A DNA stretch of 64,000 nucleotides from Paracoccus ravus. Lineage in GTDB: Bacteria; Pseudomonadota; Alphaproteobacteria; Rhodobacterales; Rhodobacteraceae. The stretch's first letter is position 1; every line of letters starts with the position of its first letter. The stretch covers positions 1 through 64,000 of the forward strand of contig NZ_SDEB01000007.1 in NCBI RefSeq assembly GCF_004522175.1, read 5' to 3'. Both the position numbers and the translations under genes were made by a program. This document shows positions 1 to 64,000 of this stretch, one piece after another. Below the pieces are notes generated by a model. That model did not search any database. It was not told the origin of the DNA and was given only the letters and a program-made list of their open reading frames with translations.

Positions 1-53
1 GCCTGACGAAGCACAGCCATGATCTGCGGTTCCGTGAAACGGCTCTTTCTCAT
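1..53 (-). CDS. IS3-family transposase OrfA, N-terminal fragment (partial at window edge)
   Basis: Read on the minus strand, an ATG at 53 opens a frame translating as MRKSRFTEPQIMAVLRQ, the typical helix-turn-helix start of IS3-family (IS407/IS511-like) OrfA proteins. A good ribosome site (GAGGAG) lies just upstream. The rest of the element lies outside the window. The insertion sequence should end somewhere between about 90 and 115, because the caspase-like reading frame resumes at 93. The exact terminal repeat could not be fixed, since the other end is not visible. Confidence 0.75.
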   Translation of the reverse strand, partial: MRKSRFTEPQIMAVLRQ

Positions 54-92
54 TCGAATCTCCTCAGCTCACGCTACGAGAAAATTCTACTT

Positions 93-638
93 ATGCAGCC
101 CCTTAACCATGGGGAGGATTACCAGACGTTCGATCTAGATACTGCCTTCACGCGATATCAAAAAGATAAAAACATGATGCTGTTTAGAAACGGCGTGGAC
201 CTGGCAACTGCACTTCTAAGCGAAATATCGACGCCGGGAGACGGGACAATCGTGATAATTGTTGATGCCTGCCGAACAAACCCACTCGATTCGGTGCTAA
301 AGCAAAGATTGGAAGAATCGATTTTTACCGGAAACCCGGTTGAGATGTTGTACAGCAAGCCTCAATACAACGGAAATATTCCACCGGGAATAAAGATAGT
401 CTTCTCAACGAGCAAAGGCGATTCAGCGGAGGACGGGGGAGTAAGCGGAAGTCTCTTTAATATCTTATTTACGCAACAGTTGGAACTGCACAGGGATAAG
501 TCTATAGACGTCGCGCTTTACGAAGCGTCGTTGCAGCTGAGGAAAATTACAGGCGCTACCGGGAAGCTGCAAGATCCTCAATTTTCCGGGATGTTGGACC
601 CATCCCCGCCGCCCACCACATGCATAGGATCGTGCTGA
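93..638 (+). pseudogene. Caspase-like (peptidase C14) protein, 5'-truncated by an IS3 element
   Basis: The 181-residue frame is the C-terminal half of a caspase-like p20 domain. The segment IVIIVDACRTNP carries the expected catalytic cysteine at about residue 60. It is followed by the usual FSTSKGDSAEDGG substrate-pocket strand and the DVALYEASLQLRKITG helix. The first half, with the catalytic histidine (normally a GHG motif about 65 residues before the Cys), is absent, and an IS3 orfA reads away from the break. The ATG at 93 lies in or next to the IS end, so any product would lack half of the active site. I treat it as a broken gene. The next gene starts 18 bases after its stop. Confidence 0.75.
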
Positions 639-656
639 GATAGGAGTAATGATAAA

Positions 657-1514
657 ATGCGCGCACTGTTCGCCTTCGCTTGCCTGTCATTCGCGAGCGC
701 TCCGATAAATGCAGGTTACTCCCAGGGCGCGCCCGTTCTCAGCTATTCTGAGCGAACGGGAAGAATCGAGCTAAACGATGCTAAAGTCATTGCAGAGTCG
801 GGCTATGCTCCCATGCGCATTGAGATACTTTGGTGCAAGAAGGGCGGAGCGCCTGCAGAGTTTGAAGCGTGGACTGCAGCTGGGGCGCTATACGGGGCTA
901 TTCGAAGAGACGCGAATGAGCGATTGGAGAATAATACAGGGCGGATCGGTCTTGCAGTCGGGGTAACAGATATTGTCGCATTACCTTGGGACGGCGAAGA
1001 AGAAGATCAAAGTATGGTATACTCGGACATAACCATAATAGCCTCAATCGCAGATATTGAATCTGATCCCTCGTTCTTCGAAGGAATATCGAAAGACCTC
1101 CCTTTCAGTAAAGTCAACGTGAAAAGTGGCGCCGTTCCAAGAGGATATATAGCACTTCAAATGTGTGTCACCGCGCCGGAGGTGCTCAACGGAAATAGAC
1201 TTTTTATTCAAGTCAAAGATAACACTGATATTGCGCCGTCGGAAAGCGTTCGAATGAAGCTTTTGAAGGAGTATAGCAACATTTGGGTCGCTAAGGGGAT
1301 AGAGGTTGTGGGTAATAGATCCCCCACAAGCAATCAGTTGCGCTATTTTTGGGAGGAAGACAAAGTATCCGCTGATCAGGTCGCGCAAACAATTGAGGGT
1401 TTCACCGGGGTCGAGGCAAAGCCTATTTTTGTCCCAGGTTATCCAAATGTCAGGAAAGGAACTCTAGAGGCATGGTTCGCGACGTTGCCTGAGCGCATTC
1501 CGGAGAATAATTAG
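657..1514 (+). CDS. Exported protein of unknown function
   Basis: This 285-residue protein begins with a probable signal peptide (MRALFAFACLSFASAPINA) after a GGAG ribosome site. I do not recognise the main body. It has few cysteines (two after the signal) and no protease motif. The last 80 residues (from about IWVAKGIEVVG, through LRYFWEEDK, to GTLEAWF) resemble the alpha/beta C-terminal module in some bacterial envelope proteins related to the LytR C-terminal domain; this is a similarity by eye only. It lies between the broken caspase gene and a metalloprotease gene on the same strand. One line counted by hand (1081-1140) has 27 of 60 G/C, well below the core genes, suggesting transfer. Confidence 0.7.
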   Translation: MRALFAFACLSFASAPINAGYSQGAPVLSYSERTGRIELNDAKVIAESGYAPMRIEILWCKKGGAPAEFEAWTAAGALYGAIRRDANERLENNTGRIGLAVGVTDIVALPWDGEEEDQSMVYSDITIIASIADIESDPSFFEGISKDLPFSKVNVKSGAVPRGYIALQMCVTAPEVLNGNRLFIQVKDNTDIAPSESVRMKLLKEYSNIWVAKGIEVVGNRSPTSNQLRYFWEEDKVSADQVAQTIEGFTGVEAKPIFVPGYPNVRKGTLEAWFATLPERIPENN

Positions 1515-1592
1515 GTCTGACTAACTGGGCGATAGCGACTACGGTTCAGAGTGTGATATTCATCTAAAAGGTAATGAGAAGGGGTAATTGAA

Positions 1593-2276
1593 ATGCAGAT
1601 CATCGCCGCAATCGGATTGTTTTTTTGCGTTTCGAATGTGGCATTTGCGCAGTCAAATGTTGGTGATATTTTCTTGCAAACGGGTAAGGATCGCTTAGTC
1701 GTTTTGAAAAGTGGGATTTGGGGCTCTCGGAACATCGATGTCTGTTGGGAAAATCCAGACGCAGCATCATTCGACGACTTGTACTCGGTGATGAGGGCAG
1801 TGGTTCAAACGTGGCAGGTGCATTCCGATTTGAAGTTTGAATGGACCATGAAGTGCGGCAGGAATTCTCGTGGCATACGAGTTTTGGTTGACGACTCTGG
1901 ACCCCGGGCTCGCTTCCTGGGTCGGCATCTCGACGGGAAGAGGAACGGCGTTGTTTTAAACTTCAGTTACAGGAACTGGAGTCCAGTTTGTAGATCAAGT
2001 GAAGCCAAACGACGCGCGTGCAATAAGTCAATCGCGGTGCACGAGTTCGGTCATGCATTAGGATTTTCTCATGAACAGAACCGTCACGACACCCCGGGCG
2101 AATGTGCTTCGCAAAATAATAAGCAGGGTCAATCTGGCGATGTGGAGCTAACTCGTTGGGATATTCGATCCGTGATGAACTATTGCAACCCCACTTACAA
2201 CAATAACGGTAATCTCTCTGTGGGCGATATCGGCGGGCTTCAAGCCGTCTATGGCGTTCCCGCCGGAAAGTCGTGA
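1593..2276 (+). CDS. Exported matrixin-like zinc metalloprotease
   Basis: The 227-residue protein has a signal peptide (MQIIAAIGLFFCVSNVAFAQ). Its zinc-binding helix HEFGHALGFSHEQNRHD fits the metzincin HExxHxxGxxH consensus, with histidines at about residues 150, 154 and 160. About 35 residues later SVMNYCN supplies the Met-turn. These features place it with M10/M12-type metzincins and predict cleavage of proteins in the periplasm or outside the cell. No long propeptide with a cysteine switch is obvious, so latency control is unclear. Several cysteines could form disulfides. It is co-directional with the neighbouring exported genes and preceded by an AAGGGG ribosome site. The substrate is unknown. 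Confidence 0.82.
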   Translation: MQIIAAIGLFFCVSNVAFAQSNVGDIFLQTGKDRLVVLKSGIWGSRNIDVCWENPDAASFDDLYSVMRAVVQTWQVHSDLKFEWTMKCGRNSRGIRVLVDDSGPRARFLGRHLDGKRNGVVLNFSYRNWSPVCRSSEAKRRACNKSIAVHEFGHALGFSHEQNRHDTPGECASQNNKQGQSGDVELTRWDIRSVMNYCNPTYNNNGNLSVGDIGGLQAVYGVPAGKS

Positions 2277-2319
2277 TCTTTTCGTTGAATATCTAAGGTT
2301 TTTTTCGAGGTAGCAAGTC

Positions 2320-2691
2320 ATGTGTACAAGAACGCTGTTAATATTGGCTCTTCTAGTCGTCTCGGGTTGCGAGAATCGTTTTTCACCCTTTCCTCCAGCT
2401 TCAGAGGATGGTTTGGATGGCGAGGGCGTTGCCTACCAAGTCCCAAAGTGGTGTCCCTATATGATCTCGGCAGAAGCGGGGAACCAGTTGATTTCGCTGT
2501 TTGCTCCGGGCTCCGTGACGGTGACAATCGGCGAGGGTGTGAAGATCGCGAAGGACTACTGTGCGAAAGTGAAGGAGCTTGTAGCGTCCCAAGATGGTAA
2601 CCAATCGAAGTCGCCTGATGGCTCGGTCGCTGTAGTCTACAATCAAGGGGGAAAATCTGTCACGATCACGGCGCATCCAGCAGGTAGGTAG
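2320..2691 (+). CDS. Small predicted lipoprotein of unknown function
   Basis: The ORF encodes 123 residues starting MCTRTLLILALLVVSGCENR, with a lipobox (VVSGC) that predicts signal peptidase II cleavage and lipid attachment at Cys17. A GAGG ribosome site lies upstream. The mature part has two further cysteines (WCPY and DYCAK) that could pair, then a polar C-terminus. No family was recognised. Position within the row of exported hydrolases suggests an envelope partner or immunity-like role, but nothing in the sequence proves that. Two overlapping frames of similar length in this segment lack the lipobox and were discarded. Confidence 0.65.
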   Translation: MCTRTLLILALLVVSGCENRFSPFPPASEDGLDGEGVAYQVPKWCPYMISAEAGNQLISLFAPGSVTVTIGEGVKIAKDYCAKVKELVASQDGNQSKSPDGSVAVVYNQGGKSVTITAHPAGR

Positions 2692-2761
2692 TTTCTAAGC
2701 TTGAAACCGCCTCTCAACAAACAACTACGCATTCGGATGATCAACTTGTAGGAAAATCAAG

Positions 2762-3952
2762 ATGAAGTGTTCGTATGTCTCAGTTTTCTTTGTCTGTTAT
2801 GGAAATGCTGCGTTAACGCAAACGTTGGAAGCAGATCCTCATGGACTTTCGCGGGCGCAACTTTACGAAATATTCGTGGTCGACGCAGGGCTTGAAAGCG
2901 ACGAGTTGAAGGCGGCCAAGCGGTTTTTCAAGTTCCCTAACGATGCCGACGACGACTTCATCTATGGCATCGACGTTTCGCACCACAAAGGCCCGATCGA
3001 CTGGTCGAAAACCTTAGGCCAAGGTGTTGAGTTTGTTTACACGAAGGCGACGGAAGGCCAAAACTTCGTCGATCCGCGCTTCCGCGCGAACATCGAAGGC
3101 GCGCGGGCAGTCGGCTATCCGACCGGGGCGTATCATTTCCTGTCGTCTGGAGTTGTTGTAGGCAATCAAGTGAATAATTTTGTCAAGAATTACGGCTCGA
3201 TCCGCGCCGATGGCGATTTGCCGCCGGTTCTGGACCTTGAATGGGATTTCAGCAGTGGCGTGGACCGCTGGGCCAATTTCACGCCGCGGCAGATCGTCGA
3301 CAAGGCCGAGGCTTGGCTTGATGCGATTGAGGCCGAATTCAGTGTGAAGCCGATAATCTACACCAACAAATTCTGGTGGGAAGCCCGCTTGGGTTCAGAA
3401 GGCGAGCGACTGACTGATCACCAGATCTGGATGTCCCGTTACGGCAAATGGGATCAGCCGGGGCCGCCACTGATGGCCGGAAACTTCGACTGGTCAATCT
3501 GGCAGTTCACGGAAGAGGGGGCCGTTGCTGGCGTGTCGGGCGATGTGGACGTCAACAAGTTGGCGCTCGGATTTGAAGCCATGACAGCAATTAACAACCC
3601 GACACCGCCGCCGTGCGAGCTGCCTGCGGCTCCCGCCGCTCAGCATCCGCTGACGGCCGAAGAACTGGCACAGGTTTTCAACGTCCTGCGGATCGAGTTT
3701 GGCGGAAGGCTGGACAGTGGGCAGGCCGCCTTCCTCAACGTCATGGTGAACACCTCCGCGCCCGATGCGATGCGGCGCCTGATCGAGGGTGATGTCCGCA
3801 CGCGGCTGTCCGAGGATGAGCGAACCGACCTTTTCGCGACCGCGCGCGGAATTCTGACTCAAGGTTCGCTGAACCAGCAGCAAGTCGATATTCTGGACGT
3901 ACTTGTCGATGGTGCCTCGGCCGATGCGATACGCTCATGCGTACTGCGATAG
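2762..3952 (+). CDS. GH25-family muramidase (lysozyme) with duplicated C-terminal module
   Basis: The 396-residue protein contains a glycoside hydrolase 25 domain at about residues 68-270. It begins at YGIDVSHHKGPIDW and includes PPVLDLEW. Asp71, Asp158 and Glu160 match the acidic residues that GH25 enzymes use to cut the MurNAc-GlcNAc bond of peptidoglycan. The N-terminus is hydrophobic and probably a signal sequence, followed by a short helical region. After the catalytic domain come two copies of an about 46-residue module (residues 297-342 and 349-394) of unknown role. The gene ends 16 bases inside the serine protease gene, so the two are probably translated together. GH25 enzymes usually come from phages, secreted lysozymes or antagonism loci; no phage genes are near. 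Confidence 0.85.
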   Translation: MKCSYVSVFFVCYGNAALTQTLEADPHGLSRAQLYEIFVVDAGLESDELKAAKRFFKFPNDADDDFIYGIDVSHHKGPIDWSKTLGQGVEFVYTKATEGQNFVDPRFRANIEGARAVGYPTGAYHFLSSGVVVGNQVNNFVKNYGSIRADGDLPPVLDLEWDFSSGVDRWANFTPRQIVDKAEAWLDAIEAEFSVKPIIYTNKFWWEARLGSEGERLTDHQIWMSRYGKWDQPGPPLMAGNFDWSIWQFTEEGAVAGVSGDVDVNKLALGFEAMTAINNPTPPPCELPAAPAAQHPLTAEELAQVFNVLRIEFGGRLDSGQAAFLNVMVNTSAPDAMRRLIEGDVRTRLSEDERTDLFATARGILTQGSLNQQQVDILDVLVDGASADAIRSCVLR

Positions 3953-5469
3953 GTATGATGGCGGCGTTTCTGACAGTTGGCGGGCCGGTGGGGGCGCAGA
4001 ACTCTGCGTCCGGGCTTGAAGCAGCGCTCGCGGCGGGCGAACTCTCTGGTGAGTTGCAGCGCAATGTGGCCGGTGACACCGTGTTCCGACCTCTGGACCC
4101 GTCGTTGCCGTTAGTGTACTTGCCAGAGGGGACGGACTTCCCCGACGGGGCCCTGCGGCGGACGATCTCGGTGACTGGCGCGCTGCGCCCCGACGGTCTG
4201 CTGCAGGTCGAAGGCCTGACGCTGCCGAATCCGTACAGCGGATCGAGTGATGCGGCCTACGTGACTGCCGCCCGTATCGTCGACCGGATCAACGAGGCCA
4301 TCGACCCTGTCAGCTTGCCGATGAGTCCGCTGCCCCGGACGATCGAAGACCCGCACCCAGTCGCGCGCGCTACGAAGAAAGATGTCGATGAAATCATCCG
4401 GTTGTTCGGAGCGGCTCATGCTACACGGGATACCGCCGAGATGCGCCGTCTAGCGACACTGTGGCGCGATCTCAGGATCGAGCTGTTTCAGACCTTCCCC
4501 GATGGAATTGGGCTGAAAAGCGTCTATGGCACCGACGATGTCTATCGCGCCTGGCGCATCCGGCAGATCTTCCGGTCGAGCACTTCTGTGGTCGGCATCG
4601 CCGAAGTAGGCGAGGCCGAACCCCACTGTAGCGGTGTCTTAATCTCGCCGACCCTGATACTGACAGCCTCGCACTGCATCACACGCCCTCTCAGCGAACT
4701 CGAGGTCTTCTTCGGTTTTGTCGAGCTTCCGGGGGGCGGGGCACATCCGCCGATCCGACGGCGCCTGAACGCAAATGCCGTGATCCCGGCAGATACAGCC
4801 GATTGGACGCGGCTGTTGCAGAAGGATTTCGGGCCCGACCTTCTGGATTACGTGGTATTGTCGATCGAGCCTGCGGGAAATGCCGCGGCCATCCCGCTGG
4901 TCGAGGTGGCGCCGGGCATAAAGGACACCCCCGAGCCGCAATGTCTGTCGAGGTCCGTGCAGAACCGCGGCGATCCGCTCTACGTGATCGGCTATCCCGA
5001 ACAAGCCGCGCTTTCAGTGCATACGGCGGCCTATGTCGAATTCCCCTATGCCATCCGGGGCTTCGATCTTCCGGGGCTGGAACTGGACGCTGGATCGGAT
5101 TTCGTCTCGGCCGCAGACACATATGACCGTGTTCTGGTCGAGTTGCAGGACAGCTACATCGGCGAGAACGGCGTCGACCGATCAAGTACCTTTGCGCGGT
5201 TCTACTACCACTCGATGCGTAACTTCGGCCAGCCGAGCCTTGGTATCGTCGCCGACACCTCGCAAGGCAATTCCGGCGGTCCCGTCTATACTCATCGCAA
5301 GGATCAGTGCGTCGTCGGGCTGCTGGTGGCGGGGAAAAGTGGCAACTGGTACGGCGGGCCAACCTGGTTTCAGCACGAAGTGGCCATTCCAATCGAGGCG
5401 ATATTGGATGACATGGAACACCAACTTGGCGCGCAGGCATTTGCCGAATTGGGTCTGGACCTGCGTTAG
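3937..5469 (+). CDS. Exported trypsin-like serine protease (S1 family)
   Basis: This is a 510-residue protein with signal peptide MRTAIGMMAAFLTVGGPVGA. An N-terminal region of about 200 residues precedes a chymotrypsin-fold domain. The catalytic triad can be read as His246 (LTASHC), probably Asp304 (LLDYVVL) and Ser446 (QGNSGGPV). The long N-terminal region could be an inhibitory propeptide or a docking module. Its start overlaps the muramidase gene, and its end overlaps or abuts the caspase-like gene, so the three appear translationally linked. Protease-caspase neighbours suggest a proteolytic cascade in which one enzyme activates another, but this is inference. Confidence 0.87.
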   Translation: MRTAIGMMAAFLTVGGPVGAQNSASGLEAALAAGELSGELQRNVAGDTVFRPLDPSLPLVYLPEGTDFPDGALRRTISVTGALRPDGLLQVEGLTLPNPYSGSSDAAYVTAARIVDRINEAIDPVSLPMSPLPRTIEDPHPVARATKKDVDEIIRLFGAAHATRDTAEMRRLATLWRDLRIELFQTFPDGIGLKSVYGTDDVYRAWRIRQIFRSSTSVVGIAEVGEAEPHCSGVLISPTLILTASHCITRPLSELEVFFGFVELPGGGAHPPIRRRLNANAVIPADTADWTRLLQKDFGPDLLDYVVLSIEPAGNAAAIPLVEVAPGIKDTPEPQCLSRSVQNRGDPLYVIGYPEQAALSVHTAAYVEFPYAIRGFDLPGLELDAGSDFVSAADTYDRVLVELQDSYIGENGVDRSSTFARFYYHSMRNFGQPSLGIVADTSQGNSGGPVYTHRKDQCVVGLLVAGKSGNWYGGPTWFQHEVAIPIEAILDDMEHQLGAQAFAELGLDLR

Positions 5470-8400
5470 GGCCGTCTGTCTTTCGGCTTGGCTGGGGCTT
5501 CCGGCCATGGCCGAGGACGCCAGACCCGAAGTGCTTCTGTTTGTCGCCGGGGTCGGTGACTATACCGAACCGTCGCTGAACAAGCTGCAATACACCGCAC
5601 AGGACGCCGCCGACATTTACGCTCAGTTCGAACGGGTCGCGAAGCTGGCCAAGGGCAGCCGGCTAGTGCGTGGCTTGGCCGGCAAGCCACTGACCCGGGA
5701 CCTATTGGAAGATGAGCTGATCGATTTCAGCAACTACATAGGCCATAATCAGCGCGTCGTCGTCTATTTCGGTGGCCACGGTAAAGTGATCGAGACGACC
5801 GGCCGCAAGCGCCTTCAACTGCTACCCAGTGATTACCGCCCGCCCGACGACGGCAGCAACCGGCCCGGGCGCAACTACCTGTATTGGGACGACCTGAAAG
5901 AGATTCTGAGCAACCAGATCGAATTCGGCGCAGGGCTTACTGGAGTGAAGTTGGTGTTTCTCGTCAACGCCTGCGGCTCGGGGCTGGCGGCGGGTGCGAT
6001 GGCCGCCGAGACCGACCAACGGCTGGTTGACCAGGTCAGCGACCTAGCGAAAGAACTACGTCTAGGCCAGGCGGACATGGCGGTAATCCCCGCCGCCAGC
6101 GGCGACCGCAGCACCTTCGAGCGGACCGAGCTGGGCCGCAGCGAGATGGCCTATTGGCTGATGGCCGCGCTCCGGGGCGAGGCCGATACCTCGCGCGACA
6201 GTGCCATCACTACGGGCGAGCTCTACGATTTCCTTAAGACGCCTCTGAAGCTGCGGCCGCGCCCCGACGGCTTTGCCGACAGCATCCCCGTCGCCGGCAC
6301 CTCCGAACTTCACGCCCGCGCGCAGCTTGAAATGGGCACGGCGCTCGACTTTCTCGCCCGCGGCGCCGGCGGCGCCATCCCGCACGAGATCGCTACCCTT
6401 CTCGGCCGGCAGGCCACCGCGCACCTCCGCTTCGCGCGCGGCCGCGATCCTGCCATCGACGACCGCGCTGCGCTGCGCCTGGCCGCGCGGCTGGATCAGG
6501 CGGAACGCCGCCATATCCTCGACGACCTGGCGGTTCGGGAGCAGGGCGGCACGTTGCATCTCAGTGACCGCGAACGGGATGTGTTCCGACTGGCCGAGGC
6601 CGAACCCGGCATGATGTCCCTGGATGAGCGGTTGAGTATCGTTCGCACCGCTTCGGCCTATTTCATCTATCAAGCACAGCCGTGGCCCACGAGTTTATCA
6701 TACAGATTCAGTGCAGAGAGGGTGCGGGCGGGTTTCATGCATCGGGTCAGCCCCCTCACCCAACCTGTGCATGTCCTGGCTCAGTCCAGTCTTGGTGGAA
6801 ATAGGCCCGACCTTTCATCTTGGGAACCCGCGATCACCGAATTGGCCCCTGAGCAACATGCAGTGATCTCGATTTTCAACTCTTCACGCTGCGACGAGAC
6901 TTGCCCTTTTTCGGATGCCCTAGCCAAAGACCTAGTGAAGCTTCGGGCGCGGACAGCGGGCAAAATCTTCATTATTCTCAATTCGCAGAATGTCGGGGGC
7001 GATGCGGCGCCGCTGTTGGCGGCGGATATTCCGGTCATGGTTGTCTCGGCCGAGACTTGGCACCAATCCACCGGCAAGAACCTAGCGTACGTTGACGCGA
7101 ATGAAATTCTCGCCAAAGCGATTACCGCACCCACGGCCGAAGATTTCGAGCGTGAGCTGCGTTCGGCCAGCAAGGCTTTATGGGAGGTGACCCAACTGAG
7201 GAGGAACACGCCCTCCGGCCCGCATACCCCGTGGCCCGGATTGCGTGTGCAGTTGTTGGCAGAGCGATCCGCCTTGGATGATCTCGGATCTTCCCCCGAC
7301 AAGAGTCTGCTGCGCGCGGTTTCGGATAATTGCCTTGTCGGCGATGTCATCAACTGCCGGTCGACGCCGGCGCTGCAGACGCTAGCGATGGGCGTCGAAT
7401 CCGACGAGGCTCTCAACGTGCTGGATGCGCAGCGCCAATACAGACACGCGATCGACGAACTGCGTGGCGTCGCGTCGGTGCGTAGCGCCAGTCTGGACCA
7501 AGCCCTCGGTGACATCCGCGACCGGCTAATCCGGACGGTCGAGCGCCGTCTCGACGATCTGCCCACTAAAATCGCCGGGAGGCAGATCGTTGTGCAGCCG
7601 TTCTATGCCGAGGAGTACCGCAGCCCTTATCTCCCCGATCTGGTCAAGACCGCCGCCGACGCCGCACTGATCGGCCCCGCTGTCAAGGATCTGGTCGACC
7701 GGTTACACCAGATCACCGGCGGCGGAGCGCCGCTCGATCTGTCGGCCACGGCCAAGGCGCCGGTCGAGATGATCGACGCCCTACAGTTAGAGGCAGAACT
7801 CAAACAGCTGGCCGAGGCGCATCGGAACAGCGAGGATGTCGCCGTCGTCTACATTACCGGCCGAGGTGTCGAGCGCGACGGCCGCCGCTATATCGCCACC
7901 GCCTCGTACGATCCCGATGTCGACGATTCCGATGCCGACGATTCCGATGTCGACGATTCGCACGACCCGCGCGATGAGGGTCTGGTCGATGTCGAAGACA
8001 TCCTCACCCTCCTGATCCGGGTACATGCGCTGGTGATCCTCGACGTGCAGTTCACAGTGCCGACAGACCCCGAACGCCGAGAGGCCCTTTTGGACAAACA
8101 TATAGACGCGGGGCGTGGTATTGCCGTCGAAGTGCCTCCAGCGACGGGCGGCATCGAATTTCTGGGCGATCTGTCTGGGGATGCGCTGCAGGTGGTTCTC
8201 TGGGCCGACGGCGACGTCGCGCAATCGCCGCATCCGGCCTGCGCCGCACATGATCAGGACACGCCGTCGTCCCCTATGGCCGCCGACCTTCTCCACGCGC
8301 TCAATGAGACCAAGGGCGAGACCTACCGTGCCTTCCTTCAACGGGTTGTGGCCGCCGGCTGCGCCGTTCGGACCGCCAGCTACCGGGCACAGGGCGCTCT

Positions 8401-8989
8401 GGACGTGCCGCTGTTCTCGTCTGGCCGAAATGCCCGTGAGATCGCACGGCTCGGCCGCCCCGATCTTACCACCGAGATCGGGCTGCATGTCGCCCATGCC
8501 CTGGCGCAGGATCTAAACGCCATCTTTCCTTCGGATGCCGGGCTGATGACCGAGGCCGCTCTGGTCCTGGCCATCGATACAGGCTTCGGCGACGACTCGG
8601 TTCTGGCGGCCCGTCTGCCGGACGGCGCCCTCGCCAAGGCCGAGCAGCGTCTTGATTCCATGGACGTTGCAAAGCTGGAGCCTGCCGATCTTGCCGCCTA
8701 TTGGGAGTTACGCGCACGCCTGGCGATTGCCGACGGGCGTTTGTCAGACGCCCGCCGCCTAATTCAGTTGCTGCCGCCGGAAATTTTGCGGACCCGCAAC
8801 CTGTCAGACCTCTTGGTCGAGGTGGTTTTGACCTCGATCCGGGCCGACACCGAAAGCGTACTGCTGGAGGCGGTCGAAGCGCTGAGCGCGGCGGAGGGGG
8901 GCGCTGACCCCAGGCTCGACAGCCTCAAGATCCTGCTTGCAGACGAGCGCGCCAAACGTGGCGAGTTTTTTCGCCTTGGTCAAAAATAA
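5441..8989 (+). CDS. Large exported caspase-fold protein, active N-terminal and degenerate C-terminal caspase domain
   Basis: Numbered from a TTG start at 5441, the product has about 1,182 residues. The start is uncertain: the first in-frame ATG (5507) would cut through a credible signal peptide (VRAVCLSAWLGLPAMA), so I prefer the upstream TTG that overlaps the protease gene. Residues 30-300 form a peptidase C14 caspase-like domain with His113 (YFGGHG) and Cys178 (LVNACGSG). A poorly recognised middle part follows. Near residues 795-980 a second caspase-like fold appears: VVYITGRGV has Arg808 where His is expected, and VILDVQF has Gln870 in place of Cys, so it should be inactive. The C-terminal 200 residues look helical and repeat-like. 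Partner and substrate are unknown. Confidence 0.82.
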   Translation: MPNWVWTCVRAVCLSAWLGLPAMAEDARPEVLLFVAGVGDYTEPSLNKLQYTAQDAADIYAQFERVAKLAKGSRLVRGLAGKPLTRDLLEDELIDFSNYIGHNQRVVVYFGGHGKVIETTGRKRLQLLPSDYRPPDDGSNRPGRNYLYWDDLKEILSNQIEFGAGLTGVKLVFLVNACGSGLAAGAMAAETDQRLVDQVSDLAKELRLGQADMAVIPAASGDRSTFERTELGRSEMAYWLMAALRGEADTSRDSAITTGELYDFLKTPLKLRPRPDGFADSIPVAGTSELHARAQLEMGTALDFLARGAGGAIPHEIATLLGRQATAHLRFARGRDPAIDDRAALRLAARLDQAERRHILDDLAVREQGGTLHLSDRERDVFRLAEAEPGMMSLDERLSIVRTASAYFIYQAQPWPTSLSYRFSAERVRAGFMHRVSPLTQPVHVLAQSSLGGNRPDLSSWEPAITELAPEQHAVISIFNSSRCDETCPFSDALAKDLVKLRARTAGKIFIILNSQNVGGDAAPLLAADIPVMVVSAETWHQSTGKNLAYVDANEILAKAITAPTAEDFERELRSASKALWEVTQLRRNTPSGPHTPWPGLRVQLLAERSALDDLGSSPDKSLLRAVSDNCLVGDVINCRSTPALQTLAMGVESDEALNVLDAQRQYRHAIDELRGVASVRSASLDQALGDIRDRLIRTVERRLDDLPTKIAGRQIVVQPFYAEEYRSPYLPDLVKTAADAALIGPAVKDLVDRLHQITGGGAPLDLSATAKAPVEMIDALQLEAELKQLAEAHRNSEDVAVVYITGRGVERDGRRYIATASYDPDVDDSDADDSDVDDSHDPRDEGLVDVEDILTLLIRVHALVILDVQFTVPTDPERREALLDKHIDAGRGIAVEVPPATGGIEFLGDLSGDALQVVLWADGDVAQSPHPACAAHDQDTPSSPMAADLLHALNETKGETYRAFLQRVVAAGCAVRTASYRAQGALDVPLFSSGRNAREIARLGRPDLTTEIGLHVAHALAQDLNAIFPSDAGLMTEAALVLAIDTGFGDDSVLAARLPDGALAKAEQRLDSMDVAKLEPADLAAYWELRARLAIADGRLSDARRLIQLLPPEILRTRNLSDLLVEVVLTSIRADTESVLLEAVEALSAAEGGADPRLDSLKILLADERAKRGEFFRLGQK
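7916..7960 (+). repeat. Three tandem 15-bp units inside the caspase-like gene
   Basis: Three consecutive copies of GATGTCGACGATTCC (copy 2 has one and copy 3 one substitution) encode an acidic stretch of the type DVDDS-DADDS-DVDDS. The repeat sits in the second, degenerate caspase fold, between the strands carrying the substituted His and Cys positions. In-frame expansion or contraction would only change loop length. Confidence 0.85.
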
Positions 8990-9310
8990 TCGTCCCACGG
9001 GGCGCCTATCCTTCGTTAGGGGCACGTAAAACCTTGTCTGATTAGATATTGTGGGACACCAGATATTAGCCGGTCAACAACCGAACCCGAACCGTTCATT
9101 CGCCCAGCCCCAACGAACGACTGCTCCCCGCCCCTCGCGGCGAATCCGACTGCGATCTCGCTGCGGCACGTCCGAACGGCTGCTCCGACAAGTTGCTGCG
9201 GCTGCCACGCCGCACCGCCATCAGGCTGCTCTCCGCCCGATTCCGTGGAAAAACAGCCGTTCGCTGACGCAGAACATCGACCACTGAAGAGGGCGCGAGT
9301 GACTTCCCTG
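8990..9310. other. Gene-free stretch between caspase-like gene and IS1182 transposase
   Basis: No convincing coding sequence, RNA gene or terminator was found in these 320 bases. Frames here are short, arginine-rich and lack ribosome sites. The left end of the IS1182 element probably falls inside it, near 9241, so the rest is residual island DNA. Confidence 0.5.
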
Positions 9311-10770
9311 TCAGGCTTTTCGCGGTTGCTGCGGTGCAGGAAGGATCTTTGCCAGTTTCCGGAGGTTCTGGGCGGTGGCGGCGAGGAGAAATTCGTCATT
9401 CGCACCGCAGGGTCCACGTAATCGGAGCCGGTTCAGGCCAAGAATCCGTTTGAGGTGGGCAAAGAGCATCTCGACCTTCTTCCTCAGCTTCATCGAGATC
9501 ACGTATTGGTCGGTTTTCGCGATATCGCGGGCGACCTGCCGGGCGTCTTCATGTTCCTCGCGGGTGATCTTGCGGGCATCAGCATTCGGGCAGCACTTCG
9601 CCTTGGAAGGACAGGCCTGGCAGACCTCTTTGAGCGCCCCATAGCGGGCTGTGCCCTTACCAGTCGGGCCTCGGTTTGGGTCGGAATAGTTCCGGCGGAA
9701 CTGCTTCAGAGTTTGGCCCTCGGGGCAGATATATTGATCGTTCTCCGCATCCCACTCGAAGTCGGCACGGGTCCAGGTTCCGTCGCTTCTTCCTGACTTG
9801 TCAAAGACCGGAATGTGTGGGGCGATTTTGCGCTTGACCAGCCAGCCCAGCATCGGCCCGGTGCCGTAGGCCGTGTCTGCGATCAGGCGCTCGGGGTGCA
9901 GGTCAAACCTGGCCTTCACGCGCTCCAGCATGGTCTTGGTCGAACCGACCTCGGCCTGCCGTATGGACCGCGTCGCCTCCACGTCAACGATGACACCATG
10001 GTCGGTGTCGATCAGGTAATTGTCGGAATAGCTGAAGAATGCCGGACCTTTGCGGGCCGCGGTCCACTGGCTGGCCGGGTCGGAATGCGACGTGAACTTG
10101 GGCTGGACCTCGCTGGCCGCGCCGAAGGCGGCTTCGTCCAGGGTGTCGAGATAATCACGAACGGCCCGGGGCGCGTCGGCGGGATCGATCTGCCCGGCGT
10201 CCCAGTCGTCCTTCGGTGTCGAGTTCTGCTTGTTGGCATCCGCCTCGATCAGACTGGCGTCGATGGCCATGCGCTGGCCGCTGACGAGGCCTTCCTCGAT
10301 GCACCGCGCAACGGTCGTTTCGAACAGATGCCGCAGCAATTCGCTGTCGCGGAAGCGCCCGTGCCGGTTCTTCGAGAACGTGGAATGGTCCGGGACACGG
10401 TCACTCAGATCAAGGCCACAAAACCACCGGTAAGCCAGGTTCAGATGCACCTCCTCGCAGAGCCGCCGCTCGGACCGGATGCCGAAGCAATACCCGACCA
10501 AAAGCATCCTGATCAGCAGTTCAGGGTCGACCGACGGGCGCCCGGTATGGCTGTAGAGATCGGCGAGGTAAGTCCGGATCTCCGACAGATCCACGAACCG
10601 GTCAATCGAGCGCAGGAGGTGGCTCTGGGGCATATGGTCCTCAAGCGAGAACTCGTAGAATAGCGCCGGTTGCGCCTCCTGCCGCGGTCCCATCATCGCC
10701 GATCCTCCCACCCACTGCGGGAATTGAATCAGCCGAGGGGACTTCGATCAAGGACGAGTTTTTCAACGAA
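9241..10770 (-). mobile_element. IS1182-family insertion sequence (ends approximate)
   Basis: The element carries one complete transposase gene. A weak pair of ends supports the limits: TTCCGTGGAAAAAC at 9241 on the plus strand resembles TTCGTTGAAAAAC read inwards from 10770 on the minus strand. The match is imperfect and no target duplication was identified, so both limits could be off by tens of bases. Confidence 0.45.
9311..10696 (-). CDS. IS1182-family transposase
   Basis: The 461-residue protein has the layout of IS1182 transposases: an N-terminal DUF772-type DNA-binding region (HLLRSIDRFVDL, then GRPSVDPELLIRMLLVGYCFG) and a DDE catalytic domain with aspartates in MAIDASLIEADAN and LIADTAYGTG. 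A cysteine cluster (CQACPSKAKCC) lies near the C-terminus, as is usual for this family. I chose the ATG at 10696 because GGAGG lies seven bases upstream; a GTG 15 bases earlier would include the ribosome site itself. The frame is uninterrupted, so the element could still be active. It lies directly after the exported-hydrolase row and reads towards it. Confidence 0.93.
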   Translation of the reverse strand: MMGPRQEAQPALFYEFSLEDHMPQSHLLRSIDRFVDLSEIRTYLADLYSHTGRPSVDPELLIRMLLVGYCFGIRSERRLCEEVHLNLAYRWFCGLDLSDRVPDHSTFSKNRHGRFRDSELLRHLFETTVARCIEEGLVSGQRMAIDASLIEADANKQNSTPKDDWDAGQIDPADAPRAVRDYLDTLDEAAFGAASEVQPKFTSHSDPASQWTAARKGPAFFSYSDNYLIDTDHGVIVDVEATRSIRQAEVGSTKTMLERVKARFDLHPERLIADTAYGTGPMLGWLVKRKIAPHIPVFDKSGRSDGTWTRADFEWDAENDQYICPEGQTLKQFRRNYSDPNRGPTGKGTARYGALKEVCQACPSKAKCCPNADARKITREEHEDARQVARDIAKTDQYVISMKLRKKVEMLFAHLKRILGLNRLRLRGPCGANDEFLLAATAQNLRKLAKILPAPQQPRKA

Positions 10771-10925
10771 ATAAGCCCTTTGAGCCAGGGCAGACCATCT
10801 TGCAGCGCCGGGCGTGAGCGGTGACTATGGCCCTTGAGTCAAACCATTCGCCCCCAAGAGCGATGACGCTTCGTGTATTCGTATCTGGTGTTAAGCCCAG
10901 TACCCCAGGAAGCCCTCTGGAGGCG

Positions 10926-11174
10926 TCACTCAGGCCTGATCTCGCGCTGGTGGCGAGCAAGAAGCGCGACCAGTCTTCGGCCGGAAATCACCTTCTGGCG
11001 TTTGAGGTGGATGAGGCCCCTTTCAACCAGGTCGAGGTCAACGTCGTCTCCACAGACGCGAGCAACGGTGTCGGCGTAGACATCTGTTGCTGTGACGGGC
11101 ACCTGACAATTTCTCCGACGCTGATATCGGCTGAGGATCATAGCGACAGCTTGCGTCGGCTTAATGGTCTTCAT
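10926..11174 (-). CDS. Small hypothetical protein
   Basis: An 82-residue frame starts MKTIKPTQAVAMILSRYQ and is rich in charged and aliphatic residues. It has a plausible helical pattern (VDLDLVERGLIHLKRQKVIS) like a small winged-helix or DNA-binding protein. No family was recognised. The start at 11174 was preferred to an upstream in-frame GTG because the extension looks random. It lies in the gene-poor stretch between the IS1182 element and the conserved NDUFS4-uvrB pair. It could be a real island gene or a remnant. Confidence 0.4.
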   Translation of the reverse strand: MKTIKPTQAVAMILSRYQRRRNCQVPVTATDVYADTVARVCGDDVDLDLVERGLIHLKRQKVISGRRLVALLARHQREIRPE

Positions 11175-11681
11175 TGGAGTTCCCACCGCTTCCAAGCGAC
11201 CTCTTGTCCAGGGTCTCACCATCGCAAGCCAGCCCCCACTGCTCCATGCTCAGGCTCATGCGGGAGAGGGCACAAGGGCCCTCCGCCGGATCCGCCGCTT
11301 CATGCCACGAACCGCACATCCCCCTCATACGCGAAAGGCGCCGGAGCGTCTGCCCCAGCGCCTCTATCACCGTCTTTCAGAAAGCAGCCTAGGGACAGCA
11401 GGCGGTACGTTTCGCCCGACACCCCTTGCGCATTCATCTGCTCTCTCTGATTACGCCTCGCCGAAGCGATCGGCCTATTATTTCATTCGCTTCAACAAGC
11501 GCACCGTCCAAGCCAGTCCATCCGAGAGCCTATGGTCGGTCGAAACGTCTCACTGGACCAGATGCTGAAGGGACTAACCGCGAAGCCGGCAGAACGCGGG
11601 TGCATCCACGTTCTTCAAAATAGTGCTCGGCCGGATCTTGTGACCTATTTGGCCGCAACTTGATCCCGATTTACAGACAAA
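11175..11681. other. Stretch without a recognisable gene
   Basis: Frames on both strands in this 500-base segment are short, proline/serine/arginine-rich and lack ribosome sites. I see no tRNA fold, hairpin terminator or inverted repeat. It is probably decayed accessory DNA at the island-core junction. Confidence 0.5.
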
Positions 11682-11993
11682 TCAATGCGTCCAAGGGGCC
11701 CGTCTGTCGGTGGCGAAATTCTCGCCATAGCCACGCGGGCGGACATTATGGGCGCGGGATTGCGGCTCGATCACCTCGAAATCGAGCCCCTTTTCGCGGG
11801 CGTAGTCCTCGGCCTGCTCCCGCGTCTCGAAGCGCAGACGGACCTGGCTTTGGGTGTCGTCCGAGCTTGTCCAGCCCATCAGGGGATCGATCTCGCGCGC
11901 GTCGGCGGCCGGGAAATCCAGAACCCAGTTCTTGGTGCGGGCCGTGCCCGACTGCATGGCGTTTCGTGCAGGCTTGTAGATGCGGACGCGCAT
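11682..11993 (-). CDS. NADH dehydrogenase accessory subunit, NDUFS4 (ETC complex I) family
   Basis: The 103-residue protein starts [18 protein letters not shown] and contains the NDUFS4 signature region WVLDFP, then [19 protein letters not shown] and a [15 protein letters not shown] tail. Alphaproteobacteria such as Paracoccus carry this supernumerary Complex I subunit, which in mitochondria stabilises the NADH-oxidising module. The start at 11993 was chosen because all family members begin near the RIYKP motif; the longer upstream frame is unrelated sequence. It lies apart from any nuo cluster and is divergent from uvrB across a 149-base gap. Confidence 0.92.
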
Positions 11994-12142
11994 TGGCGGA
12001 AACCTCAGTTCTTGCTTGCGCGTCTTATCCAACAAGAACCGGCCGGGATCAAGATCCGGGGACCTTGCAGGCCCGCAAAGCCAAGAACACTTGCATCTGG
12101 GCCAAAGAATGCCAGATTCGCACCGGAACAAAGGGTGAAACG

Positions 12143-14329
12143 ATGGGCCATAACAACACTAACGCTCCGGTCGCGCGCTTTGCGGAGGTCACCCGCCCCA
12201 AGCTCGAGGGCGGCAAGCGCTTCGTGATGAAGTCGGAGTTCTCGCCCGCAGGCGACCAGCCGACGGCGATCGCCGAATTGACGCAGGGCGTGAATGCGGG
12301 CGAGCGCGATCAGGTCCTGCTGGGCGCGACCGGCACCGGCAAGACCTTCACCATGGCCAAGATCATCGAGGAAACCCAGCGTCCGGCGATCATCCTTGCC
12401 CCGAACAAGACCCTCGCGGCCCAGCTCTACGGCGAGTTCAAGGGCTTCTTCCCCGAGAATGCGGTCGAGTATTTCGTCAGCTACTACGACTATTACCAGC
12501 CCGAAGCCTATGTGCCGCGCAGCGATACCTATATCGAGAAGGAATCGCAGATCAACGAGGCCATCGACCGGATGCGCCACTCGGCAACGCGGGCGCTTCT
12601 GGAACGCGACGATGTGATCATCGTCGCCTCGGTCTCGTGTATTTACGGCATCGGCTCGGTCGAGACCTATTCGGCGATGACCCAGGACATGGTCGTGGGC
12701 CAGCTCTACGACCAGCGCGAATTTCTGGCCGAACTGGTCGCGCAGCAATACCGCCGCCTCGACGCCGCCTTCCAGCGCGGCGGCTTCCGGGTGCGCGGCG
12801 ATCTCGTCGAGGTCTGGCCCGCCCACCTCGAGGACCGGGCCTGGCGTTTCGACTTCTTCGGCAACGAGCTCGAGGCGATCACCGAGTTCGACCCGCTGAC
12901 CGGGGCAAAGACCGACAGCTTCAAGCAGATCCGCATCTATGCGAACAGCCATTACGTCACGCCGCGCCCGACCATGCAGCAGGCCACCAAGGGCATCAAG
13001 GCCGAGTTGCAGGCCCGGCTGAAGCAGCTCACCGACGAGGGCAAGCTGCTCGAGGCCCAGCGGCTGGAGCAGCGGACGAATTTCGACCTCGAGATGCTGG
13101 AGGCCACCGGCGTCTGCAACGGCATCGAGAACTATTCCCGCTACCTGACCGGCCGCGCGCCGGGCGAGCCGCCGCCGACGTTGTTCGAATTCATTCCCGA
13201 CAATGCCATCGTCTTCGCGGATGAATCGCATGTCTCGGTGCCGCAGATCGGCGGCATGTATCGCGGCGACTTCCGGCGCAAGTTCACGCTGGCCGAGCAT
13301 GGTTTCCGCCTGCCCTCCTGCATGGACAACCGCCCGCTGAAATTCGAGGAATGGGACGCGATGCGCCCGCAATCGGTCTTCGTCAGCGCCACCCCCGCGC
13401 AATGGGAGATGGACCAGACCGGCGGCGTCTTCACCGAGCAGGTCATCCGGCCGACCGGCCTTCTGGACCCGGTGATCGAGATCCGCCCGGTCGAAACGCA
13501 GGTCGATGACGTCATGGACGAGGTCCGCAAGGTCTCGCTTGCCGGATACCGCACGCTGGTCACGACACTGACCAAACGCATGGCCGAGGACCTGACCGAA
13601 TACCTGCACGAGCAGGGCATCCGCGTGCGCTACATGCATAGCGACATCGACACGATCGAGCGGATCGAAATCCTGCGTGACCTGCGGCTTGGCGCCTTCG
13701 ACGTGCTGGTCGGGATCAACCTGCTGCGCGAAGGCCTTGATATTCCTGAATGCGGCCTTGTCGCCATTCTCGATGCCGATAAAGAGGGCTTCCTGCGCTC
13801 CGAGACCTCGCTGATCCAGACCATCGGGCGCGCGGCGCGCAATGCCGATGGCCGCGTCATCATGTATGCCGACCGCATCACCGGCAGCATGGAACGCGCC
13901 ATGGCCGAGACCGAGCGGCGGCGGCAGAAGCAGATGGCCTATAACGAGGCCCATGGCATCACGCCCCAGACCGTGCGCAAGAATGTCGAGGATGTCCTGG
14001 CGGGCCTCTGGCAGGGTGACACGGACCAATCCCGCGTCACCGCCAGGATCGAGAAGCCTTTGGTCGGCTCGAACCTCGCGGCACATCTCGACGCGCTGCG
14101 CAGCCAGATGCGCAAGGCGGCCGAGAATCTCGAATTCGAAGAGGCCGCGCGCCTGCGCGACGAGGTCAAGCGGCTCGAAGCCGTCGAACTCGCCGTTGCG
14201 GATGATCCTCTGGCGCGACAATCCGCGATCGAGGAGGCGGCAGAAGAGGCGGTGAAATCCTCGGGCCGTTCGACGGCTGGCCGCGCCGGTCAGCGCGGCG
14301 GAAACAAGCGGTCCAAGCGCTCACGCTAG
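12143..14329 (+). CDS. uvrB: Excinuclease ABC subunit B
   Basis: The 728-residue protein is UvrB, the damage-verifying helicase-like subunit that receives DNA lesions from UvrA and recruits UvrC. It shows Walker A GATGTGKT, the beta-hairpin region [12 protein letters not shown], helicase motifs such as FADESHVS and the conserved EGLDIPE segment. A C-terminal UVR motif ([23 protein letters not shown]) for UvrC contact is present. The family starts shortly before the [18 protein letters not shown]-like region, so the ATG at 12143 was taken rather than the much longer open frame. The Ser/Arg/Lys-rich tail is typical of alphaproteobacterial UvrB. It is probably transcribed alone. Confidence 0.97.
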
Positions 14330-14575
14330 CGCATCTCGCGGCGATTTCGCGACGCTTGCGCCCTCTTCATCAAACAGCCCAGAACGTAGAAGACCCACCT
14401 GGCCCGCGCGCTCGCATCCACCCTCAGGAATTCCGTGCCGATACCCTCGTTCAAGAGGAAACTGCATGCCGAAACCCAGCGAAGAGCGACCGCCCGCACT
14501 GGCCAGCCGGTTCGTCCCTGCGCCAATTGGACGAGCCATCCGGAACCCGATGACGCCTTGCGCCGCCCTGTAATG
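14330..14575. other. Intergenic region between convergent uvrB and purine permease genes
   Basis: About 245 bases with no convincing gene. The open frames on both strands have no ribosome site or recognisable protein. A small RNA cannot be excluded. No terminator was found directly after uvrB. Confidence 0.4.
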
Positions 14576-14600
14576 AAAAAGGGGGGCAAAACCGCCCCCC
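14576..14600 (-). terminator. Rho-independent terminator of the NCS2 permease gene
   Basis: A seven-pair GC hairpin (GGGGGGC/GCCCCCC, six-base loop) is followed on the minus strand by five T residues, just after the permease stop codon. Confidence 0.85.
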
Positions 14601-14606
14601 GAATGC

Positions 14607-15908
14607 TTATTCCATGAAGAAGGCGAAGCGGATCACGAAGAGCGCCGCGACAACCCAAGTGGCCGCATGGACGTCGCGCGCGCGGCCCGTCATCAGCTTG
14701 ATCAGCGCGTAGCTCACGAAGCCGAAGGCAAGGCCGTTCGCGATCGAATAGGTAAAGGGCATCATCACCGCCGTCAGCACCGCAGGCGCGGCCTCGGTCA
14801 CATCGCTCCATTCGATTTCGGCGAATTCGCGCAGCATCAGGCAGGCGACATAAAGCAGCGCCGGAGCCGTCGCATAGGCCGGAACCGAACCCGCCAGCGG
14901 CGCGAAGAAGATCGCGAGCAGGAAGAGCAGGGCGACAACCAGAGCCGTCAGGCCCGTCCGCCCGCCCGCTTGCACGCCCGAGGCGCTTTCGACGTAAGCC
15001 GTGGTGGAACTGGTCCCCAGAAGCGAACCGGCCAAGATCGCGGTCGAATCCGCCATCAGCGCGCGGCCAAGGCCCTTGTTCGAATGCGCAGGACCCTCGG
15101 TCAGAAGACCCGCGCGCTTGGCAACGCCGATCAGCGTGCCGGTGGCGTCAAAGACCTCGACCAGCACCATGACGAGGATGACATGGAAAATCCCCACCGT
15201 CAGCGCCCCCGCAATATCAAGCTGAAGGAAAGTCGGCAGGATCGAGGGCGGCATCGAGATCACGCCGCCGAAGGGGCTCGCGCCAATCGCGATCGAGATG
15301 ATGGTGACGGCAAGGATGCCGATCAGGATCGAGCCCTTGACCTTCAGCGCATCCAGCGCCGCGATCAGGAAGAAACCGAAGGCCGCGAGCAGCACCGGGA
15401 TCTGGGTCAGGTCGCCCAGGGCGACCAGCGTCGCCTCATTCGGGACGACGAAGCCCGAGGTCTTCAGCGCGATCAGCCCAAGGAACATGCCGATACCGGC
15501 GGCGATCGCGCTGCGCATCGAATGCGGAATGCCCGCGATCAGCCAGCGGCGGATGCCGGTGACCGAGAGGAACAGGAAGACGAGGCCCGAGATGAACACC
15601 GCCCCCAGCGCCTGTTGCCAGGTGAAGCCCAGACCCGCCACGACGGTAAAGGCGAAAAAGGCGTTCAGCCCCATGCCCGGTGCCATGCCGATCGGCCAAT
15701 TGGCCCAAAGCGCCATGATCGCCGATCCCAGCGCTGCCGCAAGGCAGGTCGCGACAAAGACCGCGTTCCGGTCCATGCCCGTCGTTGACAGGATGTCGGG
15801 GTTCACGAAAATGATATAGGCCATTGTCAGGAAGGTCGTGATCCCGGCGATCACTTCGGTCCTTACGCTGGTTCCGTTGGCCGAAAGGCCGAACTGTCTG
15901 TCTAGCAT
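14607..15908 (-). CDS. NCS2-family purine permease (AzgA/PbuG-like)
   Basis: This 433-residue inner-membrane protein has about a dozen hydrophobic segments. It shows the signature of the AzgA-like branch of nucleobase transporters: TEVIAGITTFLTMAYIIFVNP, followed by GMAPGMGLNAFFAF and the DATGTLIGVAKRAG segment. Members import adenine, guanine or hypoxanthine with protons. The start at 15908 is favoured by a GGAGGA ribosome site a few bases upstream; an earlier in-frame start would add 20 residues of unlikely sequence. It is divergent from the allantoinase-type gene, and together they suggest purine uptake and ureide breakdown. Exact base specificity cannot be read from sequence. Confidence 0.93.
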   Translation of the reverse strand: MLDRQFGLSANGTSVRTEVIAGITTFLTMAYIIFVNPDILSTTGMDRNAVFVATCLAAALGSAIMALWANWPIGMAPGMGLNAFFAFTVVAGLGFTWQQALGAVFISGLVFLFLSVTGIRRWLIAGIPHSMRSAIAAGIGMFLGLIALKTSGFVVPNEATLVALGDLTQIPVLLAAFGFFLIAALDALKVKGSILIGILAVTIISIAIGASPFGGVISMPPSILPTFLQLDIAGALTVGIFHVILVMVLVEVFDATGTLIGVAKRAGLLTEGPAHSNKGLGRALMADSTAILAGSLLGTSSTTAYVESASGVQAGGRTGLTALVVALLFLLAIFFAPLAGSVPAYATAPALLYVACLMLREFAEIEWSDVTEAAPAVLTAVMMPFTYSIANGLAFGFVSYALIKLMTGRARDVHAATWVVAALFVIRFAFFME

Positions 15909-16122
15909 TGATCCTCCCAGACGCGGGTTTTCCGCGATGGCGGCCAGACTAGGAACTGCCATCGTCAACGCAATGCAGGGTCCAGCGACAGAGTTTCAAC
16001 GCTTTATGAAGAAAGCGCGATTTTCAATGGAAGCTGGGCTCTGATTATAGGATTTCCCGCCTTGCCCAAGGGGCCTGCGGAGTGATCTGTGCAGTAAAGC
16101 GATATGCAAGGGGAAGCAAGCG

Positions 16123-17532
16123 ATGCGATATAGCCGCGATTTGATCGGATATGGCGAAAACGCCCCGGACCCGCGCTGGCCCGGAGGCGCAAAGATCGCC
16201 GTCCAGATCGTCGTGAATTACGAGGAAGGCGGCGAGAACAGCATCGAGCATGGCGACGCCGCCTCCGAGGCTTTCTTGTCCGAGATCATCGGCGCGCAGC
16301 CCTGGCCGGGCAAGCGGCACTGGAACATGGAATCGATCTACGACTATGGCGCGCGGGCGGGCTTCTGGCGGCTGCACCGCATGCTCAAGGACATTCCCGT
16401 CACCGTCTACGGCGTCGCCACCGCCCTCGAGCGCGCCCCCGAGCAGGTCGCCGCGATGCAGGCCGCCGGTTGGGAAATCGCGACCCACGGGTTGAAATGG
16501 ATCGACTACCGCGACATTCCGCGTGAGGTCGAGGCCGAGCATATCGCCCGCGCCGTCGAGTTGCACACCCGCGTCACTGGCGAGCGTCCGCGTGGCTTCT
16601 ACCAAGGCCGTACCTCGATGAACACGGTGGCGCTTGGCTGCGAGGAAGGCGGTTTTGAGTATCTCGCCGACACCATCGCCGACGACCTGCCCTATTGGCA
16701 CGTCCATGCGGGCAAGCCGCAACTGATGGTGCCCTATACGATGGACGCCAATGACATGCGCTTCTCGTCCGGTCAGGGCTTTGGCACGGGCGTCGAGTTC
16801 TTCGACTACCTGCGCGACAGCTTCGATGTGCTTTACGCCGAGGGTCAGGCGGGCGCGCCAAAGATGATGTCCATCGGGCTGCATTGCCGTCTGGCTGGCC
16901 GTCCGGGCCGCGCCATCGCCATCCAGAAATTCCTCGACCATTGCCGTGCGCATGAGGGTGTCTGGTTCGCCTCGCGTCTGGAAATTGCGCGCCACTGGGC
17001 CAAAGAGCATCCCTATCAGCCCCGCTTGCGCCCTTCTGAACTGGACCGCGATGCTTTCGTCCAGAAATTCGGCGGCATCTATGAGCATTCGCCCTTCATC
17101 GCCGAGCGCGTCTGGGACGGCGAGATGGGTGCTATCCACGACACGCCGGGCGGGCTTGCCGCACGCATGGCGCAGATCTTCCGCGCCTCCAGCGACGAGG
17201 AACGCCTTGGCGTGCTGATCGCCCACCCTGATTTGGCCGGGAAACTGGCGCAGGCCAAGCGGCTGACGGCAGAAAGCACCTCGGAACAGGCCTCGGCGGG
17301 CTTGGACGCCCTGACCGACGCGGAACGCACCGAGTTCCAGCGTGTGAACACCGAATATGTCGCCAAGCACGGCTTCCCCTTCATCATCGCCGTCCGCGAC
17401 CACGATAAGGCGGGCATCATGGCGGCGATGCAGACCCGCCTTGCCAATGACACGAAAACCGAACGCGACACGGCCGAACGTCAGGTCATGCGCATCGCCC
17501 AGCTGCGCCTGAAGGACGCCCTGAAAGGATGA
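16123..17532 (+). CDS. puuE: PuuE allantoinase fused to OHCU decarboxylase (UraD)
   Basis: Residues 1-300 are a polysaccharide-deacetylase-fold allantoinase (PuuE): RYSRDLIGYGENAPDPRWPGGAKIAVQ is the family start, and YDYGARAGFWRLHRM and GWEIATHG follow. From about residue 302 to 469 there is a UraD domain, with LIAHPDLAG and FQRVNTEYVAKHGFPFI matching 2-oxo-4-hydroxy-4-carboxy-5-ureidoimidazoline decarboxylase. The fusion would combine the last step to (S)-allantoin with allantoin ring opening to allantoate. Its stop overlaps the start of the AllE-like gene by four bases, so they form an operon. Both domains look complete. Confidence 0.93.
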   Translation: MRYSRDLIGYGENAPDPRWPGGAKIAVQIVVNYEEGGENSIEHGDAASEAFLSEIIGAQPWPGKRHWNMESIYDYGARAGFWRLHRMLKDIPVTVYGVATALERAPEQVAAMQAAGWEIATHGLKWIDYRDIPREVEAEHIARAVELHTRVTGERPRGFYQGRTSMNTVALGCEEGGFEYLADTIADDLPYWHVHAGKPQLMVPYTMDANDMRFSSGQGFGTGVEFFDYLRDSFDVLYAEGQAGAPKMMSIGLHCRLAGRPGRAIAIQKFLDHCRAHEGVWFASRLEIARHWAKEHPYQPRLRPSELDRDAFVQKFGGIYEHSPFIAERVWDGEMGAIHDTPGGLAARMAQIFRASSDEERLGVLIAHPDLAGKLAQAKRLTAESTSEQASAGLDALTDAERTEFQRVNTEYVAKHGFPFIIAVRDHDKAGIMAAMQTRLANDTKTERDTAERQVMRIAQLRLKDALKG

Positions 17533-18368
17533 ACAAGATGAGCCAAGTCAGCGCACCTCGTTATGCTGGCCCCTTTGCGGGCCTGCCGCCGCAGACCGAT
17601 CTGTCCACCGACACCGCCGTCTTTACCGAATCCTATGCGGTGATCCCGGCCTCGACGATGCGCGACATCGTCACCAGCTTCCTGCCGGGCTGGACAGGGA
17701 TGCGCATGTGGGTCATCGCGCGGCCCTTGTCGGGCTTTGCCGAGACCTTCAGCCAATATGTCGTGGAATTGCAGCCCGGCGGCGGATCGGCACAGCCCGA
17801 AACCGACGAAGGCGCGCAGGCCGCGATCTTTGTCACCGATGGCAGCGTGGCCCTGACCATCGACGGCAAAACCCATGAACTGACCCCCGGCGGCTTCGCC
17901 TATATCCCCGCAGGCATGGACTGGTCTGTGAAGAACGGCGATCAGCTTTCGCGCTTCCATTGGTGGCGCAAACGCTGGCAGGCCGTCGAGGGCGTCGAGA
18001 AGCCCGACGTCATCATCGCCAATGAACGCGACATCGCCCCGATTCCGATGCCCGATACCGGCGGCAGCTGGGCCACGACGCGCTTCATGGACCCGACGGA
18101 TATGCGCCATGACATGCATATCACCATCGTGACCCTGACGCCGGGCGGCTCGATTCCCTTTGCCGAGACCCATGTCATGGAACACGGCCTCTTCGTGATC
18201 GAGGGGAAGGCCGTCTATCGCCTGAACCGCGACTGGGTCGAGGTTGGCCCCGGCGATTTCATGTGGCTGCGCGCCTTCTGCCCGCAATGCTGCTACGCGG
18301 GCGGGCCGGGCAATTTCCGCTACCTGCTCTACAAGGACGTGAACCGTCACGCGCCGCTCTGGCGCTGA
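17529..18368 (+). CDS. allE: (S)-ureidoglycine aminohydrolase-type bicupin (AllE family)
   Basis: The 279-residue protein has two cupin barrels. The second carries the metal-binding set around PFAETHVMEHGLFVIEGKAVYRL. It matches (S)-ureidoglycine aminohydrolases, which release ammonia from ureidoglycine during allantoate degradation. The ATG at 17529 overlaps the puuE-uraD stop; an ATG nine bases later has better ribosome-site spacing and cannot be excluded. The pair lacks allantoate amidohydrolase and ureidoglycolate enzymes in this window, so the pathway must be completed elsewhere. A hairpin terminator follows immediately. Confidence 0.9.
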   Translation: MNKMSQVSAPRYAGPFAGLPPQTDLSTDTAVFTESYAVIPASTMRDIVTSFLPGWTGMRMWVIARPLSGFAETFSQYVVELQPGGGSAQPETDEGAQAAIFVTDGSVALTIDGKTHELTPGGFAYIPAGMDWSVKNGDQLSRFHWWRKRWQAVEGVEKPDVIIANERDIAPIPMPDTGGSWATTRFMDPTDMRHDMHITIVTLTPGGSIPFAETHVMEHGLFVIEGKAVYRLNRDWVEVGPGDFMWLRAFCPQCCYAGGPGNFRYLLYKDVNRHAPLWR

Positions 18369-18372
18369 GATC

Positions 18373-18393
18373 GGGGCCTTCGGGCCCCTTTTT
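18373..18393 (+). terminator. Rho-independent terminator after the ureide operon
   Basis: GGGGCC-TTCG-GGCCCC hairpin with a stable TTCG loop followed by TTTTT, four bases after the stop codon of the cupin gene. Confidence 0.92.
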
Positions 18394-18443
18394 CATTCCT
18401 CCGTCCCCAGCTAGATTGCCCGCGAGGCTGACCGGAGGGTAAA

Positions 18444-18839
18444 ATGGCCAAGGCAATCCATTCGATGATCCGCGTGCTGGACGAGGCGCGCTCGCTGGCA
18501 TTCTACGAAACCGCCTTCGGCCTGAAGGTGGCCGAGCGGCTGGATTTCGCCAGTTTCACCCTGATCTATCTCTCGAACCCGGAAACGGAATTCGAGCTGG
18601 AATTGACCGTGAACAAGGACCGGACCGAGCCTTATGATCTGGGCGACGGTTACGGCCATCTTGCGGTCTCGGTCGCGGATCTGGCGGCTGAACATGCGCG
18701 CCTGACGCAGGCCGGACTTTCCCCCCGAAAGATCGTCGAGTTTGCCCCGGATGGCGAGGTCATTGCGCGTTTCTTCTTTGTCGCGGACCCCGATGGCTAT
18801 CAGATCGAGGTCCTGCAACGCGGCGGCCGCTATCTCTGA
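18444..18839 (+). CDS. VOC-family protein, lactoylglutathione lyase-like (glyoxalase I)
   Basis: The 131-residue protein is a two-module vicinal-oxygen-chelate fold. Potential metal ligands sit where glyoxalase I enzymes have them: His near AIHSM, Glu in FELEL, His in YGHLAVSV and Glu in YQIEVL. That favours lactoylglutathione lyase, which detoxifies methylglyoxal with glutathione, over a generic dioxygenase. The start follows a GGAGG ribosome site. Its end overlaps the end of alkB by ten bases on the opposite strand, so the two genes are convergent. Confidence 0.85.
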   Translation: MAKAIHSMIRVLDEARSLAFYETAFGLKVAERLDFASFTLIYLSNPETEFELELTVNKDRTEPYDLGDGYGHLAVSVADLAAEHARLTQAGLSPRKIVEFAPDGEVIARFFFVADPDGYQIEVLQRGGRYL

Positions 18840-19468
18840 CCGGCCTGCCGGAATGTCAGGTTGATCCGGGTCTGCCCTGTCGCGGGATGCGCGCCGGGCT
18901 TCAGGGTCAGGATGCCGTGCCAGGCGAGCCGCGCGGGCCCTCCCCAGACCACGACGTCGCCATGACGCAATTCATGGCGACGGACCGCGTCCTTGCGATC
19001 CAGTCCGCCGAACTGGAACACCGCAGGCAGGCCAAGCGAAACCGAGACGATGGGTGCGTCAAACCCCGCCTCGTCCCGATCCTGATGCAATCCCATTTTC
19101 ACCCCCGGCGCATAGCGGTTGATCAGGCAGGCATCGGGGGTGAAATCGGCAAAACCGGCATGACCCGCCGCCTGACGCGCCAGTGCCAGAAATGCCTGCG
19201 GCATGGCGGGCCAGGCTTTGCCGGTCAACGGATCGAGCGTCTCGTAGCGATAGCCCCGCCGGTCGCTGATCCAGCCCAGCGGGCCGCAATTGGTCATCTC
19301 GACCCCGATCTTTTTGCCGCCCGGCGTCAGCATCTGGCGAAACGGCGCAGCATGCGCAATGGCGGCGACCAGGCCGACAAGATCCCGGTCCAAGGCGAAG
19401 CCGCGCAGGATCATCGCGCCATCGGCCAGAGGCTCGTCGCGGCGGTTCCCGAAAAGATCAGTTTCCAT
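18830..19468 (-). CDS. alkB: Alpha-ketoglutarate-dependent alkylated DNA repair dioxygenase AlkB
   Basis: The 212-residue protein has the AlkB Fe(II) and 2-oxoglutarate site: LHQDRDE gives the HxD pair, AWHGI the third histidine, and RINLTFR the arginines that bind 2-oxoglutarate and help select substrate. The family oxidatively removes methyl groups from 1-methyladenine and 3-methylcytosine in DNA and RNA. I set the start at the ATG at 19468, with GGGAG upstream; the longer frame adds 16 residues that look non-coding. There is no ada gene nearby, so regulation by an Ada operon is not suggested here. Confidence 0.93.
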   Translation of the reverse strand: METDLFGNRRDEPLADGAMILRGFALDRDLVGLVAAIAHAAPFRQMLTPGGKKIGVEMTNCGPLGWISDRRGYRYETLDPLTGKAWPAMPQAFLALARQAAGHAGFADFTPDACLINRYAPGVKMGLHQDRDEAGFDAPIVSVSLGLPAVFQFGGLDRKDAVRRHELRHGDVVVWGGPARLAWHGILTLKPGAHPATGQTRINLTFRQAGQR

Positions 19469-19555
19469 ATCTCCCACGCAATTGTCATGTCGGAATGCTT
19501 GACCGGATGGCGCCAAGCTGGATTGTCAGAATAGCCTGTCTCGAAGGAGGTTCCC

Positions 19556-20170
19556 ATGCGTCGCAGCCTTGCCGCAATCGCCGGATTATTCCTGCTCACC
19601 GCAATGCCGGTCGCCGCGCAGGACTGGTCCGAGGCCGAGATCGCCACGATCAAGCAGGCCGTATTCAACGACCCCGACGCGCCGGTGATGGGAAATCCCG
19701 CAGGCGACGTCACGCTGGTCGAATTCTCGGATTACAATTGCGGCTTTTGCCGCAAGGCCGCCCCTGATGTCGCCCGGCTCTTGCAATCGGACCCCAAGAT
19801 CAAGCTGGTCGTCCACGAAATCCCGATCTTTGGCGAAGGTTCCCGCGAGGCGGCGATGGCGGCGCTGGCGGCGAGCCGCCAAGGCAAATACACCGCCTTT
19901 CATCGCGCCCTGATGGGCATGAAGGGTCGCGCCGACAAGCGTTCGGTCCTGCGGGTCGCGCGCGAGATCGGCCTTGATGTGGAGCGGCTCGAGCGTGACA
20001 TGCGCGATCCCGCCATCACCGCGCAGATCGAGGCCTCGCTGACCTTGGCCGACCAGATCGGTCTGGCCGGAACCCCCAGCTTCGTGGCGGGGGATCGCGC
20101 GGTCTTCGGGGCCTTGCCGGTCGAGGATCTGGCAGAACTGGTCAGTGATGCCCGCAAGAGCACGAAATAG
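19556..20170 (+). CDS. Periplasmic DsbA-family thiol-disulfide protein (CGFC)
   Basis: The 204-residue protein has a signal peptide (MRRSLAAIAGLFLLTAMPVAAQ) and a thioredoxin fold with the active motif CGFC in EFSDYNCGFCRKAAP. A DsbA-type helical insertion follows, and the cis-proline segment LAGTPSFVAG completes the fold. It belongs to the DsbA/DsbG-like Com1 group of alphaproteobacteria. It could oxidise or isomerise disulfides in exported proteins. AAGGAGG lies before the ATG. A second, longer relative lies at 34510, also on the plus strand. Confidence 0.9.
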   Translation: MRRSLAAIAGLFLLTAMPVAAQDWSEAEIATIKQAVFNDPDAPVMGNPAGDVTLVEFSDYNCGFCRKAAPDVARLLQSDPKIKLVVHEIPIFGEGSREAAMAALAASRQGKYTAFHRALMGMKGRADKRSVLRVAREIGLDVERLERDMRDPAITAQIEASLTLADQIGLAGTPSFVAGDRAVFGALPVEDLAELVSDARKSTK

Positions 20171-20201
20171 GGCAAGGCGCCGGAACGCCCTGCCCCGTCG
20201 A

Positions 20202-21434
<1,233 letters not shown>

Positions 21435-21465
21435 AGCTCTCCTCGCGCGCGGTCGGGAATGTGGG

Positions 21466-21912
21466 TCAGAGGGATTTCTTATAGCCGATATGAGAGGCGG
21501 TAAAGCCAAGCCGGTCATAGAAGCGATGCGCCTGGCCCCGCGCCTTGTTGGTGGTGAATTGCAAAAGGCCGCATCCTGCGGCGCGGGCGCGGTCCTCGGC
21601 GTCATGGATCAAAGCCGCGCCGACGCCCTGTCCGCGAAGATGCGAGGCCACGCGCACGCCCTCGATCTGGGCGCGGCGGGCGGCAGATAGCGAGAGGCCC
21701 GAAATATAGGTGATCTGGTAGCAGGCGACGATCTCGCCCGCCATCTCGCCGATAATCAGGTGGTTCGCGCCCTCGTCCTGCATGGCGGCAAAGGCTGCGA
21801 GATAGACCGCAAGCTCACCCTGCTCGCGGTTTTGACCCAGCATGTCATCGGCAAGCAGGCCGACGACTGCCGGCACATCGCCCGCATCGGCAAGGCGAAA
21901 GGTCAGCGTCAC
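21466..21912 (-). CDS. GNAT-family N-acetyltransferase
   Basis: The 148-residue protein is a complete GNAT fold. The acetyl-CoA binding motif A is [24 protein letters not shown], and [13 protein letters not shown] closes the domain. The substrate is unknown. Its ATG overlaps the trpF stop by four bases and trpB starts 31 bases after its stop, so it sits inside a trp operon. That suggests co-expression with tryptophan synthesis, although a metabolic link is not evident. Confidence 0.88.
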
Positions 21913-22556
21913 AGGATCGGGGCCGTGGCGCGGGCGATGAACTTGCGGATCTTTTCTGGGTCCTTCACGCCGGGCGCGCTTTCGACGCCAGAGGACACAT
22001 CGACCCCCTGCGTGCGGGTGAGCCGGATCGCCTCATTGACGTTCTCCGGCGTCAGTCCTCCGGCCAGAAGCCAGGGCTTGATGATCTGCCGACCCGCCAG
22101 CAAGCGCCAGTCAAAGGCAAGCCCATTGCCGCCCGGCAGGGCCGCGTCCTTCGGGGCCTTGGCGTCGATCAGCAGCATATCGGCGACCAAACCGTAATCC
22201 CAAAGCGCGTCGAGATCCTTGGGCTCGGCCACGCCCACGGCCTTCATCACCGGCAGTCCGGTCAGCGCCTTGACCTCCGAGACCCGAGCGGGACTTTCGC
22301 GGCCATGCAACTGGATGACATCCAGCGGCACCTGCGCCAATGTCGCCTCAAGCGTGGCGTCGTCGGGATTGACGAACAGACCGACGCGTGCAATCCCCAG
22401 CGGCACCGAGGAAGCCAGCGCGGCGGCCTGGGGCGGCGTCACATGGCGTGGTGATTTGTCAAAGAACACAAAGCCCAGATAGCGCGCACCCGCCTTGACG
22501 GCTGCATCAACCGCTTCGGGCGCATTGAGCCCGCAGATCTTGACCGAGACTGCCAT
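21909..22556 (-). CDS. trpF: Phosphoribosylanthranilate isomerase
   Basis: The 215-residue TIM barrel catalyses the Amadori rearrangement of phosphoribosylanthranilate in tryptophan synthesis. Conserved elements are VKICGLN, with the catalytic cysteine, YLGFVFFDKSPRHV, IQLHG, PWLLAGGLTPENV and the phosphate loop GVDVSSGVESAPGVKD, with the catalytic aspartate in GVDV. The start at 22556 is the only one consistent with the family; the open frame continues upstream without homology. It lies four bases after the LapA-like gene. Confidence 0.96.
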   Translation of the reverse strand: MAVSVKICGLNAPEAVDAAVKAGARYLGFVFFDKSPRHVTPPQAAALASSVPLGIARVGLFVNPDDATLEATLAQVPLDVIQLHGRESPARVSEVKALTGLPVMKAVGVAEPKDLDALWDYGLVADMLLIDAKAPKDAALPGGNGLAFDWRLLAGRQIIKPWLLAGGLTPENVNEAIRLTRTQGVDVSSGVESAPGVKDPEKIRKFIARATAPIL

Positions 22557-22560
22557 ATTT

Positions 22561-22944
22561 TCAGCGCACCGTCGGCAGGCCCGCCGCCGGGCGCGCGGTC
22601 GGCTCATCGAGGATGGCCAGAACTTCGTCCTTCGGCTGAGCGTGGTTGCGGCGAAGATCGCCCATCTCGCGCTCAAGCCGGGCAAGCTCGCGGGCGCGGG
22701 CCTTGGCTTCGGCGCGCAGTCCATGTTCGCGCAGCCATTCCCAGACCAGCCCAAGGATCAGGCCAAAGACCATGGCCAGAAACAGCGCCAGAAAGGCCGG
22801 CATGGTCATCGACCATTGACCCTGGGTAAAGCGGGACAGGGACTCGGGCACGAGGTTCACGGTGATCGGCGCACGGTTCGCCACCGCAACAAGGATCAGA
22901 ACCAGAGCCAGAACAAAAACAAGACAAAGCCGGATCAGGCGCAT
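22561..22944 (-). CDS. LapA-like (DUF1049) inner-membrane protein
   Basis: The 127-residue protein has two transmembrane segments (LCLVFVLALVLILVAVAN and MPAFLALFLAMVFGLILGLVWEW) and a cytoplasmic coiled-coil tail (ARARELARLEREMGDLRR). This is the layout of LapA domain proteins, which in enterics help control lipopolysaccharide assembly together with LapB. The order rpsA-ihfB-lapA-trpF is, to my knowledge, common in Rhodobacterales. The last residues are proline-rich. Confidence 0.85.
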   Translation of the reverse strand: MRLIRLCLVFVLALVLILVAVANRAPITVNLVPESLSRFTQGQWSMTMPAFLALFLAMVFGLILGLVWEWLREHGLRAEAKARARELARLEREMGDLRRNHAQPKDEVLAILDEPTARPAAGLPTVR

Positions 22945-22982
22945 AACTTACCTCGCAGCAGAAAATCCGCCGCCAAAATGGC

Positions 22983-23270
22983 CTATTCGTCTTCGCCGTT
23001 CAACCGCTCGCGCAAGAGCTTTCCGGTCTTGAAGAAGGGCACGTGTTTTTCATCGACGCTGACGGATTCCCCGGTGCGTGGATTGCGCCCCTGCCGGGCG
23101 TCTCGACGCTTGACCGAGAAGGCGCCGAAACCGCGCAACTCGACCCGATCGCCCCGCGCCATCGCATCGATGATCTCTTCGAAGACCGTATTCACGATCC
23201 GCTCGACGTCGCGCTGGAACAGATGGGGATTCTCTTCTGAAATCTTCTGGATCAGTTCGGATCGGATCAT
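22983..23270 (-). CDS. ihfB: Integration host factor subunit beta
   Basis: The 95-residue protein starts [17 protein letters not shown] and has the DNA-bending HU/IHF arm [12 protein letters not shown] followed by [17 protein letters not shown]. The start was set at MIRSEL, since the seven upstream residues are not part of the family. IHF-beta forms a heterodimer with IHF-alpha, encoded elsewhere. It lies about 200 bases downstream of rpsA, with a terminator between them, so it probably has its own promoter. Confidence 0.95.
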
Positions 23271-23420
23271 CTTGGTTCCCGAATTTGGCAAGTTCCAACA
23301 ACGACCTGCTGCGTTAACTTTAAATCAGTGGCGTCGTCTTTCAATGCCTGAACGTGTCCGGGGGCAAAAGGTTGCCGATTTTTTATGAAAGATCACGCGC
23401 TTCGACCCGGTAGCGCAAAT

Positions 23421-23451
23421 AAAAACGCCCCCAGCCGCGAAGCCGGGGGCG
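23421..23451 (-). terminator. Rho-independent terminator of rpsA
   Basis: On the minus strand a ten-pair stem (CGCCCCCGGC/GCTGGGGGCG, one wobble) with a short loop is followed by TTTTT, about 20 bases after the rpsA stop. Confidence 0.92.
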
Positions 23452-23472
23452 CAATCTACTCTGATCCGGGGA

Positions 23473-25152
23473 TCAGTTCTTGCTCTTCAGCGCGGCGCCG
23501 AGGATGTCGCCCAGCGAAGCGCCCGAGTCGGACGAGCCGAACTGCTCGACGGCTTCACGCTCTTCGGCGATCTCGCGTGCCTTGATCGACAGGCCCAGAC
23601 GACGGGTCTTGGTGTCGATATTGGTGACGCGGACGTCCACGTTGTCGCCAACCTGGAAGCGCTCGGGGCGCTGGTCCTGACGGTCGCGGGCAAGGTCCGA
23701 ACGGCGGATGAAGGATTTCATGCCGTTATATTCGACCTCGATGCCGCCCTCTTCGATGGCGGTGATCGCGACGGTGATGACCGAACCACGCTTCACGCCT
23801 TCGACGGCTTCAGCCATGGCTTCGTTTTCCAGCGCCTTGATCGAGAGCGAGATGCGCTCTTTCTCGACGTCGACTTCCTGGACAACGGCTTTCACCACGT
23901 CGCCCTTGCGGAAGTCCTGGATGGCGTCTTCGCCACGGGTCTCCCACGAGATGTCCGACAGATGGACCATGCCGTCGATATCGCCTTCGAGGCCAACGAA
24001 CAGACCGAATTCGGTGATGTTCTTGACTTCGCCTTCGATGACGGTGCCGACCGGGTGGGTCTCGGCGAAGACTTCCCACGGGTTGCGCATGGTCTGCTTG
24101 AGACCCAGCGACACGCGGCGTTTGGCTTCGTCGATTTCCAGGACCATGACGTCGACTTCTTGCGAGGTCGAGACGATCTTGCCGGGATGGACGTTTTTCT
24201 TGGTCCAGGACATTTCCGAAACGTGGACCAGACCTTCGACGCCGGCTTCCAGTTCAACGAACGCGCCGTAATCGGTGATGTTGGTCACGCGGCCGGCATG
24301 AACCGAGCCGATCGGGAACTTGTTGCCCACGGTATCCCACGGATCGGCCTGCAGCTGTTTCATGCCGAGGCTGATGCGGTGGGTGTCTTTGTTGATCTTG
24401 ACGACCTGGACCTTGACGGTCTCGCCGATCGACAGGATCTCCGACGGGTGGTTGACGCGGCGCCAGGCCATGTCGGTGACGTGCAGCAGGCCGTCAACAC
24501 CGCCGAGGTCAACGAACGCACCGTATTCGGTGATGTTCTTGACGACGCCCTCGACCGTCTGACCTTCGGTCAGGTTGGCGATGACTTCGGCGCGCTGTTC
24601 GGCGCGGCTTTCTTCCAGGATCGCGCGGCGCGAGACAACGATGTTGCCACGGCGACGGTCCATTTTCAGGATTTGGAACGGCTGCTTCAGACCCATCAGC
24701 GGGCCGGCATCGCGGACCGGACGGACGTCGACTTGCGAGCCCGGCAGGAAGGCAACAGCGCCGCCCAGATCGACGGTGAAACCGCCTTTGACGCGACCGA
24801 AGATAGCGCCTTCAACGCGCTCTTCAGCGGCATAGGCTTTTTCCAGACGGTCCCAGGCCTCTTCGCGGCGAGCTTTCTCGCGCGAGATCGAGGCTTCGCC
24901 GCGGGCGTTTTCGACGCGGTCGAGATAGACTTCGACTTCATCGCCAACCGCGATCGAGGGAGCTTCGCCGGGGTTAGCGAATTCTTTCAGATCAACGCGG
25001 CCTTCCATCTTGTAGCCGACGTCGATGATGGCCTGGCCTGCCTCGATGGCAATGACGCGGCCTTTGACAACCGAACCTTCGTCCGGGGTGTCGATTGCGA
25101 GGCTTTCGTTAAGGAGGGCCTCGAATTCCTCCATGGTCGCTTTAGCGCACAT
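23473..25152 (-). CDS. rpsA: 30S ribosomal protein S1
   Basis: The 559-residue protein consists of six S1 (OB-fold) repeats, easily seen by recurring GAFVDL, GLVHVSEMSW and RISLGLKQ segments. S1 binds mRNA leaders and presents them to the 30S subunit. The start MCAKATMEEFEALLNES at 25152 agrees with related alphaproteobacterial S1 proteins, where the MEEFEALL stretch follows a few residues; AAGGA lies upstream. A promoter-like pair lies about 155 bases before the start, so a long leader is predicted, consistent with known S1 autoregulation on its leader. cmk lies upstream in the usual cmk-rpsA order. Confidence 0.97.
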   Translation of the reverse strand: MCAKATMEEFEALLNESLAIDTPDEGSVVKGRVIAIEAGQAIIDVGYKMEGRVDLKEFANPGEAPSIAVGDEVEVYLDRVENARGEASISREKARREEAWDRLEKAYAAEERVEGAIFGRVKGGFTVDLGGAVAFLPGSQVDVRPVRDAGPLMGLKQPFQILKMDRRRGNIVVSRRAILEESRAEQRAEVIANLTEGQTVEGVVKNITEYGAFVDLGGVDGLLHVTDMAWRRVNHPSEILSIGETVKVQVVKINKDTHRISLGMKQLQADPWDTVGNKFPIGSVHAGRVTNITDYGAFVELEAGVEGLVHVSEMSWTKKNVHPGKIVSTSQEVDVMVLEIDEAKRRVSLGLKQTMRNPWEVFAETHPVGTVIEGEVKNITEFGLFVGLEGDIDGMVHLSDISWETRGEDAIQDFRKGDVVKAVVQEVDVEKERISLSIKALENEAMAEAVEGVKRGSVITVAITAIEEGGIEVEYNGMKSFIRRSDLARDRQDQRPERFQVGDNVDVRVTNIDTKTRRLGLSIKAREIAEEREAVEQFGSSDSGASLGDILGAALKSKN

Positions 25153-25305
25153 ATAAATACAGTTTCCTTTGCGTGGTTTTCTGGCCTTGCGGTTGGCTCC
25201 GCCGGTCTTTTGTAGGACATCGTTCCAAGCACAAAGGGTCGCGGCAAAGCCCGACCCCTGAGTGATTTGGCCTGTTATGGCCGTATCTCTTGTTCCGACG
25301 GGGGC

Positions 25306-25334
25306 GATATAGCGATTAATCCACAGGCTGGCAA
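25306..25334 (-). promoter_or_regulatory. Likely sigma-70 promoter of rpsA
   Basis: Read on the minus strand, TTGCCA (25334-25329) and TATATC (25311-25306) are separated by 17 bases. Transcription would start near 25300, giving a leader of about 150 bases before the S1 start codon. Confidence 0.5.
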
Positions 25335-25360
25335 GGGTTTCCGGGCCGACAGATAGCGCT

Positions 25361-25945
25361 TCAGCCGCCTGCCCGGCGCACCAGACCGATGGCGATCTGA
25401 ACCGCCTCGTCAATCGCCAGCGCCGATGTGTCGAGCAAGACTGCATCCTCTGCGGGGCGCATCGGCGCGACATCGCGGGCGGCGTCGCGGGCATCTCGCT
25501 CGCGCAGTTCCAAGAGGATCTTGGCTTCATCCGCGCCAAGCTCAAGCGCGCGGCGTCGGGCGCGGACATCATCGCTGGCCGTGACGTAAAGCTTCAGATC
25601 GGCTTCGGGGCAGATCACCGTGCCGATATCGCGCCCATCGAGCACCGCGCCCGGCTCGGCCTCGGCAAAGCGGCGCTGGAACTCGATCAAAGCGGCGCGC
25701 ACCTCCGGAATCGCGGCGACGCGGCTCGCGGCCTGCCCCGCCTCGGCGCTGCGCAGGTCGCGGCGATCCAGATCCGTCGTGGAAAGGTTGCGCGCAGCCG
25801 CGATCGGGTCGCCGCCCTTCGCGCCGACCGCGCGGTAAAGGAGCCCGGTATCCAGATGGGCAAAGCCGAAATGCCCGGCAAGCGCACGGGCGATGGTGCC
25901 CTTGCCCGAGGCGGCAGGTCCGTCGATGGCGATGGTAAAGGGCAT
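25361..25945 (-). CDS. cmk: Cytidylate kinase
   Basis: The 194-residue enzyme phosphorylates CMP and dCMP with ATP. It has the P-loop GPAASGKGT near the N-terminus, the [15 protein letters not shown]-binding segment, and [23 protein letters not shown] typical of CMP kinases. Its length is on the short side of the family, but no motif is missing. The ATG at 25945 was chosen over an earlier ATG 15 bases upstream because it begins with the family's [11 protein letters not shown]. It is followed by rpsA. Confidence 0.96.
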
Positions 25946-26035
25946 GGGTATTTCCTGCATGGCGCATCGTGAGGCGATTCCATGCCATGCCGGCCCCCAT
26001 GATGTCCAGACCCGGCCAAAAGCGGTGCGGCAATG

Positions 26036-26064
26036 AAAAACGCCGGCCCCAGAGGGACCGGCGT
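26036..26064 (-). terminator. Rho-independent terminator of tsf
   Basis: A hairpin ACGCCGG-T-CCC/GGG-C-CCGGCGT with one mismatch and a three-base loop is followed on the minus strand by TTTTT, about 20 bases after the tsf stop. Confidence 0.88.
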
Positions 26065-26084
26065 CGAAGTCAGGAAGCGGGAAC

Positions 26085-26996
26085 TTAGTTGCCGCCGAGG
26101 GTCTTGGCGACCTCAGCCGCGAAGTCCTCTTCTTTTTTCTCGATGCCTTCGCCGACCATCACGCGGGCAAAGCCGGTGATCTCGACGCCTGCTTCTTTCG
26201 CAGCCTGCTCGACGGTCAGGTCGGGGTTCATGACGAACGCCTGGCCCAGCAGGGTGTTCTCGGCGACGAATTTCTTCATGCGGCCCGGGATGATGTTGTT
26301 CTGGATGACAGCCTCGGGCTTCGGTTTGGCCGAAGCGGAGTTTTCTTCCAGAGCTTTCGCGGTCTGGACTTCCAGCTCGCGCGCCAGCAGAGCCGGGTCG
26401 AGGGTGGCTTCGGACAGCGAGACCGGGTTGGTCGCAGCGATGTGCATGGCGAATTGCTTGCCGATCACCTGCGCTTTTTCCGCGTCGCCTTTCAGGGCAA
26501 CCAGAACGCCGATTTTGCCCATGCCGTCCGTGGCAGCATTGTGCACATAGGAAACGACAGTGTCGCCTTCCAGAATATGCATGCGGCGCAGCGTCAGGTT
26601 CTCACCGATACGAGCGATCGCGTCGGTCATGACTTCCGAGACCGGCTTGCCGTTCAGGTGGGTCGCGTTCAGCACTTCGACATCGGTCGCGGTCGACAGG
26701 GCAACGTCGGTGATGTCGCGGACCAGTTGCTGGAAGTCGGCGTTTTTGGCAACGAAGTCGGTTTCCGAGTTGATCTCGACAGCAACGCCTTTGCCGGTGG
26801 TGACCAGAACGCCGATCAGACCTTCAGCAGCGACGCGGTCGGCTTTCTTGGCGGCTTTCGCCAGACCCTTGGTGCGCAGCCAGTCGATGGCGGCTTCCAT
26901 GTTGCCGTCATTTTCGGTCAGCGCTTTTTTCGCATCCATCATGCCTGCGCCAGTGGTCTCGCGCAGCTCTTTCACCATCGCAGCGGTGATAGCCAT
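26085..26996 (-). CDS. tsf: Elongation factor Ts
   Basis: The 303-residue protein is the nucleotide-exchange factor of EF-Tu. It starts [26 protein letters not shown], with the conserved TGAGMMDxKKAL motif that contacts EF-Tu. It continues with [13 protein letters not shown] and the dimerisation-type C-terminal repeats. It follows rpsB in the usual rpsB-tsf operon, 112 bases downstream. An efficient hairpin terminator follows. Confidence 0.97.
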
Positions 26997-27108
26997 ACCG
27001 ATGTCTCCTTGTTCTGAAATTGCGTCAGGCGGGGCTTATCCCCGCCTGATGAATGTTCCATGAAGCCCCGAAGGGCAGCGGTCCGGGCGAACCCGGACCG
27101 TGGCCCGA

Positions 27109-27885
27109 TCAGGCTTCGGCTGCGGCTTCGGCTTCGCCTTCCAGCTCTTCGTCGAGGCTGGCTTCCAGCGCGCCCAGGTCGACACCGGCAGCGCCCATCT
27201 GAGCGGTCATGCCGTCCAGAGCAGCGCGCGAGGCCAGGTCGCAATACAGAGCGATGGCGCGGGCAGCGTCGTCGTTGCCCGGGATGACGAAATCAACGCC
27301 TTTGGGCGAGCAGTTGGTGTCGACGATGGCGACGACCGGGATGCCCAGCTTTTTCGCTTCCGCGATGGCCAGGTCTTCCTTGTTCACGTCGATGACGAAG
27401 AGCAGGTCCGGCAGACCGCCCATTTCGCGGATGCCGCCCAGCGAGGCCTGCAGTTTGGTCTGCTCGCGTTCCATCTGGAGACGCTCTTTCTTGGTCAGGC
27501 CTTCTGCGCCGCCAGCCATGGTCTCATCGATGGCTTTCAGACGCTGGATCGACTGGGAAACGGTTTTCCAGTTGGTCAGCGTGCCACCCAGCCAGCGGTG
27601 GTTCATGTAGTACTGAGCCGATTTCTCGGCGGCTTCGGCAACGGCTTTCTGAGCCTGACGCTTGGTGCCGACGAAGAGAACGCGGCCGCCTTTGGCGACG
27701 GTGTCACGGATAGCGACCAGAGCCGCGTCCAGCATCGGGACGGTCTGGGTCAGGTCGAAAATGTGGATGCCGTTACGTTCACCATAGATGAACTCGGCCA
27801 TACGGGGGTTCCAGCGCTGGGTCTGGTGGCCGTAGTGAACGCCAGCTTCGAGCAGCTGACGCATGGAGAATTCAGGAAGCGCCAT
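27109..27885 (-). CDS. rpsB: 30S ribosomal protein S2
   Basis: The 258-residue protein is S2, needed to place S1 on the small subunit. Its start [21 protein letters not shown], the zinc-independent helical hairpin, [15 protein letters not shown] and [15 protein letters not shown] are all standard. The C-terminus is acidic and alanine-rich. An AAGGA ribosome site lies directly upstream. The roughly 270-base leader region between it and prfB contains a prfB terminator and a possible promoter. Confidence 0.97.
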
Positions 27886-28002
27886 ATCAAGGTCCTTTCC
27901 GGTTTGAGCCTAAGCGGGGTATTCAGGGACGGATGTCCCAACCGGTGGACCTGCGAAGGATTTCTCCCCTCGTCGGCCCGACCCCACCTGTGAAGTGCGC
28001 GC

Positions 28003-28031
28003 CAATTAGTCGTTTTTGCGGCGCAATGCAA
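28003..28031 (-). promoter_or_regulatory. Possible rpsB-tsf promoter
   Basis: TTGCAT and TAATTG on the minus strand are 17 bases apart. The first hexamer is good and the second weak. It lies about 115 bases before the rpsB start and after the prfB terminator, a sensible place for the ribosomal operon promoter. Confidence 0.3.
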
Positions 28032-28104
28032 GCCCTGTTGAACAACTGGCGTGTTATCATATCCGGATGCGAGTTGTTCCCGGCATCCTTCGATCCCGCA
28101 AGGC

Positions 28105-28134
28105 AAAACGCCCGCATCCTTCGATACGGGCGTT
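28105..28134 (-). terminator. Rho-independent terminator of prfB
   Basis: Perfect eight-pair stem AACGCCCG/CGGGCGTT with a 12-base loop, continuing into a short T run on the minus strand, about 25 bases after the prfB stop. Confidence 0.8.
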
Positions 28135-28157
28135 GCGGGTTTCGGGCGCGCAAAGGA

Positions 28158-29285
28158 TCAGTCCTCGGCATTGGCCTCGGCGCGCGATTTCCCGGCGACG
28201 TCCAGCGCCAGCGTCGCCGCCATAAAGGCGTCCAGATCGCCATCCAGCACGCCCTGCGTGTCCGAGGTCTCATGCGAAGTGCGCAGATCCTTCACCATCT
28301 GATAGGGATGCAGCACATAGGACCGGATCTGGTTGCCCCAGCCCGCATCGCCCTTGGCGGCGTGCTGGGCGTTGATCTCGGCATTCCGCTTGTCCAGTTC
28401 CATCTGGTAAAGACGCGCCTTCAGCGCGGCCATGGCATTGGCACGGTTCTGGTGCTGCGACTTCTCGGAAGAGGTCACCACGATATTGGTCGGCAAGTGG
28501 GTGATCCGCACCGCCGAGTCGGTGGTGTTGACGTGCTGACCGCCCGCGCCCGAAGAGCGATAGGTGTCGATGCGGATTTCGTTATCCGGGATGACGATTT
28601 CGATATTGTCGTCAACGACCGGATAGACCCAGACCGAGCTGAACGAGGTGTGGCGGCGCGCCGCCGAATCGTAGGGCGAGATGCGGACCAGACGATGCAC
28701 GCCCGATTCCGATTTCAGCCAGCCATAAGCATTCGGGCCGGTGATCTTGTACGCCGCCGAGCGAATACCGGCCTCTTCGCCGGGGGTCTCGGAGAGCAGT
28801 TCGACGTCATAGCCCTTTTTCTCGGCCCAACGCACATACATGCGCGCCAGCATCGAGGCCCAGTCGGCGCTTTCCGTGCCACCCGCACCCGCGTTGATCT
28901 CGAGGAAGGTGTCATTGCCGTCGGCCTCGCCATTCAACAGGGCCTCGAGTTCCTTCTGCGCGGCAAGTTCGGCCAGTTGCTTGAGCGAGCCCTCGGCATC
29001 GGCGACGATCTCGGCATCGTCTTCCATTTTGCCCAGTTCGATCAGGTCGATATTGTCCTTCACGCCGGTATCGATGCGGCGATAGGTCTCGACCGCGTCG
29101 GAAAGTTTCTGGCGGTCACGCATCAGCTTCTGCGCGCGGGCCGGGTCGGACCAGATATCGCCGTCCTCGATCATCGCGTTCAGCTCTTCAAGGCGATGCG
29201 GCGCTGTGTCCCAGTCCAAGCGCTGACCGAGCAGTTTCAGCGATTTGCGGATCGCTTCGATGGTGGCTTGGGTTTCGGCGCGCAT
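28158..29285 (-). CDS. prfB: Peptide chain release factor 2
   Basis: The 375-residue protein releases chains at UGA and UAA codons. It has the catalytic GGQ loop in [20 protein letters not shown]. The codon-recognition segment reads SPYDS, where enteric RF2 has SPFDS. The frame is continuous from the N-terminus: there is no UGA or +1 shift site around codon 26 as in Escherichia coli, so autoregulatory frameshifting is absent. The ATG at 29285 was chosen over a GTG two codons earlier. It is followed by its own terminator. Confidence 0.97.
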
Positions 29286-29379
29286 GGGCACTCACTTTCA
29301 CGTCACGGTGGTCGGATCAGGGCAAGACAGATAGCGCGAGGACGGGCCACCCGCAAGCGCCCGGCCGGAAAACCTGTCG

Positions 29380-31923
29380 TCAGTAGAGCCCGCCCGAGGA
29401 CAGCGTGCCGAAATCGGCTTTCTTGGGAATGACCTTCTTCTTGCCGGTCGAGGTCGTCACCGCCTTGCCGGTATCGCGGCCGCTGGTGTTGTACATCGGC
29501 AGCGTGTCGGGATCGGCCCGGTCAAAGCCGCCATCGACCAGCCCGATGCCGACGCTCAGATCCTGGCCGTCACGGAAATATTCGGCGATCACGTTATTGC
29601 CCTTGGCGTCGGGGCCAAGGATCTGGCCGGTGAAACGGTCGATGTTGACGAAATGCCCGCCCGGCGGAACGCGGAACTGTGTGCCGCCATACTCCTTGAC
29701 GACTTCCTTCATGAATTCGTTGAAGACCGGCACGCAGAGCGTGCCGCCAAAGGCCCCCTCGCCCATCGAACGCGGCTGGTCATAGCCCAGATAGCATCCC
29801 GCGACCACGTTCGAGGTGAAGCCGATGAACCAGACATCCTTGGCGTCATTGGTCGTCCCGGTCTTGCCTGCGACCGGCACAGGCAGGCTGACGCCGCGAC
29901 CGGAGCCGCGCTTGACCACGCCCTCCATCATCGAGGTCAACTGATAGGCGGTGATTGCATCCATCACCCGTTCGCGATTGGTCTCGATCGCGGGGGCGGC
30001 CCCGGCGGGCAGGTTCGCCCGGTCGCAGGTCAGGCATTTGCGCTGGTCGTGGCGATAGATCGTGCGGCCACGGCGGTCCTGCACGCGGTCAACCAGCGTC
30101 GGCTCGACCCGCTCGCCGCCATTGGCGAACATGGCATAGGCCGCGACCATCTTGAACAGCGTGGTCTCCTGTGCGCCCAGGCTATTGGCAAGGAAGGGCG
30201 AAAGCCGGTCATAGACGCCGAAGCTTTCGGCATATTTCGCGACCGTGCTCATGCCGATATCCTGCGCGATGCGGATCGTCATCAGGTTTCGGGACTGCTC
30301 GATCCCGGTCCGCATCGGCGTCGGGCCGTAATATTTGCCGCTGGCATTCTTGGGCGTCCAGAGCCCCTCGGGCGTGTTCACGGTGATCGGTTCATCGACC
30401 ACGATTGTCGCGGGATTGAAGCCGCTATCCAGGGCCGCCGCATAGACGAAGGGCTTGAAGCTGGAACCGGGCTGGCGCTGCGCCTGCGTCGCACGGTTGA
30501 AAACCGAGCTTTGATAGGAAAAGCCGCCCTGCATCGCCATGACGCGACCGTTATTCACGTCCATCGCCATGAAGCCGCCTTCGATCTCGGGGACCTGGCG
30601 CAGGGTCCAGCGGATGAAGCTGCCATCGTCATCGCTGGTCATGCGGCGCACCAGAACCACGTCTCCGACGCTCAAGAGATCCGAGGCGACGCGCGCCTTG
30701 TTTCCCAGCCGGCCATTGGGCAGGCGTTTGCGGGCCCATTGCACATCCTTGGCGGGAAGCGTCGCGGTGCCCTCCTCGCCCTCGATGCCGAGCGTCGCGT
30801 CCTGATCGCCCAGCGACAGAACCACGGCGGGATACCAGCCCTCGATGTCGCGCGGAACGCGGGCGGCGGCCAGAGCGGCGCGCCAGTCGCGCTCGGTCCC
30901 CAGCTTCTCCTCGGGGATGGCGACGCGCGTGCCGCGCCAGATGCCGCGGCCCCGATCGAACTTCTCAAGTGCGCGTTGCAGCGCGCGGGCGGCGAGCTTC
31001 TGCAGATCGGGCTCGATCGTGGCACGGATGGCCAGTCCGCCGCCGAAGAACTCATCCTCGCCGAATTCCAGCGACAATTGGCGGCGGATCTCGTCGGTGA
31101 AATAGCTGCGCGGCGGCAATTGCTTCTGAAAGGCAGGAAAATCGCCATTCTGCACCGATTGCAGCGCAAGCTGCGATTCCGAACGATAGGCTGCCTCGTC
31201 GATATAGCCGTTCTGCCACATTTCGCGCAGGACGTAATTCCGCCGCTCGGTCACGCGCTCCTTGGCCCGGACGGGGTGGTAGCGGCCGGGGGCCTGCGGC
31301 ATCGCGGCCAGCATCGCGGCCTCATGCGGCTCAAGATGCGCGAGGGATTTGTTGAAATAGGTCTGCGCCGCCGCCGCGACGCCGAAACTGTTCTGCCCGA
31401 GAAAGATCTCGTTGAGGTAAAGTTCCAGGATCTGGTCCTTGGACAGCGTCTGCTCGAGTCGCGTCGCAAGGATCAGTTCCTTGATCTTGCGCTCAATGCT
31501 GCGATCCGAGGACAACAGAAAATTCTTCATCACCTGCTGGGTGATGGTCGAGGCACCGCGCACGCTTTCGCCGCGGCTGGCCACGGCTTGGACCAGCGCG
31601 CCCATCATCCCCCGCGGATCGAAGCCATGATGGTGGTAGAAGTTCTTGTCCTCGGCACTGATGAAGGCGTTTTTAACCAGATCGGGGATCTCGTCGATGG
31701 GCACGAAGATCCGACGTTCCTGCGCGAATTCGTCGATCAGCATGCCTTCGCTGGAATAGACCCGGCTGATCGTCTTGGGCGAGTACTGCGCCAATTGCTC
31801 ATGGCTCGGCAGATCGCGGGAATACATCCACAGGACCGCGCCCAGCGTCAGCGCGGTGAACACGACGCCGGTCACGATCCAAGCGAAGATCGCACCGAAG
31901 AACGAGAGAACGAAGCGGATCAA
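29380..31923 (-). CDS. mrcA: Penicillin-binding protein 1A (bifunctional transglycosylase/transpeptidase)
   Basis: The 847-residue class A PBP has an N-terminal membrane anchor (about residues 5-28). A GT51 glycosyltransferase domain follows, with EDKNFYHHHGFD around residue 91 holding the catalytic glutamate. An OB-like insert comes next, and then a transpeptidase domain with the active serine motif SSFK near residue 486 and KTGTT near 687. The enzyme polymerises and cross-links peptidoglycan in the periplasm. It lies 69 bases downstream of an N-acetylmuramoyl-alanine amidase gene on the same strand, forming a small wall-remodelling cluster. Confidence 0.95.
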   Translation of the reverse strand: MIRFVLSFFGAIFAWIVTGVVFTALTLGAVLWMYSRDLPSHEQLAQYSPKTISRVYSSEGMLIDEFAQERRIFVPIDEIPDLVKNAFISAEDKNFYHHHGFDPRGMMGALVQAVASRGESVRGASTITQQVMKNFLLSSDRSIERKIKELILATRLEQTLSKDQILELYLNEIFLGQNSFGVAAAAQTYFNKSLAHLEPHEAAMLAAMPQAPGRYHPVRAKERVTERRNYVLREMWQNGYIDEAAYRSESQLALQSVQNGDFPAFQKQLPPRSYFTDEIRRQLSLEFGEDEFFGGGLAIRATIEPDLQKLAARALQRALEKFDRGRGIWRGTRVAIPEEKLGTERDWRAALAAARVPRDIEGWYPAVVLSLGDQDATLGIEGEEGTATLPAKDVQWARKRLPNGRLGNKARVASDLLSVGDVVLVRRMTSDDDGSFIRWTLRQVPEIEGGFMAMDVNNGRVMAMQGGFSYQSSVFNRATQAQRQPGSSFKPFVYAAALDSGFNPATIVVDEPITVNTPEGLWTPKNASGKYYGPTPMRTGIEQSRNLMTIRIAQDIGMSTVAKYAESFGVYDRLSPFLANSLGAQETTLFKMVAAYAMFANGGERVEPTLVDRVQDRRGRTIYRHDQRKCLTCDRANLPAGAAPAIETNRERVMDAITAYQLTSMMEGVVKRGSGRGVSLPVPVAGKTGTTNDAKDVWFIGFTSNVVAGCYLGYDQPRSMGEGAFGGTLCVPVFNEFMKEVVKEYGGTQFRVPPGGHFVNIDRFTGQILGPDAKGNNVIAEYFRDGQDLSVGIGLVDGGFDRADPDTLPMYNTSGRDTGKAVTTSTGKKKVIPKKADFGTLSSGGLY

Positions 31924-31992
31924 CGGGCCATGCCTCAGGGATTTCCTGCATCTATAGTCTCGGCGACCGGCCGCGTCAAAGTCACATGGCTG

Positions 31993-33210
31993 TCAGCGCC
32001 GGGAAAGGCGGGCGCGGGCGGCATCCTCCTGCGCCCATTCTGCAACGGCCCGGGCAATGGATTGCGCGGAATGGCTGCGCCATTCTGGGTTGAAAAGATT
32101 GCCGCGATCGACTGCATCCGTCAGAAAACCCAATTCGATCAGTACCGAAGGGATATCAGGCGATTTGAGCACCGCGAAGGCCGCGCCCCGGATCGGACGC
32201 CGGTGCAGCGCAATCCCCGCCTCGTTCAACTCGGCGACAAGAAATTTCGCGAAGGATTCGGAACGCGGCTGAGTCTTCTGCCGCGCGAGATCCATCAGCA
32301 CCCCGGCGATCTGGTCATCCGACTCCGTGAGATCGAGACCCGCAACCAGATCGGCGCGGTCATGGCGCAAGGCAAGCTGCCGCGCGGCGCGGTCATCGGC
32401 ATTCTGGTCCCAGGTATAGATCGACATGCCCGCAGCCTCTCCGGCAGGCAGGGCATCGGCGTGAAGCGAGAGAAAGAGATCTGCGCCCTGCGTCCGGGCA
32501 ATGGTCATGCGCTGCTCGAGCCCGATGAAGCTGTCATCCGTCCGGGTCTCAATGACCTCGAAGCCCGCGGCGGTCAGCACATCGGACAATTCCCGGGCAT
32601 AGCCCAGCATCACGGCGGCCTCGCGGATCGCACCCACCTCGGCACCGGGATCATGCCCGCCATGGCCCGGGTCGATGGCGATGCGCAGGGGGTGGCGTTC
32701 CGCGGGCGCGACGGGTGGGTCCTCGATCACGGCCTGCGGCAGGTCACGCAGGACCGGCACGGCCTGACCGCGCGTCACGAATTCGGCGGGCTTGACCGGC
32801 ATCAGGGCAACGCGAAGTTCCACCCCGCCCGGCCCTGCGCGCTGCACCGCGCTTTTCAGCCCGTAGGGGCCGGCAAGCTCGAGGATCAGGCGCGACCAGC
32901 CCGGCCGCGAGCGCCCCCATCTGAGATCGGGCACAAGCGCGTGCCCGGCAATCGCCTCGGGTCGGGTCTGCGCGAAATCGACCTCGTGCAAATCGAGGAT
33001 CAGACGCGGCGGGCCGTCCAGGAAATAGACCCGATAGGGCACCGTGCGGCTCAGCCCCAGCGTCAGCAGAAGCGGGCGTGGATGGCCCCGATCCCTGCCC
33101 TCGGCCACGATGGCGGTCCGCGCCGGATCAAGCTGCGCCACCGCATGACGCTCTTGCGCCGCCAGAGGCGCGGCAAGAGCAAGGCAGAGGACGAGCCAGA
33201 TCCACCTCAT
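31993..33210 (-). CDS. amiC: N-acetylmuramoyl-L-alanine amidase, AmiC type
   Basis: The 405-residue protein has a signal peptide (MRWIWLVLCLALAAPLAAQ). An AMIN domain (about residues 30-130, with RLILDLHEV) targets it to peptidoglycan or the septum. An Amidase_3 domain begins at IAIDPGHGGHDPGA, which holds the first zinc ligand, and FLSLHADA holds another. Such enzymes cut the bond between muramic acid and the stem peptide during daughter-cell separation. The start overlaps the stop of the aminotransferase gene by four bases, and PBP1A follows. Confidence 0.93.
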   Translation of the reverse strand: MRWIWLVLCLALAAPLAAQERHAVAQLDPARTAIVAEGRDRGHPRPLLLTLGLSRTVPYRVYFLDGPPRLILDLHEVDFAQTRPEAIAGHALVPDLRWGRSRPGWSRLILELAGPYGLKSAVQRAGPGGVELRVALMPVKPAEFVTRGQAVPVLRDLPQAVIEDPPVAPAERHPLRIAIDPGHGGHDPGAEVGAIREAAVMLGYARELSDVLTAAGFEVIETRTDDSFIGLEQRMTIARTQGADLFLSLHADALPAGEAAGMSIYTWDQNADDRAARQLALRHDRADLVAGLDLTESDDQIAGVLMDLARQKTQPRSESFAKFLVAELNEAGIALHRRPIRGAAFAVLKSPDIPSVLIELGFLTDAVDRGNLFNPEWRSHSAQSIARAVAEWAQEDAARARLSRR

Positions 33211-34343
33211 CTTGCCGCCATGAAGGCGGCGAGCCGGGCAAGCCCCTCGGCGATCTGCGCGGTCGAGCCGGCATAGCTGAAACGGAGCGTCCGCGCCCCG
33301 CGCCGCGGGTCGAAATCCAGTCCGGGCGTCACCGCGACACCGGCCTTTTCGAGGATCTCGGCGGCAAAGGCCAAGCTGTCCTCGGTAAGGTCCGACACAT
33401 CGGCATAGATGTAGAACGCCCCCTCGGGCGGCGCGATGCGCGCAAAGCCTATCTGCGGCAACGTCGCTAACATCAGGCGGCGATTTTCCGCGTAAACGCT
33501 AAGGTTTGCATCAGCTTCCTCGACGCCGTCCAGGGCCGCCAGCGCGGCGATCTGGCTCGCATGGGAGGGGCAGATGAACATGTTCTGCGCCAGCCTCTCG
33601 ACCGTCCGGACATGGTCCTGCGGCACCACCATCCAGCCGATCCGCCAGCCGGTCATGCTGAAATATTTCGAGAAGCTGTTGATGACATAGACGTCATCGC
33701 TCACCTCCAGCGCCGAATGAAAACCGGCGCCGTAATCCAGCCCGTGATAGATCTCGTCCGAGATCAGCGCGACGCCCAGCTCCTGCGCCCTCGCATGCAA
33801 AGCGGCAAGCTCGTCGCGGCGCAGCACCGTGCCCGAGGGGTTTCCGGGCGAGGCCAGGATCAGGCCCTGAACATCCGCAGGCAGTTCCTTGGGCCGCGGC
33901 TGGTAGCGATCCTCGGGGCGGGTCTGGATGCCGACAGGCTCAAGCGACATGGCGCGGAGGATCTGGCGATAGCTGGGATAGCCCGGCTCGCCCAGAGCGA
34001 CGCGGTCGCCCGCATCGAAAAGCGCCGAAAAGGCCAGCATGAAGGCCCCGCTGGAGCCCGGCGTAATGATGACCCGCGCGGGATCAAGCTCGATCCCGTA
34101 CCAGCGCCGGTAGAGCCGGGCGATGCCCTCGCGCAATTCCGGCAGCCCCAGTGCCACCGTATAGCCCAAGGGTTGGTCCAGCGCCGCGGCAAGGGCCTTG
34201 CGGGCCACGGCGGGCGCGGGGCTCGACGGCTGGCCGACTTCCATTTGGATGATGCTGCGCCCTGCGGCTTCGGCCCGGCGCGCGGCTTCCATGACATCCA
34301 TCACGATGAAAGGATCCACCTGACCCCGGTGCGACTGCCTCAT
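33207..34343 (-). CDS. Fold type I pyridoxal-phosphate aminotransferase
   Basis: The 378-residue class I/II aminotransferase carries the cofactor lysine in NSFSKYFSMTGWRIGW, preceded by the SDEIYHGLDY segment and ASPGNPSGTV, and a C-terminal RFSYAG that would bind the substrate carboxylate. Substrate cannot be fixed from sequence; aspartate-like or aromatic aminotransferases are possible. It overlaps amiC by four bases and is likely its co-transcribed upstream gene. The start was taken at MRQSHRGQVDPFIVMDVMEAA, as in related proteins. Confidence 0.9.
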   Translation of the reverse strand: MRQSHRGQVDPFIVMDVMEAARRAEAAGRSIIQMEVGQPSSPAPAVARKALAAALDQPLGYTVALGLPELREGIARLYRRWYGIELDPARVIITPGSSGAFMLAFSALFDAGDRVALGEPGYPSYRQILRAMSLEPVGIQTRPEDRYQPRPKELPADVQGLILASPGNPSGTVLRRDELAALHARAQELGVALISDEIYHGLDYGAGFHSALEVSDDVYVINSFSKYFSMTGWRIGWMVVPQDHVRTVERLAQNMFICPSHASQIAALAALDGVEEADANLSVYAENRRLMLATLPQIGFARIAPPEGAFYIYADVSDLTEDSLAFAAEILEKAGVAVTPGLDFDPRRGARTLRFSYAGSTAQIAEGLARLAAFMAAR

Positions 34344-34509
34344 AACTGCCTCGAAGATCTTGTTTCTTTCTCGCGGGTATCACAACTGGGGCGGGCGCGG
34401 TCAAGCATTCGCGCTCAACCCCGCGTGAGTTGCGCCGGGAGGTCGGCTTGTCGGCTTGCAACCCGCCGCGCCGCGGGCCAAGCTTTGCGCCAAATTGAAA
34501 GGACACCGG

Positions 34510-35259
34510 ATGAAAGCCATTCTGACCGCGGCCGCGCTTGCCGCGACCGCCCTGCCCGCCCTGGCCTTCGACCCCGCCAATATGAGCGAGGACGAGAAGG
34601 CCGCCTTTGGCACGGCGGTGCGCGACTATCTGATGGCCAATCCCGATGTGCTGGTCGAGTCGATCAATGTCCTTGAGCAGCGCCGCGTCGCCGACGAATC
34701 CAAGAATGACAAGCTGCTGGTCGAAAACAACAAGGAGGCGATCTTTGAGGATGGCCATAGCTGGATCGGCGGCAATCCCCAAGGCGATGTCACGCTGGTC
34801 GAATTCATCGACTACCGCTGCGGCTACTGCAAGCAGATCAACCCGGCGGTCGAAAAGCTCATCCGTGAGGATGGCAATATCCGCTGGATCATCAAGGAAT
34901 TCCCGATCCTGACCGAGGAAAGCCAGCTTGCCGCCCGCTTTGCCGTCGCGATCCAGCAAGAGGCGGGGGCCGAGGCCTACAAGCAGGTGCATGACGCGCT
35001 GATGGAATCGCGCGGCCCGGTCAATCTGGAGACGCTGGGCAAGCTCGCGGTCAAGGTCGGGGCAGATGACAAGGCCGTGCTGAACCGAATGAATACCGAA
35101 GAAGTCGCCGCCGTCATCCGCAAGAACCATCAGCTGGCCGAGCAGATGCGGATCATGGGCACCCCCACCTTCATCATCGAGGGCGAAATGCTGCGCGGTG
35201 TGCCGCAGGACGGGCTGAAGCCATTTGTCGACAGGGTCCGCGCAGCAGCCAAGGGATGA
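34510..35259 (+). CDS. Periplasmic DsbA-family thiol-disulfide protein (CGYC)
   Basis: The 249-residue protein has signal peptide MKAILTAAALAATALPALA. A helical N-terminal region with the Com1-like LMANPDVLVESINVLEQR segment follows, then a thioredoxin fold with active site CGYC in FIDYRCGYCKQI. A cis-proline region lies in MGTPTFIIEG. It is probably a disulfide-forming or isomerising enzyme for envelope proteins. GGA precedes the ATG; an earlier ATG adds 18 residues without signal character. It is a longer relative of the protein at 19556. Confidence 0.92.
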   Translation: MKAILTAAALAATALPALAFDPANMSEDEKAAFGTAVRDYLMANPDVLVESINVLEQRRVADESKNDKLLVENNKEAIFEDGHSWIGGNPQGDVTLVEFIDYRCGYCKQINPAVEKLIREDGNIRWIIKEFPILTEESQLAARFAVAIQQEAGAEAYKQVHDALMESRGPVNLETLGKLAVKVGADDKAVLNRMNTEEVAAVIRKNHQLAEQMRIMGTPTFIIEGEMLRGVPQDGLKPFVDRVRAAAKG

Positions 35260-35265
35260 AGGATC

Positions 35266-35287
35266 GGGCGGTGCGACGGCACCGCCC
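35266..35287 (+). terminator. Hairpin between convergent dsbA-like and ispG genes
   Basis: Perfect nine-pair stem GGGCGGTGC/GCACCGCCC with a GACG loop. The T-rich tail (TCTCTT) is modest on the plus strand and missing on the minus strand. It probably ends the plus-strand transcript and may act on both. Confidence 0.65.
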
Positions 35288-35291
35288 TCTC

Positions 35292-36416
35292 TTATTCCGC
35301 CGCTGCGGCCTCGGCCGCCTGGATCGCACTCGCCCGCTCTTCGACCAGCGAGACGATGTGATCGACCATCTGGTCGTTCGACATCTTGTGATCCTGCTTT
35401 CCGGCCAGATAGACCATGCCATTTCCGGCCCCGCCCCCGGTAAAGCCGATATCGGTCATGAGCGCCTCGCCCGGCCCGTTCACCACGCAGCCGATGATCG
35501 AAAGGCTCATCGGGGTCTTGATGTGTTCCAGCCTTTTCTCGAGAAGCTCGACGGTCTTGATGACGTCGAAACCCTGCCGCGCGCAGCTTGGGCAGGAGAT
35601 GATCTGCACGCCCCGAGTGCGCAGGCCCAGGGATTTGAGGATCTCGAAACCGACCTTGACCTCTTCGACCGGATCGGCCGACAGGCTCACGCGGATCGTG
35701 TCGCCAATGCCCATCCAGAGCAGGTTGCCTAGCCCGATCGCGGATTTTACGGTGCCCGAGACCAGACCACCTGCCTCGGTGATGCCAAGATGGATTGGCG
35801 CGTCCGTCGCATCCGCCAGTTGCTGATAGGCCGCCGCCGCGAGAAACACGTCCGAGGCCTTCACGCTGATCTTGAACTCGTGAAAGTCGTTGTCCTGCAG
35901 GATGCGGATGTGATCGAGGCCGGATTCGACCATCGCATCGGGGCAAGGCTCGCCGTATTTCTCGAGCAGGTGTTTTTCAAGGCTGCCGGCATTGACGCCG
36001 ATGCGGATCGAGCAGCCGTGATCCTTGGCCGCCTTGATGACCTCACGCACGCGCGCCGCATCGCCGATATTGCCCGGATTGATCCGCAGGCAGGCGGCGC
36101 CGGCTTCTGCGGCCTCGATGGCGCGGCGGTAGTGGAAATGGATATCGGCGACGATCGGAACCGGGCTTTCACGACAAATCTCTCGCAGCGCGCGGGTCGA
36201 GGCCTCGTCCGGGGTCGAAACCCGGACGATATCCGCGCCGACATCCGCGGCGCGGATGATCTGATCCAGCGTTGCCCTGACATCCGACGTGTCGGTATTC
36301 GTCATCGTCTGGACGCTGATCGGCGCATCGCCCCCGACGGGGACCCGTCCCACCATGATCTGACGGGACTTTCGCCTCTCGATATTGCGCCAGGGTCGGA
36401 TCGGGTTGAGCGACAT
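35292..36416 (-). CDS. ispG: 4-hydroxy-3-methylbut-2-enyl diphosphate synthase (flavodoxin)
   Basis: The 374-residue IspG (GcpE) makes HMBPP in the methylerythritol phosphate pathway to isoprenoids. It binds a [4Fe-4S] cluster; the cysteines are visible in [11 protein letters not shown] and [12 protein letters not shown]. The TIM-barrel part begins [19 protein letters not shown]. The start at 36416 follows the family's N-terminus. A RodZ-like gene lies immediately upstream on the same strand, so the two may be co-transcribed, a pairing seen in other proteobacteria. Confidence 0.96.
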
Positions 36417-36503
36417 GAAATGGGCCTTGTGCTGCGCCGGAGGGTTTCGCCTCAGACATAGGCCCATGTGCGCCGGTGGGCAAGCCGGCGCAGGGAAACT
36501 CGC

Positions 36504-37712
36504 CTATTCCTGAACGGGCGCGACCGGTGCCGCCGAGGCGACCGCGATCATCGAGGCCAGTTCGGGGTCCTTTGTCTGATCGGCAAGGGCGAATTTCGCG
36601 GTCAGGGCTTCGGGCGAAAGCTCGACATTCTTGACCACCTTGGCGCCGGGTGCCGCCGGGCCATAGGCCTGTCCGTTCACCGCGAAATAGACCGCGCCGG
36701 AATTGCCGGTCCGCAGCACGGGCGGCGCCTCGAGCTTTGGCAGGGCAAAGCGCTCGCCGGCATCCATCGTCTTTTCAAGCAGCACCGTGCCATCGGCCGA
36801 GGTGACGCGCACCCAGGCCGGGCGCGCCGCCAGGATCTCGACCGCCGCAGCATCGGGCGCAATCGTGCGCACCGCCGCCAGTTGCTCGGGCATTTGCGGG
36901 CCAAAGACATTGCCCGCAGCCGATCCCGTCCGGGCCGGATCGACGACCGAAGCCGCGACGCTCTGCGCCGGAATGGCGGGCTGCATCGCCGGCGCGTTCA
37001 GGCCGGGGTCGATCGCAGCGATCGGCCCGTCCCGCGCGACGAGCACCGGAACCTCGAGCGCCTGAGGGCGATAGGTGCGGTCGATGCCCTCAGGGCGCGG
37101 CAGGTTCAGCTGCGCGGAATCGACCGCCTCGGGTTGCGCCGCGTCCTGAACCGGATCGAGCGACGCGACCACGCCGGGGGATTGCTCGCCCGGGGTCAGG
37201 TTGACCTTCTGGACCTCTTGCAGGACCGACCATCCGCCATAACCCAGTCCACAGGCCAGCAGGGCCATGACAAGGACCGAACCGATCGCGCGCGGCTCGA
37301 TCGAGGACCACATGCTTTCCGGCTTGGGCAGAAAGATCGGATGCGGATTGGCCAGCGCCTCGGCCGGGTCAGAAGGTCGTCGTTGCGGCTTCGGACCGGA
37401 AGCGGCCGCCGCCATGCCATGCGTCGGCTTGAAGCCGGATTCATGGCAAAAGCGCCGGAATGTCCAATCGGCATCCATGCCCAGATAGCGGGCATAGGAT
37501 CGCACATAGCCCGCGATGAAGCTCGGCGTGTCAAATGCCGAGATATCACAATTCTCGATTGCGGCGACATATGAGGCGCGGATCCGCAGCTCGCGCTGCA
37601 CGTCCAGCAAGGACTTGCCCAGCGTGGCACGTTCGCCCCGCATCAGGTCGCCCAGCCGGATCTCGCCTTCCTCTGCGCCGGGCGCATGTCCCGCCTGTTC
37701 ATCATGCTGCAT
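36504..37712 (-). CDS. RodZ-like transmembrane helix-turn-helix protein
   Basis: The 402-residue protein has an N-terminal cro/C1-type helix-turn-helix (about residues 22-90, including LRIRASYVAAIENCDISAFD and SYARYLGMD). A transmembrane segment lies near residue 150 (GSVLVMALLACGLGYG), followed by a long Pro/Ala-rich periplasmic linker and a C-terminal DUF4115 beta domain (VRVTSADGTVLLEKTMDAGE). This is the RodZ arrangement; RodZ links the MreB cytoskeleton to cell-wall synthesis. The ATG at 37712 was preferred over an earlier one. Two dyad-symmetric elements precede it. Confidence 0.87.
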   Translation of the reverse strand: MQHDEQAGHAPGAEEGEIRLGDLMRGERATLGKSLLDVQRELRIRASYVAAIENCDISAFDTPSFIAGYVRSYARYLGMDADWTFRRFCHESGFKPTHGMAAAASGPKPQRRPSDPAEALANPHPIFLPKPESMWSSIEPRAIGSVLVMALLACGLGYGGWSVLQEVQKVNLTPGEQSPGVVASLDPVQDAAQPEAVDSAQLNLPRPEGIDRTYRPQALEVPVLVARDGPIAAIDPGLNAPAMQPAIPAQSVAASVVDPARTGSAAGNVFGPQMPEQLAAVRTIAPDAAAVEILAARPAWVRVTSADGTVLLEKTMDAGERFALPKLEAPPVLRTGNSGAVYFAVNGQAYGPAAPGAKVVKNVELSPEALTAKFALADQTKDPELASMIAVASAAPVAPVQE

Positions 37713-37771
37713 TGGGGAGCCCCCCCTCAGCCCGATCATTCCGCCTGCCCCATTTTTTATTTATGCACAGT

Positions 37772-37811
37772 CTTCCGAATCGGAAGGCTGTCACAGCTTC
37801 CTTAATGGAAG
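37772..37811. promoter_or_regulatory. Tandem CTTCC-N5-GGAAG dyads upstream of the RodZ-like gene
   Basis: Two 15-base elements of the same form occur 25 bases apart, centre to centre (37772-37786 and 37797-37811). The first is extended to CTTCCG-AAT-CGGAAG. There is no T run on either side, so they do not look like terminators. They may be operators for the RodZ-like gene, but no regulator family was recognised. Confidence 0.5.
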
Positions 37812-37851
37812 GTTATCACGCACGCGAGATCTTATCATCCCCTCGCAACCC

Positions 37852-39081
37852 TCAGGCGACAGAGGAAGCGCGGCTCAGCTTGCATTGTGACCAAAGCGCG
37901 TCCATCGCCCGCACCAGCGCGTCGATATCCTTGGGCAGGTGGACCGGAGACGGCGTGAAACGCAGCCGCTCGGTGCCGCGCGGCACGGTCGGGAAGTTGA
38001 TCGGCTGCACATAGATGCCGAAATCGGCCAGCAGCATGTCCGACAGCGCCTTGCAATGGACCGGATTGCCGACATGGACCGGCACGATATGGCTGCCGTG
38101 ATCCATGATCGGCATGCCAAGACCGCGCAGTCGCATCTTCAGGATGCGGGCGTGCAGTTGATGGGCATCGCGCAGCTTCTGGCCCTCGGCGGTTTTCAGA
38201 AAGGCGATGGACGCTGCCGCCCCGGCCGCCACGGCAGGCGGGATCGAGGTGGTGAAGATGAAGCCCGGCGCATAGGAGCGGATCGCATCGACCATCTTGG
38301 CCGAAGCCGCGATATAGCCGCCAAATACGCCGAAGGCCTTGCCGAGCGTGCCGTTGAAGATGTCGATCCGGTCGCTCAGACCATCCCGCTGGGCGACGCC
38401 GCCGCCGCGCGGCCCATACATGCCGACGGCATGGACCTCGTCGAGATAGGTCAGCGCGTTGAATTCCTCGGCCAGATCGCAGATCGCGGCGATGGGGCCG
38501 AAATCGCCATCCATCGAATAGATCGATTCAAAGGCGATCAGCTTCGGCGCGGCGGGATCATCGGATGCGAGCAATTCGCGCAGATGCGCGACGTCATTGT
38601 GGCGAAAGATCCGCTTCGCACCGTCGAAACGCTTGATGCCCTCGATCATGGACGCATGGTTCAGCGCGTCGGAATAGATGATCAGGCCGGGGAAAAGCTT
38701 GCGCAAAGTCGAAAGGGTCGCGTCATTGGCGATATATGCGCTGGAAAAGACCAGCGCGGCCTCTTTGCCATGCAGATCGGCGATCTCGGCCTCGAGCCGC
38801 TTGTGGTAAACAGTGGTCCCCGAGATGTTGCGCGTGCCGCCCGATCCCGCGCCGGTCGAATCAAGCGCCTCATGCATGGCGCTCAGGACAGCCGGATGCT
38901 GGCCCATGCCCAGATAGTCATTGCCGCACCAGACGGTGATTTCGGTCTCGGTTCCGTCGGGCCGCGTCCAGACCGCGTGAGGATAGGCACCCATTCGCCG
39001 CTCGATATCGATGAAGGTCCGGTAACGGCCTTCCTCATGCAGCTTCCCGATGGCCTGATCGAGGGCGGCCGAATAATCCAT
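37852..39081 (-). CDS. hemA: 5-aminolevulinate synthase
   Basis: The 409-residue pyridoxal-phosphate enzyme condenses glycine and succinyl-CoA to 5-aminolevulinate, the C4 route to heme used by alphaproteobacteria. It shows [13 protein letters not shown], the GTRNISGT substrate loop, [17 protein letters not shown] and the cofactor lysine in [13 protein letters not shown]. The ATG at 39081 is preceded by AAGGGACG. An FNR-like dyad lies about 65 bases upstream, pointing to oxygen control. It is divergent from a peptidase gene. Confidence 0.97.
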
Positions 39082-39143
39082 CTTCGTCCCTTGCCTTGCT
39101 TCAATTCGCTTGCTGGGGGGATCTTGGGCCGATCCCGCGGGTG

Positions 39144-39167
39144 TTAACTTGATACGTCTCAAGTTAA
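39144..39167. promoter_or_regulatory. FNR/FnrL-like operator between hemA and an M20 peptidase gene
   Basis: A perfect nine-base inverted repeat (TTAACTTGA and TCAAGTTAA, six-base spacer) contains TTGATACGTCTCAA, nine of ten conserved positions of the FNR box TTGAT-N4-ATCAA. FnrL control of hemA is known in Rhodobacter, so this site most likely serves hemA, although it also precedes the divergent peptidase gene. Confidence 0.75.
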
Positions 39168-39260
39168 GGGAAATATAGGGTCAAAATGTCGCATTACGAC
39201 AATGGGACCACGGGAAGACCACGGAATTTCCCCGAGAATTTCAATATGGAAAGGCAGAAC

Positions 39261-40646
39261 ATGCAGGAAAGCGCAAGAATCGAGGAAGTACTTTCAACGC
39301 TCGACAGGGGCTTGCCCGAGGCGCTGGACCGGCTGGTCGAGTTCCTGCGCATCCCCTCGATCTCGACTGATCCGGCGCATAAGGGCGATGTCCGCCGCGC
39401 CGCCGAATGGCTTTGCGCCGAGCTTGCAGGCCTTGGCTTCGAGGCCTCGATCCGCGACACGCCCGGACATCCGATGGTCGTGGCCCATTCGCCCAAGGGC
39501 GAGCGCCGCGCGCTGCTCTTTTACGGACACTACGATGTCCAACCGGTCGATCCGCTGAACCTCTGGGACCGCCCGCCCTTCGAACCCGCGATCGAGGACA
39601 CGCCCGCGGGCAAGGTCATCCGCGGCCGCGGCGCGGCCGATGACAAGGGCCAGCTGATGACCTTTGTCGAGGCCTTCCGCGCCTGGAAGGCTGTCCATGG
39701 CAACCTGCCCACCGATCTGATCCTGCTCTTCGAGGGCGAAGAGGAATCCGGCTCGCCGAGCCTGCGCCCCTTCCTGCATGAGAATGCCGAAGAATTGCGG
39801 GCGGGCATCGCGATGATCTGCGATACCGGCATGTATTCCGATGGCCGCCCCGCCATCACCACGCAGCTTCGCGGCCTCTGCGGCGAAGAGATCATCGTCC
39901 ATGCCGCCGATCGCGATCTGCATTCGGGCAGTTTCGGCGGGCTCGCCGCGAATCCGATCCAGCTTCTGGTAAATGCCCTCGCGACGATCAAGGACGAGAC
40001 CGGAAGCGTCACCCTGCCCGGCTTTTATGACGGGGTCGAGGATCTCTCGAACGAACTCCGCGCCGATTGGGAGGATCTGGGTTTCGACGCTGGCGACTTC
40101 CTGTCGCGCGTCGGCCTGAAGCATCCCGTCGGAGAGCAGGGCCGCACCGGGCTGGAAATGGTCTGGAACCGCCCGACCTTCGAGATCAACGGCATCTCGG
40201 GCGGCTATACCGGCGAGGGCTTCAAGACGGTCCTTCCCGCCGAGGCGCGCGCCAAGGTCAGCTTCCGCCTGACCGGCACGCAGGATCCCGAGAAGATCCG
40301 CGCCGCCTTCCGCGCCCATATCCGCGCCGCCCTGCCCGAGGATTGCTCGGTCGAGTTCCACGAGCATGGCGGCAGCCCGGCAAGCCGCATGGATATTTCC
40401 GATCCGGCCTTTGCCGCCGCGAAAGAGGCGCTGTCCGAGGAATGGGGCCGCGAAGCCGCCTATATCGGCGCGGGCGGCTCGATCCCGATCGCGGGGGATT
40501 TCAAGGAAATCCTCGGCATGGATTCCATGCTGATCGGCTTTGGCCGCGACGATGACCGTATTCATTCTCCGAACGAGAAATACGATCTCGCAAGCTTTGC
40601 GCAAGGCGCGCGGAGCTGGGCGCGCATCCTTGCCGCATTGAGCTGA
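39261..40646 (+). CDS. M20-family metallopeptidase (dipeptidase/carboxypeptidase)
   Basis: The 461-residue zinc peptidase has the metal-binding motifs YGHYDVQPVDP, RGAADDKGQ and LFEGEEESGSPSL, and a dimerisation domain in the middle. It belongs to the M20 group that includes carnosinase-like dipeptidases and is cytoplasmic. The ATG at 39261 has AAAGG at good spacing; ATGs at 39246 and 39186 lie further upstream and are less likely. It is divergent from hemA and shares its control region. Substrate is unknown. Confidence 0.92.
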   Translation: MQESARIEEVLSTLDRGLPEALDRLVEFLRIPSISTDPAHKGDVRRAAEWLCAELAGLGFEASIRDTPGHPMVVAHSPKGERRALLFYGHYDVQPVDPLNLWDRPPFEPAIEDTPAGKVIRGRGAADDKGQLMTFVEAFRAWKAVHGNLPTDLILLFEGEEESGSPSLRPFLHENAEELRAGIAMICDTGMYSDGRPAITTQLRGLCGEEIIVHAADRDLHSGSFGGLAANPIQLLVNALATIKDETGSVTLPGFYDGVEDLSNELRADWEDLGFDAGDFLSRVGLKHPVGEQGRTGLEMVWNRPTFEINGISGGYTGEGFKTVLPAEARAKVSFRLTGTQDPEKIRAAFRAHIRAALPEDCSVEFHEHGGSPASRMDISDPAFAAAKEALSEEWGREAAYIGAGGSIPIAGDFKEILGMDSMLIGFGRDDDRIHSPNEKYDLASFAQGARSWARILAALS

Positions 40647-40653
40647 ATACCCG

Positions 40654-40680
40654 CCCCCGGCGGCGCTGCGCGCCGGGGGG
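40654..40680 (+). terminator. Possible terminator hairpin after the M20 peptidase
   Basis: CCCCCGGCG and CGCCGGGGG pair around an eight-base loop directly after the peptidase stop. A T run appears only some 15 bases later, so termination is uncertain. Confidence 0.4.
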
Positions 40681-40812
40681 CAACGATCCGGTTTTTGGGG
40701 CGAAGCTCGAACAGTTCGGGCCTTTTCACGCAAACCGCAGATTTGTCTTGAACAATTTGTACAAAATGAAACCCTGTCTGAAGGTGTGTCTTTCAAACAG
40801 GGAATCACTGCG

Positions 40813-41109
40813 ATGCCATACAGATTATTGGCTGCCAGCCTGCTTGCCGTCTCTGCCTGCTCGTCCGATCCCGCAGATTACGCAACGCCGACGATTTCAG
40901 TATCGACCCCCTCCGGGCCTGTCACCTGCCAGCTCTACCGCCATGACATGGTGCTGTGGGACCGCGCCCTGAGCCGACCCGCCACGCTGAGCGATGACGA
41001 GGCAAATCAGGTCTGCCGCACCGAGGGCTATCGCATCCGCCATGGCGCGCCCGAAGTCACCGGCAGCACCGGTGAGATGACCGTCGCAACCGAAGAGCCA
41101 CCGCTGTAG
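40813..41109 (+). CDS. Small predicted lipoprotein of unknown function
   Basis: The 98-residue product starts MPYRLLAASLLAVSACSSDP with a lipobox (AVSAC), so it should be lipid-anchored in the envelope. Two further cysteines (VTCQLYRHD and NQVCRTEGY) could form a disulfide. The sequence VTCQLYRHDMVLWDRALSRP is not one I can assign. The ATG at 40813 begins a classic signal; an earlier one would bury the signal in the chain. No neighbour suggests a role. Confidence 0.7.
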   Translation: MPYRLLAASLLAVSACSSDPADYATPTISVSTPSGPVTCQLYRHDMVLWDRALSRPATLSDDEANQVCRTEGYRIRHGAPEVTGSTGEMTVATEEPPL

Positions 41110-41178
41110 CGCCACGCGACGGGCAAGGTCGGCGCGGCTGAAACATTGCGCAAATTCGGCAGAAATGTCGGAGTGAAC

Positions 41179-41255
<77 letters not shown>

Positions 41256-41300
41256 AATGCTTGGGCTGCATAGCCGCTAATTCGCGGCCATGCAATGGGG

Positions 41301-42512
41301 TTAGGCGAAAAGCTCGCGACAAAAACCGAGGCCATCGACAAGAGCATCGACCTCGGCCTGGGTGTTGTACATCGCAAAGCTCGCACGCGCCGTGGCACTG
41401 ACGCCAAAGAACTCCATCAGCGGCATCGCGCAATGCGAACCGGCCCGGACGGCAATGCCGCGCTTGTCGAGAATCGTCGAGATGTCATGGGCATGCGCCC
41501 CCTGCATCGTCATCGAGAAGATCGCGCCCTTGTCAGCCGCGTCGCCCTGAATGCTGAGCCAGTTCAGGCTGCGCAACCGCTCGCGGGCATAGTCGCGCAG
41601 GGATTTCTCATGCGCGGCGATGTTCTCCATGCCAAGGCCCATGAGATATTCCAGCGCCGCGCCAAGGCCGATCTGATTGGCGATGCCGGGTGTGCCGGCC
41701 TCGAAGCGCAAGGGCGGGTCGGCATAGTCGATCCCGTCGCGCGTGACCGTGCGGATCATGTCGCCGCCGCCCATGAAGGGCCGCATCTCGGCCTGACGCT
41801 CGCGCCTGATCCATATCGCGCCGGAACCCGACGGGCCGTAAAGCTTGTGGCCGGTGATGCAGTAGAAATCGACGCCAAGCGCGCCCACATCTACCGGCAT
41901 ATGGACCGAGGCCTGACTGCCATCGGCCAGAACCGGGACATCCGTGCCGCGCGCGATGGCCGCGACATCGACCACCGTGCCCGTCACGTTGGACATGTGG
42001 GTGACGGCGATCAGCTTCGTGCGCGGTCCGACGGCGGCCAGAACCTTCTCGGGCGGCAGCGAGCCGTCGGGCTCGGGCTCGACCCATTTCAGCACGACGC
42101 CCTGACGCTCGCGCAGGAAATGCCATGGCACGATATTGGCGTGATGTTCCAGCACCGAGACCACGATTTCGTCGCCCGCCTGCAGACGCGGCGCGGCCCA
42201 GCCATAGGAGACGAGATTGATCCCCTCGGTCGCGCCCGAGGTGAAGATCACCTCATCCTCATACGGGGCATGGAGGAAACGGGCGATGATCGCGCGCACG
42301 CGCTCATAATTCTCGGTGGCGAGATTGGACAGGAAATGCAGCCCGCGATGGACGTTGGCATATTCCGCCTCATAGGCGCGGGTGATGGCCTCGATCACGA
42401 CCTTGGGCTTCTGGGCCGAGGCGCCATTGTCCAGATAGACCAGCGGACGGCCATTCACCTGCCGCCCGAGGATCGGGAAATCGGCGCGGATCTTTTCGAT
42501 ATCGAGGCTCAT
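41301..42512 (-). CDS. sufS: SufS-type cysteine desulfurase
   Basis: The 403-residue class II cysteine desulfurase supplies persulfide sulfur to the SufBCD scaffold. It has the cofactor lysine in TGHKLYGPSGSGAIW and the active cysteine in VRAGSHCAMPLMEF; the spacing is that of SufS rather than IscS. Its start overlaps the stop of the YIP1-like gene by four bases. It is the last gene of the leftward suf operon, before tRNA-Arg. No sufE or sufU gene is seen in the window. Confidence 0.95.
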   Translation of the reverse strand: MSLDIEKIRADFPILGRQVNGRPLVYLDNGASAQKPKVVIEAITRAYEAEYANVHRGLHFLSNLATENYERVRAIIARFLHAPYEDEVIFTSGATEGINLVSYGWAAPRLQAGDEIVVSVLEHHANIVPWHFLRERQGVVLKWVEPEPDGSLPPEKVLAAVGPRTKLIAVTHMSNVTGTVVDVAAIARGTDVPVLADGSQASVHMPVDVGALGVDFYCITGHKLYGPSGSGAIWIRRERQAEMRPFMGGGDMIRTVTRDGIDYADPPLRFEAGTPGIANQIGLGAALEYLMGLGMENIAAHEKSLRDYARERLRSLNWLSIQGDAADKGAIFSMTMQGAHAHDISTILDKRGIAVRAGSHCAMPLMEFFGVSATARASFAMYNTQAEVDALVDGLGFCRELFA

Positions 42513-43096
42513 GGAGCGACCTCCGGAAGAACTCCAAATGCGGCGGCGATGACCGAAAGCACGGTCGCCACCAAAAAGACGCCGCCGATGAACCCCAGCG
42601 CCACCTTGGGCGTGCTGGTGAAGCCGTGCAGGGCCTTTGTCAAAGATATGGTGAGGTAGATCGACAGACCAAAGGCCAAGAGGGACATCAGATTGGCCAA
42701 GGGCGGAACAAGCAGCATCAGGAAAAGCTGGACAGCCTGCAGGCCGACAAGGATCAACTCGACCCAGCCGACAAGAACCAGCGCATCCGCGAACACGCCC
42801 TTGCCGCCAAAGGCGCGGCCGATCACCGTGACGGCAATGGCCGAGACGGCCATCGCGCCGAATTGCAATCCGGCGAGCGTCATCGGGTCCGACAGGATCC
42901 GGGCCAGCGGGTCGCCCTCGGGCACCGGAAAAATCAGGCGCGCGATACCGGCCAAGAGGCTCGAAAGGCTCGCGGCCAGAATCACCAGCATCCAGCGCTC
43001 GCTTGCCGCCAGATCGAGCCCGCGTAGCAGGCGCACCGCGCGATCCGGGGTCCGGAGCGTCAGGACCACAAGATCACCAAGATCAGCGAATTTCAT
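42509..43096 (-). CDS. YIP1-family membrane protein
   Basis: The 195-residue protein has about five transmembrane segments (around LVILAASLSSLLAGIARL, MAVSAIAVTVIGRAF and the C-terminal IGGVFLVATVLSVIAAAFG). It matches the bacterial YIP1 (PF04893-type) layout by eye. Function is unknown. It overlaps both sufS and the preceding membrane-protein gene by four bases, so the products are translationally coupled, although no Fe-S role is known for this family. Confidence 0.75.
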   Translation of the reverse strand: MKFADLGDLVVLTLRTPDRAVRLLRGLDLAASERWMLVILAASLSSLLAGIARLIFPVPEGDPLARILSDPMTLAGLQFGAMAVSAIAVTVIGRAFGGKGVFADALVLVGWVELILVGLQAVQLFLMLLVPPLANLMSLLAFGLSIYLTISLTKALHGFTSTPKVALGFIGGVFLVATVLSVIAAAFGVLPEVAP

Positions 43097-43581
43097 TCCG
43101 TCCTCGTCAATGCGCCCAGTCCGGCGCCCCATATCACGAGAAATCCCAGACCCGCCACCGCCCGCGTCACGCCAAGAGCGGCCCCCGGACCGACAAGCCC
43201 CGCCGTCAGCCCGGCAAGCAGCATCGCAGGCGAGACCGCAAGCAGCGCCCAGAACAGCGCCACGCGGGAAGCATGACCGCTGACCGGACGCGGGGTCAGG
43301 CGAGAAAACAGGGAAACCAGTGCCGCCAGCCCGTAAGCCAGCAGCGGCAACATGAACATCACCGCCAGCAGCGCACCGCCCATCCGCGCCTGCAAAGGCA
43401 CCGAGGGGTCAAGCTGTGCGTCGCGCGCGTGTTGCGGCGCCTGGGCGATCCAGAAGACCAGCATGGCGGCCATGAGAATCGCGATCAGCGCCCGGTCGGG
43501 CAAACCGCGCAAGGCGTGTACCACCCTGCCCGGCGCCCACCAGCTTTCGATGATCCGCGGCAGGATTCCTTCGCGGGTCAT
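43093..43581 (-). CDS. Small integral membrane protein in the suf operon
   Basis: The 162-residue product has about four hydrophobic segments (such as ALIAILMAAMLVFWIA, LLAVMFMLPLLAYGLAALV and ALFWALLAVSPAMLLAGLTAGL). I do not recognise the family, but it may be related to the adjacent YIP1-like protein, perhaps through duplication. The ATG at 43581 was chosen because the upstream frame overlaps sufD's end. It begins eight bases after the sufD stop and overlaps the next start by four bases. Confidence 0.7.
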   Translation of the reverse strand: MTREGILPRIIESWWAPGRVVHALRGLPDRALIAILMAAMLVFWIAQAPQHARDAQLDPSVPLQARMGGALLAVMFMLPLLAYGLAALVSLFSRLTPRPVSGHASRVALFWALLAVSPAMLLAGLTAGLVGPGAALGVTRAVAGLGFLVIWGAGLGALTRTE

Positions 43582-43589
43582 CGACTGTC

Positions 43590-44912
43590 TCAGGCCGAGG
43601 CGCGGCTGGTCAGCCACTCGTCAAGTCGGGTCAGGATGTCGTCGCGCAGACGGTCATCCTCGATCTCTTCCAGCGCATCGGCGAGGAAGGACAGGACCAG
43701 CAGAACCACCGCCTGTTCCTTGGGAACCCCGCGCGAGCGCAGGTAGAACATCGCGGTTTCGTCCAGCGCACCGGTCGTCGATCCATGCGAGCATTTGACG
43801 TCGTCGGCATAGATTTCGAGTTCCGGCTTGGCGAGGAACTGGCTGCCCTCGTCCAGCAGAAGCCCTTGGCTGATCTGGTAGCCGTCAGTTTTCTGCGCGC
43901 CGGGCTTCACCAGAATCTTGCCCTGGAAAATGCCATCCGCGCCGTTCTTCAGCACCTTCTTGAACACCTGACGGCTTTCGCAACGCTCGGCGGCATGGGT
44001 GATGAAGACGGTGTCGTCATGGTGGAAGCGGCCTTCGGTGCCGTCGCCCAATACGGCGGCGGCAATATGGGCCACCGCGTCGTCGCCGACGATCTCGATC
44101 ACGCCTTCATTGCGCATCATGCTGCCATTGACGGACAGCGTGAAGGACTTGAACAGCGCGCCTTCGCCCACGCGGGCGAAGACATGGCCGATGCCGACCT
44201 TGGCGTCATCCGCGCGCTTGCTGGCGATGTGATGGAAGCGGGCTTCCTTATTCACTTCGACCTCGATCGCGACGTTCGAGCGCGCGGCAATGCCACCGGT
44301 TTCCAGCAGCGTCAGTTCCGAGCCTTCTTCAAGGCGGATGACGTGGTGGATGGTGACATCGGCATCCTGCGCCTCGCGGCGATAAAGGATGTGGACCGGA
44401 CGCGAGACCTTGCCTGTGACGCGGATCAGCACGCCATCGGTGGCGGCCAGCGTGTTCAGCACGGCGAAGGGACGCTTCACCGGGTTCTGACCCGCGGTCT
44501 CCAGCTTGCCGTAGAGATCGGCGGCCCAGTGATCGCCTGCCGCATCGGCGGCGGCCAGGGTCGAGATCTCGAGCCCCTCGCCATCCAGTGCGTCCGAGGC
44601 GTCCGCGTCAAAGCGTCCATCGACGAAGACCAGTTTCAGCTGTTCGATCTCGTCAAACAGGGTCGAGGCGCGGCTGGTGAAGGCCAGCGGCTCTGCCGTG
44701 GGCGCATTGAAGGCCGCCGGGTCGGTATAGCGCCAATATTCGTCGCGCTTGCCGGGCAGGCCCATCGCGTTCAGGCGGTCCGCTGCATCCGCGCGGGCCG
44801 CAGCGGTGAAGCCGCCACGCGGCAGGTCAAGCGCCTCAAGGCGCGCATCCAGCACGGACCGAGGCTTCTCGGCCACCGGCGCCTTGCTGGCAAGAACAGC
44901 CGTATCCGCCAT
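43590..44912 (-). CDS. sufD: Fe-S cluster assembly protein SufD
   Basis: The 440-residue protein is SufD, a beta-helical partner in the SufBC2D scaffold. It shows the shared C-terminal SufB/D region (HHDDTVFITHAAERCESRQVFKKVL, KCSHGSTTGALDE and FYLRSRGVPKEQA). An N-terminal helical domain carries the DEYWRYTDP motif. The ATG at 44912 overlaps the sufC stop by one base. The sequence is complete, with no missing key segment. Confidence 0.95.
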   Translation of the reverse strand: MADTAVLASKAPVAEKPRSVLDARLEALDLPRGGFTAAARADAADRLNAMGLPGKRDEYWRYTDPAAFNAPTAEPLAFTSRASTLFDEIEQLKLVFVDGRFDADASDALDGEGLEISTLAAADAAGDHWAADLYGKLETAGQNPVKRPFAVLNTLAATDGVLIRVTGKVSRPVHILYRREAQDADVTIHHVIRLEEGSELTLLETGGIAARSNVAIEVEVNKEARFHHIASKRADDAKVGIGHVFARVGEGALFKSFTLSVNGSMMRNEGVIEIVGDDAVAHIAAAVLGDGTEGRFHHDDTVFITHAAERCESRQVFKKVLKNGADGIFQGKILVKPGAQKTDGYQISQGLLLDEGSQFLAKPELEIYADDVKCSHGSTTGALDETAMFYLRSRGVPKEQAVVLLVLSFLADALEEIEDDRLRDDILTRLDEWLTSRASA

Positions 44913-45667
44913 TAGCCGACCTCCGCCAACAGGTCGCCGTAGCCGTTCTTTTCGACTTCGAGGGCCAGTTCCGGGCCGCCGGTCTTGATGATGCGGCCAT
45001 TGGACATGATGTGGACGACATCCGGTTTGATGTGGTCCAGCAGGCGCTGGTAGTGGGTGATGACAAGGAAGCTGCGCTCGGGCGAACGCAGCGCGTTGAC
45101 GCCCTCCGCCACCAGACGCATGGCGTCGACGTCGAGGCCCGAGTCGGTCTCGTCGAGGATGCACATCTTCGGTTCCAGCATCGCCATTTGCAGGATCTCG
45201 TTGCGCTTCTTCTCACCGCCCGAGAAGCCGACGTTGACCGGACGCTTCAGCATGTCGGCGTCGATCTGCAGGGTCTTGGCTTTCTCGCGCACGACTTTCA
45301 GGAACTCGCCCGAGGAGAGTTCGTCCTCGCCGCGTGCCTTGCGCTGAGCGTTCACGGCGGTGCGCAGGAAGGTCAGGTTGCCGACGCCGGGGATCTCGAC
45401 CGGGTATTGGAAGGCAAGGAACAGGCCCGCCGCGGCGCGCTCTTCCGGCTCCATGTCCAAGAGGTCGTGATCGTAGAGGCTGGCTTCACCCTCGGTCACT
45501 TCATAGCCGTCGCGGCCCGAAAGAACATAGGAGAGCGTCGATTTGCCCGAGCCATTCGGACCCATGATCGCATGGACTTCACCCGCCGGGACGGTCAGGT
45601 CGACGCCTTTGAGGATCTGCTTGTCCTCGTCCTCAAGTTTGACGTGCAGGTTCTTGATGTTCAGCAT
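44912..45667 (-). CDS. sufC: Fe-S cluster assembly ATPase SufC
   Basis: The 251-residue ABC-type ATPase has Walker A GPNGSGKST, the signature FSGGEKKRNE, Walker B MCILDETDSGLD and a switch histidine in VITHY. SufC powers shape changes in the SufBC2D complex and is not a transporter. The ATG at 45667 was chosen; an earlier start adds 16 residues without a family match. A 58-base gap separates it from the small ORF upstream. Confidence 0.96.
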   Translation of the reverse strand: MLNIKNLHVKLEDEDKQILKGVDLTVPAGEVHAIMGPNGSGKSTLSYVLSGRDGYEVTEGEASLYDHDLLDMEPEERAAAGLFLAFQYPVEIPGVGNLTFLRTAVNAQRKARGEDELSSGEFLKVVREKAKTLQIDADMLKRPVNVGFSGGEKKRNEILQMAMLEPKMCILDETDSGLDVDAMRLVAEGVNALRSPERSFLVITHYQRLLDHIKPDVVHIMSNGRIIKTGGPELALEVEKNGYGDLLAEVG

Positions 45668-45725
45668 TATTCTTACCTCAGTCGATGGTGTGGCGGTGCC
45701 GGTGGCCGACACCATCTAGTTCGTT

Positions 45726-45953
45726 CTAGGTGCGTCGACCGTTGGGAATACCCAACTCAGCGAACGCTTCGAAAATAGCTTTTCTCGCTGGGCCGTGAGG
45801 GCAAGGCACGACTCGTGGGGTGCCCTCCATGGTCAGTTCCGGATTGGGAAGCCCAAGTGCGATCGCTTTACAATGCGCCACCCAACAAGTGTGGTGGATC
45901 GCGATCCCCTTGTTTTCTTTAACCCAGTCCATAACCTGACCATAGGTGGCCAT
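45726..45953 (-). CDS. Cys/His-rich small protein inserted between sufB and sufC
   Basis: The 75-residue product starts [21 protein letters not shown] and contains HHTCWVAHC and CPHGP, giving three cysteines and four histidines in a short span. This is a pattern that could bind zinc or an iron-sulfur cluster. No known family was recognised. Its ATG overlaps the sufB stop (TGATG), so it is translated directly after sufB. By eye its G+C is lower than that of the flanking suf genes. Confidence 0.62.
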   Translation of the reverse strand: MATYGQVMDWVKENKGIAIHHTCWVAHCKAIALGLPNPELTMEGTPRVVPCPHGPARKAIFEAFAELGIPNGRRT

Positions 45954-47479
45954 CAGCCGACGCTCCCTTCCAGCGAGATCGCGACCAGCGATTGCGCTTC
46001 CATGGCGAATTCCATCGGAAGCGCCTGAAGGACCTCGCGGCAGAAGCCGTTCACGACCAGAGCCACAGCCTCTTCCTCGTCCATGCCACGGGCGCGGCAA
46101 TAGAAGAGCTGGTCGTCATCGACCTTCGAGGTGGTGGCCTCGTGCTCGACGCGGGACGAGGTGTTCTTGACCTCGATATAGGGCACGGTATGGGCGCCGC
46201 ATTGATCGCCGATCAGCAGGCTGTCGCATTGCGTGTAGTTGCGGCTGTTCGTGGCCTTGGGGTGCATGGTCACGAGGCCGCGATAGGTGTTCTGCGCCTT
46301 ACCGGCAGAAATCCCTTTGGAAACAATGCGCGAGCGGGTGTTCTTGCCAAGATGGATCATCTTGGTGCCGGTATCCGCCTGCTGCATGTTGTTGGCGATG
46401 GCGATCGAGTAGAACTCGCCTTGCGCTTCATCGCCGCGCAGGATGCAGGACGGGTATTTCCAAGTGATTGCCGAGCCGGTTTCGACCTGCGTCCACATCA
46501 CCTTCGCCCGCGCCTCGCGGCAATCCGCGCGCTTGGTGACGAAGTTATAGATGCCGCCCTTGCCTTCCTCGTCGCCGGGGAACCAGTTCTGGACGGTCGA
46601 GTATTTGACCTCTGCATCTTCCAGGATGACGATTTCCACGACAGCGGCATGCAGCTGGGCCACGTCGCGCTTGGGCGCAGTGCAGCCCTCGAGGTAGCTC
46701 ACATAGGAGCCCTTGTCGGCGATGATCAGCGTGCGCTCGAACTGGCCGGTGTTCTCCGCATTGATGCGGAAATAGGTCGAGAGTTCCATCGGGCAGCGGG
46801 TGCCCGGCGGGATATAGACGAAGGAGCCGTCCGAGAAGACCGCCGAGTTCAGCGTCGCAAAAAAGTTGTCCGATTGCGGCACGACCGAGCCGAGGTATTT
46901 CTTGACCAGTTCGGGATGCTCGCGGATCGCTTCCGAGATCGAGCAGAAGATGACCCCGGCTTTCGCCAGCTCATCCTTGAAGGTGGTGCCGACGGAAACC
47001 GAGTCGAAAACCGCGTCGACCGCGACTTTGCGGGCCTCGGCCGGAGTGTCGTCAGCGCCTTCGACGCCAGCCAGCAGCATTTGCTCTTTCAGCGGAATGC
47101 CCAGCTTTTCGTAGGTCGCCAGCAGCTTGGGATCAACCTCGTCCAAGGACTTCGGCTTCACTTCCATGCTTTTCGGGCGGGCGTAGTAATACTGGTCCTG
47201 ATAATCGATCTCAGGATAGTTCAGCATCGCCCATTTCGGCTCGGTCATAGTCTGCCAGCGGCGGAAGGCCTGCAGCCGCCACTCGGTCATCCATTCCGGT
47301 TCTTCGTTCTTGGCCGAGATCAGGCGGACGATGTCCTCGTTCACGCCTTTCGGCGCGTATTCCATCTCGATCTCGGTGTCCCAGCCGTATTTGTAGGACC
47401 CCATGTTCTGGACGGTCTCGACGGTCTCGCGGTCTACGCCCTCGCGCACCTCGATCACGTCGCTGATCTCTTCAGCCAT
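45953..47479 (-). CDS. sufB: Fe-S cluster assembly protein SufB
   Basis: The 508-residue protein is the SufB scaffold on which clusters are built. It has NRMEYAPKG-like and [16 protein letters not shown] segments near the N-terminus, and the [18 protein letters not shown] and [19 protein letters not shown] regions. The C-terminus includes [17 protein letters not shown]. The ATG at 47479 has AAGGG upstream; the longer open frame overlaps the desulfurase gene and is not SufB-like. It is separated from the desulfurase stop by one base. Confidence 0.96.
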
Positions 47480-47480
47480 C

Positions 47481-48551
47481 TCAAACCCTTCCTGCGGTCG
47501 CCCGCGATTCATTCCTTTCGCGCCAGCGGCCATATGCCGCCAGCCAGGCATCTGCAAAACGCATAATGTCCCGATGGTCCGTGGTCGGTCCGATCGAGAC
47601 GCGGATTGCATCGCCCGCCCATTCCGTCGCGATCCCCATGGAAGTCAGCACATTGCTGGGCCGCACCTTGCCGGATGAACAGGCCGAGCCCGCCGAAACG
47701 GCAAAGCCCGCAAGGTCCATCTGCATCACCTGGGTCTCTCCGCGCCAACCCGGCGTCAGGACAGACAACGTATTCGGCAAGCGGCGGGATTCGCGCCCCG
47801 GGAATGTAACCATTTCTGCGCCGGATTCCAGTGCAGTCATCAGCGAATCGCGGATCTCCGAGATTTTTTCTGGGATACCTTGATCCAGATCATTCTGGGC
47901 CGCTTTTGCCGCTGCGGCAAATCCCATGATGCCGATCAGATTCTCGGTCCCCGCGCGGCGGCCTTGCTCCTGCCCGCCGCCCTTCAACCGGGCCTCGACC
48001 TCGGTGCCGCGTTTGACGATCAGCGCGCCAATGCCACGCGGCCCGCCCAGCTTATGCGCACTGACGAACCCGGCCTCGATCCCCAGCCAGTTGAAGGCGA
48101 AGGGGATCTTGCCAAAGGCCTGGGTCAGGTCGCTGACCGCCAGCCCCTGCGGCAGGTCCTGGATGACGCCGGTCTCGGGATTGGCAAGCTGCAACGCCGA
48201 GGCCGAGGGATCGGGCACGGCGACCTTGCCCGCGCGATCGACCTCCAGCTCGGCGCGGCACCAGGCCAGAACCGCGGCATGCTCGACGGCCGCGCAGGCC
48301 AGAGCCCGGTCCTGCATGATCAGCGCGGCGGATTCCGTTGCCCCCGAGGTAAAGATCACATCCGCGCCCTCGGCACCCAGGGCGCCGGCGACCTCTTCGC
48401 GCGCCCGTTCAAGCGCCGATTTGGCCGCGCGCCCCTCGGCATGAACCGAGGACGGGTTGCCGGTGATCTCGGTGGCCTCCAGCATGGCCTGCCGCGCCTC
48501 GCGCCGCAGAGGAGCGGTCGCGTTCCAATCCAGATATACCCGAGGGCTCAT
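47481..48551 (-). CDS. IscS/NifS-type (class I) cysteine desulfurase
   Basis: The 356-residue pyridoxal-phosphate enzyme starts [19 protein letters not shown], a class I desulfurase beginning. It has the cofactor lysine in [14 protein letters not shown] and the mobile active cysteine in [17 protein letters not shown]. It is shorter than enteric IscS (about 404 residues) but has all key motifs. It lies directly before sufB in the suf operon. With SufS at the other end, two desulfurases of different classes are encoded in one operon. Its start overlaps the coaBC stop by four bases. Confidence 0.92.
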
Positions 48552-49804
48552 GCATCCACCTCCGCGCCAAAAAGAACCGGTCCGGTAAGGGCATCGGCGA
48601 TCCGTTCGGCGAGCCGGCGCGCGACATCGCTCTTGAACATGCGAGGCCATTCCTCGGGACCATCCGATGTGATCAGCGTCACCGCGTTTTCTGCGCCACC
48701 CATGATCCCGGTCTGTGGCCGGACATCATTGGCGACGATCCAATCCGCCCCCTTGCGCAGCCGTTTCGCGCTGGCATGGGCAAGCACGTCATCGGTCTCG
48801 GCCGCGAAGCCCACGACCAGTTTGGGACGGCCACTTTCGAGCCGCGACAGCCAGGCCAGGATATCGGGATTTTCGTTGAATTCCAGGACGGGCATCCGGC
48901 CCGAGCCGTCCTTCTTGATCTTTCTCTCGCCCGCATTCGAGACATGCCAATCGGCCACGGCCGCCGCCATGACCGCGGCATCGGCGGGCAGAGCGCTTTC
49001 GACCGCGTCACGCATCTGCCGGGCCGTCTCGACGCGGATCACCTCGACGCCGGCGGGCGGCGGCACATCCGCCGGTCCGGTGACAAAGCTGACCCGCGCA
49101 CCCATGTCGCGCAAGGCCGCCGCGATGGCCGTGCCCTGCGCGCCGCTCGACCGGTTCGCGATATAGCGCACCGGATCGATTGGCTCATGGGTCGGCCCCG
49201 AGGTGACCAGAACATGTTTCCCCGCCAGCCGATGATCCTCGGGCGCGGCCGGGGCACGGGACATGTCCCCCAGCGCCGCGCGGATCGCCGCAAGGATCGC
49301 GTCGGGTTCCGCCATGCGGCCCGGGCCATATTCACCGCAGGCCATGTCGCCTTCCTCGGGACCGACAAAAGCCACGCCGTCACCCGCCAGAACGTCGCGA
49401 TTGCGCCGGGTTGCGGGATGCTGCCACATCCGCACATTCATCGCGGGCGCGACCAGCACGGGCTTGTCGGTCGCTAGAAGCAGGGTCGAGGCCAGATCAT
49501 TGGCGAGCCCGGTCGCCATCTTCGCCATCAGATCCGCGGTCGCCGGTGCCACCACGACCAGATCGGCGGCGCGCGACAATTGGATATGTCCCATCTCGGA
49601 TTCGCGGGTCAGGTCGAAAAGCGCCGTATGGCAGGGGCTTTCGGCAAGCGCGGACAAGGTAAGGGGCGTGACGAACTCTGCCCCGGCAGAGGTCAGGACG
49701 GGCGTGACACCGACGCCCTCGCGCCGCAACATGCGGATCAGTTCGGGAATTTTGAAGGCGGCAATTCCACCCCCGACGATCAGCAAGATGCGGCTGCCCA
49801 GCAT
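48548..49804 (-). CDS. coaBC: Bifunctional phosphopantothenoylcysteine decarboxylase/phosphopantothenate-cysteine ligase
   Basis: The 418-residue protein catalyses two steps of coenzyme A synthesis. The CoaC flavoprotein half (residues 1-190) has GSRILLIVGGGIAAFK, APAMNVRMWQHPATRRN and the ACGEYGPGRM lid. The CoaB half has TSGPTHEPIDPVRYIANRSSG and AAAVADWHV. The ATG at 49804 is preceded by GGAAGC. It overlaps the desulfurase gene by four bases, so CoA and Fe-S genes, both using cysteine, are linked in one transcript. No regulator such as IscR is adjacent. Confidence 0.95.
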   Translation of the reverse strand: MLGSRILLIVGGGIAAFKIPELIRMLRREGVGVTPVLTSAGAEFVTPLTLSALAESPCHTALFDLTRESEMGHIQLSRAADLVVVAPATADLMAKMATGLANDLASTLLLATDKPVLVAPAMNVRMWQHPATRRNRDVLAGDGVAFVGPEEGDMACGEYGPGRMAEPDAILAAIRAALGDMSRAPAAPEDHRLAGKHVLVTSGPTHEPIDPVRYIANRSSGAQGTAIAAALRDMGARVSFVTGPADVPPPAGVEVIRVETARQMRDAVESALPADAAVMAAAVADWHVSNAGERKIKKDGSGRMPVLEFNENPDILAWLSRLESGRPKLVVGFAAETDDVLAHASAKRLRKGADWIVANDVRPQTGIMGGAENAVTLITSDGPEEWPRMFKSDVARRLAERIADALTGPVLFGAEVDA

Positions 49805-49903
49805 GGTGGCTTCCTTTGCGACGGTTCTTGCGACAGCAGATAGGGCGAATGATCGCCTCAGGCAAGGAAGCAGTCGGTCCGGGCTTTGCAAGAATGACGA
49901 ATG

Positions 49904-49979
49904 GCGAGCCGTGGAGGACTCGAACCCCCGACCTGAGAATTAGAAGTTCCCTGCTCTAATCCAGCTGAGCTAACGGCCC
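49904..49979 (-). tRNA. tRNA-Arg (anticodon TCT)
   Basis: A 76-base cloverleaf on the minus strand: acceptor GGGCCGT/ACGGCTC, D-arm GCTCAGCTGGATTAGAGC, anticodon loop CTTCTAA (TCT), T-arm GGGGGTTCGAGTCCTCC, and encoded CCA. It reads AGA codons. Confidence 0.95.
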
Positions 49980-50081
49980 GCATTTCAACGGCTGTATCGG
50001 CCAATTCGTCCGACCATGTCAACGGGCTGTTTTCCGGCCGAATTGGCAATTCCAAGCCATACGATGGAGCGGCTGCGACCG

Positions 50082-50579
50082 TCAGTCGCGGGCCGACAGG
50101 TCGAGCGTCATATAGACGCTGTTGGGGTCAAGCCTGTAACTGCCGAACGGCGCGCATTCGAGAAAGCCTGCCCGCTCGTAAAGCTTGCGCGCGGCAAGAA
50201 ACATCGGCTGCGAGCCGGTCTCGAGGCTCAGGCGCGCATAGCCTGCCTCGCGGGCATGCCCGATCATCCCCTCGACCAGCAGCCGGGCCAATCCGCGCCC
50301 GCGCGTTTCGCTCAGGACATGCATCGACTTGACCTCGCCATGCCCGGGGCCGATGCGCTTGATCGCGCCCATCCCCAAAGCACGCCCCGCTTCGCGCAGG
50401 GTGAAAAAGGCGATATCGGGATGGTCCAAATCCGCGCGCGGCATCATATGGATCGATTCCGGCGGAGTGTCGGCATGCATGTCCTGCGTATGCCGCAGGA
50501 AAAGCAGTTCCAGATCCTCGCTCATCGGGCTTTCCAGCGCCAGAACCAGATCCCCTGCCTCGTGCTCTGCCACAACCAT
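50082..50579 (-). CDS. GNAT-family N-acetyltransferase
   Basis: The 165-residue GNAT has motif A in VKSMHVLSETRGRGLARLLVEGMI and the C-terminal YERAGFLECAPFGSYRLDPNSVYM, a pattern seen in alphaproteobacterial phosphinothricin-acetyltransferase-like or YafP-like enzymes. Its substrate is unknown. It lies apart from other operons, between tRNA-Arg and the sulfate transporter, and is probably transcribed alone. Confidence 0.87.
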   Translation of the reverse strand: MVVAEHEAGDLVLALESPMSEDLELLFLRHTQDMHADTPPESIHMMPRADLDHPDIAFFTLREAGRALGMGAIKRIGPGHGEVKSMHVLSETRGRGLARLLVEGMIGHAREAGYARLSLETGSQPMFLAARKLYERAGFLECAPFGSYRLDPNSVYMTLDLSARD

Positions 50580-50879
50580 CGCATTCCCCCAGTTTTCACA
50601 GCCCAGGCCATATCAGAGGCCGATCGGCGACTAAACCCCCGTCATTGAACCCCCGTCCGGGATTGCGGCGCGAGAGGCCGCTGAAATAAGGATATTCACC
50701 GCCCTGGCATGCAGGATTCCGAAGAATTTTTCTGCCGCACCCGCTTCCAAGGAACGCCGGTCCATCGCCGCTGCCAAGCGGGAAAATCCTTCGCGTAGAA
50801 CGCCGTTGCGCGGGGCGCGCCGAACTTGTCGCCTCGGCCCGGCAGCGATACCTCGTCATCTGAACCGGGAGACGCGCAT
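50580..50879. other. Intergenic region upstream of the sulfate transporter
   Basis: About 300 bases with no gene. It must contain the promoter of the cysA operon and that of the divergent GNAT gene. I could not identify a clear promoter or a CysB-type site by eye. Confidence 0.4.
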
Positions 50880-51980
50880 ATGTCGATCAGCATCGAGAAC
50901 ATGACCAAAAGCTTTGGCGGCACCGCCGTGCTGCGGGGCATCGACCTGACCGTCGAAAGCGGCGAACTGGTCGCGCTTCTGGGTCCCTCGGGATCAGGCA
51001 AGACGACGCTGCTGAAGATCATCGCCGGGCTGGAATGGCCAAATTCCGGCGGCTTGCAGGTCAATGGTCAGGACTGGCTGGGCCTCGCCGCACAGGCGCG
51101 CCGCATCGGCTTCGTTTTCCAGCATTACGCACTGTTCCCGCATATGACCGTGCGCGACAATATCGCCTTCGGCCTGACCGTGCGCCCGCGCGCCGAGCGG
51201 CCCGGCAAGGCGGTGATCGCCGCCAAGGTCGACGAGCTTTTGCATTTCCTGCAGATCGGGCATCTGGGCGAGCGTTATCCGGCGCAGCTTTCCGGCGGGC
51301 AGCGCCAGCGTGTGGCGCTTGGCCGGGCGCTCGCGATCGAGCCGACCGTGCTGCTGCTTGATGAGCCTTTCGGTGCGCTCGATGCCGCCGTGCGCCGCGA
51401 TCTGCGGGCCTGGCTGCGCCGCGTCCATGAAGAGACCGGCTCGACCACGATATTTGTGACCCATGATCAGGAAGAAGCCTTTGAACTCGCCGACCGCGTC
51501 GTCGTCATGGGCGAAGGCAAGATCGAACAGATCGGCAATGCCGATCAGATCCATGACCATCCGGCCAGCCCCTTCGTCGCCCGTTTCATGGGCGCGACCG
51601 TGGAACTGCCGGTGATGCTGCATGCGGGCCGGGCCGAAGCGTCCGGTCTCGACGCCAGCCGCCTGCCCCGCCGCGCGCTGCCGGACGGTGCCGCGACGCT
51701 GTTCCTGCGGCCTGCCGATATCACGCCCATCGCCGATCCTTCCGGGCGCTGGGAGGTCAGCCGCTGCACCTCGAACGGGGCGATCCTGCGGCTGGAACTC
51801 AGCGATGGCAGCCAGACAATTCCCGTGGACCTTCCCCGCCGCGCGCCCGAGGCCAAGGGTCTCGAACAGGGCACACGCGTCCTTCTGCGCCCCGAGGCCG
51901 CAGCGATATTTCCCGGGCCTCGCGCCGCACAGATGCAGGCCCAGCCGATCGAATTCCCCCGCAAGGAGAAAAGCCTATGA
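50880..51980 (+). CDS. cysA: Sulfate/thiosulfate ABC transporter ATP-binding protein
   Basis: The 366-residue CysA has Walker A GPSGSGKTT, signature [15 protein letters not shown], Walker B VLLLDEPFGALD and a C-terminal TOBE-like domain. It energises the CysTW channel for sulfate or thiosulfate uptake. The ATG at 50880 is preceded by GGGAG; a longer frame begins at 50826 but its first 18 residues are not family-like. The stop overlaps the start of the binding-protein gene (ATGA). Being the first gene of the operon is unusual, since cysA often comes last. Confidence 0.95.
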   Translation: MSISIENMTKSFGGTAVLRGIDLTVESGELVALLGPSGSGKTTLLKIIAGLEWPNSGGLQVNGQDWLGLAAQARRIGFVFQHYALFPHMTVRDNIAFGLTVRPRAERPGKAVIAAKVDELLHFLQIGHLGERYPAQLSGGQRQRVALGRALAIEPTVLLLDEPFGALDAAVRRDLRAWLRRVHEETGSTTIFVTHDQEEAFELADRVVVMGEGKIEQIGNADQIHDHPASPFVARFMGATVELPVMLHAGRAEASGLDASRLPRRALPDGAATLFLRPADITPIADPSGRWEVSRCTSNGAILRLELSDGSQTIPVDLPRRAPEAKGLEQGTRVLLRPEAAAIFPGPRAAQMQAQPIEFPRKEKSL

Positions 51981-52975
51981 TGATTTCCAAACTGCGCGTC
52001 GCGGCGCTTGCGCTGCTCGTGGGGGCAACCCCGGCCATGGCTCAGGACAAGATCCTGAATGTCAGCTATGACATCGCCCGCGAGCTTTTCGAGGCGCTGA
52101 ACCCGGAATTCCAGGCCTATTGGAAGGACAAGACCGGCAAGGACGTGACCATCGACCAGAGCCATGGTGGTTCCTCGAAACAGGCCCGCGCCATTCTCGA
52201 AGGCCTGCCGGCCGATGTCGTGACCTTCAACCAGGAAACCGACGTGGACGTGCTGGCCAAGAACGGCCTCGTCGCCGAAAACTGGCGCGAGGCCCTGCCG
52301 AACGGCGCCTCGCCCTATTATTCGCTTCCGGCCTTCCTCGTCCGCAAGGGTAACCCCAAGGGCATCAAGGACTGGTCGGACCTAACCCGCGACGACGTGA
52401 AGTCGATCTTCCCGAACCCCAAGACCAGCGGTAACGGACGCTATACCTATCTCGCCGCCTATGCCTATGCGCTGCAACAGAATGGCGGCGATCAGGAGAA
52501 GGCACAGGAATTCGTCGGCAAGATCTTTGCCAATGTCCCGGTTTTCGACACCGGGGGCCGCGCCGCGACCCAGACCTTTGCCGAGCGCAACATGGGCGAT
52601 GTTCTGATCACCTTCGAGGCCGAAACCCGCGGCATCGCCAAGCAATATGCCGATCAGGGCTTCGAGGCCGTGACGCCCTCGACCAGCCTTTTCGCCGCCT
52701 TCCCGGTCGCCGTGGTGGTCGAGAATGCCGAAAACAACGGCACGACCGAGGTCTCGACCGAATATCTGAAATGGCTCTACTCGCCCGAGGCGCAAGAGAC
52801 CCTGGCCCAGCACAATTACCGCACCACCGATGCCGACGTGACCGCCAAGCACGCCGCCGACTTCCCCGAGGTCAAGCTGCTGACCGTGGATGACGTGTTC
52901 GGCGGTTGGGACAAGATCCACTCCGAGCATCTCGCCTCGGGCGGCATTCTCGACAAGGTCTTCGTCAACCAATGA
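51977..52975 (+). CDS. sbp: Sulfate-binding periplasmic protein
   Basis: The 332-residue protein has signal peptide MMISKLRVAALALLVGATPAMA. The sulfate-binder motifs are NVSYDIARELFEALNPEF, DQSHGGSSKQA and GNGRYTYLAAYAYA. It delivers sulfate or thiosulfate to CysTW; Sbp and CysP cannot be separated with confidence by eye. Its ATG overlaps the cysA stop, and its stop overlaps the cysT start, making a fully coupled operon. Confidence 0.95.
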   Translation: MMISKLRVAALALLVGATPAMAQDKILNVSYDIARELFEALNPEFQAYWKDKTGKDVTIDQSHGGSSKQARAILEGLPADVVTFNQETDVDVLAKNGLVAENWREALPNGASPYYSLPAFLVRKGNPKGIKDWSDLTRDDVKSIFPNPKTSGNGRYTYLAAYAYALQQNGGDQEKAQEFVGKIFANVPVFDTGGRAATQTFAERNMGDVLITFEAETRGIAKQYADQGFEAVTPSTSLFAAFPVAVVVENAENNGTTEVSTEYLKWLYSPEAQETLAQHNYRTTDADVTAKHAADFPEVKLLTVDDVFGGWDKIHSEHLASGGILDKVFVNQ

Positions 52976-53814
52976 GCGCTGCGGCCATCAAGCCGAAACG
53001 CGTGCTGCCGGGGTTCACTCTGAGCCTCGGCACGACGCTGCTTTACGTCGCGCTGATCATCCTGATCCCGGTGATCGCGCTGATCCTGAAAGGGGCCGAG
53101 ATCGGCCCGGCGCAATTCTGGGCCATCGTGACCTCGAACCGCACGCTGTCGGCGCTGAGGGTGACGGTCTCGGCCGCGGCTTTGGCCACGCTCTTCAACG
53201 CCTTTTACGGGCTTCTGATGGCCTGGGTGCTGACCCGCTACGAATTTCCCGGCAAGCGCATCCTCGACGCGCTGATGGACGTGCCCTTCGCCCTGCCGAC
53301 GGCGGTGGCGGGGATCTCGCTGACCGCGCTCTATTCCGCGAACGGCTGGTTCGGCGCGCCGCTTTCGGGCGCGGGCATCGAGATCGTCTATTCGCTCGCC
53401 GGCGTGACGCTCGCCATGGCCTTCACCTCGACGCCCTTCGTGGTCCGCGCGATCCAGCCGGTGCTCGAGGACCTCGACCCGGCGCTGGAACAGGCCGCGA
53501 TGACGCTTGGGGCGAGCCCGTGGCAGATCTTCCGCCGCGTCGTGCTGCCGGCGATCCTGCCCGCTTGGCTCTCGGGCTCGACCGTGGCCTTCGCCCGTTC
53601 GCTCGGCGAATTCGGCGCGGTCGTCTTCATCGCCGGGAACCTGCCCGGCAAGACCGAGATCGCGGCCCTGCTCGCCTATATCCGGCTCGAGGAATATGAC
53701 TATCAGGGCGCGGCCGCCATCGCGCTCGTGCTTCTGGGCTTCGCGCTGGTGCTGCTGATCCTGTCGAACTGGATGCAGTTCCGCGCCGCCCGCCATCTGG
53801 AGGCCCGCGCATGA
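52972..53814 (+). CDS. cysT: Sulfate ABC transporter permease CysT
   Basis: The 280-residue inner-membrane protein has about six transmembrane segments and the coupling loop EQAAMTLGASPWQIFRRVVLPAILPAW, which contacts CysA. An EFGAVVFIAGN segment near the end is typical of CysT/CysU. The start was set at the ATG at 52972, four bases before the sbp stop; a longer frame upstream is a shadow of sbp. It pairs with CysW. Confidence 0.95.
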   Translation: MSAAAIKPKRVLPGFTLSLGTTLLYVALIILIPVIALILKGAEIGPAQFWAIVTSNRTLSALRVTVSAAALATLFNAFYGLLMAWVLTRYEFPGKRILDALMDVPFALPTAVAGISLTALYSANGWFGAPLSGAGIEIVYSLAGVTLAMAFTSTPFVVRAIQPVLEDLDPALEQAAMTLGASPWQIFRRVVLPAILPAWLSGSTVAFARSLGEFGAVVFIAGNLPGKTEIAALLAYIRLEEYDYQGAAAIALVLLGFALVLLILSNWMQFRAARHLEARA

Positions 53815-54635
53815 GCGTGACCGCCCTGTCCCATGCCCCCGGCCAGAGCCGGGCGGTGCCGCGCCTGCTGATCGCGCTCGCCTTCGGGCTGACCGCGATC
53901 TTCGTCATCGCGCCCCTGGCCTTCATCTTCTGGCGCGCCTTTGCCGAGGGTTGGGGGACTTATGTCGCCAATATCGCTGACCCGATGACGCTGCATGCCA
54001 TCGGCCTGACCTCCCTGGTCGCGGTGATCGTCGTGCCGCTCAACGTGGCTTTCGGCCTCGCGGCGGCATGGGCAATCGCGCGTTTCCGTTTCCCCGGCCG
54101 CAAATTGCTCATGACGATGATCGAGATCCCCTTTTCGATCTCGCCGATCATCGCGGGGATCTGCTACCTGCTGCTTTATGGCCGGCAGGGCCTGCTGGGA
54201 CCATGGCTTGCCGCGCATGACCTCAAGATCATGTTTGCGCTGCCGGGCATCATCCTTGTGACCATGTTTGTGACCGCCCCCTTTGTCGCCCGCGAGGTCC
54301 TGCCGTTGATGCAGGCGCAGGGCTCCGAGCAGGAGGAGGCCGCCGTGACCCTCGGTGCCAGGGGCTGGCAGGTCTTTTCGCGGGTTACGCTGCCTAATAT
54401 CCGCTGGGCGCTCTTATACGGCGCGGTATTGGCGACGGCACGGGCGGTGGGCGAATTCGGCGGCGTCTCGGTCGTTTCCGGTGCGATCCGGGGGCAGACG
54501 AATACCCTGCCTTTGCAGATCGAATTGATGTTCAACGACCTCAATACCACCGGAGCCTTTGCCGCCGCCTCGACCCTGACGGTGATCGCGCTGGTCGTCC
54601 TGATCGTCAAGGCCGCGCTGGAAAGCCGCAGGTAA
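53811..54635 (+). CDS. cysW: Sulfate ABC transporter permease CysW
   Basis: The 274-residue membrane protein is the second permease half, with about six hydrophobic segments, the coupling loop EEAAVTLGARGWQVFSRVTLP and the GEFGGVSVVSGAIRGQTNTLPLQIE region found in CysW. Its start overlaps cysT by four bases. It closes the cysA-sbp-cysT-cysW operon; no biosynthetic cys gene follows. Confidence 0.95.
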   Translation: MSVTALSHAPGQSRAVPRLLIALAFGLTAIFVIAPLAFIFWRAFAEGWGTYVANIADPMTLHAIGLTSLVAVIVVPLNVAFGLAAAWAIARFRFPGRKLLMTMIEIPFSISPIIAGICYLLLYGRQGLLGPWLAAHDLKIMFALPGIILVTMFVTAPFVAREVLPLMQAQGSEQEEAAVTLGARGWQVFSRVTLPNIRWALLYGAVLATARAVGEFGGVSVVSGAIRGQTNTLPLQIELMFNDLNTTGAFAAASTLTVIALVVLIVKAALESRR

Positions 54636-54697
54636 CCCGCCGGAACTTGCGGGAATGTCAGTGGACTTGGACAGTTTGCCCCATTAGCCTGAAGGAC

Positions 54698-55423
54698 ATG
54701 GACAGCGTTCTCAAGGACAAGAACAGGGATTGCCCGGAACTGCCGAAGCCGCGCAGCTTCTGGCAGCGCATCGCCGACCGCCTGGCGGCAATCGTCGGCG
54801 CCCGGCGTGCGGCGACCCCACCCGAGAAATCCGTGGCCTTTACCATCGCCGTGATCGCGCTTGGCGCGAAACTGGCAAAAGCGGATGGCGCTGTCGCCCG
54901 TTCCGAGGTCGCGGCCTTTCGCCGCGTCTTCATCATCCCCCGCGCCGAAGAGAAAAACGCCGCCCGGGTCTTTGATCTTGCGCGGCAGGACGTCGCGGGC
55001 TTCGACGCCTGGGCGGGCCGCATCGCCGGGATGTTCCCGTCAGGCGATCCGGTGCTGTCCGATGTCATCGAGGGGCTTTTCATCATCGCCGTCGCCGATG
55101 GCGATCTGCACGAGGCGGAGATCGTCTTTATCGACGAGGTCGCGCGCATCTTCGGTCTGACGCCCGCACAACTCGCCACCATCCGCGCCCGGCATGACCG
55201 AAGCCGCGGCTGCCCGCCCTGCGATGTGCTGGGCATCCCGCCCGAGACACCCCTGCCCGAGGCGCGCAAGCGTTGGCGCGATCTGGTCCGCGAATCCCAT
55301 CCGGACCGGGCGATCGCGCGCGGCCTTCCGCCCGAGGCGATCCGCCTTGCCGAAGCCCGGACCCGTGCCCTGAACGAAGCCTGGGAGGCATTTCGCAACA
55401 TGCATCGCCTGCATACTGCCTGA
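54698..55423 (+). CDS. TerB- and J-domain protein (DjlA-like)
   Basis: The 241-residue protein has a TerB-like helical domain (about residues 45-165; VIALGAKLAKADGAVARSE and IADGDLHEAEIVFIDEVARIFGL). A C-terminal J domain follows with the essential HPD in RESHPDR. This order resembles DjlA co-chaperones, which stimulate DnaK. No transmembrane anchor is clear at the N-terminus, unlike enteric DjlA. The ATG at 54698 has AAGGA close upstream; a TTG further upstream is possible. Confidence 0.88.
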   Translation: MDSVLKDKNRDCPELPKPRSFWQRIADRLAAIVGARRAATPPEKSVAFTIAVIALGAKLAKADGAVARSEVAAFRRVFIIPRAEEKNAARVFDLARQDVAGFDAWAGRIAGMFPSGDPVLSDVIEGLFIIAVADGDLHEAEIVFIDEVARIFGLTPAQLATIRARHDRSRGCPPCDVLGIPPETPLPEARKRWRDLVRESHPDRAIARGLPPEAIRLAEARTRALNEAWEAFRNMHRLHTA

Positions 55424-55485
55424 GACTTTGGGAACCGCGGACGCGCTGCCGCAGTTTCCCGATCACCCGATCGAGGAGTGAACTG

Positions 55486-55965
55486 ATGCAGAGGCTCGTC
55501 GCATTCATCCTCGCCTCAGCGACCGTCGCCGGATTCGCCTTGGCGCAGACCCCCTACGAGCCGCCATCGGCCGATGATCCCCCCTCGGGCGGCCTTGAAG
55601 AGGATCTCGAAAACGGCATTCAGGGTTTTCTGGAAAAGCTGATGAACGAGGTCCAGCCCCATCTCGACCAATTGGGCCGCGATCTGAACGACACGGTGAA
55701 CAGTTTTACCCCCGTCTTCGACGAGATCGGCAACCTGATGGACGATGTCGGGAATTACCAGACCCCCGAGCGGCTGGAGAATGGCGATATCCTGATCCGC
55801 CGCCGCGCCGATGCCCCGCCCGCACCAGAAATCGGCGAGACGCTGCAGGATCTCTTGAAGCCACTTCCGCAGCCCGAAACAGCCCCGTCAGCCGATGCCC
55901 CACCAGCCGAAGCTCCGCCAAAAACGCTTCCAGAGACTGATCCCGGCTCGGAGATAGAGCTTTAA
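55486..55965 (+). CDS. Small exported protein of a Rhodobacterales family
   Basis: The 159-residue protein has a signal peptide (MQRLVAFILASATVAGFALA) and a helical middle (FLEKLMNEVQPHLDQLGRDLND). It then has the segment QTPERLENGDILIRRRADAPP and a proline-rich tail. A similar ENGDIIIRR ending occurs in a family of short secreted Rhodobacterales proteins often mislabelled as AAA+ ATPases; no ATPase motif is visible here. GAGGAG precedes the ATG. It is convergent with the glycosyltransferase gene and overlaps it by four bases. Confidence 0.75.
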   Translation: MQRLVAFILASATVAGFALAQTPYEPPSADDPPSGGLEEDLENGIQGFLEKLMNEVQPHLDQLGRDLNDTVNSFTPVFDEIGNLMDDVGNYQTPERLENGDILIRRRADAPPAPEIGETLQDLLKPLPQPETAPSADAPPAEAPPKTLPETDPGSEIEL

Positions 55966-57175
55966 CCCGCGAAGCTTTCGACCCAATCGATCAGCCGCGG
56001 CAGGCTCTTCGTCCTGAGATCATAGGTTTCGAGAATGGTCTGCCTTGCGTTTTTCCCGAGTGTTGCCCCTGCGGGATCCCCGGCAAGGCCCCGGATCAGC
56101 GCAGCTTCAAGCGCCGGCTGATCAAAGAACGGCACCAGACGGCCATTCTCACCGTCCCGGATCAGTTCCCGGACCGGTTCGGTATCCGAGGCCACGATAT
56201 AGCAGCCCGCCGACATGGCCTCGGTCAGCGACCAACTCAGTACAAAAGGATAGGTGAGATAGCAGTGAACCCGTGCAATCTGCAACACGGACAGATATTG
56301 CGGATAAGGCACGCGGCCCAGGAAATGGATGCGGCTCAGATCAAGCTGCCCGTCCAGTTCCGCCAGCATCTTGGCTTTCCAGCTTTCCGCATCCGCAGGC
56401 TTCGCACCGTAGCTGACGCCATCGGCCCCGATCAGGACCACCTGCGCCGCGGGCCGGGCGCGCATCACCTCGGGCAAGGCCCGCATGAAGCGATGAAAAC
56501 CGCGATAGGGTTCGAGCGAGCGCGAGACATAGCTCAGCACTTCGTCCTGCGCAGTCAGAACCCGTCCATCGGGCAATGCAAGCCGCGCGGTCGGATCGGG
56601 GCAGACCACGGCCGTGTCGATCCCATCATGGATCACGGTCAGCTTCTGGCGCAATTCCGGCGGAAAGCTGTCTGCCTGATAGCGTGTGGGCGCAATCCCG
56701 GCATCGGCCTGGACCAGCCCCTGGATGAGATGAGCCGAGCGGGCGAGCGTGCTGACCCGCCCTTCGTCGCTGTCGGGCGAGATTTCGGGGTCGAATCCGA
56801 CGTCTTGCCCACGCGTGCGATACATCAACTCGGCATAGACCAGAAGTTTGGCTGCGGGCCAGATCTCGCGCAGAAACAGGGTTTCGCCCCAACCGCTATG
56901 GCCCAGAATCAGATCGGGCGTGTAACCATGCCGATCCCTGAGTGCGCGGCAGCCCCGCGCCGTGAGCCAACCGCGCTCGGCATGTTCGGCATAGCTGCGT
57001 GCAAGGCCGCGGACAGGGTTTTCCTGCGGCGGTGACTTGTAGCGAACGACCCGGACCGGCGAAGCGCGTTCGTTGCGCTCATCGGTCAGCGCAAGAACCT
57101 CATGGCCGCGTGCCACCAGCGCCGGTGCCAGATGCAGGAACTGGCCGGGAAAATTCTGGTGGACCAGCAGGATCT

Positions 57176-57179
<4 letters not shown>
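55962..57179 (-). CDS. Group 1 (GT4-type) glycosyltransferase
   Basis: The 405-residue protein has two Rossmann-like halves. It begins MKILLVHQNFPGQFLHLAPALVARGHEV, a typical GT4 N-terminus. Its C-terminal half has VVLIGADGVSYG, IHFLGRVPYPQYLSVLQIARVHCYLTYPFVLSWSLTEAMSAGC, with the EX7E-like SWSLTEAMSAGCYIVASDTEPVRELI segment. The sugar and acceptor are unknown. Its start overlaps the end of yejF by four bases, so it is probably the last gene of the yej operon. Confidence 0.9.
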
Positions 57180-58767
<1,588 letters not shown>

Positions 58768-58771
<4 letters not shown>

Positions 58772-59874
58772 CGAAAGGTCTTTCTGGGGTCAAAGGCGTC
58801 GCGGATGCCTTCGAAGATGAAGACGAGCAGCGACAGCATGATGGCGAAGGAGAAGAAGGCCGTGAAGCCAAGCCATGGCGCTTGCAGGTTTTGCTTGGCC
58901 TGCAGCGCAAGCTCGCCCAGCGATGGCGCCGAGGTCGGCAAGCCGTAGCCAAGATAATCGAGCGCCGCGAGCGACGAAATGGTGCCCGTCACGACAAAGG
59001 GCAGCATGGTCAACGTCGCGACCATGGCATTGGGCAGGATATGGCGGAACATGATCTTGCGGTCCGAGACCCCAAGCGCGCGGGCGGCGCGGACATATTC
59101 GAAGTTCCGGGCCCGCAGGAACTCGGCCCGGACCACTCCGACCAAAGCAGGCCAGCCGAACAGGATCGAGACGAAAACCAAGAGCCAAAAACTACGCCCC
59201 AAGATCGCGAAGAGGATGATAATGACGTAAAGAGAAGGGGTTGAACCCCATATCTCAAGCATCCTCTGAAGAAACAGGTCGGTGCGGCCACCGAAATAGC
59301 CCTGCACCGCACCCGCCGCGATGCCGATCAGCGATGAGACAACCGTCACGATCAGCGTGAACATGATCGACAGGCGGAAGCCATAGATCACGCGGGCCAG
59401 CACATCGCGCGACGTGTCGTCGGTGCCCAAAAGATGCGCCCTATCCGGCGCGCTGGGGGCAGTGCCGACATTGTTGATGGTACGGTAGTGATAGGGGATC
59501 GGCGGCCAGATCATCCAGCCCTTCTCTACGGGTTCGCCCGCGACCATGCCCGTCCCGGCTGCCTCTTTCGTGACGGCCTCGGGGTCGTCCCAGCATTCCT
59601 CGCGCCCACCGGTCCGGATCAGGCATTGCACGCCCGGATCGGTATAGATCGCCTCGGTGCCGAAATCGCCGCCAAAGGTGGTCTCGGGATAGAAACGATA
59701 GACCGGGAAGTAATAACCGCCTTTGTAATTCACCACGATGGGCCGGTCATTCGCGATCAGTTCAGCGAAAAGCGACGCCACGAACAGCACCGAGAAGATC
59801 ACCAACGACCAGAAGGCCCGCTTGTTGCGGCGGAAGTTCCGCAGCCGGCGGCGATTGAGTTCGGTCATGGCCAT
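58768..59874 (-). CDS. yejE: Peptide ABC transporter permease (YejE)
   Basis: The 368-residue permease has an N-terminal transmembrane segment (SLVIFSVLFVASLFAELIA), the long periplasmic insert found in YejE (YFPVYRFYPETTFGGDFG), and the five-helix permease core with coupling loop ARALGVSDRKIMFRHILPNAM. The ATG at 59874 overlaps the yejB stop (TGATG); another ATG follows six bases later. It forms the channel with YejB. Confidence 0.94.
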
Positions 59875-61019
59875 CAACCGGCCCTCCGCTCGAAATCGAT
59901 GCGCGGATCGACGAAGACATACATCAGGTCCGAGAGAATCCCGACCAGCAGGCCCAGAAGGCCAAAGACATAGAGCGTGCCGAAGATCACCGGATAGTCG
60001 CGCTGCACGGCGGCCTCAAAGCCCAGACGCCCCAGCCCATCAAGCGAGAAGATCGTCTCGATCAGGATCGACGAGCCGAAGAAGACGCCAAGGAACATGG
60101 CCGGGAAGCCCGCGATCACGATCAGCATCGCGTTGCGGAAGACATGGCCGTAGAGCACGCGGCGCTCGGTCAGGCCCTTGGCGCGGGCGGTCATCACATA
60201 TTGCTTGTTGATCTCGTCAAGGAAGCTGTTCTTGGTCAAGAGCGTCAGTGTGGCGAAGCTCGAGATCGTCGTCGCGATCACCGGCAGGGTGATGTGCCAG
60301 AGGTAATCCTTGACCTTGCCGAACCAGTTCAATTGCGAAAAATTGTCGCTGGTCAAACCCCTTAGCGGGAAGATCTGCCAATAGCTGCCGCCGGCAAAGA
60401 CCACCATCAGCAGCACCGCGAACAGGAAGGCCGGGATCGCGTAGCCGACAATGATCGCGCCCGAGGTCCAAGTGTCGAAAGGCGTGCCGTTCCTGACCGC
60501 CTTGCGGATGCCCAAGGGGATCGAGATGCAATAGGCAATCAGCGTGGACCAAAGGCCCAGCGTGATCGAGACCGGCATCTTTTCGAGGACCAGATCAATG
60601 ACCGAGATCGAGCGGAAAAAGCTGACCCCGAAATCAAAGCGCAGGTAATTCCCCAGCATGACCATGAAGCGCTCAACCGCGCCGATCTTTTCCTTGGCGC
60701 AATCGGGCGATTTCAGATCCGGCTCGCCCTGATATTCGGGTTTGCAGGTGATCTTGGCAAAGCCCATCTGGACCTCGAGCTGGTCCAGAAGTTCGGGCGG
60801 AATGCCGCGCGCGCCGGCATATTCGCTGCTCTGCGCCTGCTGCGTATCGCCGCCCGCCCCCGCGATATTGCGAAAGGCGTCACCCTCGCCCTGAACGCGG
60901 GCGATGACCTGCTCGATCGGGCCGCCGGGGACGAATTGCGTGAGGGTGAAATTGACCAGCATGATGCCGATCAGCGTCGGTATGATCAGCAGCAACCGCC
61001 GCAGAATATAGGCTGCCAT
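59874..61019 (-). CDS. yejB: Peptide ABC transporter permease (YejB)
   Basis: The 381-residue permease has an N-terminal helix ([26 protein letters not shown]) that fits Opp/Dpp-type permeases. The large extracellular loop characteristic of YejB carries two cysteines (ITCKPEYQG and SPDCAKEK). The coupling loop [21 protein letters not shown] is present. It is the first permease of the operon, 38 bases after the yejA stop. Confidence 0.95.
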
Positions 61020-61056
61020 CCTGCCCCGTCTTCTTTGTTTCGCCTGACTGGCAGGC

Positions 61057-62943
61057 TCAGCGCAGCGCGCCGGATTGTTTCAGCTTTTCAGCCTTATCCG
61101 CGTCATACCACCAGAAATCAAGCTCACCCAGCGCATAGGCGGGCATGTTCTCGGGATGGCCGAAGATATCGTAATAGGCCAGTGTATAGGTCGCCTTGTA
61201 CCATTGCGGAACCCAGAAGCGCAGTGCGCGCAGCGAGCGGTCCAGCGCATGGATGGTGGTGTCCATCTCTTCCTGCGTCGTGGCCTCGATCCCCTTCTTG
61301 ATCAGCGCGTCAATGGCCGGATTGGCCAGGCCCATCGGGTTGAAGACGTCGCTGGTATTCTCCGAGCCGAAGACCTGCTCGGTCCCGCCACTGATATAGA
61401 AGCTTTGACCAAGGCTGTCGGTCACCATGTCGAAATCATGGCTCCGGGTGCGGTTGGTCATCTCGGCATCATCGACACGGGCATTGACCGCATCGATGCC
61501 AAGCGCGCGCAGGTTCTGGACGTAAGGGTTGATGATGCGGTCGAAGCTTTGGTTATCGTTCAGGATTTCGAGTTTCAGGACCTCGCCCTTGCCATTGCGG
61601 CGCAAACCGTCCGGGCCGACGACCCAGCCCGCCTCATCGAGCAGTTTCGAGGCCTTGCGCAGGTTGCCCCGGTCAAGCTGGGTCTTGCCCGCAACCGGCT
61701 GGATCACGGCATCATCGGTCAGGACGCTCGGCGGCAGGTCTTTGGCCAAGGGTTGCAGCAGCGCCAGTTCCGCCTCGGAGGGCTTGCCCGTGGCCGCCAG
61801 ATCGCTGTTGTCCCAGAAGGAATTGACCCGCGTGTTCAGCCCGTAGAACAGCGTCTCGTTCGACCATTCGAAATTGAAGACCAGCCCGATCGCCTCGCGG
61901 ACGCGGATGTCCTGAAACTTCGGACGGCGCAGGTTGAATACCCAGGCCTGCCCGGTCGCGATATCACCCCGCGGCAGGACCTCTTGCTTGACCGTCCCGG
62001 CTTTGAGCGCCGGGAAATCGTAACGCGTCGCCCAATGGATCGAGGAGACCTCGTTGCGGAACGTATAGACGCCCGCCTTGAACGCCTCGAAGGCACTGTC
62101 GTAATCGCCGAAATATTCCAGCCGGATCTTGTCGAAATTATGCCGGCCGACATTGATGGGCAGGTCCTTGCCCCAATAATCCGGGTTCCGCTTCACCGTC
62201 ATCGAGCGGCCCATCTCGGCCGAATCAAAGACATAGGGGCCGGATCCCAAATAGGGCTTGTCACTCGATTGTTCGATATCGCGCTTGTTCTTGCGGAAAT
62301 CCTCGCGCGAAAAGACGATCTGGCTGCCGACCTGCTGGATCACGTCGCGGCGCGGATAGCCTTGCTGGAAGATGAACTTGATCTTATGGGCGTCGATCAC
62401 CTCGGCCTTGGCGACCATCTTGGCGATGCCGGTGCGATAAGAGGACAGCCCCTTGTCGCGCAAAAGTTCGAATGAGAACAGCACATCATGCGCCGTCAGC
62501 GGCGTGCCATCCGAAAACTTCGCCTCGGGCCGTAGATGGAAGATCACCCAGTCACGGCTTTCGGGATATTCGATCGTCTCGCAAACGAGGCAATAAGAGG
62601 AACCGCGCTCGTCCAGCGCATCCTCCATCAACCGCTCGAGCATGATGACGGAAAGCGAGCCTGCCCGCCCACGATGGGTGAAGGGGTTGTAGCTGTCAAA
62701 GCCACCCATCGCCCATTCCGAAATCTCGCCGCCTTTCGGGGCCTCGGGATTCACATAGCGCAGATGCTTGTAATCGGCGGGCAGTTCGGGCGCGCCAAAG
62801 GTCGAGATGCCATGCGCGACAATGGTGCGCGCCAAAGAGGGCTGCGTGGCCGCCGGTACGGGTTGCTCCTGAGCCGAGGCCAGGGCGGGAAGCAGCACCA
62901 GAAGCGCGGCCATCGGGGCATGTCGCAGCATATGCATGGTCAT
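61057..62943 (-). CDS. yejA: Peptide-binding periplasmic protein (YejA, family 5)
   Basis: The 628-residue protein has a signal peptide ([19 protein letters not shown]-like core after a short start) and the family 5 binding fold. Typical segments are [38 protein letters not shown] and [18 protein letters not shown]. Its length agrees with YejA. Two cysteines in [13 protein letters not shown] are conserved in the YejA branch, as far as I recall. It is the first gene of the operon, so the importer is encoded in the order yejA-B-E-F. Confidence 0.93.
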
Positions 62944-63057
62944 TGCGGGTAGCGGATCCTCTTGCTCAATCTCGGACGAACCGGGTTGCGACAGGCTAGC
63001 AGCGCAGCAGGGCCGTTCAACAAGCAAATGCGTGATCTCGGTCGCAATTTCCTGAAT

Positions 63058-63084
63058 GGGAAAAGGGCGCCCGCATGGGCGCCC
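63058..63084 (-). terminator. Rho-independent terminator of cycM
   Basis: Perfect eight-pair stem GGGCGCCC/GGGCGCCC with an ATGC loop and TTTTCCC on the minus strand, 25 bases after the cycM stop. Confidence 0.9.
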
Positions 63085-63108
63085 CGCCAATCCGCCGTCT
63101 TGGCCGGT

Positions 63109-63711
<603 letters not shown>

Positions 63712-63785
63712 GGTATAGTTGTCCCACGGCATGGAACGGGCCAAGGGTGTGCATTGCCCGCCACGGCCGGAATTGAGGCTTCGAC

Positions 63786-64000
63786 ATGACCAAGAACGTG
63801 ATCGCATTCCAGGGTGAACCCGGCGCCTACAGCCACCAGGCCTGCCGATTCTACAGGCCCGAAATGGAGGCCCTGCCCTGCGCGACCTTTGAGGACACGA
63901 TCGAGGCGGTCCATCAGGGCCGCGCCGAACTGGCCATGCTGCCGGTCGAAAATTCGACCTATGGCCGGGTCGCCGATATTCATCACCTGCTGCCGGAAAG
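63786..64000 (+). CDS. pheA: Prephenate dehydratase, N-terminal part (cut by window end)
   Basis: The visible 71 codons start MTKNVIAFQGEPGAYSHQACR and continue with LPVENSTYGRVADIHHLL, which match the start of prephenate dehydratase, the enzyme that converts prephenate to phenylpyruvate in phenylalanine synthesis. There is no chorismate mutase domain before it, so this is the monofunctional form. The catalytic and ACT domains lie beyond 64000. Confidence 0.95.
   Translation, partial: MTKNVIAFQGEPGAYSHQACRFYRPEMEALPCATFEDTIEAVHQGRAELAMLPVENSTYGRVADIHHLLPE

What the first reader, a model, noticed from the sequence alone, without database searches (positions are those of the whole stretch)
93..8989. 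A row of exported hydrolases: caspase, matrixin, lipoprotein, GH25 muramidase, trypsin, caspase
Seven co-directional genes, nearly all with secretion signals, combine proteases of three catalytic types with a peptidoglycan hydrolase and two proteins of unknown function. Several ends overlap. Caspase- and trypsin-like proteins are known as effectors in cytoplasmic NTP-dependent conflict systems, but here the machinery is exported and has no STAND ATPase, kinase or phage gene. A cell-envelope lysis, predator/competitor attack or extracellular proteolytic cascade is possible. I know of no described system with this composition.
Basis: partly seen in the sequence, partly recalled or inferred. Interest (0 to 1): 0.85.

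Follow-up and report, generated by a model that had tools for sequence, protein, structure and literature searches.

The report
Exported protease and wall-lysis gene island
A bacterium carries a mobile row of exported protein-cutting enzymes plus a cell-wall-cutting enzyme, and parts of the same set turn up on rhizobial plasmids, in chromosome islands and beside phage genes, which suggests a little-explored kind of weapon or suicide system working outside the cytoplasm.

Summary
Largely right: six intact co-directional genes (unknown, metzincin 'matrixin', lipoprotein, GH25 muramidase, trypsin, caspase) lie within 9 kb with small gaps or overlaps and export-like N-termini. The first 'caspase' is a remnant: window 1-123 is the end of a multicopy IS3-family element, which holds its ATG; the catalytic-His half is gone. 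An IS1182 element closes the other side.

Parts of the row recur. (1) Matrixin directly followed by a trypsin-like gene: 17 of 83 matrixins in 80 genome loci, 12 of the 16 alphaproteobacterial loci. (2) GH25 with an N-terminal extension (invariant Ser-Arg, then F-x-F/L-P) followed by a caspase: all 6 relatives found, versus 0 of 29 GH25s without the motif. In five rhizobial plasmids that caspase is fused to, or followed by, a second GH25. Each module was also seen once in a viral contig, as a low-GC cassette beside phage structural genes.

Best reading (0.4): a mobile, exported proteolytic cascade that activates a pro-muramidase, for self-lysis or conflict. Recurrence of the modules is well supported; cascade and trigger are inferred. 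Nine literature searches listed no description of it.

The parts
1..123 (-). end of an IS3-family insertion sequence at the contig edge; contains the ATG of the first-stage 'caspase'
   Evidence: same bases at 11 other contig edges, 100%; 97.6% to the end of an IS3-family element of P. aminophilus
124..638 (+). 5'-truncated caspase (C14) remnant, Cys half only (IVDACRTNP), His half lost
   Evidence: Pfam C14 3.9e-05 over profile 120-228/233; local caspase profile 4.4e-13
657..1514 (+). protein of unknown function, 285 aa, export-like N-terminus
   Evidence: no Pfam match over cut-off, no PADLOC or PHROG match; signal rule passed; AF2 without alignment pLDDT 35, unusable
1593..2276 (+). matrixin/astacin-like metzincin protease, HEFGHALGFSHE and SVMNY intact
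2320..2691 (+). lipoprotein (VVSGC, lipobox by eye), 123 aa, unknown
2762..3952 (+). GH25 muramidase with N-terminal extension (invariant S-R, F-x-F-P-x-D) and a C-terminal extension of about 100 aa; D71 and D158-x-E160 present
   Evidence: Pfam 3.7e-39; alignments A2, A3; tree
3937..5469 (+). trypsin-like serine protease, export-like N-terminus, TASHC and DTSQGNSGGP (Asp at the S1 position)
5441..8989 (+). large caspase: N-terminal C14 domain with His (YFGGHG) and Cys (VNACGSG); weak second caspase-like stretch without the dyad near residues 780-880
   Evidence: Pfam C14 1.6e-08; profile; start TTG 5441 inferred; BLAST of the second stretch to two other caspases E 0.003 and 0.015
9224..10778 (-). 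IS1182-family element, transposase ORF 9311-10711
   Evidence: up to 84% identity to transposases annotated IS1182 family or transposase on plasmids, mostly of Rhodobacterales; ORF

Best explanation
The row is an IS-bracketed, horizontally acquired island that joins two exported modules: matrixin+trypsin and GH25 muramidase+caspase. I propose that the proteins go through Sec to the periplasm (in a Gram-negative cell that is where signal peptides lead), that the muramidase is made as a pro-enzyme with its catalytic domain behind an N-terminal extension, and that the Arg/Lys-type trypsin and/or the caspase cut that extension, for instance at the invariant Ser-Arg, when an envelope signal (phage adsorption or DNA entry, or attack by another cell) starts the protease cascade. 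The released muramidase then opens the wall: a self-lysis (abortive) or interbacterial conflict module without any NTPase. Shown: the genes, intact catalytic motifs, export-like N-termini, recurrence of the two modules, mobile context. Inferred: location in the periplasm, zymogen activation, trigger, benefit.
For: Recurrence: a trypsin-like gene directly downstream of matrixin for 17 of 83 matrixins in 80 genome loci (12 of the 16 loci with alphaproteobacterial titles). GH25 with the S-R/FxFP-type extension followed by a caspase in all 6 relatives found; GH25s without it 0 of 29. The 6 motif GH25s are one clade (97/98); with the viral one 89/92, not starred. Five plasmids hold caspase plus second GH25, four of them as one protein, which ties protease and muramidase physically. 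Peptidoglycan-linked neighbours of matrixin/trypsin: M23 in L032, L090, L096; PG_binding_1 in L028, L054, L071, L090; Rv2525c-like GH in L094. Export: 54 of 55 hand-picked cluster genes in 9 relatives pass a crude, lax signal rule versus 14 of 34 background genes. Asp at the trypsin S1 position in 3 of 33 trypsin hits (31 with a recognisable Ser motif), the three that adjoin a caspase: window, L094, L032. Mobility: IS on both sides, plasmids, low-GC cassettes beside phage genes, a low-GC block between transposase-like ORFs in a congener, patchy distribution (strong matrixin match in 2 of 125 genomes of the genus, own included).
Against: No experiment. No regulator, sensor or immunity gene was recognised. 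The full set is not seen twice as one operon: trypsin and large caspase of the window have no close homologues in the searches made. The GC gradient allows stepwise assembly of unrelated genes. A broken first gene means the local copy may be decaying. The trypsin profile was seeded partly with matrixin-neighbouring trypsins, which favours the adjacency count, and 66 of 83 matrixins have no such neighbour. Caspases are near matrixin in only 3 of 80 genome loci. The GH25 motif was widened (F-x-F/L-P) after seeing the viral member. Sec export could end outside the cell if the host has a type II system (not tested).
Confidence: 0.4

Rival explanations
1. Secreted attack or feeding set: the proteases and the muramidase leave the cell and digest competitors, prey or host material; the caspase matures the others.
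For: Exported hydrolases of several kinds together; several relatives of the matrixin come from Myxococcus, Corallococcus and Pyxidicoccus; other wall or polysaccharide hydrolases (M23, glucosaminidase, GH46) in related loci.
Against: Gram-negative Sec export alone stops in the periplasm (recalled); cassettes beside phage structural genes and IS-flanked low-GC islands fit conflict cargo better than a feeding pathway; caspases are unusual in exoenzyme sets (recalled).
Confidence: 0.25
2. Chance row: IS elements collected several exported hydrolase genes of separate origin with no common function.
For: GC 0.48 to 0.63 along the row; IS on both sides; the exact gene set was not found elsewhere; the first gene is broken.
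Against: The same two modules recur as neighbours in different genera, plasmids and viral contigs; overlapping ends GH25/trypsin/caspase.
Confidence: 0.2
3. Phage-type lysis or superinfection-exclusion cargo: the modules are phage accessory genes that change or burst the host envelope for the benefit of the phage.
For: Viral contig L202 (has an integrase) carries lipoprotein-matrixin-trypsin between head and tail genes; L205 carries GH25-caspase next to neck and terminase genes. PHROGs match the GH25 as endolysin.
Against: One viral contig seen for each module in pattern-limited scans; another viral contig with matrixin (L203) has no trypsin neighbour; none in 50,697 phage records for the two proteins tried; the other copies seen are on plasmids or bacterial contigs; no phage structural gene in the row; in L205 phage genes lie on one side only, the other side is an unknown ORF and the contig end.
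Confidence: 0.15

Closest known systems
NucA-trypsin 'System 3' of NTP-dependent conflict systems (Kaur et al. 2020, PMC7159879; section 32 read; other passages)
   Same: mostly Alphaproteobacteria; several peptidases together (trypsin, subtilisin), a proposed proteolytic cascade, a lysozyme-like EAD1 effector; S. terangae encodes an EAD1-caspase near its exported set
   Different: window row has no NucA nuclease and no EAD1; export-like N-termini; section 32 names no matrixin, caspase or GH25 and does not speak of secretion (it mentions TM segments)
CARD-NLR/gasdermin-type systems and LypABC of Caulobacter (PMC13236601; passages seen)
   Same: trypsin-like proteases needed for cell lysis, there for release of gene transfer agents
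   Different: those have an NLR-like ATPase; the words periplasm, signal peptide and peptidoglycan do not occur in that main text
Metacaspases fused to or in operons with peptidoglycan amidases (Asplund-Samuelsson et al. 2012, PMC3501461; passages seen)
   Same: four metacaspases fused to Amidase_2, 11 with a peptidoglycan-binding domain; N-terminal helices that may be signal peptides; [quoted passage not shown]
   Different: 'trypsin' and 'lysozyme' do not occur in that text (GH25 was not looked for); the Rhizobium operon could not be compared, its figure is not held
GH25 muramidases (closest PDB: 2wag, 1jfx)
   Same: catalytic domain and residues
   Different: N-terminal extension not covered by any of the 11 PDB matches (best stretches start at profile position 90 or later of 324)

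Membership tests
Peptidase C14 (caspase), large gene 5441-8989 | p20 domain with His-Cys dyad | tested here: met
   Pfam 1.6e-08; YFGGHG and LVNACGSG
Peptidase C14 (caspase), first ORF 93-638 | His-Cys dyad | tested here: not met
   only profile 120-228 present; IS end in place of the His half
Metzincin (matrixin/astacin) | HExxHxxGxxH and Met-turn | tested here: met
   HEFGHALGFSHE, SVMNY; aligned with 6 relatives; Pfam M10 and Astacin over cut-off
GH25 muramidase | catalytic Asp and Asp-x-Glu | tested here: met
   D71, D158-x-E160 invariant in A3
Trypsin (S1) | His and Ser motifs; Asp at the S1 site for Arg/Lys preference | tested here: met
   TASHC, DTSQGNSGGP; numbering recalled, specificity itself not tested
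NucA-trypsin conflict System 3 | NucA (Endonuclease NS) component | tested here: not met
   no such Pfam match in the 7 products; left of the contig edge unknown
NucA-trypsin conflict System 3 | EAD1 domain (in a subset of these systems) | tested here: not met
   none in the row; present near the S. terangae set, PF19955 1.1e-09
CARD-NLR / gasdermin systems | NLR/STAND ATPase plus gasdermin or other effector | tested here: not met
   no Pfam match to such domains in the 7 products
Known anti-phage system (PADLOC 2023) | match to its protein models | tested here: not met
   among the 7 products only two weak trypsin hits, E 0.0017 and 0.0043
Phage lysis cassette | holin/spanin and phage context | tested here: not met
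   PHROG matches in the row: endolysin-type and one unknown family for the GH25, a protease family for the trypsin, nothing else; right flank is IS1182 and uvrB; left flank unknown
Exported (Sec) protein set | signal peptides | tested here: inconclusive
   crude rule 5 of 6; caspase signal depends on a TTG start; no SignalP or experiment

The most novel reading that the evidence does not exclude
A Sec-exported, NTPase-free proteolytic death pathway: metzincin, Arg/Lys-type trypsin and caspase act in the periplasm as sensor and activator of a pro-muramidase (or other wall hydrolase), a periplasmic counterpart of caspase-gasdermin lysis, assembled from swappable modules that travel in temperate phages, rhizobial plasmids and IS-flanked islands.
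Probability: 0.25. Interest if true: 0.9.

Novelty: new variant of a known kind. Interest (0 to 1): 0.7.

Why it matters
Caspases and trypsins of bacterial conflict systems are mostly discussed as parts of NTPase-controlled systems (PMC7159879, PMC8195603, passages). Here caspases, trypsins and metzincins recur with export-like N-termini and beside, or fused to, wall hydrolases, on mobile DNA. If the cascade reading holds, it gives a direct, testable role for exported bacterial caspases and a new place (the periplasm) where infection or attack can be sensed and answered.

Tried and rejected
Whole row as one conserved operon: rejected; no second locus with the same order was found. Trypsin in genome contigs by peptide patterns: 112 stretches, no relative. 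Caspase and trypsin in plasmids: no match; caspase remnant in plasmids: none. Trypsin over 390 genomes of the order: 15 positive including own, the other 14 with E 5e-6 or weaker and part of the domain only. PF00656 in the own genome found only a different C14 protein and missed both window caspases, so its negative is not used. Missing half of the first caspase: 10 contigs with the other IS end, none fits by eye. AF2 on the unknown protein and on the second caspase-like stretch: pLDDT 35 and 44.5, not used. GH25 in Rhizobiaceae: 268 of 297 genomes match, best 135 bits; four loci fetched, no motif, no caspase. A first caspase profile with a too strict motif filter kept 3 of 18 fetched domains and was rebuilt. 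Promoter and terminator scans at chance level. Caspase near matrixin is not the rule: 3 of 80 genome loci by the local profile (L065, L073, L094), plus plasmid loci L028 and L032; a caspase-like gene lies about 10 kb from the L045 matrixin (L160).

Limits of counts. GH25 plasmid records: 217 matched, 9 were fetched; 5 have motif and caspase, 4 neither. The 29 motif-negative GH25s are L161-L180 (some on short contigs), L038, L184, L183 and L185 (caspase absent by annotation only), L206 (motif absent by eye), L220-L223; one of them, L174, has a trypsin-like ORF about 2.5 kb away. Of 11 viral loci with GH25 I examined 2 (L205, L206); of 3 with matrixin 2 (L202, L203). Of the 17 genome loci with matrixin-trypsin, a peptidoglycan-linked neighbour was seen in 7 (L045 by eye from likeness to L028's propeller, L054, L069 below the Pfam cut-off, L071, L090, L094, L096); the neighbours of the other 10 were scanned little or not at all. 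Recalled, not from a call: S1-pocket numbering and trypsin specificity, that Sec export leads to the periplasm, meaning of lipobox.

Papers: PMC7159879 section 32 and passages; PMC8195603, PMC3501461 and PMC13236601 passages; PMC6426788 start of abstract in listings only. Searches for print: (two listed nothing); none listed a paper whose title or abstract start describes an exported caspase-GH25 or matrixin-trypsin module. Subscription journals and preprints are not held.
Full report
What is in the window. The window is the first 64 kb of contig C67 of a 4.2-Mb genome. The row occupies 124-8989. Bases 1-123 are the end of an IS3-family element that recurs at 11 other contig edges (97.6% to a P. 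aminophilus copy). They hold the ATG of the first-stage 'caspase', whose C14 match covers only the Cys half. So the row starts with a broken gene, and the assembly cannot show what lies left of it. Ten contigs with the opposite IS end show, by eye, neither the missing half nor a matching target duplication. On the right the row is followed by an IS1182-family element (9224-10778) and then by uvrB and housekeeping-type genes (read from the translations). Order from 657: unknown protein, metzincin, lipoprotein, GH25, trypsin, large caspase. Intergenic distances are 18-78 bp; the last three genes overlap.

Are they intact enzymes? The metzincin keeps HEFGHALGFSHE and SVMNY, the GH25 its Asp and Asp-x-Glu, the trypsin TASHC and GNSGGP with Asp six residues before Ser, the large caspase His and Cys. 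A second caspase-like stretch near residues 780-880 lacks both catalytic residues (weak BLAST to two other caspases, E 0.003 and 0.015). The signal-like N-terminus of the caspase requires a TTG start at 5441.

Foreign and mosaic. GC rises gene by gene, 0.482, 0.495, 0.499, 0.530, 0.570, 0.618, 0.633, against 0.645 for uvrB. The large caspase has no match in 100 relatives; the trypsin has only partial-domain similarity in 14 of 389 other genomes of the order; the metzincin has a strong match in 2 of 125 genomes of the genus, own included, and weak ones (E 6e-6 or worse, in much longer ORFs) in 13 more.

Module 1, metzincin+trypsin. The metzincin alignment brought 80 genome loci. For 17 of 83 metzincin genes there a trypsin-like gene follows directly on the same strand, mostly overlapping or within a few bases; 12 of the 16 loci with alphaproteobacterial titles are positive, and also single loci of Desulfobulbaceae, Burkholderiales, Acidobacteria, Nitrosospira and an unclassified proteobacterium. 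Some blocks are longer: Rhizobium leguminosarum (L032), Mesorhizobium (L090) and Tropicimonas (L096) share a protein of 232-261 aa and a large M23-peptidase protein; Hyphomonadaceae (L039), Mesorhizobium and Tropicimonas share an amidohydrolase. S. terangae (L028) and two Rhodobacteraceae/Roseobacter loci (L069, L071) have, after the trypsin, a beta-propeller-like protein with a peptidoglycan-binding end (below Pfam's cut-off in L069). A congener of the window organism (G005) holds five genes collinear with Tropicimonas, GC 0.49-0.56, among ORFs of GC about 0.6 that look by eye like transposases.

Module 2, GH25+caspase. The window GH25 belongs to a subfamily with an N-terminal extension bearing an invariant Ser-Arg and F-x-F/L-P. 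The members found outside the window are the first gene of a pair in five rhizobial plasmid loci (S. terangae, R. ruizarguesonis, R. leguminosarum, R. lusitanum twice) and one viral contig. In all six the next gene encodes a caspase; in four plasmids it is fused to a second GH25, in the fifth a caspase ORF is followed by a GH25 ORF. The plasmid records are 5 of the 9 fetched from 217 with a GH25 match. Stand-alone GH25s without the motif: 24, 4 and 1, none with a caspase in the fetched DNA (L183 and L185 judged by annotation). Tree: motif GH25s one clade 97/98, second-domain GH25s one clade 95/91; with the viral member 89/92, not starred. In the window the order is GH25-trypsin-caspase, so the caspase is one gene further away.

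Both modules together. S. terangae has metzincin, trypsin, propeller on one strand and lipoprotein-like protein, GH25, caspase-GH25 on the other within about 10 kb, plus an EAD1-caspase. Aurantimonas (L094) has caspase, trypsin and a Rv2525c-like glycoside hydrolase on one strand and metzincin and trypsin on the other. R. leguminosarum (L032) has caspase, trypsin, M23, metzincin, CHAT-TPR and subtilase on one strand. Of 33 trypsin hits only the window, L094 (552-1466) and L032 (5057-5965) have Asp at the S1 position; these three adjoin a caspase gene. Two of the 33 have no recognisable Ser motif.

Phage link. Viral contig L202 (with an integrase) carries lipoprotein, metzincin, trypsin at GC 0.58-0.61 between capsid/protease and DUF6441 genes (0.70-0.72) and a tail terminator (0.67). 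Viral contig L205 carries the GH25-caspase pair at GC 0.47-0.49, with neck and terminase genes (0.60-0.62) on one side, and an unknown ORF (0.64) and the contig end on the other. Such cases look rare: one seen per module in the scans made (not all hits examined), and none among 50,697 phage records for the two proteins tried. A further viral contig with the metzincin (L203) lacks the trypsin.

Interpretation. The results support (my estimate 0.85) a family of exported, modular, mobile protease/wall-hydrolase cassettes. How it works is inferred. The extension with an invariant Ser-Arg in front of the muramidase, the Arg/Lys-type S1 residue in caspase-linked trypsins, the preference of orthocaspases for positively charged residues (PMC6426788, abstract start in listing), and the caspase-muramidase fusions all point to proteolytic control of a wall hydrolase. 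Export plus wall hydrolysis in a Gram-negative host means danger to self unless controlled, which suits an abortive or conflict function; scattered, low-GC, IS-, plasmid- and phage-linked distribution suits that too. Secreted attack or feeding, phage cargo and a chance row remain possible (0.25, 0.15, 0.2).

Against what is known. Kaur et al. 2020 describe alphaproteobacterial NucA-trypsin systems with several peptidases, EAD1-linked lysozymes and a proposed cascade; the window row lacks NucA and EAD1 and its proteins look exported, so it is not filed as a member. LypABC and related CARD-NLR systems share trypsin-dependent lysis but have an ATPase. Metacaspases fused to amidases were noted in 2012, a precedent for protease-wall-hydrolase coupling. 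PADLOC's models give only two weak hits to the trypsin.

Noticed in passing
window 124-8989: GC and GC3 rise gene by gene along the row (0.48 to 0.63; GC3 0.49 to 0.74), unexplained; stepwise acquisition or different ages are possible
   Followed up: partly
L202 4285-7156 (viral contig): lipoprotein-matrixin-trypsin cassette of low GC between head and tail genes of an integrase-bearing phage contig
   Followed up: partly
L205 815-3725 (viral contig): GH25-caspase pair, GC 0.47-0.49, beside neck and terminase genes near a contig end
   Followed up: partly
L182 9879-11797 (R. lusitanum p_3): caspase and GH25 that are one protein in four relatives are two overlapping ORFs here
   Followed up: no
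L012 184-1749 (own genome, contig C5): a different caspase-like protein (C14 match over profile 3-68) in the same genome; by eye it has a signal peptide and peptidoglycan-binding-like repeats
   Followed up: no
L028 19496-20563: EAD1-caspase beside the exported set in S. terangae, a possible bridge to EAD conflict systems
   Followed up: no
L181 12943-17816: AAA ATPase and patatin genes downstream of the GH25/caspase-GH25 pair in R. leguminosarum, defence-like neighbours
   Followed up: no
L160 14450-17331: caspase-like protein followed by a GH46-family protein near a matrixin-trypsin-propeller block in R. phaseoli
   Followed up: no
own genome contig edges: the IS3-family element has 12 right ends (window included) and 10 left ends at contig edges, so it is multicopy and breaks the assembly
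   Followed up: partly
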